The notes under the pieces were generated by a model, which worked only from the letters and a program-made list of their open reading frames with translations, ran no database searches and had not been told where the DNA came from. From assembly GCA_023664955.1 (NCBI GenBank), contig JAMPEV010000001.1:1429563-1488678 (forward strand): 59,116 nucleotides of DNA, written 5' to 3'. Made by a program: the position numbers and the translations under genes. Numbering within the stretch: the stretch's first letter is position 1; every line of letters begins with the position of its first letter. The DNA comes from Duncaniella sp. (GTDB lineage: Bacteria; Bacteroidota; Bacteroidia; Bacteroidales; Muribaculaceae). Shown piece after piece: positions 1 to 59,116 of the stretch.

Positions 1-1
1 T

Positions 2-1399
2 GAAACTCTGAACATCAAATACATCGCGGTTAAGGAAGGTCACCAACCCTCCGAGGTCATTTCCGTGACCATAACCGGAGAATTGAGGAAAACGACTATT
101 AATGAGCATTTCTCAAAGCCAGCAGAAAAAGAATATGAAATCAATGAAGAAGTTAAATTTCTGCGAGATAAAGATGTAAAAATCTACTACACAATAAATG
201 GCTCAGTTCCATCAATTCCCGATCAAAAAAAACCAACTGTCATAACTGAAAATATATTTAACATTGATAAGACACCGCTAATCTATCGCGGAGAAAATAT
301 CAACCTGAAATTTATCGCTAAAAAAGAGGGATTAGCCCCATCAGACATTATCCAAATGGAAATTAAAGGAGAGTTACTTCCGACAGAGCTAAATGTACAT
401 TTCTGGAAACCGGAAGAAAAGCAATACATGATACATGAAATTGTGGTATTCAAGCGCGATCCAGACGTGAAAATCTATTATACGACAGACGGAAGCAAGC
501 CCAAAATCGCCGACAACTCGGGTTCAGAAGGTAAAACCTACGACCTCGATATAAGTCCGCTTACCTATGAAGGAGAACAAATTAATGTGAAATTCATAGG
601 CTGCAAATCAGGTCGTAAAGCTTCTGAAACAATAACAGTCACAATCAACGGTGAACCCAGACCGACAACTCAACTGAACTCCCACTTCTATATACTCAAA
701 GAAAGTGGCTACAAGTTTAAAGAAGAAGTTAGGATTGATCGATTAGGCGAGGTGAAAATCTACTACACCCTTGACGGAAGCGATCCAGTTATTCCAAGCG
801 CGGGAGTAGTATCACCGACCACCTATGACTTCGACTATACACCAATAGTGTATATGGGGCATTCAATAACTCTAAAACTTGTAGCAGTGAAAGAAGGGAT
901 GTTGCCGTCGGTGATTATATCGTTGACATTGACAGGAGAGGACATTCCATCAACAACTATTGATCAACACTTTATGCGTCCGACAGAGAAAGTTTACGCT
1001 TTACATGAAGAGATAATGTTTAACCGCGATGCAGATGTGAAAATTTATTATACCCTTGACGGACAAGAGCCTATTGTTCCTGATGCAAAGTCAATTATAC
1101 CTCAGGGCACGATCGATGGTCACACCGGCCAGACATACGACCTCGACCAACGTCCGTTGACATACGAAGGTATTGCCATGATGATTAAATTCGTAGCTGT
1201 GAAAGAGGATTATATGCCTTCTGAAGTTTACACATATTATATTGGTGACGATGCTTCTGCACTGCCCTTAGTACAGTATGATAGTGACTCTCAGTCGGAA
1301 TACTATAACATTAACGGCATAAGAATTCAGTACCCGACTCAGCCGGGAATATACATAGTCAGACAAGGTAGAGAATCAAGAAAAATTTTTATTCAATAA
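2..1399 (+). CDS. Repeat-rich surface/secreted protein, C-terminal part (chitobiase C-terminal-like repeats)
   Basis: The reading frame is open to the left edge, so the N-terminus lies outside the window; a GTG at 65 is only an internal codon. Four full repeats of roughly 95-110 residues are visible, each with a core like DVKIYYTxDGSxP followed by a conserved TYDLD..PLTYEG stretch and ending in VAVKEG..PSEVI. This core matches the chitobiase/beta-hexosaminidase C-terminal repeat family, which forms small beta-sandwich modules in extracellular Bacteroidota proteins. The last about 45 residues (YYNINGIRI ... GIYIVRQG ... KIFIQ) resemble the C-terminal tail of secreted or surface-sorted Bacteroidota proteins. 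The enzymatic or binding part, if any, would be upstream and is unseen. A strong terminator follows. Confidence 0.8.
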   Translation, partial: ETLNIKYIAVKEGHQPSEVISVTITGELRKTTINEHFSKPAEKEYEINEEVKFLRDKDVKIYYTINGSVPSIPDQKKPTVITENIFNIDKTPLIYRGENINLKFIAKKEGLAPSDIIQMEIKGELLPTELNVHFWKPEEKQYMIHEIVVFKRDPDVKIYYTTDGSKPKIADNSGSEGKTYDLDISPLTYEGEQINVKFIGCKSGRKASETITVTINGEPRPTTQLNSHFYILKESGYKFKEEVRIDRLGEVKIYYTLDGSDPVIPSAGVVSPTTYDFDYTPIVYMGHSITLKLVAVKEGMLPSVIISLTLTGEDIPSTTIDQHFMRPTEKVYALHEEIMFNRDADVKIYYTLDGQEPIVPDAKSIIPQGTIDGHTGQTYDLDQRPLTYEGIAMMIKFVAVKEDYMPSEVYTYYIGDDASALPLVQYDSDSQSEYYNINGIRIQYPTQPGIYIVRQGRESRKIFIQ

Positions 1400-1440
1400 T
1401 TAAGAGCGCATCGCAATCTGACATTAAAAGTGTATATAAT

Positions 1441-1480
1441 AAGCCTGACAAACAAATATTATGTCAGGCTTTTATTGTTT
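1441..1480 (+). terminator. Intrinsic terminator after the repeat protein
   Basis: A perfect 9-bp inverted repeat (AGCCTGACA / TGTCAGGCT, arms 1442-1450 and 1462-1470) is followed at once by tttattgttt. Confidence 0.85.
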
Positions 1481-1499
1481 ATCATTTTTTGTGCCGGTA

Positions 1500-1532
1500 C
1501 TTGGAAATTATCACAATTTAATATTAATTTTG
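1500..1532 (+). promoter_or_regulatory. Bacteroidota-type promoter for mdh
   Basis: CTTG at 1500-1503 fits the -33 box and TAATTTTG at 1525-1532 matches TAnnTTTG exactly, with a 21-base spacer. It predicts a leader of about 120 bases before mdh. Confidence 0.6.
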
Positions 1533-1661
1533 AAAACTATTAAGCAACTAATACGTTTCAACTGAAGATGAGATAAATAAAAGTCACTGTTAAGGTTACA
1601 ATAAAGTAATGTCCGTAGCCTAAACAAAGACCACAAAACAAAAATATTTAATTTTTTCATT

Positions 1662-2663
1662 ATGAGTTATTTAACTGACGAGAAACTTGTGATTGTTGGT
1701 GCAGCCGGCATGATCGGTTCTAATATGGCACAGACAGCAGCCATGATGAAACTTACACCTAATATCTGCTTATATGACACATATGCACCCGGTCTGGAAG
1801 GTGTCGCTGAAGAGATGAACCACTGCGGTTTCAACGGTCTTAACCTCACCTATACCACCGACATCAAGGAAGCTTTTAAGGATGCCAAGTACATTGTATC
1901 TTCAGGTGGCGCCGCACGTAAAGCAGGGATGACACGTGAAGACCTTCTTCGTGGCAACGCTCAAATTGCAGAGCAACTCGGCAAAGACATCAAAACATAC
2001 TGCCCCGATGTTAAGCATGTTGTTGTAATCTTCAATCCTGCTGACATCACCGGACTTATCACACTCTTATATTCCGGCTTGAAACCCTCACAAGTTTCTA
2101 CCCTCGCCGCACTCGACAGCACCCGCCTTCGCACTGAACTTGCAAAATATTTCCACATCCCGGCCGACGAAGTTGTAAACTCCCGCACCTATGGTGGACA
2201 CGGCGAGCAAATGGCAGTTTTCGCATCTACAACGACAATCGCCGGACAACCCCTTTCTCAGATAATAGGCACTGATGCACTCCCCGAAAAGGAATGGGAA
2301 GAAATGAAACAGCGTGTCATCCAGGGCGGAAAGCACATCATCGACCTACGCGGAAGGTCTTCCTTCCAAAGCCCGGCCTATGTTTCAATCGAAATGATTG
2401 CAGCAGCAATGGGTGGTAACCCATTCGCTTGGCCTGTTGGTGCCTATGTCGACAATGGTACATACAACCATATAATGATGGCGATGGAGACAACACTTGA
2501 CAAGAATGGCGTGACAGTTCATAGTGTCAAGGGTACACCGGAGGAAAAGAAAGAACTCGACCAAAGCTATCATCACCTTTGCAAGCTCCGTGATGAAGTG
2601 ATTTCACTCGGCATACTTCCTCCCATCTCTCAGTGGCACGACCTTAACCCCAACATTAAATAA
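1662..2663 (+). CDS. mdh: Malate dehydrogenase
   Basis: 333 residues, a usual length for the LDH/MDH superfamily. It interconverts malate and oxaloacetate with NAD in the cytosol, feeding the reductive succinate branch typical of gut Bacteroidales. Visible motifs are the N-terminal Rossmann loop VGAAGMIGSN, the mobile active-site loop ARKAGMTREDLLRGN with the malate-type arginine, the NPAD segment, the D-S-T-R-L-R substrate/proton-relay segment, and the catalytic histidine in YGGHGEQM. The ATG is preceded by an A/T-rich leader without a clear Shine-Dalgarno sequence, as expected for Bacteroidota. The gene stands alone between a promoter and a terminator. Confidence 0.93.
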   Translation: MSYLTDEKLVIVGAAGMIGSNMAQTAAMMKLTPNICLYDTYAPGLEGVAEEMNHCGFNGLNLTYTTDIKEAFKDAKYIVSSGGAARKAGMTREDLLRGNAQIAEQLGKDIKTYCPDVKHVVVIFNPADITGLITLLYSGLKPSQVSTLAALDSTRLRTELAKYFHIPADEVVNSRTYGGHGEQMAVFASTTTIAGQPLSQIIGTDALPEKEWEEMKQRVIQGGKHIIDLRGRSSFQSPAYVSIEMIAAAMGGNPFAWPVGAYVDNGTYNHIMMAMETTLDKNGVTVHSVKGTPEEKKELDQSYHHLCKLRDEVISLGILPPISQWHDLNPNIK

Positions 2664-2700
2664 ACTATACCAGACTCTAAAAATAGAAGTCAATCCCCTA

Positions 2701-2748
2701 AAAATTATGGGATGTATCACTATATGACACATCCCATAATTTTATTAC
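2701..2748 (+). terminator. Intrinsic terminator after mdh
   Basis: 15-bp perfect inverted repeat (2701-2715 with 2729-2743) whose 3' arm ends in the T-run itself (ATAATTTTATT). Confidence 0.85.
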
Positions 2749-2839
2749 ACCTAGTCCATTACCAAGGAATTTATTATTTTTTCATTTTAGAATTAAACTT
2801 TTTTGATTTTCAAAAGTCTAAAATCTCATAAACCTCATT

Positions 2840-3412
2840 ATGGCAAACGACATGGTAAAAGATACAAAACTTGACGATATGGAACTCGTGGCAAAGTTGC
2901 GGGATCCATCATCATGCCGCAACGCATTCGGTGAGGTTATCAAACTTTACACTGAGCCTCTTTACCGTCAAATCCGACGTATGGTCCACTCACACGATGA
3001 TGCCAATGACATACTTCAAAACACATTCCTTAAAGCCTGGCAGTCAATCGACAACTTCCGCGGTGAAGCAAAACTCTCAACATGGCTCCATAAAATAGCC
3101 ATCAACGAAAGTATCACATTCCTGGAAAAGGAGCGGAAACGCCTCGGTATGTCAATCGATGAAGAAGAGTCACACCTCATCAACCTCATCGAAGCTGACA
3201 CCTACGTGGATGGTGACGCCCTCGAGAAGAAGCTCCGTGAAGCAATTGTCTCTCTTCCAGAAAAGCAACGGCTTGTGTTCAATATGCGTTATTACGAAGA
3301 AATGAAATATGAACAGATGTCGGAAATACTCGGCACTTCTGTGGGAGCGCTGAAAGCTTCTTATCATCTTGCAGTAAAAAAAATTGAGCAATATTTTGAC
3401 GAATCGGATTAA
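2840..3412 (+). CDS. ECF-type RNA polymerase sigma factor
   Basis: 190 residues. Region 2 is at about residues 30-95 (YRQIRRMVHSHDDANDILQNTF, then the -10-binding KLSTWLHKIAIN), and region 4 at about 130-185 (LPEKQRLVFNMRYYEEM, then the helix-turn-helix EILGTSVGALKASYHLAVKKI). No region 1.1 or 3 is present, so it is an extracytoplasmic-function type sigma-70 factor. It is followed after about 90 bases by a small single-span membrane protein and then a periplasmic Spy/CpxP-like protein, which suggests an envelope-stress unit in which the membrane protein holds the sigma factor. The regulon cannot be read from the sequence. Confidence 0.9.
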   Translation: MANDMVKDTKLDDMELVAKLRDPSSCRNAFGEVIKLYTEPLYRQIRRMVHSHDDANDILQNTFLKAWQSIDNFRGEAKLSTWLHKIAINESITFLEKERKRLGMSIDEEESHLINLIEADTYVDGDALEKKLREAIVSLPEKQRLVFNMRYYEEMKYEQMSEILGTSVGALKASYHLAVKKIEQYFDESD

Positions 3413-3502
3413 ACCATCATCAACTATGCTCGTCTAAACTATAAACACCTATTAAAAGGAATTCAAATTTCGATTAATTGGTAATCCTTAAGCTCAAAAA
3501 CA

Positions 3503-3973
3503 ATGAAAGATATTTTAGAAAAAATAAACCATAAAGACGGAATGACAGTCCCAGACGGTTATTTCGCCGACTTCGCCACCAAGATGGCAGCCTCCCTCCC
3601 GGAAATGGAGTGGGAGAAGCCCCAGCCTAAGGTGTTGCACCGCTCCGTGTGGCAAAAAATCAGGCCTTACATTTACATGGCTGCAATGTTTATGGGTGTT
3701 TGGTGCATGATGAAAATGTTTGACCTCATGAAGCCTGACTCTGCCGGTTTTTCTATTGAAGGTAATCCTGTAATGACAGCGGCCCTTGCTAACGACCATT
3801 TCATTAATGAATATTTCATAAATGAAGGAGAGATAAGCGACTATCAGCTCATGGAGGACTTATACGAATCCGGTTTTGATGTGTCATCTTACGAAGAGGA
3901 AATAGCGGATGATTCTCTATATGACCACCACAATGTCCCCGATTCCCCTGAATTCCCATTAGCTGAAATTTAA
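3503..3973 (+). CDS. Single-span membrane protein, candidate anti-sigma factor
   Basis: 156 residues with no family I can name. The N-terminal about 50 residues are charged and presumably cytosolic (LEKINHKDGMTVPDGYFADFA). One hydrophobic segment lies at about 55-73 (YIYMAAMFMGVWCMM), and the C-terminal half is very acidic with a Tyr/Asp/Glu-rich tail. Position directly after the ECF sigma gene and ahead of a Spy/CpxP-like gene, plus the one-span topology, make an anti-sigma role likely. This is inference: no zinc-binding ZAS motif (HxxxCxxC) is present. Confidence 0.7.
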   Translation: MKDILEKINHKDGMTVPDGYFADFATKMAASLPEMEWEKPQPKVLHRSVWQKIRPYIYMAAMFMGVWCMMKMFDLMKPDSAGFSIEGNPVMTAALANDHFINEYFINEGEISDYQLMEDLYESGFDVSSYEEEIADDSLYDHHNVPDSPEFPLAEI

Positions 3974-4015
3974 CAAAGCAAAAACACGATATACAAACTT
4001 ACAACTTGGATACTA

Positions 4016-4480
4016 ATGAAAAAGATTGTATTATTCCTCTCATTACTCATAGCCGCTTGTGTTCTTCCTATGGATGCATATTCACAGCGCAATCCCGGTC
4101 GTGACCGTGAATCATGGATGAAGGAAATCCAACAGTTTAAAAACGATTTCATTGCCAAGAAACTTGATCTTAATGAGGAGCAACGAGAGAAATTCCTCCC
4201 TCTTTACAACTCTATGGACGAAGAAGTCCGTAAAGTTCAAGAGGAGTCAGAGCAGCTCTACCGCCAGACTCTTAACAAAAAAGATGAAGCTACTGACCTC
4301 GAATATGAGAAGGCCGCCGAAGCCCAGTATGAGCTTAAAGGAAAAGAGAATGCTATTGAAATGAAATATTTCAATGAATATAAAACCATACTCTCCCCGC
4401 AGCAACTTTTTAAACTTAAAGATGCCGAGAAAGATTTCACTAGAGAACTAATGAAACAACATCGACGTAGGTCCCGTTAA
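4016..4480 (+). CDS. Spy/CpxP-like periplasmic stress protein
   Basis: 154 residues. A signal peptide (MKKIVLFLSLLIAACVLPMDAYSQ) is followed by a fully helical, highly charged protein. Two LTxxQ-like elements are visible: LDLNEEQREKF near residue 50 and ILSPQQLFKL near residue 125, the hallmark of the Spy/CpxP chaperone family that senses or buffers envelope stress. The Cys in the signal region is not in a convincing lipobox, so a soluble periplasmic protein is more likely than a lipoprotein. It lies 42 bases after the membrane protein and closes the sigma-factor unit before a terminator. Confidence 0.8.
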   Translation: MKKIVLFLSLLIAACVLPMDAYSQRNPGRDRESWMKEIQQFKNDFIAKKLDLNEEQREKFLPLYNSMDEEVRKVQEESEQLYRQTLNKKDEATDLEYEKAAEAQYELKGKENAIEMKYFNEYKTILSPQQLFKLKDAEKDFTRELMKQHRRRSR

Positions 4481-4497
4481 GATAATTTGTTCTTTTG

Positions 4498-4533
4498 CCG
4501 GACGACTTTTCAGTTGTCCGGTTGTTGTTTTAA
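4498..4533 (+). terminator. Intrinsic terminator closing the sigma-factor unit
   Basis: CCGGACGAC (4498-4506) pairs with GTTGTCCGG (4513-4521), one G-U pair, followed by ttgttgtttt. Confidence 0.85.
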
Positions 4534-4610
4534 TAGGGAATGTTTATTTGACCACTACCTTCCCTTACCTCAACCCAATATCAACCCACCGTTTCTAACT
4601 ATTCTAAACT

Positions 4611-7600
4611 ATGAACCTCAATTTTAAATCAGTTTTAATAAGTATAATTATACTTATTTCCACCTTCATGAGCAGCTCTGCGATTTCTCCTAATAAACCT
4701 GACTTCGCCTTCCCAAAAACCGTAAGCGAACAATCAGAAAAGCAATTAACCATTGCGATAGAAAACCACAACTTCCAAGCGATAGTTCGATCTTTGATGG
4801 ATTATTACTTGTCACAAACGGTCATTGACTCCGACAATTCTTCAGCCGCATTAGCGAAAATCAATGAAATATGCCAAAGTGAAACAGACTCTACACTTAA
4901 AGCAGTCCTATACCTTCTTCAGGCTAATATATACAACTCCTTATACTCAGCCAATCGATGGAAATATGACGAACGGTCACTACCTCTCACTCCACTTCCC
5001 GATGACTACAAGCTTTGGAGCGGCGAACAGTTTCGCAATAAAATCATCTCATTGATTGAACTCTCCTTGTCAAATGTTAATCCGCTCAAAAGCATTCCTT
5101 TAAAAGATTACGAATCAGTAATTACATCCAACAAAGAAACATACATCTACTACCCTACCCTTTACGACTTCATTGCCACAAATTCTATTGATTTGCTCAG
5201 CGCCATGAGCAGCTATAACCGTGTGCTATCTTGGGGACTTCTCGTGCCAAGTAACTTGTACATCGTTTCGCCTTTCCCGAAATCCGACCCAATCGTTGCC
5301 AAAATTTTAGGTTTATATGCATCTCTGCTTAAAGCCAACGAAGGTCGCACACCAGCTGAAATAAATACTGACATCCGCCGAATTGACTTTATCTACAATC
5401 GCGTATACTTACCGGATGTAGAATACGATGACTTTGGTCAAGCTCCAAAAAACGACCCGGAAACCAGGCTTTTTGCTCTTCTTCGCTCGCTCTATGAGGA
5501 GAACAAAAAGTCAGAATTCTCAGGCGACATCCTCGCCTTCATGGGTGATAACTGCAGCGATACTGACCCGAAATGGCTATATTCATCAATAGATTATAAT
5601 CTCAAAAAATTCCCAAATTTCTGGCGTAACAACTGTCTTAAAAACATCAATAAACGGCTTTCAATAAAAGAGGCAACAATTCATTGTCCAATGGTGGCTC
5701 CTCCTGCCAGGCCATCTCTAATTGAGATTGAAATCAAGAACATCAACAAGCTTCAACTTGAAATCTACGAAGTGGCATCCCATATATTGGAAAACAGATA
5801 CGATCTGTCAAAAGATAAAAACCTCCGTCCTATAGACACTATCGAAATTGAATTGCCTGGTGATGTTCCGTTCTCCGATAAGACCAACGTTCAATACTCC
5901 TTCCCTCACGTAGGGAAATTCATTGTTGTACCAAGAGTTAACGGTAAACGAGAATCTGATTACTACACCAAAGTGCACGTTACACACTTTGCACTTGCCA
6001 CGTCACGACTCCAATCCACAAATTTAGTGGTTATCGATGCTGCGTCAGGTGCTCCTGTATCGGATGCAAAGGTTAGTATTATTGAAAATAACAGGAATAA
6101 CCTACAAGAAAAAATAACCCCGGTTGGTATGACTAATACCGACGGCATGATTACAGCCACCAAACGTGGAAACTATATCACCGAAAAAAATGGTGACCGG
6201 TATGCCCTCCCCACTTATGTTTACATTAATTATGACCAGAATAACAATGAAAGATGGACACGGCAAATGGCCGGTTACACTGCCCTTCCCCTCTATCATC
6301 CCGGCGATACTGTAGAATGGACAGCTGTTATCTATGAATTTAACAATAACCGGCAAAAACTTTGTTCCGACAGCAATGTGTTAGCCCAGCTTTATGATGC
6401 ATCATATCAACATATCGACAGCATTTCTACCACAACTGATAAGTTTGGACGGATAAATGGAAAATTCGTAATTCCGAAAGACTGTCTTACAGGAAATTTC
6501 AGGATTGAAATCGATAACATTGGCAATATTAATTTTGATGTTTCCGACTATAAATTACCGACATTTCAAGTTACACTTGATCCAGTGGAAAAGAATTCGC
6601 CTAATCTTGGCGACGTGACAATCCGTGGCAAAGTCATGACATATTCCGGATTCCCGCTTGCCGATACAAAAATATCAGCTGACATCTCTGTTACTGAAAG
6701 ATTGAGATGGTGGTGGGGCAGAAGCAATGGCATATCATTTGCCTCTGAAGAAACAATCACCGGTTCGGATGGTCGTTTTGAATTCACCGTTGACTCCGTG
6801 ACCCTGGCCACCGCTCCTATTCCACAAGGTGTGTTCTCAGTTCAAATTTCCGCCTTATCCTCATCCGGTGAAACACAGTCAGCCTCAACCACTTTCATGA
6901 CAGGCACTAAATACCAAATACAAGTCGCACTTCCCGAAGCCATTGACGTGTCAGGTAAGCATGTAGCAATTAATGCGAAAGTGGTCAATTACATGGACTC
7001 GATTATTGAAATGCCTATTACCTACGATGTGATGCTCGACAGTGTCACCGTCCTCTCCGGTTTAATGCACTCTAATAATCACACTATTGACTTATCATCA
7101 CTGAAATCAGGAAAGTACAACTTTAGATTCTGCCTGGAGGATAAAGAGCTTGCCAATATCGTGTCCAAATCAACGGTTCTCTACCGAAACACTGACAAGA
7201 CAACCCCAAAACCTGACGCTCTCCTTTGGTCTCCTATTAAAGATGTCACCGCTGATGAAAAAGGTAATGGGAAATGGCTTTATGCCACCAACTGTGACAC
7301 TTACTTCCTTCTTACTCTATGGAGGAATGACAGCATCTTATCCCAAAAATGGGAAAAGATATCGGTCGGCATGAACTATCTCGATATTAAGCTTCCAGAA
7401 GGAATCGACGAAGCTAAATTAACTATAGCTTGCACTGGAAATTACAGGAGTGCAGAGGAGACTATTACAGTGAAACGTGATGTGACCCGAAAAGGAATTA
7501 AATTCATCACCGAATCCTTCCGTGACCGAATTTTGCCAGGAAGTGAGGAGACATGGAAATTTAAAGTCGTGGATGAAAGCGGCAACTCTCAGCAAGCTGC

Positions 7601-10289
7601 CGTAATTCTCGACATGTACAATACCGCTCTCGACGCTCTCGCAAAAACTAATTGGAATTTACAGTTCAGTAAATACAGCGGCCGTCAATATAGTTGGAGC
7701 AACGACGAGTTGATGAATTCTATCCAAGACTCTTACCAATTCGGTACGTATCGGTATGCCAATTGTTCAAACATTCAAGGTCCCAAATTTGATACTTACG
7801 GCATGGGATTCAACGCCACGGGAAGAAGTAGGATATATTACAGTAGAAGTATGTCCAACATGAAAATGGCTAAGGCTGATGATTTAGAAGAGGTAGAAGA
7901 ATGTGCAAGTGAAGTAACGGTTGACTATGCAGCCCCTGCTGGAGGTATGGTGGAATCCTCTGTGGTCACTGCCGACGGTGGAACCGCTATAGACGGTGCG
8001 ACAGATGTGCCATCGCTAAAGGCTGAATCTAAATTTAAATATCGCGACGCCGAGACTCCTCTAGCTTTCTTCGCACCGCAACTCGTCACAGAGCCTGATG
8101 GGTCTCTCTCATTCACCTTCACCGCTCCTAATGCAAACACCACCTGGGGTTTCAACGCCTTGGCATATACTGACTCCCTGCTATCTACCAATTTTTCCGC
8201 TAAAGTATTAGCCAATAAGCCCATAATGGTCCAACCTAATTTGCCTCGCTTCCTGCGTTCCGGCGATAGGGCAATTATTTCAACTATGGTTATGAACAAC
8301 TCTGCAGAAACTAAAACTGTCAAAACAATTGTAGAACTGTTCAACCCAAATGATAGGTCTATTATTAAAACAGTTGAATCAATTGACACCATTTCACCAA
8401 ATGCTTCAGCCATCGTTGAATGTAATATAGACGCTCCTTCCGAGACTCCTTTTATCGGCTACCGGGTGAAATCCTCAACTTCTGAATTTGCAGATGGTGA
8501 GCAGACTCTTATATCCGTCCTACCCGCCACTACTCCAGTGATAGAAACACATCCTTTCTACATTTCACCCGACTCCACTGAGTTCAATATGAGATTACCA
8601 AAATCTCCTTATGATGCTAAAATTACCCTCCAGTATTGCGACAATCCAACATGGTATGTAGTCACCGCTCTTCCCGGTCTACTCCAACTTAATCCCTCGA
8701 CAGCCAACGAGGCCGGAGCCTCTATTTTCTCTGCCGCAATTGCCGAAGGGTTGTTAGGTGACAATCCGACAATTGCCGAGGCACTAAAAGAATGGCAAAA
8801 TAGCGACAAAAGTGACGGCACGTTGACTTCGATGCTACAACGCAATGATGATTTAAAAATAATACTTCTCTCTGCTACCCCTTGGATGCTCGATGCAAAG
8901 TCCGACACTGAGCGCATGACACGCCTTGCTCTTCTCTTTGATAAAAACACGATTAAAGAGGCTTATACAAAATCTATTGGTCTTCTTTCTCGCCTTATAC
9001 GCGACGGTGGCGGCTGGGCTTGGTACACCAATAGCAAAGAATCCTCTGAATGGGCTACCGAAAATGTTCTTGGTATGATGGGCAAGCTCTATTCCCTCAA
9101 TTATCTCCCATCCAATAAGGAGCTGAAGAGTATGATTATTAACGCCCTCAGCTATATTGATAATGAGACTACTAAACGCTTCAGAAAGTTTCCCAAATCA
9201 GATTTTACATATTATGTTTATATGCGTGATATGTTCAAAGGATTCACCTCTTCCTCCGGTGCCACTGACGTGATAAATAACACTGTACAGCGCATCGTCA
9301 AGGATTGGAAGAAAGCATCTATTTTTGATAAAGCTATTTACGCAAAAATCCTCGTAAATCATCGATACCCTACAATGGCTAAAACGATTCTTGATTCCTT
9401 ACGCCAATATGCCAAGTCAACCCCTGAAAAAGGTATGTGGTGGCCTTCGCTCGACAATATGACTATATGGTCAATGGGTAAAGTTGGCACAACTTCGCTA
9501 ATTCTTGAGGCTTTTGCTGCCGTCGAACCGGGTTGTAGGGACATCGACCTTATACGCCAATGGCTAATTCTCCAAAAAGAAGCTATGGATTGGGATACAT
9601 CAGTAACTACCTCTGAGGTAATCGCTTCAATTCTAACCACTTCTAAAAGTTGGATCGCTCCTACCGCACCTGCATCAGTTTTTGTAAACGACATCGAACT
9701 AAAACTAAAATCAGTCGAGCAAATTACCGGTTATTTCCGTACTCCGCTCACTGATATGTCCACAGTCAATGATAATTCTCTCCATGTTGAAAAAACAGGT
9801 AAGTCTCCATCATGGGGTGCTATATTCTATCAATACATCGATTCAATATCTAATGTAAAAGCGGCATCATGTGATGCTGTCGCTGTTGAAAAGAATATCT
9901 ACTTGGTTGAACAGAATAATAATGGGTCTGTGACCGTGAACTCATCCAACCTTAGCGTGGGTGACAGGGTCAAAGTGCAACTTATCATTAGAGCTAGCCG
10001 TGACATGGAATATGTTACAATCACCGATGACCGGCCGGCTTGTTATGAACCGGTAGAACAACTTCCCAAACCGATATTCAGTGAAGGCATATATTTCTAT
10101 CGCGAAAACCGCGATTCCTCTACTAAGTTCTTCATAGACTATCTCCCGAAGGGTACCTATCTGCTCACCTACGACATGTGGGTTAACAATCCCGGCCACT
10201 TCGCTTCCGGAATCGCCACCATCCAGAGCCAATACGCCCCGCAACTCACCGCCCACTCCACAGGCAACACAATTAATATCAGTAAATAA
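4611..10289 (+). CDS. Giant alpha-2-macroglobulin-family protein, thioester apparently absent
   Basis: 1892 residues. An N-terminal Sec signal peptide (about 1-24, no lipobox Cys) sends it to the periplasm or surface. Residues about 465-600 fit MG2 and the following macroglobulin domains (LVVIDAASGAPVSDAKVSI, then YHPGDTVEWTAVIYEF). Near 1140-1190 is the A2M core segment (KYRDAETPLAFFAPQLV, then SFTFTAPN..TTWGFNALAYT). The helical thioester-domain region follows from about 1350. The C-terminus (DDRPACYEPVEQL near 1805, later YAPQLTAHSTG) is the conserved end of bacterial A2Ms. Where CxEQ is expected the sequence is LLQLNPSTANEAGAS, with no Cys. Family members trap proteases; a thioester-less form would not crosslink its target. 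A low-complexity acidic/Ala-Gly stretch near 1080-1130 may be the bait region. Confidence 0.88.
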   Translation: MNLNFKSVLISIIILISTFMSSSAISPNKPDFAFPKTVSEQSEKQLTIAIENHNFQAIVRSLMDYYLSQTVIDSDNSSAALAKINEICQSETDSTLKAVLYLLQANIYNSLYSANRWKYDERSLPLTPLPDDYKLWSGEQFRNKIISLIELSLSNVNPLKSIPLKDYESVITSNKETYIYYPTLYDFIATNSIDLLSAMSSYNRVLSWGLLVPSNLYIVSPFPKSDPIVAKILGLYASLLKANEGRTPAEINTDIRRIDFIYNRVYLPDVEYDDFGQAPKNDPETRLFALLRSLYEENKKSEFSGDILAFMGDNCSDTDPKWLYSSIDYNLKKFPNFWRNNCLKNINKRLSIKEATIHCPMVAPPARPSLIEIEIKNINKLQLEIYEVASHILENRYDLSKDKNLRPIDTIEIELPGDVPFSDKTNVQYSFPHVGKFIVVPRVNGKRESDYYTKVHVTHFALATSRLQSTNLVVIDAASGAPVSDAKVSIIENNRNNLQEKITPVGMTNTDGMITATKRGNYITEKNGDRYALPTYVYINYDQNNNERWTRQMAGYTALPLYHPGDTVEWTAVIYEFNNNRQKLCSDSNVLAQLYDASYQHIDSISTTTDKFGRINGKFVIPKDCLTGNFRIEIDNIGNINFDVSDYKLPTFQVTLDPVEKNSPNLGDVTIRGKVMTYSGFPLADTKISADISVTERLRWWWGRSNGISFASEETITGSDGRFEFTVDSVTLATAPIPQGVFSVQISALSSSGETQSASTTFMTGTKYQIQVALPEAIDVSGKHVAINAKVVNYMDSIIEMPITYDVMLDSVTVLSGLMHSNNHTIDLSSLKSGKYNFRFCLEDKELANIVSKSTVLYRNTDKTTPKPDALLWSPIKDVTADEKGNGKWLYATNCDTYFLLTLWRNDSILSQKWEKISVGMNYLDIKLPEGIDEAKLTIACTGNYRSAEETITVKRDVTRKGIKFITESFRDRILPGSEETWKFKVVDESGNSQQAAVILDMYNTALDALAKTNWNLQFSKYSGRQYSWSNDELMNSIQDSYQFGTYRYANCSNIQGPKFDTYGMGFNATGRSRIYYSRSMSNMKMAKADDLEEVEECASEVTVDYAAPAGGMVESSVVTADGGTAIDGATDVPSLKAESKFKYRDAETPLAFFAPQLVTEPDGSLSFTFTAPNANTTWGFNALAYTDSLLSTNFSAKVLANKPIMVQPNLPRFLRSGDRAIISTMVMNNSAETKTVKTIVELFNPNDRSIIKTVESIDTISPNASAIVECNIDAPSETPFIGYRVKSSTSEFADGEQTLISVLPATTPVIETHPFYISPDSTEFNMRLPKSPYDAKITLQYCDNPTWYVVTALPGLLQLNPSTANEAGASIFSAAIAEGLLGDNPTIAEALKEWQNSDKSDGTLTSMLQRNDDLKIILLSATPWMLDAKSDTERMTRLALLFDKNTIKEAYTKSIGLLSRLIRDGGGWAWYTNSKESSEWATENVLGMMGKLYSLNYLPSNKELKSMIINALSYIDNETTKRFRKFPKSDFTYYVYMRDMFKGFTSSSGATDVINNTVQRIVKDWKKASIFDKAIYAKILVNHRYPTMAKTILDSLRQYAKSTPEKGMWWPSLDNMTIWSMGKVGTTSLILEAFAAVEPGCRDIDLIRQWLILQKEAMDWDTSVTTSEVIASILTTSKSWIAPTAPASVFVNDIELKLKSVEQITGYFRTPLTDMSTVNDNSLHVEKTGKSPSWGAIFYQYIDSISNVKAASCDAVAVEKNIYLVEQNNNGSVTVNSSNLSVGDRVKVQLIIRASRDMEYVTITDDRPACYEPVEQLPKPIFSEGIYFYRENRDSSTKFFIDYLPKGTYLLTYDMWVNNPGHFASGIATIQSQYAPQLTAHSTGNTINISK

Positions 10290-10297
10290 AATCTACC

Positions 10298-10353
10298 ATA
10301 GGAATTATAAGTCTTATAAATATCATATGATATACAAGACTTATAATTCCTAT
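10298..10353. terminator. Bidirectional hairpin between convergent genes
   Basis: A perfect 18-bp inverted repeat (10298-10315 and 10336-10353) encloses a second small palindrome (ATATCATATGATAT). It sits between the 3' ends of the A2M gene and the minus-strand glycosyltransferase, so it probably ends both transcripts. Clear T-runs are lacking. Confidence 0.65.
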
Positions 10354-10385
10354 AGATCTTATATGTCTGATAATTCTTACAAATT

Positions 10386-11396
10386 CTAATTCTTTAGCGT
10401 GTCGTAAGTCCGGCGGGCACGGATATAGTAGTCCACCAAAATATTGGTATGCCCCTTAAGTAAATCCACTTTCGGATGACGATTATATTCACCTCGCATT
10501 TTTGCAAAGTCGCGGTGAGCCCTAAATATTGCCGATGCATTCTTAAAATCTCCTGTAAGGACAAACTTCGCCCACGCCACCGTGTCAAGTAATCGGCGAT
10601 TAAAGAGACGGCGCTTTCTAACTCGGTCAGGGAGATTTTTATGAAGCATCAATAAGTTGTTACGGAAATTCAAATAAGTCTTTTTCGGATCAGATGCCGG
10701 TAAACTTCCTCCTCCGAGATGATACACATGACTTGATGGAACAGCCCACACTTCCTTTCCTGCAAGGAGTATTCTCCAACAGAGGTCAATCTCCTCCATG
10801 TGAGCGAAAAATTTCTTATCAAGCCCTCCCACTTCAAGATACAGCTTATTGACTACCATCAGGACTGCGCCACTTGCCCAATCGACTTTAATCGGCTTTT
10901 CATATTGCCCCCGGTCAGTCTCTACTGTGTCAAATATACGACCCCTACAATATGGATACCCATTGCAATCAAGGAATCCGCCACTTGCACCGGCATATTC
11001 AAATTTATCCGGCTCAATCACAGATTTTATCTTTGGTTGCGCAGCTCCTGCATCAGGATGACTCACCATGAACTCATACAAGGGTGTAAGCCAGTCATCG
11101 TCTACCTTTACATCCGAATTAAGCAACACTGAATACTCATATTCATCAGCTATCAAGGCAATAACTCGGTTATACCCTTCGGCAAATCCGTAATTTTCTT
11201 CAAACTCAATCAACCGCACGCCGGGAAATTCCGCCTTCAACAACTCCACCGAACCATCAGTCGAGCCATTATCCGCCACTATCACATCGGCGATTTCATT
11301 ATTAGTATATTTAGCCACTGACGGCAGATATTCACTCAACAGCTTCTCCCCATTCCAATTGAGGATTACTACTGCTACCCTTTTATTTTCGTCCAT
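10386..11396 (-). CDS. Family 2 glycosyltransferase (rhamnosyltransferase-like)
   Basis: 336 residues from the ATG at 11396 (MDENKRVAVVILNWNG); a longer frame upstream would run into mtaB and is unlikely. GT-A fold signs are VVILNWNG near the N-terminus, ADNGSTDGSVELL, and the DxD-like LLNSDVKVDDDWL near residue 95. Further along are ASGAVLMVVNKLY and AHMEEIDLCWR, the acceptor-side motif common in WbbL-like rhamnosyltransferases. It likely adds a sugar to cell-surface glycans at the inner face of the membrane. It lies 13 bases downstream of mtaB in the lrp-mtaB-GT operon. Donor and acceptor cannot be told from the sequence. Confidence 0.85.
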   Translation of the reverse strand: MDENKRVAVVILNWNGEKLLSEYLPSVAKYTNNEIADVIVADNGSTDGSVELLKAEFPGVRLIEFEENYGFAEGYNRVIALIADEYEYSVLLNSDVKVDDDWLTPLYEFMVSHPDAGAAQPKIKSVIEPDKFEYAGASGGFLDCNGYPYCRGRIFDTVETDRGQYEKPIKVDWASGAVLMVVNKLYLEVGGLDKKFFAHMEEIDLCWRILLAGKEVWAVPSSHVYHLGGGSLPASDPKKTYLNFRNNLLMLHKNLPDRVRKRRLFNRRLLDTVAWAKFVLTGDFKNASAIFRAHRDFAKMRGEYNRHPKVDLLKGHTNILVDYYIRARRTYDTLKN

Positions 11397-11409
11397 ATTA
11401 AGAGGTTGA

Positions 11410-12732
11410 TTAATCGTAGATAACCTTGCCCTGTGACTCCTCTGCTGTCCCGTCATCGGTCGATGATATTAGCACAGGCACAATCGTATTGGATATTGCA
11501 GGATTAGGGTTGATATTCACACGTAAATAATTATCGGTAAACCCGGCCATTGACCCGTCATGGCGCGGATGCTCTGCAAGAAGCGGTCGCACTGTCCCTA
11601 TAAACCTTGCTGTAAAATCCTTAAGCTTCTGTTCTGACACTCTGAGCATTATACGTGTGCGACGGTGCTTCTCCTCGGGACTGACGTAATGTTCAATATT
11701 AAGCGCACGTGTGCCCGGACGCTCACTGTAAGTGAAAACGTGCAGCCGGGAAATATCGAGCGATTCAATGAAGGCCTTTGACTCTTCAAACCGCTCCAGG
11801 GTCTCCCCTCTCGCACCCACGATTAAATCAACACCGATAAATGCATCAGGCATCAACCGCCGGATGTGCTCTATCTTGGTTCGGAATAACGCCGTGTCGT
11901 AACGCCGACGCATAAGTTTCAACACCTCATCGCTCCCACTCTGCAAGGGTATATGGAAATGAGGCATGAACCGCTTGGATTCAGCCACAAACTCAATCAA
12001 CTCGTCTGTGAGGAGATTAGGCTCGATGGATGAAATGCGGTACCTCTCAATCCCCTCCACTTCATCAAGCGCACGACACAAATCATAGAATGTCTCATCG
12101 GTTCCTTTACCAAAGTCGCCGATATTAACTCCCGTGATTACTATCTCCTTGCCACCCTCAGCTGCAACACATTCAGCAGCTGCAACTATCTCATTGATTT
12201 TACCTGACCGGCTGCGGCCTCGTGCCATTGGAATGGTGCAGTATGAACAATAATAATCACATCCATCCTGTACTTTCAAAAAGTAGCGAGTTCGATCTCC
12301 CCGTGAACAAGATGGTGTGAATCTGCGTATTTCCTTTGTCGGGGTTATGTGTGTTGATGCGCCGGACTCAGTCTGCGCATCCAAATATTCCGCCAATTCG
12401 AGTTTCCGGTCTGTTCCGGCCACAATCGCCACTCCGGGCAGTTCAGCCACTTCTTCCGGTTTAAGCTGGGCATAGCATCCCGTAACTATGATTTTAGCTT
12501 TCGGATACCTTCTCGCAAACGACCGTATGGCTTGGCGGCATTTTTTATCGGCAAATTCGGTTACGCTGCAACTGTTCACCACTATATAGTCAGGCACGTC
12601 CCCCTCATGCACTCGTTGTATACCATGAGAGGCAAATATACGCGCCACAGTCGATGTCTCCGCGAAGTTAAGCTTACATCCAAATGTGTGAAACAGCGCT
12701 GTCCGATTCCCGAACGTCTCCTTATCTATCAA
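11410..12732 (-). CDS. mtaB: tRNA t6A37 methylthiotransferase MtaB
   Basis: 440 residues. The N-terminal UPF0004 domain has HTFGCKLNFAE and VNSCSVTE cysteines for one Fe-S cluster. The radical-SAM CxxxCxxC is in DGCDYYCSYCTIPMARG. The HIPLQSGSDEVLKLMRRRY segment and the C-terminal TRAM-like region complete the MiaB/MtaB architecture. The opening HTFGCKLNFAE pattern favours MtaB (2-methylthio-t6A formation) over MiaB or RimO. It lies 12 bases after the Lrp-like gene and 13 before the glycosyltransferase, so the three are probably cotranscribed. Confidence 0.88.
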   Translation of the reverse strand: MIDKETFGNRTALFHTFGCKLNFAETSTVARIFASHGIQRVHEGDVPDYIVVNSCSVTEFADKKCRQAIRSFARRYPKAKIIVTGCYAQLKPEEVAELPGVAIVAGTDRKLELAEYLDAQTESGASTHITPTKEIRRFTPSCSRGDRTRYFLKVQDGCDYYCSYCTIPMARGRSRSGKINEIVAAAECVAAEGGKEIVITGVNIGDFGKGTDETFYDLCRALDEVEGIERYRISSIEPNLLTDELIEFVAESKRFMPHFHIPLQSGSDEVLKLMRRRYDTALFRTKIEHIRRLMPDAFIGVDLIVGARGETLERFEESKAFIESLDISRLHVFTYSERPGTRALNIEHYVSPEEKHRRTRIMLRVSEQKLKDFTARFIGTVRPLLAEHPRHDGSMAGFTDNYLRVNINPNPAISNTIVPVLISSTDDGTAEESQGKVIYD

Positions 12733-12744
12733 TATATCTTTATT

Positions 12745-13218
12745 TTAGTTTTCAATATTTTCTGCTAAAATGGGCACCGGACGCTTAAATTCCTCCTTGA
12801 ATGAGATAAGCGATTCCGTGCGCCCCAGCCCCATGCACAATTTCTTGTGGATTATATCGAGCAGATTGGCATTGTTGCGAGCATATATTTTCGCAAAAAT
12901 ATCGTATGTGCCGGTTGTGAAATGACATTCCACAACTTCCGGTATCTCTTTCAAGCGTTTCACCACTTCATCAAACTTTGTGGAATCGTTGAGAATGAAA
13001 CCTATGTACGCGCATGTCTCATAGCCGACGGCCGATGGATCAATTATAGTCTCAAAGCCTTTAATGATTCCTGCCGAAGTGAGCTTCTGTATGCGTTGAT
13101 GTATTGCTGCTCCTGACACATTGGTCTCCCTCGCAATTTCCAAAAATGGCTTGCGTGCATTATGAGATAGCATTTCAAGAATCTTAAAATCAAGAGCGTC
13201 AAAGTGTTGGCGTGACAT
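12745..13218 (-). CDS. Lrp/AsnC-family transcriptional regulator
   Basis: 157 residues. Residues about 5-60 form the AsnC-type winged helix-turn-helix (LDFKILEMLSHNARKPFLEIARETNVSGAAIHQRI in pieces), and about 70-145 the RAM/ligand domain (AYIGFIL, VVECHFTTGTYDIFAKIYA). Such proteins respond to amino acids and act as multimers on DNA. It heads an operon with mtaB and a glycosyltransferase. Effector and targets are not visible. Confidence 0.9.
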   Translation of the reverse strand: MSRQHFDALDFKILEMLSHNARKPFLEIARETNVSGAAIHQRIQKLTSAGIIKGFETIIDPSAVGYETCAYIGFILNDSTKFDEVVKRLKEIPEVVECHFTTGTYDIFAKIYARNNANLLDIIHKKLCMGLGRTESLISFKEEFKRPVPILAENIEN

Positions 13219-13303
13219 TAGATCTAATATATATTACGTTTTTTCTATTATGTGACAATTTAAAACTAGGCCTGCAACAGCCTCTTTCCTTACTTTTACG
13301 CTG

Positions 13304-13311
13304 CAAAATTA
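13304..13311 (-). promoter_or_regulatory. -7 element for the lrp-mtaB-GT operon
   Basis: On the minus strand this reads TAATTTTG, followed by GCA as often seen at Bacteroidota start sites. No good -33 box was found, so only the -7 is called; leader about 80 bases. Confidence 0.4.
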
Positions 13312-13384
13312 ATAAAATCTCCCCATTTTTTCACGTTTTCACCCAATTTAATTACAATTTATCACAATAATATCTTCAGTGTAA

Positions 13385-13422
13385 TCGAAAGGTCATCGAA
13401 ATCAATTCCGTTGACCTTTCGA
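13385..13422 (-). terminator. Hairpin after serB
   Basis: TCGAAAGGTCA (13385-13395) pairs perfectly with TGACCTTTCGA (13412-13422) just past the serB stop. The downstream T-run is poor. Confidence 0.5.
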
Positions 13423-13429
13423 GTTAACT

Positions 13430-14668
13430 TCAATTTTCAGTGATAAACGAATCCTTAAACCCGAGGAAATAAAGCACTCCGTCCAGGCCGATGGTGGAAA
13501 TGGATTGCTCGGCTGTGGCTTTAACTTTAGGCTTGGCATGAAACGCTATACCTAATCCTGCTGTTCCTAACATCGGAAGGTCATTGGCTCCGTCACCTAC
13601 CGCTATCGTCTGCGCTATATTCACATTCTCCACCTGCGCTATCAGCCTCAAAAGCTCGGCTTTTCGTCTTCCATCCACTATCTCACCGAGATATCGCCCA
13701 GTGAGTTTTCCGTCTATAATCTCTAACTCGTTGGCATACACATAATCAAAGCCAAATTTCTGCTTCAAGTAATTGCCGAAATACGTGAAACCACCTGACA
13801 GAATTGCCGTCTTATATCCAGCTCGTTTAAGCACCTGCATCATTCGCCCCACTCCCTCCGTGATAGGAAGATTCTCTGCAATATCACGCATCACGCTCTC
13901 ATCCAAGCCTTTAAGCAGTGCCACCCGTTCCTTAAAGCTTTCGCAAAAATCAATCTCCCCGCGCATGGCCCGCTCTGTAATTGCTTTCACCTCCTCGCCG
14001 ACTCCGGCACGCATGGCAAGTTCGTCTATTACCTCTGTCTCAATCAATGTGGAATCCATATCAAAACATATTAACCGGCGACATCGACGATACAACGTAT
14101 CCTCCTGCATAGAAATGTCAAAATCATCTTCCTGAGCAAGGTGCATGAATTTAGCCTGCATCGCATCAAGGTCGGCGGGTGTACCGCGTACCGACAATTC
14201 AACACACGATTTTGACCTCGGTTGCTCCTCTTCGCCGAGTGGCATACGCCCGGTGAGTCGCTGGATGCCGTCGATATTCATCCCCTGGCGTGATATCTCC
14301 GCTGTGACATTCGCTATCTGAAGAGCCGTCAGCCTACGTCCAAGCAGAGTGATAATCCAACGGTTTTTACCCTGACGTCCCACCCATTCCTCATATTCTT
14401 CACGGCTGACGGGCGTAAACCTTATATTGACATTTAGCTTTGTCGCCTCAAACAGAAGCTCCTTCATAATATTACCCGACACATCCGAACTCGTCTTTAT
14501 AAGGATACCGAGCGACAGTGTATGGTGAATATCCGCCTGACCTATATCAAGGATTCCGGCATCATATTTTGCCAATATCGAAGAAAGTGCCGATGTGACT
14601 CCGGGGTGATCTTGGCCCGATATATTTATTAGTATTAATTCCAGCTCGGGTGAGTTAACCAATGTCAT
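13430..14668 (-). CDS. serB: Phosphoserine phosphatase with N-terminal ACT domains
   Basis: 412 residues from the ATG at 14668 (MTLVNSPELELILINISG); an ATG at 14713 adds 15 residues but lies upstream of normal SerB starts and close to the -7 box. Two ACT-like regulatory domains fill residues about 1-170 (ISGQDHPGVTSALSSILA, then WIITLLGRRLTALQIANVTAEI). The HAD phosphatase follows: motif I CFDMDSTLIETEVID, motif II ILSGGF, motif III K near GRRKAELL, motif IV VGDGANDLPML. It catalyses the last step of serine synthesis. glyA, which uses serine, is far away at 54.8 kb. Confidence 0.93.
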   Translation of the reverse strand: MTLVNSPELELILINISGQDHPGVTSALSSILAKYDAGILDIGQADIHHTLSLGILIKTSSDVSGNIMKELLFEATKLNVNIRFTPVSREEYEEWVGRQGKNRWIITLLGRRLTALQIANVTAEISRQGMNIDGIQRLTGRMPLGEEEQPRSKSCVELSVRGTPADLDAMQAKFMHLAQEDDFDISMQEDTLYRRCRRLICFDMDSTLIETEVIDELAMRAGVGEEVKAITERAMRGEIDFCESFKERVALLKGLDESVMRDIAENLPITEGVGRMMQVLKRAGYKTAILSGGFTYFGNYLKQKFGFDYVYANELEIIDGKLTGRYLGEIVDGRRKAELLRLIAQVENVNIAQTIAVGDGANDLPMLGTAGLGIAFHAKPKVKATAEQSISTIGLDGVLYFLGFKDSFITEN

Positions 14669-14710
14669 ATGAAAGTAGATTATGTTAACATTTGATATTT
14701 TTTTCGCTGA

Positions 14711-14742
14711 CAAAGTTACATATTTTTACATAATAAGTCATA
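14711..14742 (-). promoter_or_regulatory. Promoter for serB
   Basis: On the minus strand the -7 box reads TAACTTTG (14711-14718), and a TATG at 14739-14742 sits at the -33 position with a 20-base spacer. It is back-to-back with the gdhA promoter. Confidence 0.5.
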
Positions 14743-14756
14743 AAAATATCATTTTT

Positions 14757-14788
14757 CTTGCATAAGCTCAAATTTTATTATATCTTTG
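14757..14788 (+). promoter_or_regulatory. Promoter for gdhA
   Basis: CTTG (14757-14760), 20 bases, TATCTTTG (14781-14788): a near-consensus Bacteroidota promoter, giving a leader of about 85 bases. Confidence 0.65.
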
Positions 14789-14878
14789 CAGCCGTATCGT
14801 AAAATTTGTTGACATTTTGCCACATTTTACAAGAAATATTAAACATTTATAATTTCCGACAGAAGATTTCCAACAGGT

Positions 14879-16216
14879 ATGAAAGCAGTTGAAGTAATTG
14901 ACAACTTGAAACGTCGTTTCCCTCACGAACCGGAGTATATCCAAGCCGTGGAAGAGGTACTCACAACCATCGAAGATGTCTATAATGATAACCCGGAGTT
15001 CGACCGGTACAATCTCATTGAACGCCTTTGCATTCCCGATCGCATTTTCGCTTTCCGCGTTTCATGGGTAGACGATAAGGGTAAAGTCCAGAACAATATG
15101 GGCTATCGTGTACAGCACAATAATGCAATCGGTCCGTACAAAGGCGGTATCCGTTTCCACTCTTCAGTCAATTTGTCAATCCTTAAGTTCCTCGCTTTTG
15201 AGCAAACTTTCAAAAACTCGCTCACCACTCTCGCAATGGGAGGTGCAAAGGGTGGCAGCGACTTCTCACCGCGCGGCAAGAGCGATATGGAAGTGATGCG
15301 CTTCTGCCAGGCTTTCATCCAGGAGCTTTGGCGACAGATCGGTCCCGACACTGATGTCCCCGCAGGCGACATAGGCGTGGGAGGGCGTGAGGTTGGATAC
15401 ATGTTTGGCGAATACAAGAAGATGGCTCGAGAATTCACTGGCACATTCACCGGTAAAGGTATTGAATTTGGAGGTTCTCTTATCCGCCCTGAAGCCACTG
15501 GCTATGGCAACGTATATTTCCTCCTTGACATGCTCAAGACCCGTGGCGTAGACATAACCGGTAAGCGCGTGGCTATTTCCGGATCCGGCAATGTAGCGAC
15601 TTACACCGCCGATAAGTTGCTTACACTCGGTGCCAAAGTGGTGTCAATGAGCGACAGTGACGGCACTATATACGTGCCTGACGGTCTCTCACGCGAACAG
15701 CTCGAATATATCTTCAAATTAAAGAATATTTATCGTGGCCGTATCCGTGAATTTGCTGAGGAATATGAATGCCAGTATTTCGAGGGCGAACGTCCCTGGC
15801 AGCGTGTAGCCTGTGATATTGCCATGCCTTCAGCTACCCAAAACGAGATTGATGGCGATGATGCTCTTGCTCTTATTGCTAACGGCTGCATCGCGGTGAG
15901 TGAAGGTGCCAACATGCCTTCTACGCCGGAAGCTATCCGTGAGTTCCAGAAAGCACGCATCCTTTATGCCCCCGGTAAGGCTGCAAATGCCGGAGGTGTG
16001 TCGGTTTCCGGTCTTGAAATGGCTCAGAATTCCCAAAAACTTTCTTGGAGCGCCGAGGAAGTCGACAGCAAACTCCAGCAAATTATGAGCGAAATTCACT
16101 CTCAATGTGTGAAATACGGCACTGAGTCCGACGGTTACATTAACTATGTGCGAGGAGCCAACGTAGCCGGATTCATGAAAGTAGCACGTGCGATGATGGC
16201 TCAAGGCATACTCTAA
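14879..16216 (+). CDS. gdhA: Glutamate dehydrogenase (NADP-type, hexameric)
   Basis: 445 residues, the length of the hexameric class. It aminates 2-oxoglutarate with ammonium to glutamate, the main ammonium entry route in Bacteroidales. Visible are the substrate-lysine region GPYKGGIRFH, the catalytic-lysine segment LAMGGAKGGSDFSPRGKSD, DVPAGDIGVGGREVGYMFG, and the nucleotide fold AISGSGNVATYTADKLL followed by SMSDSDGTI. Serine rather than an acidic residue at the end of the second strand favours NADP. The PSATQNEIDGDDA and GANMPSTPEA blocks are also conserved. Confidence 0.95.
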   Translation: MKAVEVIDNLKRRFPHEPEYIQAVEEVLTTIEDVYNDNPEFDRYNLIERLCIPDRIFAFRVSWVDDKGKVQNNMGYRVQHNNAIGPYKGGIRFHSSVNLSILKFLAFEQTFKNSLTTLAMGGAKGGSDFSPRGKSDMEVMRFCQAFIQELWRQIGPDTDVPAGDIGVGGREVGYMFGEYKKMAREFTGTFTGKGIEFGGSLIRPEATGYGNVYFLLDMLKTRGVDITGKRVAISGSGNVATYTADKLLTLGAKVVSMSDSDGTIYVPDGLSREQLEYIFKLKNIYRGRIREFAEEYECQYFEGERPWQRVACDIAMPSATQNEIDGDDALALIANGCIAVSEGANMPSTPEAIREFQKARILYAPGKAANAGGVSVSGLEMAQNSQKLSWSAEEVDSKLQQIMSEIHSQCVKYGTESDGYINYVRGANVAGFMKVARAMMAQGIL

Positions 16217-16263
16217 TCCGACTTAATCGCTTATCTAAATTACCAAAAAAAATCAATTACCCC

Positions 16264-16306
16264 ACAATCCGTGGCATCCTGCACAAGCCTGGAAGCCACG
16301 GATTGT
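16264..16306 (+). terminator. Stem-loop after gdhA
   Basis: ACAATCCGTGGC (16264-16275) pairs perfectly with GCCACGGATTGT (16295-16306), 19-base loop. There is no T-run after it on the plus strand, so termination or mRNA-end protection are both possible. Confidence 0.5.
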
Positions 16307-16362
16307 CCGTAAAATATCAATCAATCCTCCCACATTCACAATTCCATTTCCCGATTTTTATG

Positions 16363-16370
16363 TACCTTTG
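16363..16370 (+). promoter_or_regulatory. -7 element for the men genes
   Basis: TACCTTTG matches TAnnTTTG, followed by TGC, 28 bases before menB. The -33 box is poor. Confidence 0.4.
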
Positions 16371-16398
16371 TGCCAAAATCTAAAACGACTTAAATATC

Positions 16399-17220
16399 AT
16401 GGCACGTGAATGGACTCCGATTAAGGAATATGAAGACATCCTCTTTGAGCAGTATGGCAAGATAGCAAAGATTACCATCAACCGTCAGCAGGTTTACAAT
16501 GCGTTTCGCCCTCAGACCAACCGCGAAATGCTTGACGCAATGGCTTATTGCCGCGAAGCTAATGACATAGGTGTGATAATCCTCACCGGCGCCGGCGATA
16601 AGGCATTTTGTTCCGGGGGCGATCAAAAGGTAAAGGGAATTGGTGGATACATCGATGAAAACGGAGTTCCGCGTCTCAATGTCCTTGACCTCCATAAGGC
16701 AATCCGCTCCATCCCAAAGCCGGTAATCGCCATGGTTAACGGATATGCAATAGGTGGCGGGCATGTGCTTCATGTGGTGTGCGACCTCACAATCGCTTCT
16801 GAAAATGCCCGTTTCGGTCAGACCGGGCCGAAGGTGGGCAGCTTCGATGCCGGTTTCGGCTCAAGTTACCTTGCGAGATGCGTAGGTCAGAAAAAGGCTC
16901 GCGAAATTTGGTTTCTATGCCGTCAATATTCAGCCCGTGAGGCCGAAGCAATGGGTATGGTAAATAAGGTCGTGCCGTTTGACCGGCTCGAAGATGAGAC
17001 TGTGGACTGGTGTGAGACAATCCTTAGCCGCAGCCCGATGGCCATCCGTATGATAAAACGCGCCCTTAATGCCGAGCTCGACGGCCAGCGTGGAATGATG
17101 GAGTTTGCCGGAGATGCCACACTGATGTATTATCTCATGGCGGAGGCTCAGGAGGGCAAAAATGCATTCCTTGAAAAGCGCACTCCCGACTTCGACCAAT
17201 TCCCCAAATTCCCCGGTTAA
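16399..17220 (+). CDS. menB: 1,4-dihydroxy-2-naphthoyl-CoA synthase
   Basis: 273 residues, crotonase fold. It closes the second ring of the menaquinone head group from succinylbenzoyl-CoA. MenB-specific marks are [11 protein letters not shown] (oxyanion hole and CoA site), [34 protein letters not shown] with the catalytic Asp/Gly loop, and [18 protein letters not shown]. The C-terminal FLEKRTPDF is also typical. It begins the menB-menC-menE run; menC starts 10 bases later. menF, menD and menH are not in the window. Confidence 0.95.
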
Positions 17221-17230
17221 GCTCCCGTAG

Positions 17231-18274
17231 ATGAAAGCCACATGGTGTAAATATCAACTGGATTTCCGTTTCCTCGCCATAACATCGCGTGATAAGATGC
17301 GGAAAAAGGATACCTATTTTATAAAGGTGTGGGATGGTGACCCGCTTACTTATGGTTTAGGAGAAGCCGGACTGTTCCGTGGGCTTAGCTGTGACGACCG
17401 TCCCGATTATGAGTCGAAACTCCATGATGTGTGCCTCAACATTGGTAAGTATGCTTCGGATTTAGACCTTCTCAGTGATTTTCCATCTATAAAGATGGGG
17501 ATTGAGACCGCAGTTCGTGACTTTAAGAACGGTGGTGAACGAAAAATATTTCATTCTGACTGGACTGAGGGAAAATCAGTGCTCACTATCAACGGTCTCG
17601 TGTGGATGGGCGATAAAGCAACAATGGCGGAGCGAATTATGGAGAAAGTGGAGGATGGTTTCCGTTGCATTAAACTGAAAATCGGAGGTATCGATTTCCA
17701 GGAGGAATTGAAACTTCTCCAACTCGTCAGAAATGTGTGTCCCGATGTTGAAATTCGCCTTGATGCAAATGGAGCATTCACCCCTGAAAATGCGCAAGAA
17801 CGGCTATCACGCCTTGCCGCATTCGATATCCATTCAATAGAGCAACCGATACGCCAGGGACAGTGGGATGTAATGGCTCATTTATGCCAAATTTCTCCTA
17901 TTCCGATTGCTCTTGACGAGGAATTAATCGGACTTATCTCCCTGACAGACAAGGCAAGGATGCTTGACACCATCATGCCGCAATTTATCATCCTCAAACC
18001 AACACTTTGCGGCGGTTTCACAGGCTCTGATGAGTGGATTTCACTTGCTGAATCACTAAAGATCGGCTGGTGGGCCACATCAGCGTTGGAGTCGAACATC
18101 GGACTTAATGCGATTGCTCAATGGGTGGCAACAAAGGATATATCACTTCCCCAAGGTCTTGGCACCGGGCAATTGTATTACAATAATATTCCATCACCCC
18201 TATCGCTTTCATGCGATAAGCTGAGTTACCGACCGGAGTTAAAATGGGTAATACCGGAGATGGCATGGAATTAG
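17231..18274 (+). CDS. menC: o-succinylbenzoate synthase
   Basis: 347 residues, enolase superfamily. It dehydrates SHCHC to o-succinylbenzoate for menaquinone. Barrel residues are visible in order: the KxK pair in CIKLKIGG, metal ligands Asp (RLDANGAF), Glu (SIEQP) and Asp (IALDEE), and the second catalytic Lys in FIILKPTLCGG. The N-terminal capping domain contains YGLGEAGLFRGLS. It lies 10 bases after menB and overlaps menE, implying cotranscription. Confidence 0.92.
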   Translation: MKATWCKYQLDFRFLAITSRDKMRKKDTYFIKVWDGDPLTYGLGEAGLFRGLSCDDRPDYESKLHDVCLNIGKYASDLDLLSDFPSIKMGIETAVRDFKNGGERKIFHSDWTEGKSVLTINGLVWMGDKATMAERIMEKVEDGFRCIKLKIGGIDFQEELKLLQLVRNVCPDVEIRLDANGAFTPENAQERLSRLAAFDIHSIEQPIRQGQWDVMAHLCQISPIPIALDEELIGLISLTDKARMLDTIMPQFIILKPTLCGGFTGSDEWISLAESLKIGWWATSALESNIGLNAIAQWVATKDISLPQGLGTGQLYYNNIPSPLSLSCDKLSYRPELKWVIPEMAWN

Positions 18275-19281
18275 CATTGACTCCCCATACTCGTCTACTA
18301 CTTTCAGAGGATTCGATTTTGTCCCCTGAGGCATTGGAATTTATTGCTGAGTGGCGCAATTCTTCCCCTTTCGTTTTGGCTCACACTTCGGGATCTACCG
18401 GAACGCCAAAGGTGATTCATCTCTTAAAGTCCGACATGATAGCTTCGGCTCGTGCCACAATTTCATTTTTTGGAATCAACCGTGATTCGACGCTCTACCT
18501 GCCACTGTCCACTTCCTATATCGCAGGTAAGATGCAAGTAGTGAGGGCGACTGAGGCCGGGTGCAGACTATTGGTCGAGTATTCCTCCAACAATCCCCTA
18601 AGTTATGATTTTACAGGTGAAATTAATCTTCTCCCTATAGTTCCGTCGCAAATCCCGGGCTTACTAAAATCAAAATCGCTCCATAAGGTTCGTCATTTGA
18701 TAATAGGGGGTGCACCTATCACTCCAGAAAGTGAATCCTTAGTCTTGGACTCCGGTGTTGAGTCATACGCTACTTATGGAATGACTGAGACTTGCAGCCA
18801 CGTGGCATTGAGGAAGTTGGGCACGGATTTGTTCAGAGCTTTACCAGGCTTTAGATTCTCGTTGGACAAGAGAGGATGCCTGGTCATTGACTCTGAGACG
18901 ATGTCGTTTCGCCATCTAATAACAAACGATATTGTTGAGCAAATCGACGAAGAGTCTTTTAGATGGATTGGACGATACGATAATGTGATAAATTCCGGAG
19001 GTGTAAAGATATTCCCCGAAGAAGTGGAAATGGACATTGCACCTCTTTTCCCGGAGGATTCACTCTTTTACGTCACTTCCCGACCCAGCGAAAAGTGGGG
19101 TGAGGAGGCTGTGGTAGTGACTAATTCTCCACGATTCAATGGAAATCTTGCAGCTGTTGAGAAGCTTTTGAGTGAAATGAGAAGTCTTCTTCCTCCAATC
19201 AAAGTCCCCAAAGATATTATTTTCGACAAGGAAATATCACTCACAACATCAAAAAAAATAAAACGCAAGAAAATCCTTTAG
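18244..19281 (+). CDS. menE: o-succinylbenzoate-CoA ligase
   Basis: 345 residues, shorter than the about 450-residue enzymes of other phyla but usual for Bacteroidales MenE. It adenylates o-succinylbenzoate and makes its CoA ester, the step before MenB. Motifs: P-loop AHTSGSTGTPKVI, ATYGMTETCSHVALR, hinge RYDNVINSGGVKIFPEE, and the C-terminal lysine region TTSKKIKRKKI. The first ATG (18244) overlaps menC by 31 bases; a second ATG at 18265 (MELALTPH) overlaps by 10 and is about equally likely. Confidence 0.9.
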   Translation: MGNTGDGMELALTPHTRLLLSEDSILSPEALEFIAEWRNSSPFVLAHTSGSTGTPKVIHLLKSDMIASARATISFFGINRDSTLYLPLSTSYIAGKMQVVRATEAGCRLLVEYSSNNPLSYDFTGEINLLPIVPSQIPGLLKSKSLHKVRHLIIGGAPITPESESLVLDSGVESYATYGMTETCSHVALRKLGTDLFRALPGFRFSLDKRGCLVIDSETMSFRHLITNDIVEQIDEESFRWIGRYDNVINSGGVKIFPEEVEMDIAPLFPEDSLFYVTSRPSEKWGEEAVVVTNSPRFNGNLAAVEKLLSEMRSLLPPIKVPKDIIFDKEISLTTSKKIKRKKIL

Positions 19282-19311
19282 ATACGAGGTGTTATTGTCA
19301 CTAATTAATGT

Positions 19312-19319
19312 TACCTTTG
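19312..19319 (+). promoter_or_regulatory. -7 element before the flippase-like gene
   Basis: TACCTTTG followed by CA, about 70 bases before the GTG start at 19386. No convincing -33 box. Confidence 0.35.
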
Positions 19320-19385
19320 CAATAGTAAGTATGTAAGCCGAATTATTCATATCTGTTTACCTTCTTTCACTAAAGTTTAGAATCC

Positions 19386-20459
19386 GTGTCGGAAAATAAT
19401 ATTGAAAATGCAAAGACGCTAAATGCGGGTGGGTTGATATGGAAAGTCGTGCTCCCGGTGGCCATCGGCCTTGCGGTAGTGGCGTGGCTTTTCAGTGGCG
19501 AGTACAATCCTGAAGTTTGGAAGTCGTTCCGTCTTGACTGGCGAACGATTACAGCATTCGTATTGTCTTGGGTCACTATTTTCGGGCGCGATTTCGGCTT
19601 TGCATGGCGTTTCAGGTCATTGACTGATAATCAATTAAGTTGGAAGCAGTCGGCGCGTGTCACTATGCTTTGTGAGTTCACATCGTGCGTCACTCCCACC
19701 ACGGCCGGTGGCAGCACGTTCGCTTTGCTATATCTCAACCGTGAGGGGATAAAGGTGGGCAGAGCCACCACCCTGATGCTTACAACTTTGTTCCTTGACG
19801 AATTATTTTTTGTGGTTTGCCTTCCGGTTGTTTTCTGCCTCATCCCTTATAGCGAACTGTTTGGCTTTGACCACACTACCTTTTCATCGGGGCTTCGGAC
19901 GGTGTTCTGGTGCGTCTATGGGGTATTGGCGTCGTGGACAGTGGTACTGTATGTTGGCATCTTCATCAAGCCTAAGGGTATACATAAACTCCTCAACTGG
20001 GTGTTCAGGCTACCGATATTGAGGCGGTGGAGCAACTATATCGATGATATGGGTACTCAAATAGAACTTGCGGGGAAAGAATTGCGTATCCGTGACCTGA
20101 TGTGGTGGGCTAAAGCGTTCTCTGCCACATGCGTCTCATGGATAAGTCGTTTCTTACTTGTCAATGTGCTATTCTTCGGACTCGCCCCCAACGTAGATCA
20201 AGTAATAGTGTTAGTGCGTCAATTTGTGGTATGGGTAATACTTACCGTCAGTCCCACTCCCGGCGGAGCAGGTATCAGCGAATGGCTCTTCACCACTTAT
20301 TATGGCGATATGCTGAGCAATCACAGCGTGATTCTCGTTATTGCATTGTTTTGGCGAATCTTCAGCTATTATGTTTACCTGATAGTTGGGGTGTGCATTC
20401 TCCCTTGGTGGGTGCGAAACAAGTTCAATCTCTCGAAACACGGAAAGAGAAGGCAATAA
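19386..20459 (+). CDS. Flippase-like integral membrane protein (LPG_synthase_TM family)
   Basis: 357 residues beginning with GTG; an in-frame stop lies at 19371-19373 and no ATG intervenes. About eight membrane helices are visible (first VVLPVAIGLAVVAWLF). The conserved GRDFGFAWRFRSL segment and TSCVTPTTAGGSTFALLYL, plus the later TVSPTPGGAGISEW, are hallmarks of the MprF/AglD-type family. Relatives move or use lipid-linked substrates at the inner membrane. There is no C-terminal aminoacyl-transfer domain, so it is not a lysyl-phosphatidylglycerol synthase. Its substrate is unknown. Confidence 0.8.
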   Translation: MSENNIENAKTLNAGGLIWKVVLPVAIGLAVVAWLFSGEYNPEVWKSFRLDWRTITAFVLSWVTIFGRDFGFAWRFRSLTDNQLSWKQSARVTMLCEFTSCVTPTTAGGSTFALLYLNREGIKVGRATTLMLTTLFLDELFFVVCLPVVFCLIPYSELFGFDHTTFSSGLRTVFWCVYGVLASWTVVLYVGIFIKPKGIHKLLNWVFRLPILRRWSNYIDDMGTQIELAGKELRIRDLMWWAKAFSATCVSWISRFLLVNVLFFGLAPNVDQVIVLVRQFVVWVILTVSPTPGGAGISEWLFTTYYGDMLSNHSVILVIALFWRIFSYYVYLIVGVCILPWWVRNKFNLSKHGKRRQ

Positions 20460-20495
20460 TCAAACCAATTTCATAAATCGATAAAACATCACAAT

Positions 20496-21860
20496 ATGAC
20501 TCGTAAAATTCTTTCTCTTTTATTACTGGTTATTAGCTCGTTCAGCTTATGTGCCAAGGAGGTGTATGTGCTTCGCCTTGACGATGAAATCGGCTCCAAG
20601 ACTTGGCGTTACACTCGTGAGGCTCTGAATGAGGCCCAGCAACGAGGGTCTGACCTTATATTAGTGCATCTCAACACCTACGGTGGTTCAGTGGTCCACG
20701 CTGATTCTATCCGCACAGCGTTGTTAAATTATCCCGGTCCGGTGGTGTCGTTTGTCGATAATAATGCAGCTTCGGCCGGTGCTTTGATAGCTCTTGCTTG
20801 TGACACTGTTTTCATGCGCCAAGGTGCATCAATGGGCGCAGCCACGGTAGTTAATGGCGCGGATGGTGAGGCTATGCCCGACAAATATCAGTCGTACATG
20901 CGTGCTATGATGCGCTCCACGGCCGAGCACCATGGAAAGTATCTCGACGGCTCTGACTCGTTGAAATGGCGACGCGACCCGGTGATCGCTGAAGCGATGG
21001 TTGATACGCGTGTGATTGTACCGGGACTAATTGACTCTACACGTGTGCTTACTTTTACCACTGACGAGGCAATAAAATGGCACTTTGCGGAGGATAAGGC
21101 TGAATCAATTTCGGAAGTACTCGACAAACTGGATGCCTCGGATTACACAATAAAGGAATATGCTCCCACATGGCTTGACCATCTGATAGGATTCTTCACT
21201 AATCCTGCTGTTCAGGCTGTGTTAATCATGATTATAGTCGGCGGCATTTACATGGAGCTTCATTCGCCGGGAGTAGGATTTCCTTCGGCTGCTGCGATTA
21301 TTGCCGCTGTGCTATATTTCTTGCCACTATACATTTCAGGAATTGCGAGCAGCTGGATTATCCTTATTTTTGTGGCAGGTATCATATTGGTGGTTCTTGA
21401 AATGTTTGTGGTGCCTGGATTCGGTGTCACTGGCATTGCGGGTATCTCATGTATATGCATTGCGTTACTTCTTGGTCTCATCGAGCATTACACTTTCTCC
21501 ATCACACAGGTTGATGCTTCTTCATTGTGGTCTTCGTTGGTTATTTTCGTGGCGGGGGTGCTTCTTGCTGTAGTCGCCATATGGTATCTGACATCTTCAT
21601 ATGGGCCGAAATGGATTCGCCGACACACTGACTTGATGTTGACACAGCAGGTCAAGGATGGATATATCGGTGTAGATATGACCCCTTCATATTATGTGGG
21701 GCTTGATGGAGTAGCCGTTACTGACATGCGCCCGGCCGGAAAGGTAGAGATTGACGGGAAGGAACTTGACGCGGTGGCCATTAGGGGCTTTGTGGATGCA
21801 GGGACTCGCGTGAAGGTGGTGAAATACGAAAACGCTCAGATTTATGTTAAGGAAGTGTGA
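20496..21860 (+). CDS. NfeD-family membrane serine protease (ClpP-like domain plus NfeD)
   Basis: 454 residues. A signal peptide (MTRKILSLLLLVISSFSLCA) leads a ClpP-like protease domain: LNTYGGSVVHAD, the candidate nucleophile S93 in NNAASAGALIALA, and the candidate general base K130 in MPDKYQSYM, matching the Ser-Lys dyad of the 1510-N type. Four to five membrane spans follow at about residues 235-375 (VLIMIIVGGIYMELHSPGVGFP), then a C-terminal OB-fold NfeD domain (GLDGVAVTDMRPAGKVEIDG). Long-form NfeD proteases are usually paired with a stomatin; none is visible here. kdsB overlaps its end by 17 bases. Confidence 0.88.
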   Translation: MTRKILSLLLLVISSFSLCAKEVYVLRLDDEIGSKTWRYTREALNEAQQRGSDLILVHLNTYGGSVVHADSIRTALLNYPGPVVSFVDNNAASAGALIALACDTVFMRQGASMGAATVVNGADGEAMPDKYQSYMRAMMRSTAEHHGKYLDGSDSLKWRRDPVIAEAMVDTRVIVPGLIDSTRVLTFTTDEAIKWHFAEDKAESISEVLDKLDASDYTIKEYAPTWLDHLIGFFTNPAVQAVLIMIIVGGIYMELHSPGVGFPSAAAIIAAVLYFLPLYISGIASSWIILIFVAGIILVVLEMFVVPGFGVTGIAGISCICIALLLGLIEHYTFSITQVDASSLWSSLVIFVAGVLLAVVAIWYLTSSYGPKWIRRHTDLMLTQQVKDGYIGVDMTPSYYVGLDGVAVTDMRPAGKVEIDGKELDAVAIRGFVDAGTRVKVVKYENAQIYVKEV

Positions 21861-22704
21861 TTTCATCGGCATCATCCCTTCGCGCTTCGGCTCTACACGA
21901 TTTCCCGGCAAACCGCTTGCTCTCATCGATGGGGTATCGATGATTGAGAGGGTTTACCGCCAGGCTTCGCTCGCGCTTGACAGGGTGCTTGTGGCCACGG
22001 ATGATGAGAGGATACGGAAGGCCGTGGAGCAGTTTGACGGTGAGGTCGTAATGACTTCTCCCGATTGTCAAAACGGAACACAGAGGGTTGCGGAGGCTTT
22101 CCGGAAAGTCGGTTCATATGAGAAGGTTGTGATAAATATCCAAGGTGATGAGCCATTTATACATCCCGGGCAGATTGAGGGTGTAATGAAGCTTTTCATG
22201 GAGAAACCTGATGTGAAAATTGGCACTCTTGCTTATCAGTTTGACCCGGCGGAAGGATTTGAGGCGTTGTTCAATCCAAATAGGGTGAAAATGACGATGG
22301 ACGATAGCGGCAGAGTGTTGTATTTCAGCCGCTCGATTATCCCCTACGTGCGCAACTACAAATGGCAGGAATGGCTCTACCATGCCACTTTCTATACCCA
22401 TATCGGACTCTACGGATTTCGTGCCGAGGTGCTGGAGGAGATTGTGGGACTGAATAGAGAATATGCTGAAAAATCGCTCAAGGCGGCTGGGACGTTGCAA
22501 GTAGAGAAGTCGCTGGTCGATAAGTCGATAATGACAGGGAAGTCATCAGCGGAGAAGAAATCATTGGCAGAGATTGAGTCGCTGGAACAGTTGGAGTGGT
22601 TGCAGAAGGGATATCCCATATATGCAGTGGTAACTCGTCATCCCTCACATCCTATTGACACCCCGGAGGATCTAGAAAGGATATCAAAAAAAAATGAAGT
22701 TTAG
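21844..22704 (+). CDS. kdsB: 3-deoxy-manno-octulosonate cytidylyltransferase (CMP-Kdo synthetase), with an internal insertion
   Basis: 286 residues. It activates Kdo with CTP for lipopolysaccharide core assembly. Typical blocks are IGIIPSRFGSTRFPGKPL, VLVATDDERI, SPDCQNGTQRVAEA, VINIQGDEPFI, SRSIIPYVR and, at the end, HPIDTPEDLERI. Normal KdsB is about 250 residues; here a Lys/Ser/Glu-rich stretch of about 35 residues (coded by about 22450-22566) lies between GLYGFRAEVLEEI and SLEQLEWLQKGY. The start overlaps the NfeD-type gene by 17 bases. A 9-bp hairpin (22694-22714) covers the stop codon. Confidence 0.92.
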   Translation: MLRKCDFIGIIPSRFGSTRFPGKPLALIDGVSMIERVYRQASLALDRVLVATDDERIRKAVEQFDGEVVMTSPDCQNGTQRVAEAFRKVGSYEKVVINIQGDEPFIHPGQIEGVMKLFMEKPDVKIGTLAYQFDPAEGFEALFNPNRVKMTMDDSGRVLYFSRSIIPYVRNYKWQEWLYHATFYTHIGLYGFRAEVLEEIVGLNREYAEKSLKAAGTLQVEKSLVDKSIMTGKSSAEKKSLAEIESLEQLEWLQKGYPIYAVVTRHPSHPIDTPEDLERISKKNEV

Positions 22705-22754
22705 AAAACTTCATTAAAAACAATAATAAATTTTCAAGTTTGTTAGCTTTTTAT

Positions 22755-22762
22755 TACCTTTG
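22755..22762 (+). promoter_or_regulatory. -7 element of the structured RNA
   Basis: TACCTTTG followed by CC, 8 bases upstream of the likely RNA start. No good -33 box at 19-22 bases. Confidence 0.45.
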
Positions 22763-22767
22763 CCGAT

Positions 22768-23045
22768 GAAAGGATCCTGAAGCGAAGAGTCGCTTCACGT
22801 CTTTACATAACATACAAAAGTAAAAGGTGTTATTGAAATTTTATCTTCTAAAATCGAACTTGGCGGTTTGAAAAGCGACGAAGATAGGATTTGCAATAGC
22901 ACCTGCACCGTTAGCCTATATGTGCCCACACCGGGCATCTATATCGCTATATCGGTGTGGGGCTGTTGCTTTATCTGTCGCAAGGGTTTCGCCAAGACCT
23001 GATTTTAGGATAAAGCAAGATACATTCCTCACACCTTTTTTCATT
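22768..23045 (+). ncRNA. Structured RNA with its own promoter and U-tract (6S-like ncRNA or cis-regulatory leader)
   Basis: About 280 bases without a reading frame but rich in base pairing. A perfect 8-bp hairpin is at 22778-22797 (TGAAGCGA/TCGCTTCA). A long arm pairs 22826-22835 with 22894-22903 and continues 22836-22848 with 22880-22892 (23 pairs, few wobbles, one bulge), capped by 22854-22859/22866-22871. A second hairpin pairs CCCACACCG (22925-22933) with CGGTGTGGG (22953-22961). A third pairs TTGCTTTATC (22966-22975) with GATAAAGCAA (23009-23018). The 3' end CACACC plus six Ts can pair either with GGTGTGGGG (22954-22962, a terminator) or with AAAAGGTGT (22822-22830, a closing stem), so the folds exclude one another. 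A 6S-like RNA is one explanation; a leader of the lipoprotein gene at 23116 is the other. Confidence 0.5.
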
Positions 23046-23115
23046 TTATTATAGCTTAAATTTATATAGTAACTGTCTCGACGGAGGATGAGAGATTTCT
23101 TAACCTATTTACACC

Positions 23116-25242
23116 ATGTATTGGAACAAATTCCTATCAATGACGGTGATAGCATCCTCAGCTCTGTTCTTTAGTTGTAGCTACGATGACAACGATGTGT
23201 GGAATGCTATCAATGACCAGGAGGAGCGTATCGCCGCTCTCGAACGTTGGCAAGAAACCACGAATTCTAACATAGCCGCCCTCCAGGCTATCGTTAATGG
23301 CAATGATTTTATCAAGTCAGTAACTCCCGTGACTGAGAACGGACAGACTATCGGTTACACAATTTCTTTCCTCCGCCAAGGTGATGTGACTATCTACCAT
23401 GGCGTTAAGGGCGATAAAGGTGACCAAGGCGACAAGGGTGATAAAGGTGACAAGGGAGAAGCTGGAGCCACTCCGGTGATTAGTGTCACCGCTGGCGAAG
23501 ATGGACGCTGGTATTGGACTCTCAACGGTGAAATACTTAAGGATGCCAATGGCAATCAGGTGTGTGCCAGTGGTAAGGATGGCGAAGACGGCAAAGATGG
23601 CGAAGACGGCGCCAACGGTACATCCGCCCCTACCCCCCAACTTAAGACCGGCAAGGAGCTCGGCTCAGGCTACGTATCTGACGCAGTGTACCTTTCAATC
23701 GATGGCGGCACAACCTGGACCCGCGTAAGCGGCAAAGATGGACAAGACGGTGCTGACGGTGCAAATGGCAGCGATGGGAATGATGGTAATAATGGAGATA
23801 GCATTTTCGATTCAAAAGAACCAATCAAAGAATTCACAGATTACTACGTTATTAAGTTAGCCGATAGGAAATCATTTAGAATTCCCAAATATTATAGACT
23901 GCAATTGAGGTGGAGATACAGTACCGATGGGTCTACTTACAACTATATTTATGGAGGCAAATGTGAGGTCGATGCGGATAAAGATATTGTACTTCTATAT
24001 TCTCTTTTAGATAATACCCATACTCTATCATGGGCTGCTTTTAATGACGGTGGGACTAAATTGGATCTCAAGGGCAATGAATCTCGTCTTACCATCCCCG
24101 CAATATCTGAAGGACATAGCATTACTGTTATTTTCTCTCTTACAGATGTTAACAATCAGACCACCTTCTTTAAGGTAACATTAACCGCCACAAAGAAAGT
24201 CATTATTGAAGCATCCGAGAACAAAGAGCTTGCCGGTGCGGTAGCTGATGCCCTTGGTATCACACCCGATGAGAATGGCAATGTTACAATCACTGAAGAT
24301 ATAATAAAAAATACAACTGAACTAAACCTTAGCGGCAAGGAAATTTCAGAGATTTCACAGCTCTCGGAATTTACAAATCTCCAAAAGCTTAACGTCGAGA
24401 AGAATAACATTACTGTATTTGATGCTACAAAATTACCCACAAGTCTAACGGAACTTAACATCTCAGATAATAGCATCACAAATCTTGACCTTTCATCATT
24501 GACCAACCTCGTTTCGCTTAACTGCTCTAAAAATTCACTTAACGAGCTGAACATTGAGAAGTTAGTAAACCTTGAAAGCCTCAACATTTCATATTGTTTC
24601 AATCAAACTCAATCCAGAAGTACTGATAAGGTGGAAACTATTGATTTATCTAATAACACCGAACTAACATGGATTGAATGTCAAAATAATAATCTCACAA
24701 AGCTTGATCTGTCCAATAATACTAAATTAACAGGCCTGAATTGTAAATACAATTATTTAACGAAGCTTGATTTATCTAATTGCTCTGAATTTATATCATT
24801 GCATGCACAATTCAATTCTCTAACATCATTAGATTTTAGGAATAATCGGAAACTCAGTATTGTTGAGGCATATAATAATAACATTTCATCAATAGATGTG
24901 ACACAATGTCCAAACTTATGGATTTTGAATTTACAATTTAATTCGTTATCACACATCGAATTACCTAGAATTGACACAAATATGCACAACCTCAATGTTA
25001 GTAATAATAATCTAACAAGACTTGATGTACACAATCTCGTTTCAACAGACCATCTTTTTTGTAGAGATAATCGTTTATCATCACTTGATGTCAGTGCAAT
25101 TACAATTAAGACGAAATTACAATGTGGTAATCAGCAAAATGGCACTATACTCTCTCTTACCCTAAATTCTGATCAAAAGTCGAAATGGGAAAGTACCTGG
25201 GGAATCGACAACTTCAACACTAATGTAGTACTGGCTAATTAG
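23116..25242 (+). CDS. Surface lipoprotein: DUF4988-like, collagen-like and leucine-rich repeats
   Basis: 708 residues. A lipobox ends at Cys21 (SSALFFSCS). Residues about 22-95 form the coiled-coil-start module of DUF4988 type (INDQEERIAALERWQ, then VTPVTENGQTIGYTISF). Three Gly-X-Y collagen-like runs follow at about 96-117, 153-170 and 206-229, each separated by beta-type modules such as GRWYWTLNG and AVYLSIDGGTTWTRVSG. From about 400 to 690 come 12 or more leucine-rich repeats (LNISDNSITNLDLSSL type). It is probably outer-membrane anchored and extended, with the LRR part as the binding tip. The LRR half is more AT-rich than the first half. Ligand unknown; it stands alone between the structured RNA and a terminator. 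Confidence 0.85.
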   Translation: MYWNKFLSMTVIASSALFFSCSYDDNDVWNAINDQEERIAALERWQETTNSNIAALQAIVNGNDFIKSVTPVTENGQTIGYTISFLRQGDVTIYHGVKGDKGDQGDKGDKGDKGEAGATPVISVTAGEDGRWYWTLNGEILKDANGNQVCASGKDGEDGKDGEDGANGTSAPTPQLKTGKELGSGYVSDAVYLSIDGGTTWTRVSGKDGQDGADGANGSDGNDGNNGDSIFDSKEPIKEFTDYYVIKLADRKSFRIPKYYRLQLRWRYSTDGSTYNYIYGGKCEVDADKDIVLLYSLLDNTHTLSWAAFNDGGTKLDLKGNESRLTIPAISEGHSITVIFSLTDVNNQTTFFKVTLTATKKVIIEASENKELAGAVADALGITPDENGNVTITEDIIKNTTELNLSGKEISEISQLSEFTNLQKLNVEKNNITVFDATKLPTSLTELNISDNSITNLDLSSLTNLVSLNCSKNSLNELNIEKLVNLESLNISYCFNQTQSRSTDKVETIDLSNNTELTWIECQNNNLTKLDLSNNTKLTGLNCKYNYLTKLDLSNCSEFISLHAQFNSLTSLDFRNNRKLSIVEAYNNNISSIDVTQCPNLWILNLQFNSLSHIELPRIDTNMHNLNVSNNNLTRLDVHNLVSTDHLFCRDNRLSSLDVSAITIKTKLQCGNQQNGTILSLTLNSDQKSKWESTWGIDNFNTNVVLAN

Positions 25243-25283
25243 TTATTAAAGTTTATTCTCTTTCTCTGTCTATACTAATATTC

Positions 25284-25322
25284 GAGGATGCATCATGCTG
25301 ATACGTCCTCTTTTGTTTATTT
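25284..25322 (+). terminator. Intrinsic terminator after the LRR lipoprotein
   Basis: GAGGATGCATCA pairs with TGATACGTCCTC (one mismatch, one wobble) and is followed by ttttgtttattt. Confidence 0.8.
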
Positions 25323-25325
25323 AGT

Positions 25326-25535
25326 ACCTAATATTATGTTAGGATATTAGGTTAGTCTGCAGGATGTTACCTAGACACCTCACAACCAAGCCCATCTCCA
25401 CCCGTCATCATCCTCCTAATCTTACTGGTTGTTGGGATTTGCCACTGGCGAGGGCACGGCCCTACAAGTTGGAGGCTTCGGCACGTCAGCTCATGACAAG
25501 TGCAATTAGTTACATTTCAGATTTAACTTTCAATA
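25326..25535. other. Gene-free stretch with a small inverted repeat
   Basis: A perfect 9-bp inverted repeat ACCTAATAT/ATATTAGGT lies at 25326-25352. The rest up to the glgB terminator is GC-richer than the flanking intergenic DNA and contains GAGGGCACGGCCCTAC, itself partly self-complementary. No convincing gene is present; a 70-codon open frame (25364-25576) has no family features. It may be a degenerate or dispersed repeat. Confidence 0.4.
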
Positions 25536-25574
25536 AAAATATCCACATCCTGAGGGTGAGAATCCTCAGGATGT
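25530..25574 (-). terminator. Intrinsic terminator after glgB
   Basis: ACATCCTGAGG (25545-25555) pairs perfectly with CCTCAGGATGT (25564-25574); on the minus strand the hairpin is followed by GGATATTTTTATTG. Confidence 0.8.
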
Positions 25575-25637
25575 AGCGTCACAGGATTTATTTTGTTTTC
25601 GTTTTATCTTATCACTTTTTAGCTTTCCTCTATCCTA

Positions 25638-27722
25638 TCACTTTTTAGCCTTCGTTTTATCTTTTGCGTCCTTGTCAGTTATGGCCTTTGCAGTTTTCTT
25701 TTTGGGAGGGGCTGCACGGCGTAGGCGAAGCACTTGGGCTGAACGCGGCGGGAGGTAAAGGCGTAGCCACTCGCGACCGGAGGGGGCAAAAAGTGGATCG
25801 CTCTGAGTCAAATGCGAAATTGATTCATCGATATTTCCGTAGCCGCCGAATGCGGGATTATCCGTTGACAACACAACGTCATATTCCCCTGCCGGGGCAA
25901 GAATCCCATATCCGGTGAACGCCTCGGATGGGTTGAAATTGAACACAAACACGAGGTCGCCACGCATATAAGCAAGCACTTGGTCATCATCTTTCTCCCA
26001 CAGTTTCACCACCGGAAGTGCCTGGAAATTGTAAACTCCGGATATAGTGTGAATCATAGCATTGTCGAAGTCATTGAGATAAACATACTTCAACTCCTTA
26101 CGGTCCACAAGATCCCACTGTCGGCGAGCATACTTGTAGCTCCAGCCGTTACCTTCACGCGGAAAGTCAATCCATTCGGGATGACCAAATTCATTACCCA
26201 TGAAATTAAGATAACCGCCATTGATGGTAGATGCGGTGACGAGGCGTATCATCTTGTGAAGGGCGATACCGCGCGCCACCACCATATTGTCGTCATCCTT
26301 CATCATATGCCAGTACATCTCTTTGTCGATGAGCCGGAATATCACCGTCTTATCGCCCACGAGAGCCTGGTCGTGACTCTCCACATAGGAGATTGTCTTT
26401 TCATCAGCACGACGGTTGGTCAGTTCCCAGAACACTGACGTGGGATGCCAGTCTTCATCCTTTTTCTCCTTAAGGAGCTTAATCCAGTAGTCAGGAATAC
26501 CCATCGCCATACGATAGTCAAACCCTATACCTCCATCCTTGAACGGCACCGCCAATCCCGGCATGCCGCTCATCTCCTCTGCGATGGTGATAGCATGGGG
26601 GTTAATCTCATGTATAAGCTTATTAGCGAGAGTGAGGTAGGTAATCGCATTAGTGTCCTCATTGCCATCGTAATAGTCATCGTAGCTGCTAAACGCTTGT
26701 CCGAGACCGTGGCTGTAATAAAGCATTGAAGTCACACCATCAAAGCGGAATCCATCAAAATGAAACTCCTGAAGCCAGTATTTACAGTTGGACAAGAGGA
26801 AATTGATCACGTCATTCTTCCCATAATCGAAACAGAGAGAATCCCAAGCCGGATGCTCACGGCGTCCGTCACCGTAGAAATATTGGTTATAGCTTCCGTC
26901 GAGACGCCCAAGACCTTCCACCTCATTCTTAACAGCATGAGAATGAACAATATCCATAATCACGGCAATACCAAGTTCATGAGCTCTGTCAATCAACGAC
27001 TTAAGCTCCTCAGGAGTACCGAAACGACTTGAGGGAGCATAGAAACTTGACACATGGTAGCCAAACGAGCCATAGTAGGGATGCTCCTGGATTGCCATAA
27101 TCTGTATGGCATTATATCCGTCCTTTGCGATACGCGGGAGGATCAAATCGCGGAATTCAGTGTAAGTACCTATCCCCTCCTTCTCTTGAGCCATACCGAT
27201 GTGGCATTCGTAGATGAGCAATGGACGCACATCCGGGCGAAATTTCTTCACATTCCACTTGTAGGGTTCCGGAGCCCATACCTGAGCCGAGAACACGTGT
27301 GTATTCTCATCCTGGACCACGCGGGTGGCATAGGCCGGGATTCGCTCGCCGCGTCCTCCGTCCCAAGTCACAATCATCTTATAGAGGTCGCCATGATGGA
27401 TAGCGTCCTCCTTCACTTTAAGCTCCCACACCCCGTTGGCCTTAGGCTTTAGGGCATATTTTTTCATCTCTTTCCACTTTGAGAAGTCGCCTATCAGCGT
27501 GATGCCGGTGGCATTCGGTGCCCATTCTCTGAACACCCACCCATCGGCTGTGCGATGGAGGCCGAAGTAGTTATGGGCATTGGCAAACGTGTCAAGTGTC
27601 CCGTCGGCACCACACAGCTCACGCTCCTTATTGATAGCATCGTTGTGACGGCCGATTATAGCATCGCTATATGGCTCAAGCCACGGGTCATTCTTAATGA
27701 TGTTGAGAGTCTTCTTTTTCAT
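25638..27722 (-). CDS. glgB: 1,4-alpha-glucan branching enzyme (eukaryotic-like type)
   Basis: 694 residues. A CBM48 module (about 60-150: GWVFREWAPNATGITLIGDFSKW) precedes a GH13 barrel. Barrel landmarks are YECHIGMAQ, VIMDIVHSHAVKN, the nucleophile Asp near 325 in DGFRFDGVTSM, the acid/base Glu near 382 in TIAEEMSGMPG, and the third Asp near 449 in YVESHDQALVGDK. MGNEFGHPEWIDFPREGN is the signature of the eukaryote-like branching enzymes rather than E. coli-type GlgB. It introduces alpha-1,6 branches in glycogen. The C-terminal 25 residues are a Lys/Ala-rich low-complexity tail. It is monocistronic, with its own promoter and terminator. Confidence 0.93.
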   Translation of the reverse strand: MKKKTLNIIKNDPWLEPYSDAIIGRHNDAINKERELCGADGTLDTFANAHNYFGLHRTADGWVFREWAPNATGITLIGDFSKWKEMKKYALKPKANGVWELKVKEDAIHHGDLYKMIVTWDGGRGERIPAYATRVVQDENTHVFSAQVWAPEPYKWNVKKFRPDVRPLLIYECHIGMAQEKEGIGTYTEFRDLILPRIAKDGYNAIQIMAIQEHPYYGSFGYHVSSFYAPSSRFGTPEELKSLIDRAHELGIAVIMDIVHSHAVKNEVEGLGRLDGSYNQYFYGDGRREHPAWDSLCFDYGKNDVINFLLSNCKYWLQEFHFDGFRFDGVTSMLYYSHGLGQAFSSYDDYYDGNEDTNAITYLTLANKLIHEINPHAITIAEEMSGMPGLAVPFKDGGIGFDYRMAMGIPDYWIKLLKEKKDEDWHPTSVFWELTNRRADEKTISYVESHDQALVGDKTVIFRLIDKEMYWHMMKDDDNMVVARGIALHKMIRLVTASTINGGYLNFMGNEFGHPEWIDFPREGNGWSYKYARRQWDLVDRKELKYVYLNDFDNAMIHTISGVYNFQALPVVKLWEKDDDQVLAYMRGDLVFVFNFNPSEAFTGYGILAPAGEYDVVLSTDNPAFGGYGNIDESISHLTQSDPLFAPSGREWLRLYLPPRSAQVLRLRRAAPPKKKTAKAITDKDAKDKTKAKK

Positions 27723-27800
27723 ATATTGATGATTATATTTTTCTCCGATAATGAGTATTACTCACTGACTATAATTCCTACTCGGATGAAATAGTTTCCA

Positions 27801-27832
27801 CAAACTTACTAATTATTTTTAAAATTGGCAAT
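27801..27832 (-). promoter_or_regulatory. Promoter for glgB
   Basis: On the minus strand ATTG (27829-27832), 20 bases, TAAGTTTG (27801-27808). The leader would be about 70 bases. Confidence 0.6.
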
Positions 27833-27924
27833 TTCGTGAACGTAAAAAATAAATAGTGACAGGATGCGCAGCCATCATTGAGCAGATATGCCTTCTGAAT
27901 AAAGGCGTTTATAGAATGTCTATA

Positions 27925-29271
27925 TTAAAATATGCCCAATCCGAATATGAACACCAAGCCTATACACAACGGCGCAATGTATCGCAGGCAAAACACTATC
28001 GCTCCGACAGCGAAACGGTTTACCTTACCTCCGGTCACGAGTTCCTCCCGCAAGACTGCCTTATTAAGCACCCAACCTACGAATATGGAAATAACCATAC
28101 CACCGATGGGTAGAAGCACGTTGGACGACACGAAGTCAAAAAGATTGAATAAAGTGAAACTGAAAATCGTAAATCCGCTCATACATCCGAATGACAACGC
28201 ACACAAAGTTCCAAATACCAATGCAATACCGAGATTTAATCTTGTGGCAGTCTTTCGACTCACATTTAATTCCTCAACGAAATAGGCTATTGAAATCTCG
28301 CTCATCGAAATTGTGGAGGTCAGAGAGGCAAGGAACAACAGAATGAAGAAGAATGTAGACCAGAACACACCGCCCGGCAGATTTATGAATATCGAGGGCA
28401 ATACTTCAAACACCAACTTCGGCCCTGCGGCCGGTTCTTGCCCGAAGGTGAACACGGCAGGAAATATGATGACACCGGCAAGGATGGAGACGAGTGTGTC
28501 GAGTCCGGCAGTGGTAAAGGCGGTTTTCACAAGCGGGGTTCCCTTTTTAAAGTAGCTGGAATAGGTGATTAGACATCCCAAGCCAAGGCTTAGGGAAAAG
28601 AACGCTTGTCCCATTCCGCTGAGGAGCACCGACGGTGTCACTTTTGAAAAATCAGGCTTAAGGAGGAATTTGAGCCCTTCTGAAGCATTGGCCATCATCA
28701 ATGAATTGATGGCAAATACGATAAGTATCAAAAACAACAATGGCATCATGATGTTGGAAATCTTCTCTATCCCCTTTTGCACACCTCTGGCAACTATGAA
28801 ATAATTGCAGAAAAGGAATATCACCGTCCACATCACAGGCCGCCAGTTGGACTGTGCGAATGTGTCAAATTGATTATGCAACCCCTCGACCGTGTGCACT
28901 CCCGAAAAGTCGGTCATAGATTTAAATATGTACTCCATTGTCCACCCGGCCACCACACTGTAAAAGCTGAGGATCAGTAGCGAGGCCAAAATTCCGATAT
29001 AGCCCATCATTCCCCATCCTCTGCCCGGAGCAAGCGCCTTGAAAGCCCCCCTCACGTTAGAGCCGGTGTGACGGCCGATGATGAATTCGGCACAAATAAC
29101 CGGCACCCCAATAACAAATATGAAGAAAAGGTCGATAATCAGGAAGGCACTTCCACCGTTCACACCGGCCTCATAAGGAAACCGCCATATATTTCCAAGT
29201 CCCACAGCCGACCCGACGGTAGTGGCAATCACACCGAGGCGCGTGGCGAATTGCGCTCTATTCTCTGTCAT
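27925..29271 (-). CDS. Sodium-dependent (NSS/SNF-family) transporter
   Basis: 448 residues from the ATG at 29271 (MTENRAQFATRLGVIATTVG), the normal bacterial start; an ATG at 29292 adds seven residues. The first helix carries the family signature GSAVGLGNIWRFPYEAGVNGGSAFL, which forms the sodium and substrate sites of LeuT-like proteins. Around 11-12 membrane helices follow (for example GVPVICAEFIIGRHTG, LSGMGQAFFSLSLGLGCLITYSSYF, FLASLTSTISMSEISIAYFVEE). Substrates of this class are amino acids or related amines imported with sodium. The specific substrate is not clear. Promoter overlaps that of the divergent pseudouridine synthase gene. Confidence 0.9.
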   Translation of the reverse strand: MTENRAQFATRLGVIATTVGSAVGLGNIWRFPYEAGVNGGSAFLIIDLFFIFVIGVPVICAEFIIGRHTGSNVRGAFKALAPGRGWGMMGYIGILASLLILSFYSVVAGWTMEYIFKSMTDFSGVHTVEGLHNQFDTFAQSNWRPVMWTVIFLFCNYFIVARGVQKGIEKISNIMMPLLFLILIVFAINSLMMANASEGLKFLLKPDFSKVTPSVLLSGMGQAFFSLSLGLGCLITYSSYFKKGTPLVKTAFTTAGLDTLVSILAGVIIFPAVFTFGQEPAAGPKLVFEVLPSIFINLPGGVFWSTFFFILLFLASLTSTISMSEISIAYFVEELNVSRKTATRLNLGIALVFGTLCALSFGCMSGFTIFSFTLFNLFDFVSSNVLLPIGGMVISIFVGWVLNKAVLREELVTGGKVNRFAVGAIVFCLRYIAPLCIGLVFIFGLGIF

Positions 29272-29308
29272 AAACTTTCTATAAACTTTCACATTATTAC
29301 AATGCCCA

Positions 29309-29338
29309 CAAAGATACGAATAATTTGTGTATTACAAA
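29309..29338 (-). promoter_or_regulatory. Promoter for the NSS transporter
   Basis: On the minus strand TTTG (29335-29338), 18 bases, TATCTTTG (29309-29316). It overlaps the plus-strand promoter at 29324-29355. Confidence 0.55.
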
Positions 29339-29355
29339 TTTTTTATTTAATTTTG
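29324..29355 (+). promoter_or_regulatory. Promoter for the pseudouridine synthase gene
   Basis: TTTG (29324-29327), exactly 20 bases, TAATTTTG (29348-29355): full consensus. It implies a 200-base leader containing AATTAG/CTAATT and AACC/GGTT hairpins (about 29375-29412) followed by cttttttgttttttc. Confidence 0.65.
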
Positions 29356-29560
29356 CGGTGGAAATAGCATAACTATGGAAATTAGGACATCTAATTATCA
29401 ACCTTTAGGTTAGCTTTTTTGTTTTTTCGAAAGTGATCATTCTAATTAATCAAATAAATAACCAATATTTAAGCACTAATTTAAATTTTCAACCGTAAGC
29501 CGCCGAGAGGCAGTGCCAATTTAAATTCAATCAAATTTTATCAAAGAAATCGTAACGATT

Positions 29561-31102
29561 ATGGACAGCAACGAAAAGAAAAGCAAACGACCGCGTATCG
29601 GAGCCAGACCGGTCAATGCAGATCCGGACAATCACATGGAATCCTCTTCCAATGATTACAGCACATCTAACGACCATGGACAAGTTGATTCTCAGGAGCG
29701 TCGCCAGTCATCATTCAGCAGCTACGGAAACCGCAGCTACCAGCAGCGTCCCTACAACAACAATCGTCAGGGTGGATACAACAGGTACAATAATCAAAGT
29801 GGCGGATATAACAACCGCTACAACAATGGCAATAACCGCTATAACAACCAAGGTTACCAGCAGCGTCCGACAGTGCCGCAGACCGATGGCGAACCTCAGG
29901 CAGCAGCTGAAGGTGTAGCACCTTCTACTGAAGGCGAAAGCAACGGATACCAGCCCCGCCAAAACAATTACAACCGATATAATAACAACAACCAGGGCGG
30001 CTACAACAACTACAACCGCCAAGGTGGTTACAACAATAACCGTCAGGGTGGTTATAACAACAATCGCCAGGGTGGCTACAACAACAATCGTCAAGGCGGT
30101 TACAACAATAATCGACAGGGCGGGTATAATAATAACCGTCAAGGCGGTTACAACAACAATAACCGTCAGGGTGGATTCAATAACAACCGTCAGGGTGGTT
30201 ATAACAACAATCGCCAGGGTGGCTACAACAACAATCGTCAAGGCGGTTACAACAATAATCGCCAAGGCGGATTCAACAAGCAGAAACAGCCTCGCCAGAA
30301 TCAGTTTGGCATGCCCCAGGGCGGCAGAAGCTTCACTCCGCGCCCAAAGCGCATAGAATACGAACTTCCACTCCCCGATCCCAACGAACAGATTCGCCTT
30401 AACAAGTACATGGCCAACGCAGGTCTCTGCTCACGCCGCGAAGCTGACGAATACATCCAGCAGGGCCTTATCAAGGTGAATGGCGAAGTCGTGACCGAGC
30501 TCGGAACAAAGATTTCACACAATGATGTTGTGGAATATGATGATAAGGTGGTAACACTTGAAAGCAAGTGCTACATTCTCCTTAACAAGCCTAAGGATTG
30601 CGTCACCACAAGCGATGACCCCAACGGCCGTCTCACAGTGATGGACCTCGTGAAGGGCGCATGTGATGAGCGCATCTACCCGGTGGGTCGACTTGACCGC
30701 AACACCACAGGCGTGCTTCTTCTAACCAACGATGGCGACCTCGCATCTAAGCTCACCCATCCGAAATTTGTGAAGAAAAAGATCTACCACGTGTGGACCG
30801 ACAAGGATATCGCTGAGGAAGATATGCAGCGCATCGCGGATGGCATCGAGCTTGAAGACGGTCCTATCCACGCCGATGCTATAAGCTACGCCACAGAGAC
30901 TGACCGCAATCAGGCTGGTATCGAAATCCACTCAGGCCGCAACCGCATCGTGCGCCGTATCTTCGAAAGCCTTGGCTATCATGTCACCAAGCTTGACCGC
31001 GTATACTTCGCCGGACTCACCAAGAAGAACCTCCCGCGCGGTCGTTGGCGTTACCTCACTCAGGAAGAGGTTAACTTCCTGAAGATGGGATCATTTGAAT
31101 GA
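29561..31102 (+). CDS. RsuA/RluB-family pseudouridine synthase with long Asn/Gly/Arg-rich N-terminal extension
   Basis: 513 residues. The C-terminal half (about 268-513) is a complete RluB/RsuA-type enzyme: S4 RNA-binding domain (IRLNKYMANAGLCSRREADEYI), then the catalytic Asp in YPVGRLDRNTTGVLLLTNDG and the C-terminal HSGRNRIVRRIFESLGY. The N-terminal 260 residues are low complexity, with 11 tandem RQGG(Y/F)NNN units after NRYNNQ-type lead-in. Such extensions are common in Bacteroidota RluB-like proteins and probably bind RNA or drive condensation. The target is likely 23S rRNA near position 2605, by family. asnS follows 24 bases later. Confidence 0.88.
   Translation: MDSNEKKSKRPRIGARPVNADPDNHMESSSNDYSTSNDHGQVDSQERRQSSFSSYGNRSYQQRPYNNNRQGGYNRYNNQSGGYNNRYNNGNNRYNNQGYQQRPTVPQTDGEPQAAAEGVAPSTEGESNGYQPRQNNYNRYNNNNQGGYNNYNRQGGYNNNRQGGYNNNRQGGYNNNRQGGYNNNRQGGYNNNRQGGYNNNNRQGGFNNNRQGGYNNNRQGGYNNNRQGGYNNNRQGGFNKQKQPRQNQFGMPQGGRSFTPRPKRIEYELPLPDPNEQIRLNKYMANAGLCSRREADEYIQQGLIKVNGEVVTELGTKISHNDVVEYDDKVVTLESKCYILLNKPKDCVTTSDDPNGRLTVMDLVKGACDERIYPVGRLDRNTTGVLLLTNDGDLASKLTHPKFVKKKIYHVWTDKDIAEEDMQRIADGIELEDGPIHADAISYATETDRNQAGIEIHSGRNRIVRRIFESLGYHVTKLDRVYFAGLTKKNLPRGRWRYLTQEEVNFLKMGSFE
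30015..30276 (+). repeat. Tandem 24-bp coding repeats (RQGGYNNN units)
   Basis: Eleven 24-27 bp units in frame. A 77-base block at 30038-30114 recurs without mismatch at 30185-30261, 147 bases later, which points to recent duplication or conversion inside the array. One unit has an extra Asn codon. Confidence 0.9.
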
Positions 31103-31126
31103 TAAACCGTTGAACCGACTATAATA

Positions 31127-32518
31127 ATGAAAAGAACAAGAGTAGTAGATCTCCTTAACACCCCCTCGCTGGTAGGCACCGAAGTCGAGGCAAAAGGTTG
31201 GGTGAGAACCCGTCGCGGCAACAAGCATGTGCAATTCGTGCAACTCAACGACGGCTCTACCATCAAAAATATTCAAATCGTGTTTGATATGGCGAAGTTC
31301 TCCGACGAAGAACTTAAGCCAATCACCACCGGCTCAAGTATCTGCGTAAAGGGTCAACTCGTAGAATCACAAGGCAAAGGTCAGACCTGCGAAATTCAGG
31401 CAGACTCATTCCTTGTCTACGGTACAGCTGACCCCGAAAGCTATCCCCTCCAAAAGAAGGGTCACACTCTCGAATTCCTTCGTGAGATAGCACATCTACG
31501 TCCACGCACCAACACATTCGGAGCCATCCTCCGTGTGCGCAGCACTTTGGCTTTCGCCATCCACAAGTTCTTCAACGAGAGAGGATTCTTCTATCTCAAC
31601 ACTCCCCTCATCACCGCCAGCGACTGCGAAGGAGCAGGGGCAATGTTCCAGGTCACCACTCTCGACCTCAACAATCTTCCCAAGGATGATGACGGCAAAG
31701 TGGATTATTCGCAGGATTTCTTCGCAAAGCCCACAGCTCTCACCGTGTCAGGTCAGCTCGAAGGCGAACTCGGCGCTACTGCCTTAGGTCAGATTTACAC
31801 CTTCGGACCGACATTCCGCGCCGAAAACTCCAATACTCCCCGCCACCTCTCCGAGTTCTGGATGATAGAACCGGAAATGGCATTCTACGACATCACCGAC
31901 AATATGGATCTTGCCGAGGATTTCGTGAAATATTGCATCAAATATGCCCTTGAGCACTGCTACGATGATATCCAGTTCCTACAGGAAATGTATGACAAGG
32001 ATCTTATCAAGCGTCTGCGCTTTGTGGCAGACAACGACTTCGTTCGCCTTACCTACGGCGAAGGAGTGAAGATTCTCGAAGAGTCAGGCAAGAAGTTTGA
32101 GTTCCCGGTTCATTGGGGAACCGACCTTCAGAGCGAGCATGAGCGTTACCTCGTAGAGGAACATTTCAAGAAGCCTGTTATCCTCACCGATTATCCCAAG
32201 GAGATAAAAGCATTCTACATGAAGCAGAATGAAGATGGCAAGACAGTGCGTGCTATGGATGTGCTTTTCCCCCACATCGGCGAAATTATCGGCGGTTCGG
32301 AGCGCGAAGAAAATTACGACAAGCTGCTCGAGCGTATCGAAGAGCTTCATATCCCAATGAAGGATATGTGGTGGTATCTCGACACTCGTCGTTTCGGCTC
32401 TGTGCCACACTCCGGTTTCGGTCTTGGCTTCGAGCGACTCGTGCTCTTCGTGACCGGCATGACCAACATCCGCGATGTCATTCCGTTCCCTCGTACCCCG
32501 GGCAAAGCTGAGTTTTAA
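31127..32518 (+). CDS. asnS: Asparaginyl-tRNA synthetase
   Basis: 463 residues, class II. The N-terminal OB-fold anticodon domain ([27 protein letters not shown]) precedes the catalytic core: motif 2 [22 protein letters not shown] and motif 3 [16 protein letters not shown]. The [13 protein letters not shown] and [14 protein letters not shown] segments separate AsnRS from AspRS. It lies 24 bases after the pseudouridine synthase gene and is followed by a very strong terminator, so the two form a translation-related pair. Confidence 0.95.
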
Positions 32519-32540
32519 CAATCAATCCAAGTCATAGAAT

Positions 32541-32584
32541 AAAAAGCGGGACAATCAGAGAATATTCTGATTGTCCCGCTTTTT
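32541..32584 (+). terminator. Strong intrinsic terminator after asnS
   Basis: Nineteen-base arms (32541-32559 and 32566-32584, AAAAAGCGGGACAAT.. / ..ATTGTCCCGCTTTTT), perfect, with A and T runs on both sides. Confidence 0.9.
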
Positions 32585-32612
32585 ATCTCCCTTACTAACT
32601 GTAAATTTTGAT

Positions 32613-32660
32613 TGTTTCGTCTGACCGGGATTTTATTGTTACGGTTGACCGGGATTTTAA
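32613..32660. repeat. Two tandem 24-bp repeats between asnS and der
   Basis: TGACCGGGATTTTA occurs at 32622-32635 and 32646-32659; flanking TTGTT(T/A)CG(T/G) is also shared, so the unit is 24 bases with few differences. Function unknown. Confidence 0.7.
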
Positions 32661-32726
32661 TACTTCTACCTATCCAACAAGGTTAAGTAATCTTTAGAAT
32701 GTATGGATAATGGAACCACGATATCT

Positions 32727-34046
32727 CTACTTTTCTCGCATGAAAACATTTATCGGGGTGCCGTGGAAGTCCCAGTTCTCCCTAATCTTGTTTTCAAGAT
32801 AGCGACGGTAGGGTTCTTTTACCCACTGTGGAAGGTTGCAAAAGAAAATAAATGTTGGTATGGGTGCGCCTTTGAGCATCGTCACATACTTGATTTTTAT
32901 GAGCTTACCCTTATTAGCAGGTGGCGGATATGCCGAAATCGCTTCTTGCATCACTGTGTTGAGCTGGGAAGTAGGTACTACCCGCTTACGGTTTTCACAC
33001 ACATGAAGCGCAGTCTCGAGCACTTTGAAGATGCGCTGTTTAGTGGTAGCCGATGCAAATATAATCGGGAAATCTACGAAAGGTGCAAATCTCTGACGGA
33101 TAGCGTCTTCGTAGTGCTTAATAGCTTCCTTCGACTTATTTTCCACAAGATCCCATTTATTTACCACTACAACGAGTCCCTTTTTATTCTTTTGGATAAG
33201 TGAGAAAATTGCAACATCTTGAGCCTCAATACCACGTGTGGCATCTACCATCAGAATACACACGTCGGAGGCTTCAATAGCGCGTATTGAACGAATTACA
33301 GAGTAGTATTCGATGTCGTCGGTAACCTTAGTCTTTTTACGAATACCGGCAGTGTCTACGAGATAGAAGTCAAAGCCAAACTTATTGTAGCGTGTATAAA
33401 TTGAGTCACGAGTCGTACCGGCGATATCGGTCACGATATGGCGATCCTCCTCGATAAATGCGTTGATAATCGAAGATTTACCGGCATTCGGACGCCCCAC
33501 GATGGCAATCTTCGGAATATCATCGAGCGCAGCTGCCTCCTCTTCATCCTTTTCAGGGAGTTTCTTCACTACTTCGTCAAGTAAATCTCCTGTGCCTGAA
33601 CCGCTCACTGCCGAAACCTCAAATGGGTCGCCAAGTCCAAGGCTATAAAATTCGGGGATATTATATCGTGAATCACCGGCATCAACCTTGTTTGCAACAA
33701 GCAGTACAGGCTTGGTGGAGCGACGCAAAATCTCAGCTACCTTATCGTCAAGGTCAGTGACACCATTCATCGCATCAACCACGAATAAGATTTCGTCCGC
33801 CTGTTCAATAGCAAGATTCACCTGCTTATTAATCTCATTTTCAAACACATCCTCACTATTTACAACCCAACCTCCGGTGTCAACGATGGAGAATTCCTTA
33901 CCGTTCCAATCCACCTTACCATACTGGCGATCACGCGTAGTGCCTGCCTCGTCGTTGGTGATGGCCGTACGAGTTTGGGTCAACCTATTGAAAAGAGTGG
34001 ATTTACCTACATTTGGTCTACCCACGATTGCTATCATTTGTCCCAT
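32727..34046 (-). CDS. der: Ribosome-assembly GTPase Der (EngA)
   Basis: 439 residues with two tandem GTPase domains and a C-terminal KH-like domain. First domain: [24 protein letters not shown]. Second domain: [27 protein letters not shown]. The C-terminal part ([30 protein letters not shown]) is the usual KH-like end. Der acts in 50S subunit maturation. It is transcribed toward asnS, with the tandem repeat and terminator between them. Confidence 0.96.
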
Positions 34047-34087
34047 ATAAGTTTACTCACTTATCTTTTGATGATTATAATTTACTA

Positions 34088-34095
34088 CAAAGTTA
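34088..34095 (-). promoter_or_regulatory. -7 element for der
   Basis: Minus strand TAACTTTG, about 42 bases before the der start. The -33 box is weak. Confidence 0.4.
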
Positions 34096-34207
34096 CGCAA
34101 AATTTTCCGCCAAGCGATTATAATAATGCTTAAAACAGATAAATCAATACTAAAACATGATTTTAAAGTTAAATATCGCAAATTAATTATTAACTTATGT
34201 TAAAACA

Positions 34208-34239
34208 CTTGGCAGATTGATTACAACATTATACTTTTG
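34208..34239 (+). promoter_or_regulatory. Promoter of the small RNA candidate
   Basis: CTTG (34208-34211), exactly 20 bases, TACTTTTG (34232-34239). The predicted start is near 34246. Confidence 0.6.
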
Positions 34240-34245
34240 TAACAA

Positions 34246-34310
34246 GTTTTTCATGGTATTAGATTTAAGGTAAAAAGATTATTCGTCGTGATGACGAATA
34301 ATTTTTTTTG
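34246..34310 (+). ncRNA. Candidate small RNA of about 65 nt
   Basis: No gene precedes this on the plus strand (der is divergent), yet a near-consensus promoter is followed, about 35 bases after the predicted start, by a textbook terminator: TTATTCGTC (34279-34287), loop GTGAT, GACGAATAA (34293-34301), then eight Ts. The unpaired 5' part would be free for pairing with targets. It contains only a six-codon frame (ATG at 34253). The downstream barrel gene has its own promoter beyond the terminator, so this is a separate transcript rather than its leader. Confidence 0.55.
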
Positions 34311-34347
34311 TCATTCAATCCCCGGGATTTCGGAAATATAGTCCATA

Positions 34348-34381
34348 CTTGGTCGTAATTAAAAATAAATGTGTAACTTTG
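34348..34381 (+). promoter_or_regulatory. Promoter for the outer-membrane barrel gene
   Basis: CTTG (34348-34351), 22 bases, TAACTTTG (34374-34381); the start codon is 30 bases further. Confidence 0.55.
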
Positions 34382-34411
34382 TGAGTTGTAAAATTCAGAT
34401 ACTACCAAAAT

Positions 34412-35032
34412 ATGAAGCGTAAACTTTTCACTCTTATTATAACTATCATTACATTGTGTTTTGCCACAGAGGTCAACGCCCAGTTCCGCTGGGGTGCCAC
34501 GGCTGGTGTCAATATCAACGACATGAAATTCAAGCAGGATTTGTTTACTGTCGATCAGGCAGTGGGTGGATCGGCCGGTGTTCGCGCCGAAATGATGTTC
34601 CCGGGTATCGGCTTCGGATTGGACTTAGGGCTTATGTATGAGCAGCGAGGTGCTACATTACACATGGGCGAAAAGCTTATGTGGGAATCACAAGGTTACG
34701 GCAAGGAACGCCTGTATATCCACTACATCGACATACCTTTCCATTTGAAGTTTAAATACACACGCCTTCAGGGTCTTGAAGATTACGTAGCGCCATTTGT
34801 ATATGGAGGTCCCACTTTCGGCATTCAGGCCGGACACAGCAAATGCGATGCCATTGACTTTTCGGGTGGAGAAATTGCCCTCACAGCCGGTGCTGGCGTT
34901 GAGCTTTACAAGCGTTGGCAAGTCTCCGCCTCATACACATGGGGCATGACCTATGCGTTAAAGACTGTTCAACTCAAAGACTTCAGCGCACAAAACCGCA
35001 CTTGGGACATCCGTGTGACCTATTTCTTCTAA
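34412..35032 (+). CDS. PorT-like outer-membrane beta-barrel protein
   Basis: 206 residues. A signal peptide (MKRKLFTLIITIITLCFATEVNAQ) leads alternating aromatic/glycine-rich strands: FRWGATAGVNINDM at the mature N-terminus, GIGFGLDLGLMYEQRG, HYIDIPFHLKFKY, VAPFVYGGPTFGI, WQVSASYTWGMTYALK. It ends in YFF, the terminal aromatic expected for outer-membrane insertion. The pattern fits the small eight-stranded OMP_b-brl_2/PorT-like family. Function is unknown; family members have roles from secretion to structural barrels. Confidence 0.85.
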   Translation: MKRKLFTLIITIITLCFATEVNAQFRWGATAGVNINDMKFKQDLFTVDQAVGGSAGVRAEMMFPGIGFGLDLGLMYEQRGATLHMGEKLMWESQGYGKERLYIHYIDIPFHLKFKYTRLQGLEDYVAPFVYGGPTFGIQAGHSKCDAIDFSGGEIALTAGAGVELYKRWQVSASYTWGMTYALKTVQLKDFSAQNRTWDIRVTYFF

Positions 35033-35201
35033 CAGAACCTCAAATCCGTTAATAGCCGTCAATTCTGATAGCACATGTTTTAATTCGCATTGGTTGAAAT
35101 CCCGATACACCAGAATATCTTTCAGCTTTCGCGTATGTCATTAAGCCGGTTTAAGCTACAATTCAAGCTTGTTGTAGTAAGTAGGTAATTAGTAAAAAGC
35201 A

Positions 35202-35238
35202 ATAACTGTGAAATCATCGGTTTAGATTTCACAGTTAT
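35202..35238 (-). terminator. Hairpin terminator
   Basis: ATAACTGTGAAATC (35202-35215) pairs perfectly with GATTTCACAGTTAT (35225-35238). On the minus strand it is followed by TGCTTTTTACT, so it fits the end of the small lipoprotein frame; it may also stop the barrel transcript. Confidence 0.7.
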
Positions 35239-35251
35239 GTTTCATTACAAT

Positions 35252-35467
35252 TCAACGAGGAGAATCCAAATTACACAGACGAATATACTTTCTGAAGTTG
35301 TCTAAACTTATTACATCATTGATGCGTAACTGGCTTTCGAATTTTGAGACAACGATTTTGCGCTCGGTCTGGAGACTCGGCTCCTCAACTTGTGTGCATG
35401 AAGAGTAGTTCATCGCTACAATTGTGACAATCAACAAAAGGCGCACTTTTCTAAACTATGTTTTCAT
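35252..35467 (-). pseudogene. Small lipoprotein gene with an early in-frame stop
   Basis: From an ATG at 35467 the minus strand reads Met-Lys-Thr, a TAG stop, then FRKVRLLLIVTIVAMNYSSC and a further 49 residues to a stop at 35252. Ignoring the TAG, this is a typical lipoprotein start (basic residues, hydrophobic run, then Ser-Ser-Cys). A GTG at 35446 could still start a 64-residue protein, so it may be functional or newly broken. The mature part (TQVEEPSLQTERKIVVSKFESQL) matches no family I recognise. A clear terminator follows. The 606-base gap around it (35033-35638) holds nothing else I can support. Confidence 0.4.
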
Positions 35468-35638
35468 GGAAAAATTTATTTAAATGGTTTAATTATAGTG
35501 GCGGTTACTATAAAAACAATACTTACTTCAAAAACGACAAAGGCAGGTAAGGTAATCCTTAACTTGCGAAATTAAACATTTTTCACAACGAAACAAAAAC
35601 ATTTCGCAAAATATAAAATATTTCTACAAATGTTAATT

Positions 35639-37201
35639 TCAAGAGTGAAGATATTCAGCCACGGCCGATGCGGCACGGTCGCCATCAATGGCGGCTGAAA
35701 CTATTCCACCGGCATAGCCAGCCCCCTCCCCACAGGGGAAAAGACCTTTGAATTTGACATGAGACAATGACTCCGGGTCACGCGGAATGCGTACCGGTGA
35801 CGATGTGCGTGTCTCAGCTCCGATTAGCACAGCCTCGTTGGTCAAGAAGCCACGGTTTTTCTTGTCAAAATCCTTGAATCCTGCCTGCAAACGGCGAGCT
35901 ATCCCCTTGGGCAGCAGTTTATCGATGCGCGCAGGATGAATACCCGGGGCATAAGAAGTGTCCGGAAGCGATGTTGACGGCTTAGAATTCACGAAATCCA
36001 TCATGCGTTGAGCCGGGGCGTTTTGGGTATGACCTGCTTCCTCCCAGAAATCACGCTCAATTTTCTCCTGAAAATGCATCATCTTCAAGGTATTGTCATC
36101 ATCAATATCGGGTACATCCTCCGGAAGAATTTCCACAACCATACCTGAATTAGCCCAACGAGTGCCTCGATTTGACGGCGACATACCATTGACCACAAGC
36201 TGGAAATCGTCGCTTGCCGCAGGGATGATAAATCCACCAGGACACATGCAAAAAGAGTACACGCCACGGTCATCAACACGCGTCAGCATAGTATATTCAG
36301 CCGCCGGAAGATAATTGCCGCGACCGTTTTTCGAGTGGTAACGCAGACAGTCAATCAACTTTTGAGGATGTTCCAATCTCACCCCTATTGCCAACCCTTT
36401 GGGTTCCATCGCAACTCCCTGGCCTTTCAACATACGATAAACATCACGGGCTGAATGTCCGGTAGCCAGAATCACGGGACCGTGAAATTCCTCTCCGGAA
36501 GAAGTAACCACACCCCCTACCGTGCCATTATTCACAATCAATCCGGTGACGCGAGTGTTAAATCTCACATCCCCTCCCGAATCCAAAATCGTATTGCGAA
36601 TACCCTTTATGACATCCGGCAGCTTATCAGTGCCGATATGGGGATGGGCATCCACAAGGATATTTTCATTAGCTCCATGCTGGGCAAAAATATGCAGAAT
36701 CTTATCAACCGGGCCCCTCTTCTTGCTTCTTGTGTAGAGCTTGCCATCGGAATATGCCCCTGCCCCACCCTCGCCGAAACAATAATTCGAGTCGGGGTTC
36801 ACCACATTTTCACGTGCGATATTTGCCATGTCCTTTCGGCGTGAATCCACATCCTTGCCTCGTTCGAGCACCACTGGTCGAAGCCCCAACTCAATGAGAC
36901 GCAGGGCAGCAAAAAGACCTGCCGGTCCGGCTCCTACCACTATAACTTGCTTACCCTCAGCAACGTTGCCATAGCGTATCGGTCGAACAAGTGAGGCATT
37001 CTCAGGCACCTCGTCAATATATACCTTTACCGACAGATTCACCATCACATTACGCTGACGTGCGTCAATCGAGCGGCGTGTTATGGTGATATGTTTTATG
37101 CGATTGGCATCTATGCCTAAATTCGTTGAAATAGTAGCCTTAAGGAGCATCTCCTCATGAGCAGTGCGCGGATCTATGCGCAGTTCTAAAGTATCTATCA
37201 T
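35639..37201 (-). CDS. FAD-dependent oxidoreductase (COG2509-type)
   Basis: 520 residues. An N-terminal about 85-residue region (ISTNLGIDANRIKHITITRRSIDARQ) precedes the FAD-binding loop VVGAGPAGLFAALRLIELG and VVLERGKDVDSRRKD. Later come the family blocks NYCFGEGGAGAYSDGKLYTR, LATGHSARDVYRML, YSFCMCPGGFIIPA and the C-terminal LFPCGEGAGYAGGIVSAAIDG, all typical of COG2509 dehydrogenases found across Bacteroidota and Firmicutes. The physiological substrate is unknown. Its ATG overlaps the stop of the MATE gene by four bases, so translation is coupled. Confidence 0.88.
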   Translation of the reverse strand: MIDTLELRIDPRTAHEEMLLKATISTNLGIDANRIKHITITRRSIDARQRNVMVNLSVKVYIDEVPENASLVRPIRYGNVAEGKQVIVVGAGPAGLFAALRLIELGLRPVVLERGKDVDSRRKDMANIARENVVNPDSNYCFGEGGAGAYSDGKLYTRSKKRGPVDKILHIFAQHGANENILVDAHPHIGTDKLPDVIKGIRNTILDSGGDVRFNTRVTGLIVNNGTVGGVVTSSGEEFHGPVILATGHSARDVYRMLKGQGVAMEPKGLAIGVRLEHPQKLIDCLRYHSKNGRGNYLPAAEYTMLTRVDDRGVYSFCMCPGGFIIPAASDDFQLVVNGMSPSNRGTRWANSGMVVEILPEDVPDIDDDNTLKMMHFQEKIERDFWEEAGHTQNAPAQRMMDFVNSKPSTSLPDTSYAPGIHPARIDKLLPKGIARRLQAGFKDFDKKNRGFLTNEAVLIGAETRTSSPVRIPRDPESLSHVKFKGLFPCGEGAGYAGGIVSAAIDGDRAASAVAEYLHS

Positions 37202-38577
37202 TGCACTGATTTTTCCATTTTACTCATCACATGTTTCATCCACCACCAAAGTGTCACAATAGCAACAAAGAATGCAATTATGTCAGACCCGGCCATCGAA
37301 GCCCACACACCGTCGATACCCCAAATTCTTGGCAAGAAAATCAAGAACGGAATGAGGAACAGAAGCTGACGCGTGAGCGACAGGAAGATCGACATTTTCG
37401 GCTTACCCACACTCTGGAAGAAATTCTGAATCACTATCTGGCAGCCTACCACCGGATAGCAGATAAAATATATCCTGAAACCTTCACGTGATAATCGTAT
37501 CAAAGTTTCGTCGGTGGTGAATAGCGAGGTGACAGTGTCGGGGAAAGCTTCACTGACTATCCATCCCACACTCGTGATAGCCAATCCAATCCATATACCA
37601 AGACGCAACGTGCGCCTCACTCTGTCATAGTTACCCGCACCGATATTATAACCGAGTATCGGTTGCATACCCTGAGTGACACCAAACACTATCATAACAA
37701 AGAACATGGTGGTGCGGTTGAGAATACCATAGGCACCTACCGCTAGATTACCATCGTCACCTCCGTAGTCGAGCAACGCACGGTTGATGAAAATCACCAC
37801 CACGCAAGCGCATACATTCATAAGAAAAGGTGACAAGCCGATTGCATAAATTCGTTTAATTATGGACCATGTCAACCAGCGGTTTTCACGCTTGAAGTGT
37901 ATTGAGCTATTTTTAGACAAGAAATGGTGAAGCACCCAAATGAAAGCAGCCGACTGTCCACATACAGTGGCTATCGCAGCTCCCTTAATCCCCCATCCCA
38001 GAGTGAAAATAAATATCGGGGCAAGGATGAGATTCACCACCACCGAAAGCAGAGCCGATACCATAGCCTTCTTCGGATATCCGGTCGCACGCATGAGATT
38101 ATTTAGTCCGATAAACACATATGATATAGGTGTGCCATACAGAATCACCTCCATAAACTCCCTAGCGTAAATTATTGTAGCGTCAGTTGCACCGAAGAAG
38201 TAAAGGATCGGATCGAGAAATATCAATGTGAGACCACCGAATACCACCGAATGAATCAATGCGAGTGTCATCACATTATTGACCACATCAGTGGCACGGT
38301 CATAATTCTTCTGACCAAGAAATATGGAACTTATGGTAGCTCCGCCTGCAGCAATCAACATCACGAAAGCGGCCACAAGGTTCATCAAAGGGAAAGTAAT
38401 AGCAAGTCCGGCAATAGCCATTGGTCCCACACCTCTGCCTATAAAAATACTGTCGATTATATTATAAAGAGATGTGGCGACGCTCGCTATGATAGCCGGT
38501 ACGGAATATTGCGTCAATAATTTCCCTATCGTGCTTTTGCCTAAATCCTCTGTTGATGTGCTCGCAGTTACTGCCAT
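37198..38577 (-). CDS. MATE-family efflux transporter
   Basis: 459 residues, about 12 membrane helices in two bundles of six. Visible: the N-terminal LGKSTIGKLLTQYSVPAIIASVATSLYNIIDSIF in pieces, GVGPMAIAGLAITFPLMNLVAAFVMLIAAGGATISS, GLNNLMRATGYPKKAM, and in the second half the matching GVTQGMQPILGYNIGAG and FFQSVGKPKMSIFLSL. MATE proteins export drugs or metabolites using proton or sodium gradients. A TAATTTTG -7 box lies upstream. It is translationally coupled (ATGA overlap) to the FAD enzyme, suggesting that an oxidised product or toxic compound links the two. Confidence 0.92.
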   Translation of the reverse strand: MAVTASTSTEDLGKSTIGKLLTQYSVPAIIASVATSLYNIIDSIFIGRGVGPMAIAGLAITFPLMNLVAAFVMLIAAGGATISSIFLGQKNYDRATDVVNNVMTLALIHSVVFGGLTLIFLDPILYFFGATDATIIYAREFMEVILYGTPISYVFIGLNNLMRATGYPKKAMVSALLSVVVNLILAPIFIFTLGWGIKGAAIATVCGQSAAFIWVLHHFLSKNSSIHFKRENRWLTWSIIKRIYAIGLSPFLMNVCACVVVIFINRALLDYGGDDGNLAVGAYGILNRTTMFFVMIVFGVTQGMQPILGYNIGAGNYDRVRRTLRLGIWIGLAITSVGWIVSEAFPDTVTSLFTTDETLIRLSREGFRIYFICYPVVGCQIVIQNFFQSVGKPKMSIFLSLTRQLLFLIPFLIFLPRIWGIDGVWASMAGSDIIAFFVAIVTLWWWMKHVMSKMEKSVQ

Positions 38578-38671
38578 CTGTTATTCTTGATTATTGTTGA
38601 TACCGTGATAAGCGACCAATTAAAATCTATATGGTCGAAATGATGATTATCGAGAGATGGTTTTCCGTCTG

Positions 38672-38679
38672 CAAAATTA
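38672..38679 (-). promoter_or_regulatory. -7 element for the MATE-FAD operon
   Basis: Minus strand TAATTTTG followed by CAG, about 95 bases before the MATE start; no clear -33 box. Confidence 0.4.
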
Positions 38680-38765
38680 GCAACTTTACATCACACCTCT
38701 TTAGGTTGTAAAAAATATTTAAGCAAAAAGTTCATCAAGGGCTGGATTAATTTGTATTTTTACCC

Positions 38766-38801
38766 ACCACTCTCATTCCGGCAAGACGGAATGGGAGTGG
38801 T
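38766..38801 (-). terminator. Stem-loop after the AlbA_2 protein gene
   Basis: Fifteen-base arms (38766-38780 and 38787-38801) with one wobble and a six-base loop. T-runs are absent on both sides, so efficiency is uncertain. Confidence 0.5.
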
Positions 38802-38868
38802 AATTCTATACGAAAGAGCAGTCGTGGACTATTTCAGCAATTCAACAAACATGAGATGACAGCATATA

Positions 38869-41800
38869 TCATTCCGGCTTGGCGGCAAATTCGCTTACTT
38901 GCTGCTGGATAGTTTCAACAACTGTGGCTCCTTGGTTGATGTTAAGTTTTCGTCCCGGTATACGTTTCTGAGCTGAATATTCAGTAATCTTGTTGTAATA
39001 AAACTCAGCTTTATCCTTGTCGATAACATCCTGCCATAAAGTAACATAATGGCTATCAACAATCGTCTTACCTTTTGAGTTGGGGTATTGCGACTCCGGA
39101 ATATCCTCCACTGCATCAACACGGTTGAAAGCCAGTCCGCTCTCAACGTGCTGGAGGAAAGTCAGCAATTGCATATCACGCGAAGCCACATTAGCATGAA
39201 TAAGTTTCTGCCCCTTTAGCAAAGCTACAGGCTTATTCTCAGGCGTAGCAGCAATTTTCTCAAGTGGAATCTTGACAACAGTACCGCCATCGTATCCGAG
39301 CACGAGATACCCATCCATCTCTTTATCGTTGATAGCAAGCGCGAGAGTCACGTTATCAGCAGCGTCTCCCCATGTATCGTCAACGGTGATTCGGAACGTA
39401 TTGTCATCCTGGAAGTAGATGTAAAATGACGGATGAACGAAACCCGGGAAACCGTCATGTAACACGTTTAGGCGATGCGTGCCGGTCTGGACACGATTTC
39501 TATTCTCCTCAGTTTCAGTAGTAGCGATTAACTGAGCAGGAGTTGGCGGAGTTGATGAAGTGTCGATTGCAGGTATAGGCTTTTGTTCCGGTCTCTCCAT
39601 TTCCGACTTTTCAACTATGTATGACTGACGTTGTTGCTGACGGATGAAGTTACGGTATTTCTCCCTACGTTCTGACAGATAATCAGTGAGGTCATCGTTC
39701 AGTTTTGGCCGTGTGGACGAGCCGTTTCTCACAAAATATACACCATCAAGCTTCTGAGGAGTTTCAAGCGGCTGAATATCCACACGGATGACACCCTTGC
39801 GTGATTCATGGTCGGTGGTGATATTTATAACATCCTCCGCACGTCCGGTGAGCCTATTGTGTATAGCATTTTGGAGGTCTACTTTCATAGCATCGAGAGT
39901 CTCCTTCTTGCCTTTTCCCCTTCTGAAACGCTTGTCATCTTCCAAGCCACACTCATAGCCAGCATCATTTACACCTATATAAAGAGTGCCCCCGTAGGCA
40001 TTGAGAAAGCCACAGATAATTTGCAGAATTTCCCTCTCCTGTTGTGCAGGTTTAGGCATCATGCGATCTTCCTTCTTATTTGTGTATACGAGGCTCGACT
40101 TGAATTCCGTGAATAAATCCTCCTCGCCGTAGTATTTCAATTCCTCATCGCGTGAATTGAGATTCAGTATCCCGGCAATTGAGGTCATAATTTCTTTCCG
40201 GGTACCATTGAACCTCTCATCCTCAGGGAGAATATTGAGAGAAATAACCATGCTTGCAAGTGATTTCTCGTTCTCATCGGAATCTTCGCTCGACAATTGC
40301 CATAGATATTCATTTTTCTCCGGGCGCCCGATAGAGCCAACTATGTCAAGCTTGGTGAAGAGCTTCTGGAGGATGGGATGACCTGCCACCTCAGTTTGAA
40401 GTTCTTCAAGATTATCATGGTCGATACTTCGGTTGCGTGCGAAGAACTGAAGATGCTTTAGCAATTTTTGGTGCAGTCGTATTTCATCGTAAATATCATC
40501 ACGACCGGCACATTTAGCAAGAAGCGAAGCAAAGCCAAGATAATTAAACGCATTGATATATTCACGTTCGGCATAAGCCTTGCGCTGAAACATCATAATG
40601 ACTTCACATACATCCTCCTCGCTCATTATTTCCTGAGCCTCTGCTACTTCAATATTCTCTTCTTCCTCTTCCGCATCAAAAGCCGGTTCGCCAAGGGCCT
40701 GCATCAGGTTGCGGAACGGCTCAGTTTTGGAAGGCTCATTATCAGGGTCAGAAATATAGCTTACAAATTCGCCGTTCATAAACTGCATTAAGGAATTCTG
40801 ACGGTCAGTGTTCTTGCCAAGGTACTCAACTTCAATCTTTGATCCGGTTTTGAAATTGGCAGTTGCGTTATCGAAAGGGACGAGGAGCGAGTAGCCTCTG
40901 TCGGATAGACAGATATATCGCTTATTGGTCTTGTCAATATCCATAATGGTAGCTATGGACTTTTCACAAAGCACAGCGTTGTTAATTAGGAACTCGTCAA
41001 TCTCACGTTTCATTGTGAAAACGTTTTCCTCACCGCTGTTTTTCACCTTAGCAGGATATACGAGAGGATTGCCATTCTCATCCTTGAAGATTGTCATATC
41101 ACCGTTAAAAGCCACAAAGTCAGTCTCATCCATCCATGAAAGCATATCCTCTTTGCAACAAGTCAACCATCCTTCACCCTTAAGATCATCATCTACAATC
41201 ACACAATGGAACCGGAGCTGATGTTCAAAAGATTTCGTCCTGTCAATGTCATAATCATCAATCATTATATACACTTCTTCGCCATCCTCCGGACTACGCT
41301 TTGTCTCCTTGACCGATTCTGTGACAGTATCACGCTGGGTAAATAAGGCACTTTGGATTGAAGCCCACATCTCCTCAAAGGCATTGATATCCTTCATCTT
41401 CCGGGCACCGGGGGTGGATATCTCTCCATCTACATATACCGTAGGTGAAAGCCATGATAGCATATTGTTGGGGAGAACACTTTTACCGCCCTTTTGACGG
41501 ATTGAGATAGAGGTCTGCCCAAGTTCAATGGTCACATTATTGGAAAGATAAACCTTTGGGGGAAGTTGTGAGAGAAGAAGCCCTTTTGAGTGCGATGCTT
41601 TTTCCTGCAAAAGCTGGAAGCGAGAAGTATCCTCCCATGTGAATTCGGCATAAAATTCCTGACCAAGGATAGCCCCTACCGCCTTGTAAAGCAGGTCATC
41701 GACATCGTTGGTACGGAAGTTGGAGAGATACCTGTAAAGCATCGTCCGGTTGTGGGCAAGGTCGATATTATCATTGCGTTTTGCGAGGAGCGACTGAATG

Positions 41801-42963
41801 GCGATTGAGCGGATTATACGATTCATCTGCTGGTTGCTCGCCAGTTCTTCATTGGCAGGGAGTGCATTGACAAGGTTACAGTTTTCTGAAATATAAATCT
41901 CGAGTTGCCCCACGAGTGCGCTACGGAACGGTTCCTCTTTCCAATTGGATATCGGCCATGAATGTAGAGCCTCAAACAACTGATTCATACGGCTTTGAAT
42001 GAGTTCTGGACGCAATCGTAAGATGGTCATCATGATTCGGAACTGACGTGAAGGTCGATATAGGAAACCTGAATTCTTCAGATTCTCGAAAATGCTGTCA
42101 ATGAATTCCTCATCCTCCTTATTGGATATCATGTGGGCAGCCTCCGAAAACTGTTCAAATTGTTCCACAAGTCCCGATAACTGTTTTTGCAAGAGTGCTC
42201 GTTGTTCAGGATTTATAGTTTTCAAGTAGTTACTCTTTTGAATAATATACAAGGCTATATCACGAGCCATATCCATGAATGAAAGAAGTTTCCTCCAATC
42301 CTTTTCCTGATTTCGAGCTTGAATGAGGAGATCGGTAATCGAAGCAGCATAGTTTTTCAAGAGAGTGAAAATCCATCGTGGCTCGGACCTACTGATTTGT
42401 CGTGCCACGTCCTCATATCCGGGTGTCACTTCAATCCAAGAGAGGAGTGACTGAGAGTGCCGAGGATTTCTGTTAATCCTTCTAAGCCAAGAGTCTATGC
42501 CCACGAAAGGAAGATTCATCTCCTGTGCTAACAGACCGGCGTATCTCAATGACACGTAAGCATTTTCTATTTTATGGATTTTACATTTTACTATTTGACC
42601 TCTCGTCAGCGAAGATGGGGCATTGTAGAGTGAAAAAAACAGTCCATTATCATCTTCCACATCGAAGTTTCCCGGCTTACCTATCTTTTTCCCTTTAATC
42701 TTAAAATCATACTCCTCTCCCTCCTTATAGAACATTCGGATAATGACCGAAAGATCTTGCCTGAGATAAACATATCCATCTTTTATATCTTTGATATAAA
42801 TATCCAGAGTGTCGGGTATCGGCCTATCCTTCTGAAATTTCAGTTTTGGAATGCTGTATTCTTCTCCATCATCGGTTTTAACAACAAAATAATTAAATCT
42901 CGACTTCTCCTTGTCGAGCGGTAACGTGCAATGCTCGTTAATTTTAAAATCTGTTGAATTCAT
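38869..42963 (-). CDS. 1364-residue protein with OB/S1-like modules and a Schlafen-type AlbA_2 domain
   Basis: The start is the ATG at 42963 (MNSTDFKINEH); an upstream TTG is not credible. Residues about 40-145 hold two short beta modules (IKDGYVYLRQDLSVII; RGQIVKCKIHKIENAYVSLRYAG) like S1/OB folds. Residues about 145-500 are mostly helical. About 690-740 is a third OB-like stretch (TGSKIEVEYLGKN). Residues about 940-1110 are an AlbA_2 (Schlafen-like) domain: DLFTEFKSSLVY, EREILQIICGFLNAYGGTLYIGVND, then GVYFVRNGSSTRP. A Pro/Thr linker (about 1130-1165) leads to a C-terminal beta-rich domain (DGYLVLGYDGGTVVKIPL). AlbA_2 domains bind, and in animal Schlafens cleave, RNA. A role in RNA processing or defence is inference. 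Neighbours are unrelated. Confidence 0.75.
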   Translation of the reverse strand: MNSTDFKINEHCTLPLDKEKSRFNYFVVKTDDGEEYSIPKLKFQKDRPIPDTLDIYIKDIKDGYVYLRQDLSVIIRMFYKEGEEYDFKIKGKKIGKPGNFDVEDDNGLFFSLYNAPSSLTRGQIVKCKIHKIENAYVSLRYAGLLAQEMNLPFVGIDSWLRRINRNPRHSQSLLSWIEVTPGYEDVARQISRSEPRWIFTLLKNYAASITDLLIQARNQEKDWRKLLSFMDMARDIALYIIQKSNYLKTINPEQRALLQKQLSGLVEQFEQFSEAAHMISNKEDEEFIDSIFENLKNSGFLYRPSRQFRIMMTILRLRPELIQSRMNQLFEALHSWPISNWKEEPFRSALVGQLEIYISENCNLVNALPANEELASNQQMNRIIRSIAIQSLLAKRNDNIDLAHNRTMLYRYLSNFRTNDVDDLLYKAVGAILGQEFYAEFTWEDTSRFQLLQEKASHSKGLLLSQLPPKVYLSNNVTIELGQTSISIRQKGGKSVLPNNMLSWLSPTVYVDGEISTPGARKMKDINAFEEMWASIQSALFTQRDTVTESVKETKRSPEDGEEVYIMIDDYDIDRTKSFEHQLRFHCVIVDDDLKGEGWLTCCKEDMLSWMDETDFVAFNGDMTIFKDENGNPLVYPAKVKNSGEENVFTMKREIDEFLINNAVLCEKSIATIMDIDKTNKRYICLSDRGYSLLVPFDNATANFKTGSKIEVEYLGKNTDRQNSLMQFMNGEFVSYISDPDNEPSKTEPFRNLMQALGEPAFDAEEEEENIEVAEAQEIMSEEDVCEVIMMFQRKAYAEREYINAFNYLGFASLLAKCAGRDDIYDEIRLHQKLLKHLQFFARNRSIDHDNLEELQTEVAGHPILQKLFTKLDIVGSIGRPEKNEYLWQLSSEDSDENEKSLASMVISLNILPEDERFNGTRKEIMTSIAGILNLNSRDEELKYYGEEDLFTEFKSSLVYTNKKEDRMMPKPAQQEREILQIICGFLNAYGGTLYIGVNDAGYECGLEDDKRFRRGKGKKETLDAMKVDLQNAIHNRLTGRAEDVINITTDHESRKGVIRVDIQPLETPQKLDGVYFVRNGSSTRPKLNDDLTDYLSERREKYRNFIRQQQRQSYIVEKSEMERPEQKPIPAIDTSSTPPTPAQLIATTETEENRNRVQTGTHRLNVLHDGFPGFVHPSFYIYFQDDNTFRITVDDTWGDAADNVTLALAINDKEMDGYLVLGYDGGTVVKIPLEKIAATPENKPVALLKGQKLIHANVASRDMQLLTFLQHVESGLAFNRVDAVEDIPESQYPNSKGKTIVDSHYVTLWQDVIDKDKAEFYYNKITEYSAQKRIPGRKLNINQGATVVETIQQQVSEFAAKPE

Positions 42964-43011
42964 GACTGTCAATTAAAAAGTACTATAATAATATTCATTT
43001 AAAACCAAGAA

Positions 43012-43040
43012 AGCTGTCATCGACAGCAGTGATGACGGCT
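43012..43040 (-). terminator. Hairpin after the YhcH-family gene
   Basis: AGCTGTCATC (43012-43021) pairs with GATGACGGCT (43031-43040), one wobble; minus-strand downstream is TTCTTGGTTTTA. Confidence 0.55.
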
Positions 43041-43086
43041 CTCTTGTATATTCGCCTATTTACTAACTGAGGATTAACCTCGCCAA

Positions 43087-43635
43087 TTAATGTATGTATT
43101 CAATTTTGCCTACGATTTTGTGGCTTACCCCGGGATTCTCTTTTGAGCGAACTGAGGGCTGGTGCATATCACTGGGAAAATAGAGGAAGAATAGGTCAGG
43201 AGAAGCCGGGGAGTAAACAATCTCCTCGTCAGTTGAATAATTAGTACGGTCCTTCACGGGGTCGTAGTCGTTGATGGGTGTTACCATACCGGCCAAGCCC
43301 ATAAGTTCGTTTCCCTCATATGTGTATTGGAGGTCGATATAGTTTTTGTGAGCTTCAATTTTGGTATCTATAGCTGACTTGGGAGTATACTCAAGGACGT
43401 TGAACCATAGTTTGCCCTCCTCAATTACAATCTTACCCGGCTGGAGCTTAGATAGGTCAGTCTCCGCAAGGAATTTGAACATCTTATCCCAAATGGGCTT
43501 GTTGAGTTTATATTGATTGGCAAACTCTACAGCATTGATTGACTTGTCGGGGTTAATCTTGCATCCATTAGCCCACTCGCGACTTTCGATCCATTTTTCA
43601 GCATCAGCAACTGTGATATTCTTTTCTATTGACAT
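43087..43635 (-). CDS. YhcH/YjgK/YiaL-family protein
   Basis: 182 residues, a little longer than the about 150-residue E. coli members because of an N-terminal extension (MSIEKNITVADAEKWIESREWANG). The cupin-like core is visible: KIVIEEGKLWFNVLEYTPKS, EAHKNYIDLQYTYEGNELMG, LFFLYFPSDMHQPSV and the C-terminal KIVGKIEYIH, with the His/Glu residues expected for metal binding. Relatives take part in sugar (sialic acid, galactoside) metabolism but the reaction is not established. It precedes the AlbA_2 gene and lies downstream of a GH2 glycosidase, with terminators between each. Confidence 0.85.
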   Translation of the reverse strand: MSIEKNITVADAEKWIESREWANGCKINPDKSINAVEFANQYKLNKPIWDKMFKFLAETDLSKLQPGKIVIEEGKLWFNVLEYTPKSAIDTKIEAHKNYIDLQYTYEGNELMGLAGMVTPINDYDPVKDRTNYSTDEEIVYSPASPDLFFLYFPSDMHQPSVRSKENPGVSHKIVGKIEYIH

Positions 43636-43687
43636 GATATTATACTTAGATTAATATGAAGATATTTTCGGCATAGAATGAATTGTG

Positions 43688-43719
43688 CAAATGTAAGCAA
43701 AAATAACGTGAAATGCAAA
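43688..43719 (-). promoter_or_regulatory. Promoter for the YhcH-family gene
   Basis: Minus strand TTTG (43716-43719), exactly 20 bases, TACATTTG (43688-43695): full consensus, about 45 bases before the start. Confidence 0.65.
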
Positions 43720-43769
43720 CTAAGAGTGTGTCTGGCATGGAGAGAATCTTTTTCGAAGGGAAGGATACA

Positions 43770-43812
43770 CAAAAAAGACCGGGACTGAATCCGTTTTCTG
43801 ACTCAGCCCCGG
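43770..43812 (-). terminator. Intrinsic terminator after the GH2 gene
   Basis: CCGGGACTGA (43779-43788) pairs with TCAGCCCCGG (43803-43812), one mismatch; the minus strand continues TCTTTTTTGTG. Confidence 0.8.
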
Positions 43813-43852
43813 CTCCTTATGATTGAGTTATAATTTTATCGGGATTAAGAAT

Positions 43853-46357
43853 TTACTTCACCGGGATGGTGATTGTGGCCGGCTTAACGCCGGGAGCGGT
43901 GGCGGTGAATATCATTGTACCCGGCTCTTTTGCCGAACGGGCTATTGCAGTAGCAGCCCCACTGAACAGTTTCATCTCAGGATTTTGGAATGACAGAAGC
44001 GAGGTGGGATCACCATTGGCCGTTGCTTCAAATGTACCGGCTCCGTTAACTCTGAATTTCACCATGCGTTCATCAGTAGGAACAATGTTTCCATCCTTAT
44101 CAGCAACCTGCACAGTGACATAGAGGAGGTCGTCGCCGTTAGCCTCGAGTTCGCTTCGATTAGGGGTGAGAACCAAGTGGTGAGCTTTTCCTGCAGTCCT
44201 AACTATCTTCTCCTCAACCGGCTTTCCATTTTCATCGTAAGCCACGACCTTGATTGCACCGGGCTGATAAATCACATCATCCCACATGAGTCGGTAGCGA
44301 TTCATTGCGTCACGATTCGACTTGTCGGGATAATGATTCTTAGATGTCTTATCGGTAGGGATAATATCTTTCCCAACTTCCTTCTCCTTCATGCCCTGGC
44401 TTACACCATTCACAAACAGCTCAGCCTTGGGATATGAGGTATACACCATCACAGGAGTAACCTCACCCTCACGACCCTTCCAAGTCCAGTGAGGAAGGAT
44501 GTGCAAAGTGGGGACATCGTCACGCCAAACAGAACGATAGAAGTATGCACGGTCCTTAGGCAGCGATGCAAGGTCATATATTCCGAACAGGCTTGAATGA
44601 TTAGGCCAAGCATCAGTATCGTAAGGAGAAGGCTCGCCAAGGTAATCAAAGCCTGTCCAAACAAACTGACCTATCATCCAAGGATAGTCATCATCAGCCG
44701 CAAAGTCGATGTCAGGAATATTACTCCAGAAACAGAATTCATTATCGTAGGAAGAAGACTGGTGGTCAGGATGCATCTGAGTATCTTTAACCTCCATCGG
44801 GAACTCATAAACGCCGCGAGATGAGACGGTCGAAGCTGTCTCTGTCCCAAGTATCAGCTTTTGTGGAAGTCGCTCGTAAGCCGACTGATAAAAGTGTGGC
44901 TTGTAATTGAAACCCGGGATATCGAGAGCTGCAGCGAAACCATTGTCGAGCACCGATACAGCCTGGTCCATACCGCATGTCACAGGACGTGTCGGATCGA
45001 GCTTATGCACCATATCTTGAAGCATCGTCAGTTCCTTCATGCCGGGTTCACCCCATTGACTCGGTACTTCATTGCCGATTGACCACATCACAACTGAAGG
45101 GTTATTACGGAATTGTTCAACCATGTTAGTAATATCCTTTTCAGCCCATTCATTGAATAGCGAGCCGTAACCGTTGGGAGATTTCGGACGGAAGCCCCAA
45201 TCGTCGAATGGTTCTACCATGAGCATCATGCCCATCTCATCGCAAAGTTCCACAAGTTCTGGCGCCGGCATATTGTGCGAGGTTCGGATGGCATTCACAC
45301 CGATTTCCTGCAAAAGTTCTATCTGATGGCGAAGTGCCGATTTATTCACAGCCGCGCCGAGCGGTCCGAGGTCATGGTGGTTACATACCCCTTTAAATTT
45401 TATGCTTTCGCCATTGAGAAACATTCCTTCGTTGGGGATGTACTCGATTTTACGAATACCGAAGCGGGTGTCGTATGTGTCCACCACTTTACCATTAACT
45501 GAAAGAGTGGTTTTGGCAGTATAGAGTTTGGGCGTTTTAAGGTTCCACAATTCGGGATTTTTAATGGAGAAATTCTGAGCAAAATCTTGGCCTCTGGCGA
45601 TGTAATCTGATTTGTCGGTAGCAACAATTTTACCCTGAGGGTCGTATATATCAGTATTGACAACAACTTTGTCACCGTAGGGGAATTTCTCAAATTGCTT
45701 GGCCCCTTCTATTTTAGTACGCAGATTGACGGTGGCAAGTTCCGGTGTCACAATCGGTGTGGTGACATAGGTGCCCCAAGTAGGGATGTGCACTTTATCC
45801 GTTTCAATCAGGTGGACATTGCGGTAAAGACCGGCTCCGGGATACCAACGTGATGCACGTTCTTTATTTTCAAGCTCGACGGTGAGTTCGTTTGAGCCGA
45901 GATGTAAATCTTCATTGTCGAGTTTAACCTCAAATGAGTTGTAACCATAGGGCCAGAAACCCACTTCCTTGCCGTTGAGCTTCACCTTGGCATTGCTCAT
46001 AGCTCCGTCGAAAAGCAGTGAGAATTGACGACCTGTAGTGTCGGAAATTTCGAGGTTGCGACGGTATACGCCTTTTCCGATAAAGGGGAGACCGCCGGTG
46101 CGTCCTGTTTTCCATGTTTTTTCAGTCTCGCCATTCTGCTCCACAGCAACTTCTTGGAGGTCATTAGCGCGGTCGAAGGGGCCATATATAGCCCAGTCGT
46201 GAGGCACACGGACATTTTGCCAGTCTTTCACATCGGAAAGATTGCCCTTTGAGAACTGCCATCCATCGTTGAGAGTAGTGAACGACCGCTGAGCTGACGC
46301 ATTTAGGGAGGCTGCTATCATGGCCATTGAAAAGATTCCCAGTGTAAGTAATTTCAT
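43853..46357 (-). CDS. Secreted GH2 glycosidase (beta-galactosidase type)
   Basis: 834 residues. A signal peptide (MKLLTLGIFSMAMIAASLNASAQ) sends it to the periplasm. Domain order: sugar-binding jelly roll (NDGWQFSKGNL, VRVPHDWAIYGPFD), immunoglobulin-like domain, TIM barrel with IRTSHNMPAPELVELCDEMG, the acid/base Glu near 429 in WSIGNEVPSQW and the nucleophile Glu near 504 in LILGTETAS, then a DUF4982-like and a C-terminal Ig-like domain (LVLTPNRSELEANGDDLLYVTVQV). Long GH2 enzymes of this kind in Bacteroidales act on host or plant glycans, as beta-galactosidases or relatives; beta-glucuronidase or mannosidase activity is not excluded. No SusCD pair is adjacent. Confidence 0.9.
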   Translation of the reverse strand: MKLLTLGIFSMAMIAASLNASAQRSFTTLNDGWQFSKGNLSDVKDWQNVRVPHDWAIYGPFDRANDLQEVAVEQNGETEKTWKTGRTGGLPFIGKGVYRRNLEISDTTGRQFSLLFDGAMSNAKVKLNGKEVGFWPYGYNSFEVKLDNEDLHLGSNELTVELENKERASRWYPGAGLYRNVHLIETDKVHIPTWGTYVTTPIVTPELATVNLRTKIEGAKQFEKFPYGDKVVVNTDIYDPQGKIVATDKSDYIARGQDFAQNFSIKNPELWNLKTPKLYTAKTTLSVNGKVVDTYDTRFGIRKIEYIPNEGMFLNGESIKFKGVCNHHDLGPLGAAVNKSALRHQIELLQEIGVNAIRTSHNMPAPELVELCDEMGMMLMVEPFDDWGFRPKSPNGYGSLFNEWAEKDITNMVEQFRNNPSVVMWSIGNEVPSQWGEPGMKELTMLQDMVHKLDPTRPVTCGMDQAVSVLDNGFAAALDIPGFNYKPHFYQSAYERLPQKLILGTETASTVSSRGVYEFPMEVKDTQMHPDHQSSSYDNEFCFWSNIPDIDFAADDDYPWMIGQFVWTGFDYLGEPSPYDTDAWPNHSSLFGIYDLASLPKDRAYFYRSVWRDDVPTLHILPHWTWKGREGEVTPVMVYTSYPKAELFVNGVSQGMKEKEVGKDIIPTDKTSKNHYPDKSNRDAMNRYRLMWDDVIYQPGAIKVVAYDENGKPVEEKIVRTAGKAHHLVLTPNRSELEANGDDLLYVTVQVADKDGNIVPTDERMVKFRVNGAGTFEATANGDPTSLLSFQNPEMKLFSGAATAIARSAKEPGTMIFTATAPGVKPATITIPVK

Positions 46358-46426
46358 TATGGTAGTAATTATATGTTTTTCTTAGGTGATATTATCACAA
46401 ATCTATCCGCTATTGTAAGCTGAATG

Positions 46427-46458
46427 CAAATATAGCAAATAATGTTATATAATACAAT
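46427..46458 (-). promoter_or_regulatory. Promoter for the GH2 gene
   Basis: Minus strand ATTG (46455-46458), 20 bases, TATATTTG (46427-46434); leader about 60 bases. Confidence 0.6.
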
Positions 46459-46534
46459 TATTTTTATATTATTTCACAAAAATAATTGATTACTAAAAAG
46501 TCACTAAAAAGGTGTAAACATATACATATAATTA

Positions 46535-46565
46535 AAGGGGACATACCTTAGTGGCTTGTCCCCTT
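46535..46565 (-). terminator. Hairpin after alaS
   Basis: AAGGGGACA (46535-46543) pairs perfectly with TGTCCCCTT (46557-46565); the minus strand continues TAATTATAT. It lies about 60 bases past the stop. Confidence 0.6.
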
Positions 46566-46623
46566 CAATTCTAATGTATTTAGTAATCTTCAAAAATGAC
46601 TATGTGACGATGAAATAAATTAA

Positions 46624-49245
46624 TTATTTCTTAAAATTGTCAGTAAGTGATTGGAAAGCTACTGTTATGCCATCCTTATCTTTACCACCAGCCTGAGCGA
46701 AACCGGGCTGGCCGCCGCCTCCGCCCTTGATAGTCTTAGCTGCTTCGCGTACCATTGTGGTGGCGTTAAAGCCTTGTTTCACAAGGTCGTCGGTAAGTGC
46801 CACAGTCAATAGAGGTTTGCCTGTTACATCGACAGTAGCGGCAAGGAACGCAGTGTTCTCGGGTGATATTTGACGTACTCCAAATGCAACGTTCTTCACC
46901 ACGTCAGGCACATAAACACCTGCAAGTGCCACTAACTTAATACCATTGACAGTTTCAGCCTTTCCTACAAGTTCACGGGTGAGGTTACGTACACGTTCCT
47001 GGAAGTAGTCTTCAGCCTGCTTACGAAGTTCGGCGTTCTCAGCGATTGACTTGCGTACTGCCTGTAGGATGTCGGGAGCGTTATGTAGCATCTCGCCTAA
47101 TTCACGGATATTGTCCGACATATGGTCTACAAGATCCTCAGCCACTTCACCAGTTACTGCTTCAATTCGGCGAATGCCGGCAGCTATACTCGATTCAGAG
47201 ATTATTCGTATCATTCCGATATTGCCGGTGTTAGGCACATGAGTACCACCACACAATTCAACTGAGTCGCCATACTTAACCACACGCACCTCTTCGCCAT
47301 ATTTTTCGCCGAACAGAGCCATAGCACCCATCTTCATAGCATCGGCTATAGGCATGCAACGATGTTCATCTAAAGGTATGGCCTTACGGACATTGGCATT
47401 GGCGATTCGCTCAGCTTTGCGAAGCTCTTCAGGGGTAACCTTTTGGAAGTGTGAGAAGTCAAAACGGAGCATCCCCGGAGTTACATACGAACCCTTCTGC
47501 TCTACATGAGTACCGAGCACCTGACGGAGTGCTGCGTGGAGAAGATGTGTGGCTGTGTGGTTACATTCTGTGGCACGGCGATTAGCCTCATTAATTTTTG
47601 CCTCAAACGTAGCTGTGAGGTCGGCGGGCAGTTTCTTTGTGAGATGTACGGCCTGACCGTTTTCACGCTTGGTATCATACACTTCGATTATCTCATCACC
47701 ATTGATAAGCCAACCGCTATCACCTACCTGACCACCCATTTCAGCGTAGAAGGGAGTCACCGAGAGGACTATCTGATAGAATTCCTTATTTTTCTGGGAA
47801 ACTTTACGGTAGCGAATGATTTGAGTAGGAACAGAAGCCTCGTCGTAACCCACAAACTGAGTTTCACCATCACGAAGCACCACCCAGTCAGTTGCTTCAA
47901 CTGCAGCGGCATTTCTTGCACGAGTCTTTTGGGCTTCCATTTCAACGTCAAACTCTTTTTTATCCAAAGTCATTCCATTTTCCTTTAAGATAAGTTCGGT
48001 GAGGTCAAGTGGGAATCCGTAAGTGTCATAGAGCACAAATGCTTCCTTGCCGGAAATTTCAGTTTTACCATTGTTTTTTGCAGCCTTAATTGCCTCATCA
48101 AGAATTGCGATACCCTTGTCAAGTGTGCGGAGGAATGAATCCTCTTCCTCCTTTATAACCTTCATGATAAGTTCGCGCTGTGCAGCGATCTCAGGATAAG
48201 CCTCACCCATCGAATCAATCAGGGTGTTAACAAGCTTGTACATGAATGCTTGTTTCTGCTCGAGGAAGGTGTAGGCGTAGCGCACTGCACGGCGAAGGAT
48301 TCGGCGGATTACATATCCGGCCTTGGCGTTGCCTGGGAGCTGGCTATCGGCAATGGAGAATGAAATAGTGCGTACATGGTCGGCAATTACGCGCATTGCC
48401 ACATCTACATGAGCGTCTTTGCCATATTCCTTACCGGATAGCTGTGCTATTTTGTCAATGAGAGGGGTAAATACGTCTGTATCGTAGTTAGATTTCTTCC
48501 CCTGTAGTGCCATACAGAGTCGCTCAAAGCCCATACCGGTATCAATTACCCTCGCAGGCAGTGGTTCAAGAGTGCCGTCAGCTTTGCGGTTATACTGCAT
48601 GAATACGAGATTCCAGATTTCGATTACGAGGGGATTATCGTGGTTTACGAGGGATGCACCGTCAATTTTGGCACGTTCCTCATCGCTACGAAGGTCAATA
48701 TGGATTTCAGAGCAGGGACCGCATGGGCCTGTATCACCCATTTCCCAAAAATTGTCATGCTTATTACCATTGATGATATGGGAAGCGGGAAGATGCTGCT
48801 CCCAATATGAAGCAGCCTCGTCATCACGTGCAAGACCTTCCTCAGGCGAACCCTCGAATACAGTGGCGTAAAGGCGGTTAGGATCAAGGTGCAACACATC
48901 TACAAGGTATTCCCAGGCCCAGTCAATAGCCTCTTTCTTGAAATAATCGCCAAATGACCAGTTACCGAGCATTTCGAACATTGTGTGATGATATGTGTCC
49001 ATACCCACCTCTTCGAGGTCATTGTGTTTTCCTGAGACGCGGAGGCACTTTTGAGAGTCAGCGACACGCTGATATTTCGCGGCCTTATTGCCGAGTATTA
49101 TATCTTTAAACTGGTTCATGCCGGCATTGGTGAACATCAGGGTGGGATCATCCTTGATTACCATAGGGGCTGAGGGGACAATGTGGTGTCCCTTTGAACG
49201 GAAAAACTCTTTGAAAGATTCGCGTATTTCCTTAGCTGTAAGCAT
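46624..49245 (-). CDS. alaS: Alanyl-tRNA synthetase
   Basis: 873 residues, the normal size. The class II core is at the N-terminus ([32 protein letters not shown], then [12 protein letters not shown]). The editing domain has the zinc-site histidines in [18 protein letters not shown] and the [10 protein letters not shown] motif. The C-terminal C-Ala domain ends with [15 protein letters not shown]. It charges tRNA-Ala and hydrolyses mischarged Ser/Gly. A TAACTTTG -7 box (49295-49302) lies upstream on the minus strand. Confidence 0.97.
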
Positions 49246-49294
49246 ATTATAATAAGTTAGTCAATATTTTCGTTCTATGTCGTAAAACAGAGTG

Positions 49295-49302
49295 CAAAGT
49301 TA
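49295..49302 (-). promoter_or_regulatory. -7 element for alaS
   Basis: Minus strand TAACTTTG, followed by CAC, about 50 bases before the start; -33 box poor. Confidence 0.4.
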
Positions 49303-49346
49303 GTGATTTTTTGCGAAAAAAATGCGATAAAAAAATGTGTATTGGC

Positions 49347-49392
49347 AACAAAAAAAGCGTGCCGCCAACCTGAGATTGGGCTACGGCACGCT
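49347..49392 (-). terminator. Intrinsic terminator after the EF-G2 gene
   Basis: AGCGTGCCG (49356-49364) pairs perfectly with CGGCACGCT (49384-49392); the minus strand continues with seven Ts (TTTTTTTGTTG). Confidence 0.85.
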
Positions 49393-49468
49393 GTAAGTAT
49401 GGGATTGGGATAGGTGCAAAGATGAGAATTATTTAACACCCTGACTATCCGCGTCCTTGGCTATATTA

Positions 49469-51628
49469 TTATTCGTCAGCCTGAGCTTTTTCAGCATATT
49501 CCTTGAGGAGTTTATCCTGAACATCTGATGGAACGAGTTCGTAGGATGAGAACTTCATTGTGAAAGCTGAGCGGCCACCGGTAATTGAAGAAAGGGCTGT
49601 AGAATAGGATGACATTTCCTTCAAAGGAACACGGGCAGAGATTTTCTCGAAGCCATTGTCGCTTGACATACCCATGATAATGGCACGGCGTCCCTGGAGG
49701 TCACTCATCACATCTCCCATCACATCGGCTGGAACCATTACGTCAACATCGTAGACCGGTTCGAGCACCTTCGGGTTGGCATTGCGGAATGCTTCGCTGA
49801 AAGCGTTGCGGCCTGCGAGACGGAATGAGATTTCATTTGAGTCAACCGGGTGCATCTTACCATCGTAGATACATACACGCACATCGCGTGCGTAGCTACC
49901 GGTGAGTGGACCTTGTTCCATGCGGTCCATGAGACCCTTGACGATTGCGGGGATGAATCGCGCGTCAATGGCGCCACCCACTATACAGTTATAGACAACG
50001 AGCTTACCACCCCATGCCAACGGAATTTCCTGAGTGTCACGGACGTTCATCTTGAATTCCTGATTGCCAAATTTGTAAGTATCAGGAGCGGGCATTCCTT
50101 CGGTGTAGGGTTCGATGATGATATGAACTTCACCAAATTGACCTGCACCACCTGATTGCTTCTTGTGGCGATAGTCGGCACGTGCAGCCTTAGTAATTGT
50201 CTCACGGTATGGTATACGCGGCTCTTCAAATATGATTGGGAGTTTATCATTGTTTTCGACACGCCATTTCAAGGTGCGGAGGTGGAATTCACCTTGACCA
50301 GAAAGAATGGTCTGCTTAAGCTCCTTTGACTGTTCAACAACCCATGTTGGATCCTCTTCGTGCATACGGGTGAGGATTGTCATGAGTTTCTCAGCGTCAC
50401 TTTCAGTTACCGGACGGATTGCGCGACGGTATTTAGGTTCGGGATAACGGATGAAGTCGAAGCGATAGTCACAGTCCTTGGCATCGAGGGTATTGCCGGT
50501 ACGTACATCTTTTAGCTTAACGGTTGCACCTATATCACCTGCACAAAGCTTATCAACCTGAGTCTTGATGCTTCCGCACACACAGTTTATCTGGGCTATG
50601 CGTTCACGAGTGCCGCGAGTTACGTTTTCGAAATCAACACCAGGGGTGAGCGTGCCTGACATCACTTTGAAGTAGCTTACCTCACCGATGTGGGGTTCCA
50701 CGGTGGTCTTGAAGAAATATAGTGAAAGAGGACCGTTACTGTCGGGCTTAACTTCTACACCGTCTACTGTCACAGGAGCCGGCATATCCTCAACGAAAGG
50801 TACAACGTTGCCCAGGAATTCCATCATGCGGCGTACGCCCATGTCTTTAGCAGCGCTAACGCAGAACACCGGATATATTGAGCGGTCGATAAGGCCCTTG
50901 CGTATACCTTCGCGCATTTCATCTTCTGAAAGATGTCCCTGGTCAAAGAATTTCTCCATGAGTGTTTCATCGTTTTCAGCAGCTGCTTCAACGAGAGCTT
51001 GATGGAGTTCCTGTGCCTTTTCCATTTCCTCAGCAGGGATTTCTTCGATAGTGGGTGTACCGCCGTCAGGTCCCCATGAATATTTCTTCATAAGAAGCAC
51101 GTCAATCATGGCATTGAAGCCGGGACCGCACTGGAGAGGGTATTGGATAGCCACGATTTTATTACCGAAATGTTCGCGCATCTGCTCCATGACGTTGTCA
51201 TAGTCTGCCTTTTCGCCATCAAGCTGGTTAAGGGCGAAGATTACGGGCTTTTTGAGTGACTGAGTGGTGCGGAATATGTTTTGAGTCCCTACTTCCACGC
51301 CATACTGTGAGTTGATGAGGATTAGACCGGTGTCAGTAACATTGAGGGCCGTGATAGCATTGCCGACGAAGTCGTCAGCACCAGGACAGTCAATCACATT
51401 GAGCTTCTTGTTAAGGAATTCGGCATAGAAAACCGTCGAGAATACACTGTAGCCATATTCCTTCTCGACGGGGAACGAATCGCTCACGGTGTTCTTTCCT
51501 TCGATAGTACCGCGGCGTTTTATAACTCCACACTCGAAAAGCATAGCTTCAGCGAGTGTGGTTTTTCCCGAGCCTTTGCTACCAAGCAAGGCTATGTTTT
51601 TGATCTCATTAGTTTGATAGACTTTCAT
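49469..51628 (-). CDS. fusA2: Elongation factor G paralogue (EF-G2) with altered GTPase motifs
   Basis: 719 residues from the ATG at 51628 (MKVYQTNEIKNIALLG); an upstream ATG adds a 19-residue tail foreign to the family. All five EF-G domains are present. The GTPase motifs deviate: P-loop GSKGSGKTT (16-24), switch II DCPGADDF (80-87) instead of DTPGHVDF, so the catalytic His is Ala84, and NQLD (134-137) instead of NKxD. Domain IV keeps RADYRHKKQSGGAGQFGEV and VVYNCIVGGAIDARFIPA. In Bacteroides thetaiotaomicron an EF-G2 without detectable GTPase activity supports translation during carbon limitation and gut colonisation; this gene fits that paralogue in length and motifs. The housekeeping fusA is not in the window. 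Confidence 0.85.
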   Translation of the reverse strand: MKVYQTNEIKNIALLGSKGSGKTTLAEAMLFECGVIKRRGTIEGKNTVSDSFPVEKEYGYSVFSTVFYAEFLNKKLNVIDCPGADDFVGNAITALNVTDTGLILINSQYGVEVGTQNIFRTTQSLKKPVIFALNQLDGEKADYDNVMEQMREHFGNKIVAIQYPLQCGPGFNAMIDVLLMKKYSWGPDGGTPTIEEIPAEEMEKAQELHQALVEAAAENDETLMEKFFDQGHLSEDEMREGIRKGLIDRSIYPVFCVSAAKDMGVRRMMEFLGNVVPFVEDMPAPVTVDGVEVKPDSNGPLSLYFFKTTVEPHIGEVSYFKVMSGTLTPGVDFENVTRGTRERIAQINCVCGSIKTQVDKLCAGDIGATVKLKDVRTGNTLDAKDCDYRFDFIRYPEPKYRRAIRPVTESDAEKLMTILTRMHEEDPTWVVEQSKELKQTILSGQGEFHLRTLKWRVENNDKLPIIFEEPRIPYRETITKAARADYRHKKQSGGAGQFGEVHIIIEPYTEGMPAPDTYKFGNQEFKMNVRDTQEIPLAWGGKLVVYNCIVGGAIDARFIPAIVKGLMDRMEQGPLTGSYARDVRVCIYDGKMHPVDSNEISFRLAGRNAFSEAFRNANPKVLEPVYDVDVMVPADVMGDVMSDLQGRRAIIMGMSSDNGFEKISARVPLKEMSSYSTALSSITGGRSAFTMKFSSYELVPSDVQDKLLKEYAEKAQADE

Positions 51629-51822
51629 ATTTATCAGGGTGTTAGTTTTTATTAAGAGGTAAGAAGTTTTTAAAATCGACCGCAAAATAGTAATAATATT
51701 TCAATTTCAAGGCCAAAAATAATGTGTTTTATAACATAAAATTACGGAAGTGGCTATAAACCATGAGGTTTCCTTTTATAAACCTCAAAGTTATAATTTG
51801 TAGCAATTAAGTAAGTGAGCGA

Positions 51823-51854
51823 TTTGTAATCTTTCAGATTTATGATTAAATTTG
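51823..51854 (+). promoter_or_regulatory. Promoter for the Y-family polymerase operon
   Basis: TTTG (51823-51826), exactly 20 bases, TAAATTTG (51847-51854) then CA: full consensus. It places the transcript start near 51861, which rules out the earliest ATGs (51842, 51857). A palindrome ATTCATGAAT (51883-51892) follows. Confidence 0.7.
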
Positions 51855-51916
51855 CAATGGAAAGGACGCGAGTTCGTGAAATATTCATGAATGGCACCTA
51901 TATGACGTATAAAGTT

Positions 51917-53410
51917 ATGGTCCAGGGAAAGAGACAGTATATTGCGATTGATTTGAAGTCGTTTTACGCTTCGGTGGAGTGTGTGGAGCGGGGGGTTGAT
52001 CCGCTCGACACCTGCCTCGTCGTGGCTGATGCAAGCCGTACTGATAAGACTATATGCTTAGCTGTCTCGCCTATGTTGAAATCGTTTGGCATAGGGGGAC
52101 GCCCCCGTCTTTTTGAAGTGGTGCAAAAAGTGAGGGATGTGAACCGCCTGCGCGGACACGCCGGAAAATCAGTGTCGGGGAAAGAACTTGCCACTCATCC
52201 GGAACTTGCCCTTGACTACCTCATAGCCCCGCCCCGCATGGGTCTCTATATCAAATATTCCACAATGATTTTTGAGATATATATGCGCTACATCGCACCC
52301 GAAGATATCCATGTGTATTCAATCGACGAGGTCTTTATCGATGCAACCTCTTACCTCAAGACCTATAGCATGACAGCTCACGAGCTTGCCATGAAAATGA
52401 TACGTGAGGTTCTTAGAGTGACCGGCATAACCGCCACCGCCGGGATAGGCACTAATATGTACCTATGTAAGATTGCCATGGATATTGTGGCAAAGAAAAT
52501 GAAACCTGACAAGGATGGAGTGAGGATAGCTGAACTTGACGAGATGAGCTACCGACAGCAACTATGGGAGCATGTGCCGATTACCGATTTTTGGCGCGTA
52601 GGACGAGGAATCGTCCAAAAATTAGCAACGTACGGAATCTTCACGATGGGCGACATCGCACGTTGTTCAATCACCCACGAGAACCTTCTATACAAACTTT
52701 TTGGCGTTAATGCCGAACTATTGATCGACCATGCCTGGGGATGGGAGCCCGTAACCATTGACTTAGTAAGGTCATATAAACCTGAGACACACTCGCTGAG
52801 CAGCGGGCAAGTGCTAAGTTGCGCGTATACGGTAGAGAAAGCAAAAATTGTGACATTGGAAATGGCCGACGCTACCGCACTCGACCTTGTAGACAAAGGA
52901 CTTGTAACCGACCAAATCGTACTGGAAATTGGATATGACATCGAGTCATTGACAAATCCCGAAATACGTTCAAAGTACCATGGAAGAATCACCACCGACC
53001 ACTACGGAAGAATGGTACCTTTTCATGCCCACGGCACAGCCAACATCGAAGAGCCGACATCCTCATCGGAAATAATATCCCAAAAAATTGACGAACTTTT
53101 TGACCGCATTGTCAATCCCATACTCCTCATCAGAAGAATAACGCTTTCAGTAAACCATTTAGTAAGCGATAACGAAGCTAAAAGCAGGAAAGAAAAGACA
53201 GTGCAACTTGACCTGTTTACTGACTATGAGGAAACGAAGCGCAAGGAAGAAGAGCGCGAATCCCACCTGGCAAAAGAGAGGCGCAGGCAGATCGCCATGC
53301 TTAACATCAAGAGAAAATTTGGCAAGAACGCCATCCTCAAAGGGCTTAACTTTGCCGACGGAGCCACCCAAAAAGACCGCAATTCACAAATCGGAGGACA
53401 TCACGAGTGA
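51917..53410 (+). CDS. Y-family translesion DNA polymerase (UvrX/UmuC-like)
   Basis: About 497 residues from the ATG at 51917 (MVQGKRQYIAIDLKSFYAS), chosen because relatives start 3-10 residues before YIAIDLKSFYAS and the promoter excludes starts before 51861; ATGs at 51887 and 51902 remain possible. Catalytic residues: Asp in AIDLKSFYASVE, then Asp-Glu in YSIDEVFIDATSY. ASRTDKTICLAVSPMLKSFG and GRPRLFEVV are typical of the UvrX/ImpB-MucB-SamB subgroup. Near the C-terminus VQLDLF is a sliding-clamp-binding motif. It copies damaged DNA and is usually SOS-induced. A YolD-like gene follows 15 bases later, as in Bacillus uvrX-yolD pairs. Confidence 0.9.
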   Translation: MVQGKRQYIAIDLKSFYASVECVERGVDPLDTCLVVADASRTDKTICLAVSPMLKSFGIGGRPRLFEVVQKVRDVNRLRGHAGKSVSGKELATHPELALDYLIAPPRMGLYIKYSTMIFEIYMRYIAPEDIHVYSIDEVFIDATSYLKTYSMTAHELAMKMIREVLRVTGITATAGIGTNMYLCKIAMDIVAKKMKPDKDGVRIAELDEMSYRQQLWEHVPITDFWRVGRGIVQKLATYGIFTMGDIARCSITHENLLYKLFGVNAELLIDHAWGWEPVTIDLVRSYKPETHSLSSGQVLSCAYTVEKAKIVTLEMADATALDLVDKGLVTDQIVLEIGYDIESLTNPEIRSKYHGRITTDHYGRMVPFHAHGTANIEEPTSSSEIISQKIDELFDRIVNPILLIRRITLSVNHLVSDNEAKSRKEKTVQLDLFTDYEETKRKEEERESHLAKERRRQIAMLNIKRKFGKNAILKGLNFADGATQKDRNSQIGGHHE

Positions 53411-53425
53411 GAAAAAACTACAAAT

Positions 53426-53854
53426 ATGGGAAGATATGACGACATAATAAACCTGCCACATCATGTGTCAACCACACGGAAGCCTATGTCAATGGAGAGC
53501 CGTGCAGCTCAATTTGCCCCATTTGCCGCCCTCACCGGACATGGTGACGCAATTAACGAAACCGCCCGGCTGACTTCCGAGCGAATTGAACTATCGCCCG
53601 ATGAGCAACGAGAATTGTCGATGCAGCTTAACTTCCTTATTGAAAACATGTCACTGCATCCTATGGTAACATTCACCCTATTCCAAGCCGACCCGTTGAA
53701 AAGCGGAGGAAAATATGTGAGAATTACCGGTGTTATCAAAAAATATGTCGAATATGACAATATCGTGGTTCTCCTCGACAATCAGACAATCAGAATAGCA
53801 GACATAGTAGCTATCGACTGTGAATTACCGGGACAGATATTAATGTACCCGTAG
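53426..53854 (+). CDS. YolD-like protein
   Basis: 142 residues. The N-terminus carries the family pattern: GRYDDIINLPHHVSTTRKPM, SMESRAAQFAPFAALTGHGD, then a predicted helix with RIELSPDEQRELSMQLNFL. The C-terminal half is beta-rich (GGKYVRITGVIKKYVEYDN, IRIADIVAIDC). YolD proteins are small partners coded beside Y-family polymerases in Firmicutes and their phages, thought to act like UmuD. It is cotranscribed with the polymerase and its 3' end overlaps the convergent TrmH-family gene by 15 bases. Confidence 0.88.
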   Translation: MGRYDDIINLPHHVSTTRKPMSMESRAAQFAPFAALTGHGDAINETARLTSERIELSPDEQRELSMQLNFLIENMSLHPMVTFTLFQADPLKSGGKYVRITGVIKKYVEYDNIVVLLDNQTIRIADIVAIDCELPGQILMYP

Positions 53855-54640
53855 CTGCCAGAAAGCCACCGCTGCAGCCGCCGCCACATTAAGGGAGTCC
53901 ACATTGTGGTGCATAGGAATACGCACGGTAAAGTCAGCATCAGCAATCACACTCTTAGCCAAACCGTCACCTTCAGTGCCCATCACAATCGCTAACCGGG
54001 GAGTTTGCATCAGCTCAATATTATCAATCGTCACCGATTTGACAGTTAATGCCATTGCTGCTATCCTGAATCCATAATCATGAAGGGAGGTTAACGGCTG
54101 CTCAATCCATGTCCATGGCACAAGAAAAACCGACCCCATGGAAACACGCACAGAGCGACGGTTGAGCGGATCGCAGGATGTTGGTGTCAGTAATACCCCA
54201 TCGATTCCCAACGCAGCCGCCGAGCGGAATATCGCACCGATATTAGTTGTGTCCACCACCCCATCAATCACCACTATGCGTCTTGCCTCTTGGCAAATTT
54301 CCGAGACTGTTTTCACACGAGGACGGCGCATGGCACATAGCACTCCGCGAGTGAGAGTATAGCCGGTCAGTTGAGCCAGCATCTCCCTATCGCCCGTATA
54401 AACAGGAATTTCACCGCTACGAGTAATAATTCCGGCCGCATCGCCGGTGATATGTCTCCGTTCACATAGTAATGCCACCGGTTCATACCCTTGGTCAAGA
54501 GCCACATTAATAACTTTAGGGCTCTCCGCGATGAATATGCCGTTATTCTGGTTTAGCCGATTGCGTAACTGAGCCTCCGTCAATGAACTGAAAACCTCCA
54601 CACCTGGATGATTCAAATCCTTTATCTCTACAATAGCCAT
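53840..54640 (-). CDS. TrmH/SpoU-family RNA 2'-O-methyltransferase
   Basis: 266 residues. An N-terminal substrate-binding domain (NNGIFIAESPKVINVALDQG) precedes the knotted SPOUT domain with its three motifs: DTTNIGAIFRSAAALGIDGV, LAIVMGTEGDGLA and IPMHHNVDSLNVAAAAAVA. It methylates a ribose in rRNA or tRNA; the exact site (for example 23S G2251 or another position) cannot be told. The 3' end overlaps the yolD-like gene by 15 bases, a convergent arrangement. Confidence 0.88.
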   Translation of the reverse strand: MAIVEIKDLNHPGVEVFSSLTEAQLRNRLNQNNGIFIAESPKVINVALDQGYEPVALLCERRHITGDAAGIITRSGEIPVYTGDREMLAQLTGYTLTRGVLCAMRRPRVKTVSEICQEARRIVVIDGVVDTTNIGAIFRSAAALGIDGVLLTPTSCDPLNRRSVRVSMGSVFLVPWTWIEQPLTSLHDYGFRIAAMALTVKSVTIDNIELMQTPRLAIVMGTEGDGLAKSVIADADFTVRIPMHHNVDSLNVAAAAAVAFWQLRVH

Positions 54641-54682
54641 AGCAGTCTATTTTGATGGAATGAAACAAGCGATATATCTACG

Positions 54683-54725
54683 AAAAAATGCGGAGAAGAA
54701 AAACTTTGAAACTCCCTTCTCCGCA
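54683..54725 (-). terminator. Intrinsic terminator after glyA
   Basis: TGCGGAGAAG (54689-54698) pairs perfectly with CTTCTCCGCA (54716-54725); the minus strand continues with TTTTTTCG. Confidence 0.85.
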
Positions 54726-54750
54726 AGAATTCTAAGATTAATGGATAAGA

Positions 54751-56031
54751 TTAATATGCAAACATTGGATAGTCAGACATAGTGGCATTAACCTTAGCTC
54801 GAACTGCTGCGATGGTTTCAGCATCATCTGGAACATTAAGAACAGTGTCAATCATATCTGCTATATCGAGCATTAGGTCTTCCTTAGCGCCACGGGTTGT
54901 GATGGCAGGTGTTCCGAGACGGATACCGGATGTCTGGAAAGGACTGCGGGAGTCAAACGGCACCATATTTTTATTGGCAGTGATATCAGCATCCACAAGA
55001 GCCTTTTCTGCCACCTTACCGGTAAGGTCGGGGAACTTAGTGCGAAGGTCAACGAGGATGCAATGGTTGTCAGTACCACCTGATACAATCTTGTAACCCT
55101 TCTCGATGAGAGCATTCGCAAGAGTTGCGGCATTCTTCTTCACCTGAAGCTGGTAATCCTTAAACTCAGGCTGGAGAGCTTCGCCAAATGCGACAGCTTT
55201 TGCGGCAATTACATGTTCGAGCGGGCCGCCTTGAACACCGGGGAACACCGCAGAGTCAAGAAGTTGTGACATAGTCTTCACTACCCCCTTCGGAGTCTTT
55301 TTACCCCAGGGATTCTCAAAATCCTCCCCCATCATAATCACGCCACCGCGGGGACCGCGGAGTGTCTTGTGTGTTGTAGTGGTGACGATGTGGGCATACT
55401 TGACAGGATTGTCGAGTAAACCGGCAGCAATCAATCCGGCCGGATGAGCCATATCCACCATGAAAATCGCACCTATTTCATCGGCAAGTTTGCGCATACG
55501 CATATAATCCCATTCACGGCTATATGCACTTGCACCGCCAATGATGAGACGAGGACGCTCACGGCGGGCCACTTCCTCCATTTGGTCATAGTCAACAAGA
55601 CCGGTTTCTTCATTGACATTATATTCGAGAGCATGGAACATAAGGCCTGAAAAATTCACAGGGCTTCCGTGAGAGAGATGGCCACCATGTGAAAGATTGA
55701 GTCCAAGGAACTTGTCACCGGGGTTCAGACAAGCCATGAAAACAGCCATGTTGGCCTGTGCGCCTGAGTGGGGCTGTACATTTGCCCATTTAGCGTCGAA
55801 GAGCTGTTTAAGACGCTCAATTGCGATTGACTCAGCCTCATCAACCACTTCACAACCGCCATAGTAACGGTGGCCGGGATAACCCTCAGCATACTTGTTA
55901 GTGAGGCAAGAGCCCATGGCACGCATCACCTCATCGCTCACGAAATTCTCCGAGGCGATAAGCTCGATACCTTTTTTCTGGCGTTGGTGTTCACGCTCGA
56001 TAATCTCGAAAATTACTTTGTCTTCTTTCAT
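54751..56031 (-). CDS. glyA: Serine hydroxymethyltransferase
   Basis: 426 residues, PLP fold type I. It converts serine and tetrahydrofolate into glycine and methylene-THF. Visible: [54 protein letters not shown], the PLP-site histidine in [13 protein letters not shown] and the PLP-binding lysine in [18 protein letters not shown]. The C-terminal [13 protein letters not shown] is typical. It lies 60 bases after the flavin reductase gene and is closed by a terminator, so it may be the last gene of the pyrB-pyrI-flavin reductase run, linking one-carbon and pyrimidine supply. Confidence 0.96.
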
Positions 56032-56091
56032 AAGATTTGGAAGATATAAAGAATATAAATTTATTTCTTATTCACACATTATCAAAAGTGG

Positions 56092-56652
56092 TCATTTCTT
56101 TTTCACGCTCCAACCGAAGCGGCCGATTTCCGGACCTTGTTCGAAGTAGTGACCATGGGAATAGTTGATAAGTCCTGCCGCGCTGAGATCAAATGCGCCG
56201 GTATCACTGTGAATCAATGCATCATCAGCAAGTACGTTTACCACATCGGCGATAAACATATCGTGGCTACCCAAGTGAATTATCTCCTTTACACGGCACT
56301 CTATACATAATGGCGACTCAGCAATATTAGGACATGCCACCTTATCACCCTCTACCGGAGTGAGCCCCGTCTCCCTCCACTTGTCGAAATCTTTACCTGA
56401 TTTTACTCCGACCCAATCAGTGGCACGGGCCATCTCCTTGGTGGTAAGATTGATGGTAAATTCCATCTGTTCCTTAATCAGTGGATAAGAGTATCGCTCC
56501 GGACGCACTGATATATAGCACATTGGAGGATTAGTACACAAGGTGCCGGTCCAAGCCACAGTGAGCATATTGCTATTGGCCATCGTGCCGCAAGTCACTA
56601 TCACCGCCGGAAGCGGATAGATCATCGTGCCGGGTTTCCAGGAGACTTTCAT
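56092..56652 (-). CDS. Flavin reductase-like FMN-binding protein
   Basis: 186 residues from the ATG at 56652 (MKVSWKPGTMIYPLPAVIVTCG); a start at 56673 would overlap pyrI. It is a split-barrel flavoprotein: PLPAVIVTCGTM, NMLTVAWTGTLCTNPPMCYISVRPERYSY, EFTINLTTKEMARATDWVGVKSGKD, HDMFIADVVNVLAD and GHYFEQGPEIGRFGWSV. Members reduce FMN or bind it as cofactor. Nothing in the sequence ties it to pyrimidines, though it follows pyrI by 14 bases. Confidence 0.88.
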   Translation of the reverse strand: MKVSWKPGTMIYPLPAVIVTCGTMANSNMLTVAWTGTLCTNPPMCYISVRPERYSYPLIKEQMEFTINLTTKEMARATDWVGVKSGKDFDKWRETGLTPVEGDKVACPNIAESPLCIECRVKEIIHLGSHDMFIADVVNVLADDALIHSDTGAFDLSAAGLINYSHGHYFEQGPEIGRFGWSVKKK

Positions 56653-56666
56653 AGTTAAGAGAATGA

Positions 56667-57128
56667 TTAACAAATCTGTGCGTCACCGCTCTTCACAGCC
56701 TGACCACAGTAATGACACTCTATTGTGACATCATTGTGGTCAATGACATGGAATTTGGTGCGCATCGGCTCGTTGTTAGTGATACACTTAGGATTACCAC
56801 ATTTCACAATTCCAACAATTGTGTCGGGGAGTGAAACCGGGAATTTCTCAACCACCTCATAATCCTTGATGATATTCACCACTGCTGAAGGAGCTATAAG
56901 AGCGATACGGTTAAGTGTCGATTCGGGGAAGAACACGTCAGCCACCTTAATAATACCCTTTGTGCCAAGTTTTTTACTGTCAAGATTATTACCGATGGTT
57001 ACAGCCTTGTCAAGGTTGGCGATTCCCAGGATTTTAACAGCTTTGAAAAGCACTGAGGATGGTATATGGTCGATAACAGTGCCGTTTCGGAGGGCGGCAA
57101 CTGCTAATTCTTGTTTGGAAACAGTCAT
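56667..57128 (-). CDS. pyrI: Aspartate carbamoyltransferase regulatory subunit
   Basis: 153 residues. The N-terminal allosteric domain (LRNGTVIDHIPSSVLFKAVKILG) binds CTP/ATP, and the C-terminal zinc domain has four cysteines as C-GNPK-C then C-HY-C (VKCGNPKCITN, ECHYCGQAV). It makes the ATCase holoenzyme feedback-controlled. It follows pyrB by 18 bases, the usual pyrBI order. Confidence 0.96.
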   Translation of the reverse strand: MTVSKQELAVAALRNGTVIDHIPSSVLFKAVKILGIANLDKAVTIGNNLDSKKLGTKGIIKVADVFFPESTLNRIALIAPSAVVNIIKDYEVVEKFPVSLPDTIVGIVKCGNPKCITNNEPMRTKFHVIDHNDVTIECHYCGQAVKSGDAQIC

Positions 57129-57146
57129 CGTAATAGTATTTTACCG

Positions 57147-58061
57147 TTAAACTTCAATACCTAACGCACGGCATATTAGAGCCTGACGAGCATACAAGCC
57201 ATTACGTGCTTGCTCGAAATAGTAGGCATGTGGATTGTCATCGACATCCTGCGCGATTTCATTGACACGCGGGAGCGGATGAAGTATCTTCATGTTTTCC
57301 TTAGCCCCGTCAAGCATCGAACTATTAAGATTATATAAATCCTTAACGCGTTCATACTCCATGATGTCAGCGAAACGCTCACGTTGCACACGGGTCATAT
57401 AGATAATGTCACTACTGTTAATCACTTCGGGTGAAAAGTCAGAGTGTTCGGTGTACTTTATACCGTTTTCATCGCAGAATGTCTTATATTCAGCCGGCAT
57501 ACCCAACTCCCTACAAGCCACAAAACGGAAGTGAGGATTGAAATAGCGCATTGCCATCAACAGCGAATGAACTGTGCGACCATATTTTAAATCGCCCACC
57601 AAAGTGATCGTGAGATTTTCGAGGGTGCCTTGGGTCTTGTATATGGAATACAAGTCGAGCATGGTCTGCGATGGATGCTGGTTCGCGCCGTCGCCTGCAT
57701 TGATAATCGGTATATCTGTCACCTCAGAAGCGTAGCGGGCAGCGCCCTCAAGATAGTGGCGCATTATAATGAGGTCAACGTAGTTGCTCACCATCTTGAT
57801 AGTGTCCTTAAGGGTCTCCCCCTTTGAGGAACTTGTGGTGTTTGCATCGGAAAAACCTATCACACGACCGCCAAGCCTATTAACTGCAGTCTCAAAGCTG
57901 AGGCGAGTACGAGTTGACGGTTCAAAAAACAAAGTTGCGACCACTTTCCCCTCGAGCAAACGACGACTGGGATTCTCCTCAAATTGGCGTGTGGTCTCAA
58001 GCAATTTTAGTATCTCATCGCGACCTATATCGCTGATTGACACAAGGCTGTTATTATTCAT
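57147..58061 (-). CDS. pyrB: Aspartate carbamoyltransferase catalytic subunit
   Basis: 304 residues. It joins carbamoyl phosphate and aspartate, the committed step of pyrimidine synthesis. Motifs: carbamoyl phosphate loop [15 protein letters not shown], the [10 protein letters not shown] 80s loop with Ser and Lys shared between subunits, [26 protein letters not shown] in the 230s loop, and [11 protein letters not shown]. Promoter and palindrome lie directly upstream. pyrI follows. Confidence 0.97.
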
Positions 58062-58097
58062 TGCAGTGAAATGTTGAAATGCTTTGTGAGTTCACTG

Positions 58098-58128
58098 CAA
58101 AGATAGTAAATAATTGACAATTGGCAAT
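58098..58128 (-). promoter_or_regulatory. Promoter for pyrBI
   Basis: Minus strand ATTG (58125-58128), 19 bases, TATCTTTG (58098-58105) then CAG; the start codon is about 37 bases away. The -33 box lies inside the palindrome. Confidence 0.6.
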
Positions 58129-58148
58129 TGCCAATTGTCAATTATTTA
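58107..58148. repeat. Perfect 42-bp palindrome upstream of pyrB
   Basis: Every base from 58107 to 58148 is matched by its complement about the centre, with no spacer. It contains nested CAATTG and TTGNCAATTG units. It could act as an operator, a cruciform or hairpin, or be a short mobile palindrome. Confidence 0.9.
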
Positions 58149-58231
58149 TCATTTGTCGGCACGGACAAAATATCGACCAGTATTATTGTCGAATGATGCT
58201 CAATCACACTTGATGCATATTACATCGATGG

Positions 58232-59116
58232 CTATAACTCCACCACCTTCCCGGCAAAGAGGATTGCGCCGGTACTGAATTCTTCCACTAAAAATATGAA
58301 TGGACGGTTGATATGAATGTATTCCACATTAGCCGGAGGTCCAGCCATTGAATCCACTCCGGAGACACTTGTTGTAGTGGTTATAATCGAGCCAGTCTCA
58401 TCGATTTTAATAGAACTCCCTTGTTTTATTTTCAAATAATCAACAGTGGCGTTCCCCTCACACATATTCCCTAATTCCGGGGAATTACAGCTAAGACCCA
58501 ATGCTTCAATTACTTCCTCAAGCTCCGGCTTATACTTTATTTCAAACTTCGGGATAGAGAATTTTAAAACTTTGTCTATTGTGGTCTCTTTTAACGTTTT
58601 CCATCTGTCATAATCAAATTCTGAAATCACATTATTGATGTCATATCCTTCATCCGCCATTATGAGGTACATAGAATATGCTGAGTTGCCATATGGTAAT
58701 TTGATTAATGTCACCGATTCATCACCACCAAATGTGGTAGTGACATTATAGACGTTCATGGTTGGCACATATGACGTAGTTGTACCATGATTATAAAATA
58801 CCATCTGTTTCGTGTGTCTCTCGTTTACCTCAAATTTCCACTTGCCTTTAAAAAACACTGCGTCAAGGAGTACAAATTTGGTTAAGTCATTAATCTCGCC
58901 GGGCTCAAAGAATCCTTGAATTTCACCGTTTGTCGATTTGCTTATCCAATTGTTGATTACATTACACGTAGACTTTTCGGCAAAGTCAACCTTTGAAGAA
59001 TGAGCGTCATAACTTTGCTCTATTGTTTTCTTAAAAGAATTCTTGACATGGAAATTCACTCCATACCAAAATGAGTTATTCACGTTGAGCATGACCTTGT
59101 TATCCGCAACTAACAA
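58232..59116 (-). CDS. Serpin-family protein, C-terminal part (N-terminus beyond the window)
   Basis: The frame is open at the right edge; 294 codons are seen of an expected about 380-400. The C-terminal serpin signature is present (HINRPFIFLVEEFSTGAILFAGKV), as are LLDAVFFKGKWKFEV and LPYGNSAYSMYLIMA. The reactive-loop hinge reads DETGSIITTTTSVSG: E-x-G then small residues, the pattern of inhibitory serpins. The loop between hinge and HINRPF is about five residues longer than in alpha-1-antitrypsin, so the scissile bond is not assigned. Bacteroidales serpins are usually surface lipoproteins that block host or rival proteases; the signal part is outside the window. Confidence 0.9.
   Translation of the reverse strand: MLVADNKVMLNVNNSFWYGVNFHVKNSFKKTIEQSYDAHSSKVDFAEKSTCNVINNWISKSTNGEIQGFFEPGEINDLTKFVLLDAVFFKGKWKFEVNERHTKQMVFYNHGTTTSYVPTMNVYNVTTTFGGDESVTLIKLPYGNSAYSMYLIMADEGYDINNVISEFDYDRWKTLKETTIDKVLKFSIPKFEIKYKPELEEVIEALGLSCNSPELGNMCEGNATVDYLKIKQGSSIKIDETGSIITTTTSVSGVDSMAGPPANVEYIHINRPFIFLVEEFSTGAILFAGKVVEL

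What the first reader, a model, noticed from the sequence alone, without database searches (positions are those of the whole stretch)
38869..42963. Giant AlbA_2 (Schlafen-like) protein with OB/S1 modules, possibly a new RNA-acting system
The sequence shows a 1364-residue single-gene protein joining repeated S1/OB-like nucleic-acid-binding stretches, a long helical middle, an AlbA_2 domain near residues 940-1110, and an unassigned beta-rich C-terminus. Established: AlbA_2 is the fold of the RNA-cleaving core of animal Schlafens and occurs in many uncharacterised bacterial proteins. Inference: a tRNA or mRNA processing or anti-phage factor. The C-terminal GYLVLGYDGGTVVKIPL stretch loosely recalls GyrA pinwheel blades. 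Neighbours are metabolic, so context does not support a classic defence island.
Basis: partly seen in the sequence, partly recalled or inferred. Interest (0 to 1): 0.72.

Follow-up and report, generated by a model that had tools for sequence, protein, structure and literature searches.

The report
Giant Schlafen-like protein of gut Bacteroidales
A gut bacterium carries one very large protein that joins a repeated small module to the enzyme core that animal Schlafen proteins use to cut RNA, with the cutting residues intact; it belongs to an undescribed family that looks like a built-in switch for cutting RNA, though no activity has yet been shown.

Summary
The 1364-residue gene (minus strand, 38869-42963) is real; one copy was found in its (83% complete) genome. 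Its AlbA_2 domain passes Pfam's cut-off, and all 14 PDB sequences matched by the family's AlbA_2 profile are Schlafens. The residues that rat SLFN13 uses to cut RNA are kept: E948, E953 and K955 in 57 of 57 non-redundant members covering them, D1000 in 47 (N in 10). A module occurs three times (residues 4-68, 77-140, 664-718) and weakly resembles S1/OB domains; the C-terminal domain weakly recalls the GyrA C-terminus. The family occurs in 78 of 247 genomes of the window's taxonomic family, with no second full-length copy seen, elsewhere in Bacteroidales, and on two Segatella plasmids; none was found in phages. Loci differ between lineages, neighbours are ordinary, and no known defence family matches. 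Sister proteins end in a WYL-like domain, and the N-terminal module also occurs on a restriction-type helicase. Best reading: a single-protein, self-restrained Schlafen-type RNase that stops translation on a nucleic-acid trigger, working like SLFN13 or SAMD9L without being a member of either family. Catalysis, trigger and self-restraint are inferred.

The parts
38869..42963 (-). whole gene, 1364 aa
42760..42954 (-). module copy N1, residues 4-68, weakly S1/OB-like as part of the merged module
   Evidence: hhalign N1 against N2 96.8%, P=3e-10; alignment; alone it does not beat shuffles against S1 (12.3, max 12.6)
42544..42735 (-). module copy N2, residues 77-140, S1/OB-like
   Evidence: against S1 score 16.5, 20 shuffles mean 9.2, max 12.2
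41584..42516 (-). middle region, residues 150-460, probably helical (not modelled)
   Evidence: mean identity to window 0.32 over 57 members; no Pfam family above cut-off
40810..40974 (-). module copy M2, residues 664-718, S1/OB-like
   Evidence: hhalign N2 against M2 92.3%, P=5.5e-7; against S1 score 19.2 over 39 columns, 20 shuffles max 10.3; the same region also beats shuffles against GyrA
40156..40611 (-). second probably helical region, residues 785-936
   Evidence: mean identity to window 0.31 over 56 members
39706..40122 (-). AlbA_2 (Schlafen core) domain, residues 948-1086
   Evidence: Pfam PF04326 E=3.7e-13; 14 of 14 PDB hits are Schlafens
40099..40122 (-). motif E948-x4-E953-x-K955, counterpart of rat SLFN13 E205/E210/K212
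   Evidence: 57 of 57 non-redundant members covering it; SLFN13 residues
39964..39966 (-). D1000, counterpart of SLFN13 D248 and SLFN5 D233
   Evidence: D in 47, N in 10 of 57; HMM alignment places its column on position 233 of SLFN5 chain 6rr9_A
38872..39486 (-). C-terminal domain, residues 1160-1364, weakly GyrA-C-terminal-like; absent from the ~1100-aa members
   Evidence: 4 of 4 PDB hits GyrA, best E=0.01; present in 37 of 58 members

Best explanation
It is a one-gene, conditionally active endoribonuclease built around a Schlafen-type AlbA_2 active site. Shown by sequence: an AlbA_2 domain of Schlafen kind, invariant E948/E953/K955 with D1000 (or N), three copies of one small module, two long conserved regions, a C-terminal domain that some relatives lack. 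Inferred: the modules and C-terminal domain bind nucleic acid and hold the nuclease in check; when a trigger (phage- or stress-derived RNA or DNA, or stalled translation) engages them, two chains pair their single AlbA_2 domains into the two-lobed groove of animal Schlafens, cut tRNA or rRNA with a metal ion, and stop translation. It works like SLFN13 or SAMD9L.
For: The AlbA_2 profile hits only Schlafens in the PDB, 14 of 14, best E=7.5e-8 for the whole sequence. The E-x4-E-x-K spacing equals rat SLFN13 E205/E210/K212, and the D1000 column falls on SLFN5 D233, the counterpart of SLFN13 D248. E/E/K are invariant in 57 of 57 members at about 36% mean domain identity to the window, as expected of an active site. 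The lysine is reported for cutting Schlafens (SLFN13, SLFN12) and missing from SLFN5 and mouse Slfn2, for which no cutting was seen. One module occurs three times. Three of three sister proteins scanned carry a WYL-like C-terminus (PADLOC E 8.7e-8, 6.9e-8, 9.7e-11; Pfam WYL below cut-off in two), so the C-terminus looks like a swappable sensor. SAMD9L is a precedent: giant protein, AlbA_2 effector, C-terminal autoregulation, with an OB fold in the family architecture. Bacterial Schlafen RNases are reported in BREX loci.
Against: No activity or structure was tested. The PDB E-values sum several weak stretches (best single one 0.056), and in SLFN5 the best stretch is the N-lobe, not the catalytic C-lobe. 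The E/E/K motif also occurs in other bacterial AlbA_2 proteins: all 25 of 43 aligned stretches that cover it show it, so it is not specific to this family. D1000 is N in 10 of 57 members. Older literature calls AlbA_2 DNA-binding. The S1 likeness is below ordinary thresholds (33.7%), module copy N1 alone does not beat shuffles, and the shuffle test is permissive: residues 150-460 against S1 (15.5, max 12.6) and 556-745 against GyrA (25.0, max 18.6) beat it too. The N-terminal profile found no OB or S1 structure in the PDB. No partner or trigger gene recurs across lineages.
Confidence: 0.5

Rival explanations
1. A non-cutting nucleic-acid-binding regulator, comparable to SLFN5, in which AlbA_2 only binds DNA or RNA and the repeated modules and C-terminal domain give affinity.
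For: SLFN5 keeps part of the triad yet no tRNA cleavage was seen; D1000 is N in 10 of 57 members; AlbA_2 is treated as DNA-binding in pAgo proteins; a GyrA-like C-terminus is hinted at; WYL-like sister domains.
Against: The active-site lysine that SLFN5 lacks and both glutamates are invariant here (57 of 57).
Confidence: 0.25
2. A constitutive RNA-processing factor (tRNA or rRNA maturation or turnover) that some lineages use and others replace.
For: No second full-length copy seen, ordinary neighbours, host-like codon usage, and identity within the range of syntenic neighbours in 14 of 16 pairs of loci.
Against: Only 78 of 247 genomes of its taxonomic family have a copy at E<=1e-20, and 17 of 27 genus members lack one at that threshold; a core processing step would rarely be that dispensable.
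Confidence: 0.15
3. A dedicated anti-phage (abortive-infection) system. This overlaps with the best explanation: it is one possible use of a triggered RNase, so its odds are not additional to it.
For: Bacterial Schlafens reported as defence effectors; copies on two Segatella plasmids, one within about 10 kb of two DUF262 genes and a DUF559 gene; N-terminal module fused to a ResIII helicase beside a UvrD-like gene; patchy occurrence.
Against: No PADLOC match; 115 nearest neighbours match 14 PADLOC families at 1e-15 against 35 for 115 more distant genes (families counted, not proteins); no match in 50,697 phage records and none confirmed in viral contigs; mostly ordinary local evolution.
Confidence: 0.25

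Closest known systems
Animal Schlafens with RNase activity (SLFN13, SLFN11, SLFN12)
   Same: AlbA_2 core; E-x4-E-x-K and D at matching places; the family profile hits only Schlafens in the PDB.
   Different: One AlbA_2 copy instead of two lobes; no CC pair for a zinc finger in the domain; different flanking regions.
SAMD9 / SAMD9L
   Same: Giant single protein with AlbA_2; family architecture also has helical repeats and an OB fold; E198/D243 of SAMD9L needed for translation block.
   Different: No P-loop NTPase or SIR2-like domain found in the window protein; domain order differs; the two glutamates are 12 apart in SAMD9L (E186, E198), 5 here.
Bacterial Schlafen-family RNases in BREX loci
   Same: Bacterial Schlafen domain proposed as RNase.
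   Different: Those are fused to a minimal histidine kinase and winged HTH and sit in BREX loci; Pfam finds neither domain here and the neighbours are not BREX genes.
WYL-bearing AlbA_2 proteins of the same taxonomic family (L142, L143, L144)
   Same: AlbA_2 homologous in all three; in L142 and L143 the similarity also covers the preceding helical region, about 300 residues.
   Different: Lack the N-terminal module pair by profile coverage; C-terminus is WYL-like.

Membership tests
Pfam SLFN_AlbA_2 (PF04326) | Score above curated cut-off | tested here: met
   50.5 bits against 25.3; 22 of 22 rows scanned match at E up to 1
Animal Schlafen RNases | Carboxylate triad and active-site lysine (SLFN13 E205/E210/D248, K212) | tested here: met
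   E948/E953/K955 in 57 of 57; D1000 is D in 47, N in 10; correspondence; that of the two glutamates and lysine rests on spacing and the Pfam start, not on a direct alignment to SLFN13
Animal Schlafen RNases | Two-lobed core in one chain | tested here: not met
   One AlbA_2 stretch only
Animal Schlafen RNases | Zinc finger H/C/C/C in the core (as in SLFN5) | tested here: not met
   No CC pair in residues 938-1115 of the translation; read by eye, not searched by profile
Animal Schlafen RNases | Metal-dependent tRNA/rRNA cleavage | not testable with these tools
   needs protein
SAMD9 family | P-loop NTPase and SIR2-like domain | tested here: not met
   No Pfam hit; no Walker A pattern in the window protein, though 6 of 58 members hold the loose pattern somewhere
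SAMD9 family | TPR array and OB fold | tested here: inconclusive
   Module weakly S1-like; no TPR family among the Pfam matches shown
S1 RNA-binding domain (PF00575) | Profile match | tested here: inconclusive
   No Pfam match; merged module against seven S1 repeats 33.7%, above all 60 shuffles, but the shuffle test is permissive
GyrA C-terminal domain (PF03989) | Profile match of beta-pinwheel blades | tested here: inconclusive
   No Pfam match; 4 of 4 PDB hits GyrA, E=0.01 to 0.24; hhalign 18.8 against shuffle max 23.5; a sub-stretch 1195-1300 did beat shuffles against one GyrA (15.2, max 13.9)
Known anti-phage defence systems | Match to PADLOC-DB | tested here: not met
   0 families at E up to 10
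Known anti-phage defence systems | Defence-island neighbourhood | tested here: not met
   a crude count, see Tried and rejected
BREX-linked Schlafen RNases | Fusion to minimal histidine kinase and winged HTH, in a BREX locus | tested here: not met
   Features; not found

The most novel reading that the evidence does not exclude
A new class of single-protein nucleic-acid-sensing suicide or dormancy effector in gut Bacteroidales: tandem S1-like modules (plus an optional pinwheel-like or WYL domain) sense foreign or damaged nucleic acid and unleash a Schlafen tRNase. It would be a bacterial counterpart of SAMD9L and SLFN11, kept on chromosomes at variable loci, one per genome. (Odds lowered from 0.28 to 0.25 on rechecking, because the shuffle control behind the S1 likeness is permissive.)
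Probability: 0.25. Interest if true: 0.78.

Novelty: new variant of a known kind. Interest (0 to 1): 0.52.

Why it matters
If the active site works, an unnamed protein family found in about a third of the sampled genomes of one gut family would cut RNA with the same residues as human antiviral Schlafens, which would bear on where those immune enzymes came from and give a bacterial model of how a giant Schlafen protein is kept off. The Segatella copies are annotated only as 'ATP-binding protein', a label that the sequence does not support: no nucleotide-binding family or Walker A pattern is found in the window protein, and the SLFN5 core neither binds nor hydrolyses ATP.

Tried and rejected
GyrA pinwheel: HMMER hits are all GyrA (best single stretch only 0.34), but the whole domain does not beat column shuffles with one GyrA sequence (17.6, max 19.7) or with 27 more (18.8, max 23.5); a hint only. 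S1 likeness of the N-terminus by PDB search: 4 weak hits, none OB or S1. The column-shuffle control is permissive: beside N2, M2 and the merged module against S1, it was also beaten by residues 150-460 against S1 (over 12 columns), by 1195-1300 against S1 (13.6, max 13.4) and against one GyrA, by 655-745 and 556-745 against GyrA, and by the merged module against residues 556-660 (15.5, max 14.9). Residues 655-745 by PDB search: 30 weak hits, best E=0.12, mostly picornavirus capsid proteins, taken as chance; Unr 0.77, PNPase 1.1 and RNase R 2 noted. Fermitin, RalGAP, UFL1 and VanZ-F matches are weak and isolated, taken as chance. Genome scan with the single protein: nothing. Empty site: the FAD protein is in 23 of 27 genus genomes; of 20 flanks fetched 17 have the MATE gene beside it; of 15 printed, six share the same next gene (a 407-424 aa transporter-like frame) and the others differ, none matching the window, so there is no clean empty site. 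Recent transfer judged by composition: GC and codon usage look host-like (second lowest divergence of 25 genes; the measure favours long genes), though the closest relatives are in another genus (43% identity, L109 and L110) while own-genus copies are 24-26%. Mutual exclusion of architectures: no genome of 78 shows two full-length copies (at 1e-20, at most three candidates scored per genome); no phylogeny-aware test was made. For the 58 non-redundant members, seven more distant relatives (L105-L108, L142-L144) had been left out before alignment; five of them were read apart and all show the E/E/K/D motif. The 14-against-35 PADLOC comparison counts families matched, of which the second list was shown only in part; one protein can match many, neighbours were dereplicated and limited to 120-1400 aa, and genes three places away (such as the large frame in L032) fall in neither set. 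Literature: listings show no paper on this architecture; the library lacks most subscription papers and all bioRxiv preprints, and the bacterial Schlafen defence preprint was seen only as a citation.
Full report
WHAT IS THERE. The frame on the minus strand runs from ATG at 42963 to a stop at 38869, 1364 residues. One match lies in the window's own genome, which is 82.7% complete; that genome has one other AlbA_2 match, in a 220-aa frame on another contig. Pfam finds only SLFN_AlbA_2 above its cut-off, at residues 948-1086. NCBIfam gives one chance hit and PADLOC none. The single sequence finds no convincing PDB relative.

THE FAMILY. With the single sequence, 23 of 61 related genomes (the window's own included) gave a match; ten others match over more than half of the protein and one in two pieces, at 25-31% identity. 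With a nine-row profile, 78 of 247 genomes of the taxonomic family match at E<=1e-20, in 18 of 30 genera. By frame length I count 36 with a frame of 1235-1430 aa like the window's, 27 of 1055-1188 aa, 10 shorter ones (823-1027 aa), and 5 partial ones (four at contig ends or split between contigs; G493 not checked). No genome shows two full-length copies; G430 has one plus a 600-aa frame with AlbA_2. Across the order, 207 of 393 genomes match at E<=0.001, but most of the listed matches cover AlbA_2 only; the long ones outside the window's taxonomic family are G059, G402 and G247. In 395 genomes of the phylum sample, 4 match at 1e-20: the window and three others, those three over the AlbA_2 part only. 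A scan of named genomes returned 21 loci, all Bacteroidales by their titles, 13 labelled Muribaculaceae or Muribaculum, 20 of them at 36-48% identity and one at 26%. Of five plasmid records with a match, two Segatella plasmids (93 and 317 kb, typed non-mobilizable) carry full-length homologues covering 92% and 90% of the protein, about 7 and 3 kb from a replication initiation gene; both are called 'ATP-binding protein'. A Phocaeicola plasmid protein matches from AlbA_2 onward in that search, and more weakly over more of its length against other members. The phage collection has no match at 1e-3, and a pattern scan of viral contigs confirmed none.

TREE AND RATE. The window's nearest relatives among those compared are L109 and L110, from another genus, at 43% identity; own-genus copies of the 1100-aa kind are 24-26% identical, while a neighbouring FAD protein is 71-80% identical within the genus. 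So the window's gene is probably not the orthologue of the copies in its sister species; old paralogy, loss or transfer could explain it. In 14 of 16 pairs of loci with shared neighbours, the gene's identity lies within the range of its neighbours (for example 84.9% against 76-93% in L030/L031); in the other two (L135/L136 and L117/L120) it is below both neighbours compared. Mostly, then, it evolves at an ordinary rate locally, unlike a fast-moving conflict gene.

CONTEXT. Within a lineage the neighbourhood is often kept; between lineages it differs, with no partner that recurs throughout. In 115 dereplicated nearest neighbours (within two genes, from 45 loci) PADLOC models match 14 families at 1e-15, against 35 in 115 genes at least four genes away. 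The near set does include matches to mads_2 (two proteins), mads_3 (1.5e-89), mads_8 and GajB-type helicase models; the proteins behind them were not identified. Neighbours in the window are a MATE transporter, an FAD protein and a YhcH-like gene (these names recalled) and a family-2 glycosidase (name recalled; two such proteins appear in the neighbour scan).

ACTIVE SITE. The AlbA_2 profile of 30 family members hits 14 PDB sequences, all Schlafens (SLFN5 E=7.5e-8, SLFN11, SLFN12, 'Schlafen 8' 5yd0, SLFN14). These E-values sum several weak stretches (best single one 0.056); in SLFN5 the best stretch is the N-lobe, in 7fex, SLFN12 and 5yd0 the C-lobe region. 5yd0 is the rat SLFN13 structure according to the SLFN5 paper (passages). 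SLFN13 needs E205, E210 and D248; the two glutamate mutants were wholly inactive (PMC5862951, passages). The SLFN5 paper adds K212 near the site, gives SLFN5 D233 as the D248 counterpart, and reports that SLFN5, which lacks the lysine, did not cut tRNA (PMC8789055, passages). In chain 6rr9_A the family's D1000 column falls on position 233 (counted by hand, taking chain numbering as protein numbering). The first motif lies outside the local HMM alignment and rests on spacing (E-x4-E-x-K in both) and on Pfam model position 1 falling on E948. Among 58 non-redundant members, 57 cover the region: E948, E953, K955, D1010 and R1079 are invariant, D1000 is D in 47 and N in 10. The same motif is seen in other bacterial AlbA_2 proteins (all 25 of 43 stretches that cover it), so it marks a class rather than this family alone.

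MODULES. Residues 4-68, 77-140 and 664-718 are copies of one module. Merged, they align almost end to end with seven S1 repeats of the same genome, 33.7%, score 19.3, 60 shuffles mean 7.3 and maximum 11.5. Singly, N2 (16.5, max 12.2) and M2 (19.2, max 10.3) beat 20 shuffles and N1 (12.3, max 12.6) does not. The control is permissive: other region pairs beat it as well (see Tried and rejected). Pfam does not call S1 and a PDB search with the N-terminus finds no OB protein, so 'S1/OB-like' is a supported guess, not proven. In another family of the order the same N-terminal module (family-profile score about 60 bits) sits on a ResIII helicase, in L106 next to a UvrD-like gene.

C-TERMINUS. Residues 1160-1364 form a domain present in 37 of 58 members. 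Its profile finds four PDB sequences at E<=10, all GyrA C-terminal domains, E=0.01 to 0.24. Profile-profile comparison of the whole domain with GyrA did not exceed shuffles. I leave this open. In three of three sister proteins scanned (L142, L143, L144) the C-terminus matches WYL models instead (PADLOC E 8.7e-8, 6.9e-8, 9.7e-11; Pfam below cut-off in two); the other seven short frames were not scanned.

HOW IT MOST LIKELY WORKS. Shown: the domain, its residues, the repeats, the replaceable end, the distribution. Inferred: cutting of RNA; sensing by the modules and end domain; self-restraint; dimerisation of the single AlbA_2 domain to mimic the two lobes of animal Schlafens. SAMD9L offers the closest logic: AlbA_2 effector residues needed for translation block, and loss of the C-terminal part giving constant activity (PMC11221667, passages); SAMD9 architecture from PMC5445408 (abstract and passages). 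A 2026 study reports Schlafen RNases in BREX loci and cites a preprint on bacterial Schlafens in phage defence (PMC12839542, passages; the preprint itself was not seen). Against this, an earlier survey treats AlbA_2 as DNA-binding (PMC6299218, passages). Passages of PMC3710099 and reference entries of PMC12851939 were also seen.

VERDICT. A real family, not described in the listings, with a probably working Schlafen active site; a new variant of a known kind. Defence is possible but not indicated by context.

Noticed in passing
34244-34311 (+): Rfam family RF04319 (FopS, a Bacteroidetes sRNA) matches above its gathering score.
   Followed up: no
38766-38801 (-): A 15-base imperfect inverted repeat with a 6-base loop lies about 70 bases after the gene's stop, seen by eye; possibly a terminator, though no T run follows it.
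   Followed up: no
L106:3767-9148 (and L107): A helicase of the ResIII kind bearing the same N-terminal module, next to a UvrD-like gene (in L107 the neighbour is in two frames); looks like an unnamed two-gene defence-like pair.
   Followed up: partly
L142:7247-10159, L143:6364-9432, L144:7791-10649: AlbA_2 proteins of about 950-1020 aa ending in a WYL-like domain, a sister branch; a frame of similar length in the window's genus (G017) was not domain-scanned.
   Followed up: partly
L032:1421-5380: A 1319-aa frame three genes upstream of the family member; by eye its start recalls a GIY-YIG/T5orf172 nuclease domain (recalled, not searched).
   Followed up: no
L108:8731-10848: A GmrSD_N (DUF262) protein fused to AlbA_2; it matches PADLOC PDC-M55C at 5.4e-65 over residues 2-530.
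   Followed up: no
L035:12933-14606: A second protein whose start looks like AlbA_2 (read by eye) lies 1 kb from the family member in G059, with a transposase-like frame some 5 kb away on the other side (read by eye).
   Followed up: no
window 35639-38577: The MATE and FAD-protein pair downstream is conserved in the genus (FAD in 23 of 27; MATE beside it in 17 of 20 flanks), and genes of the same two clusters also lie next to the 1093-aa family member in L139.
   Followed up: partly
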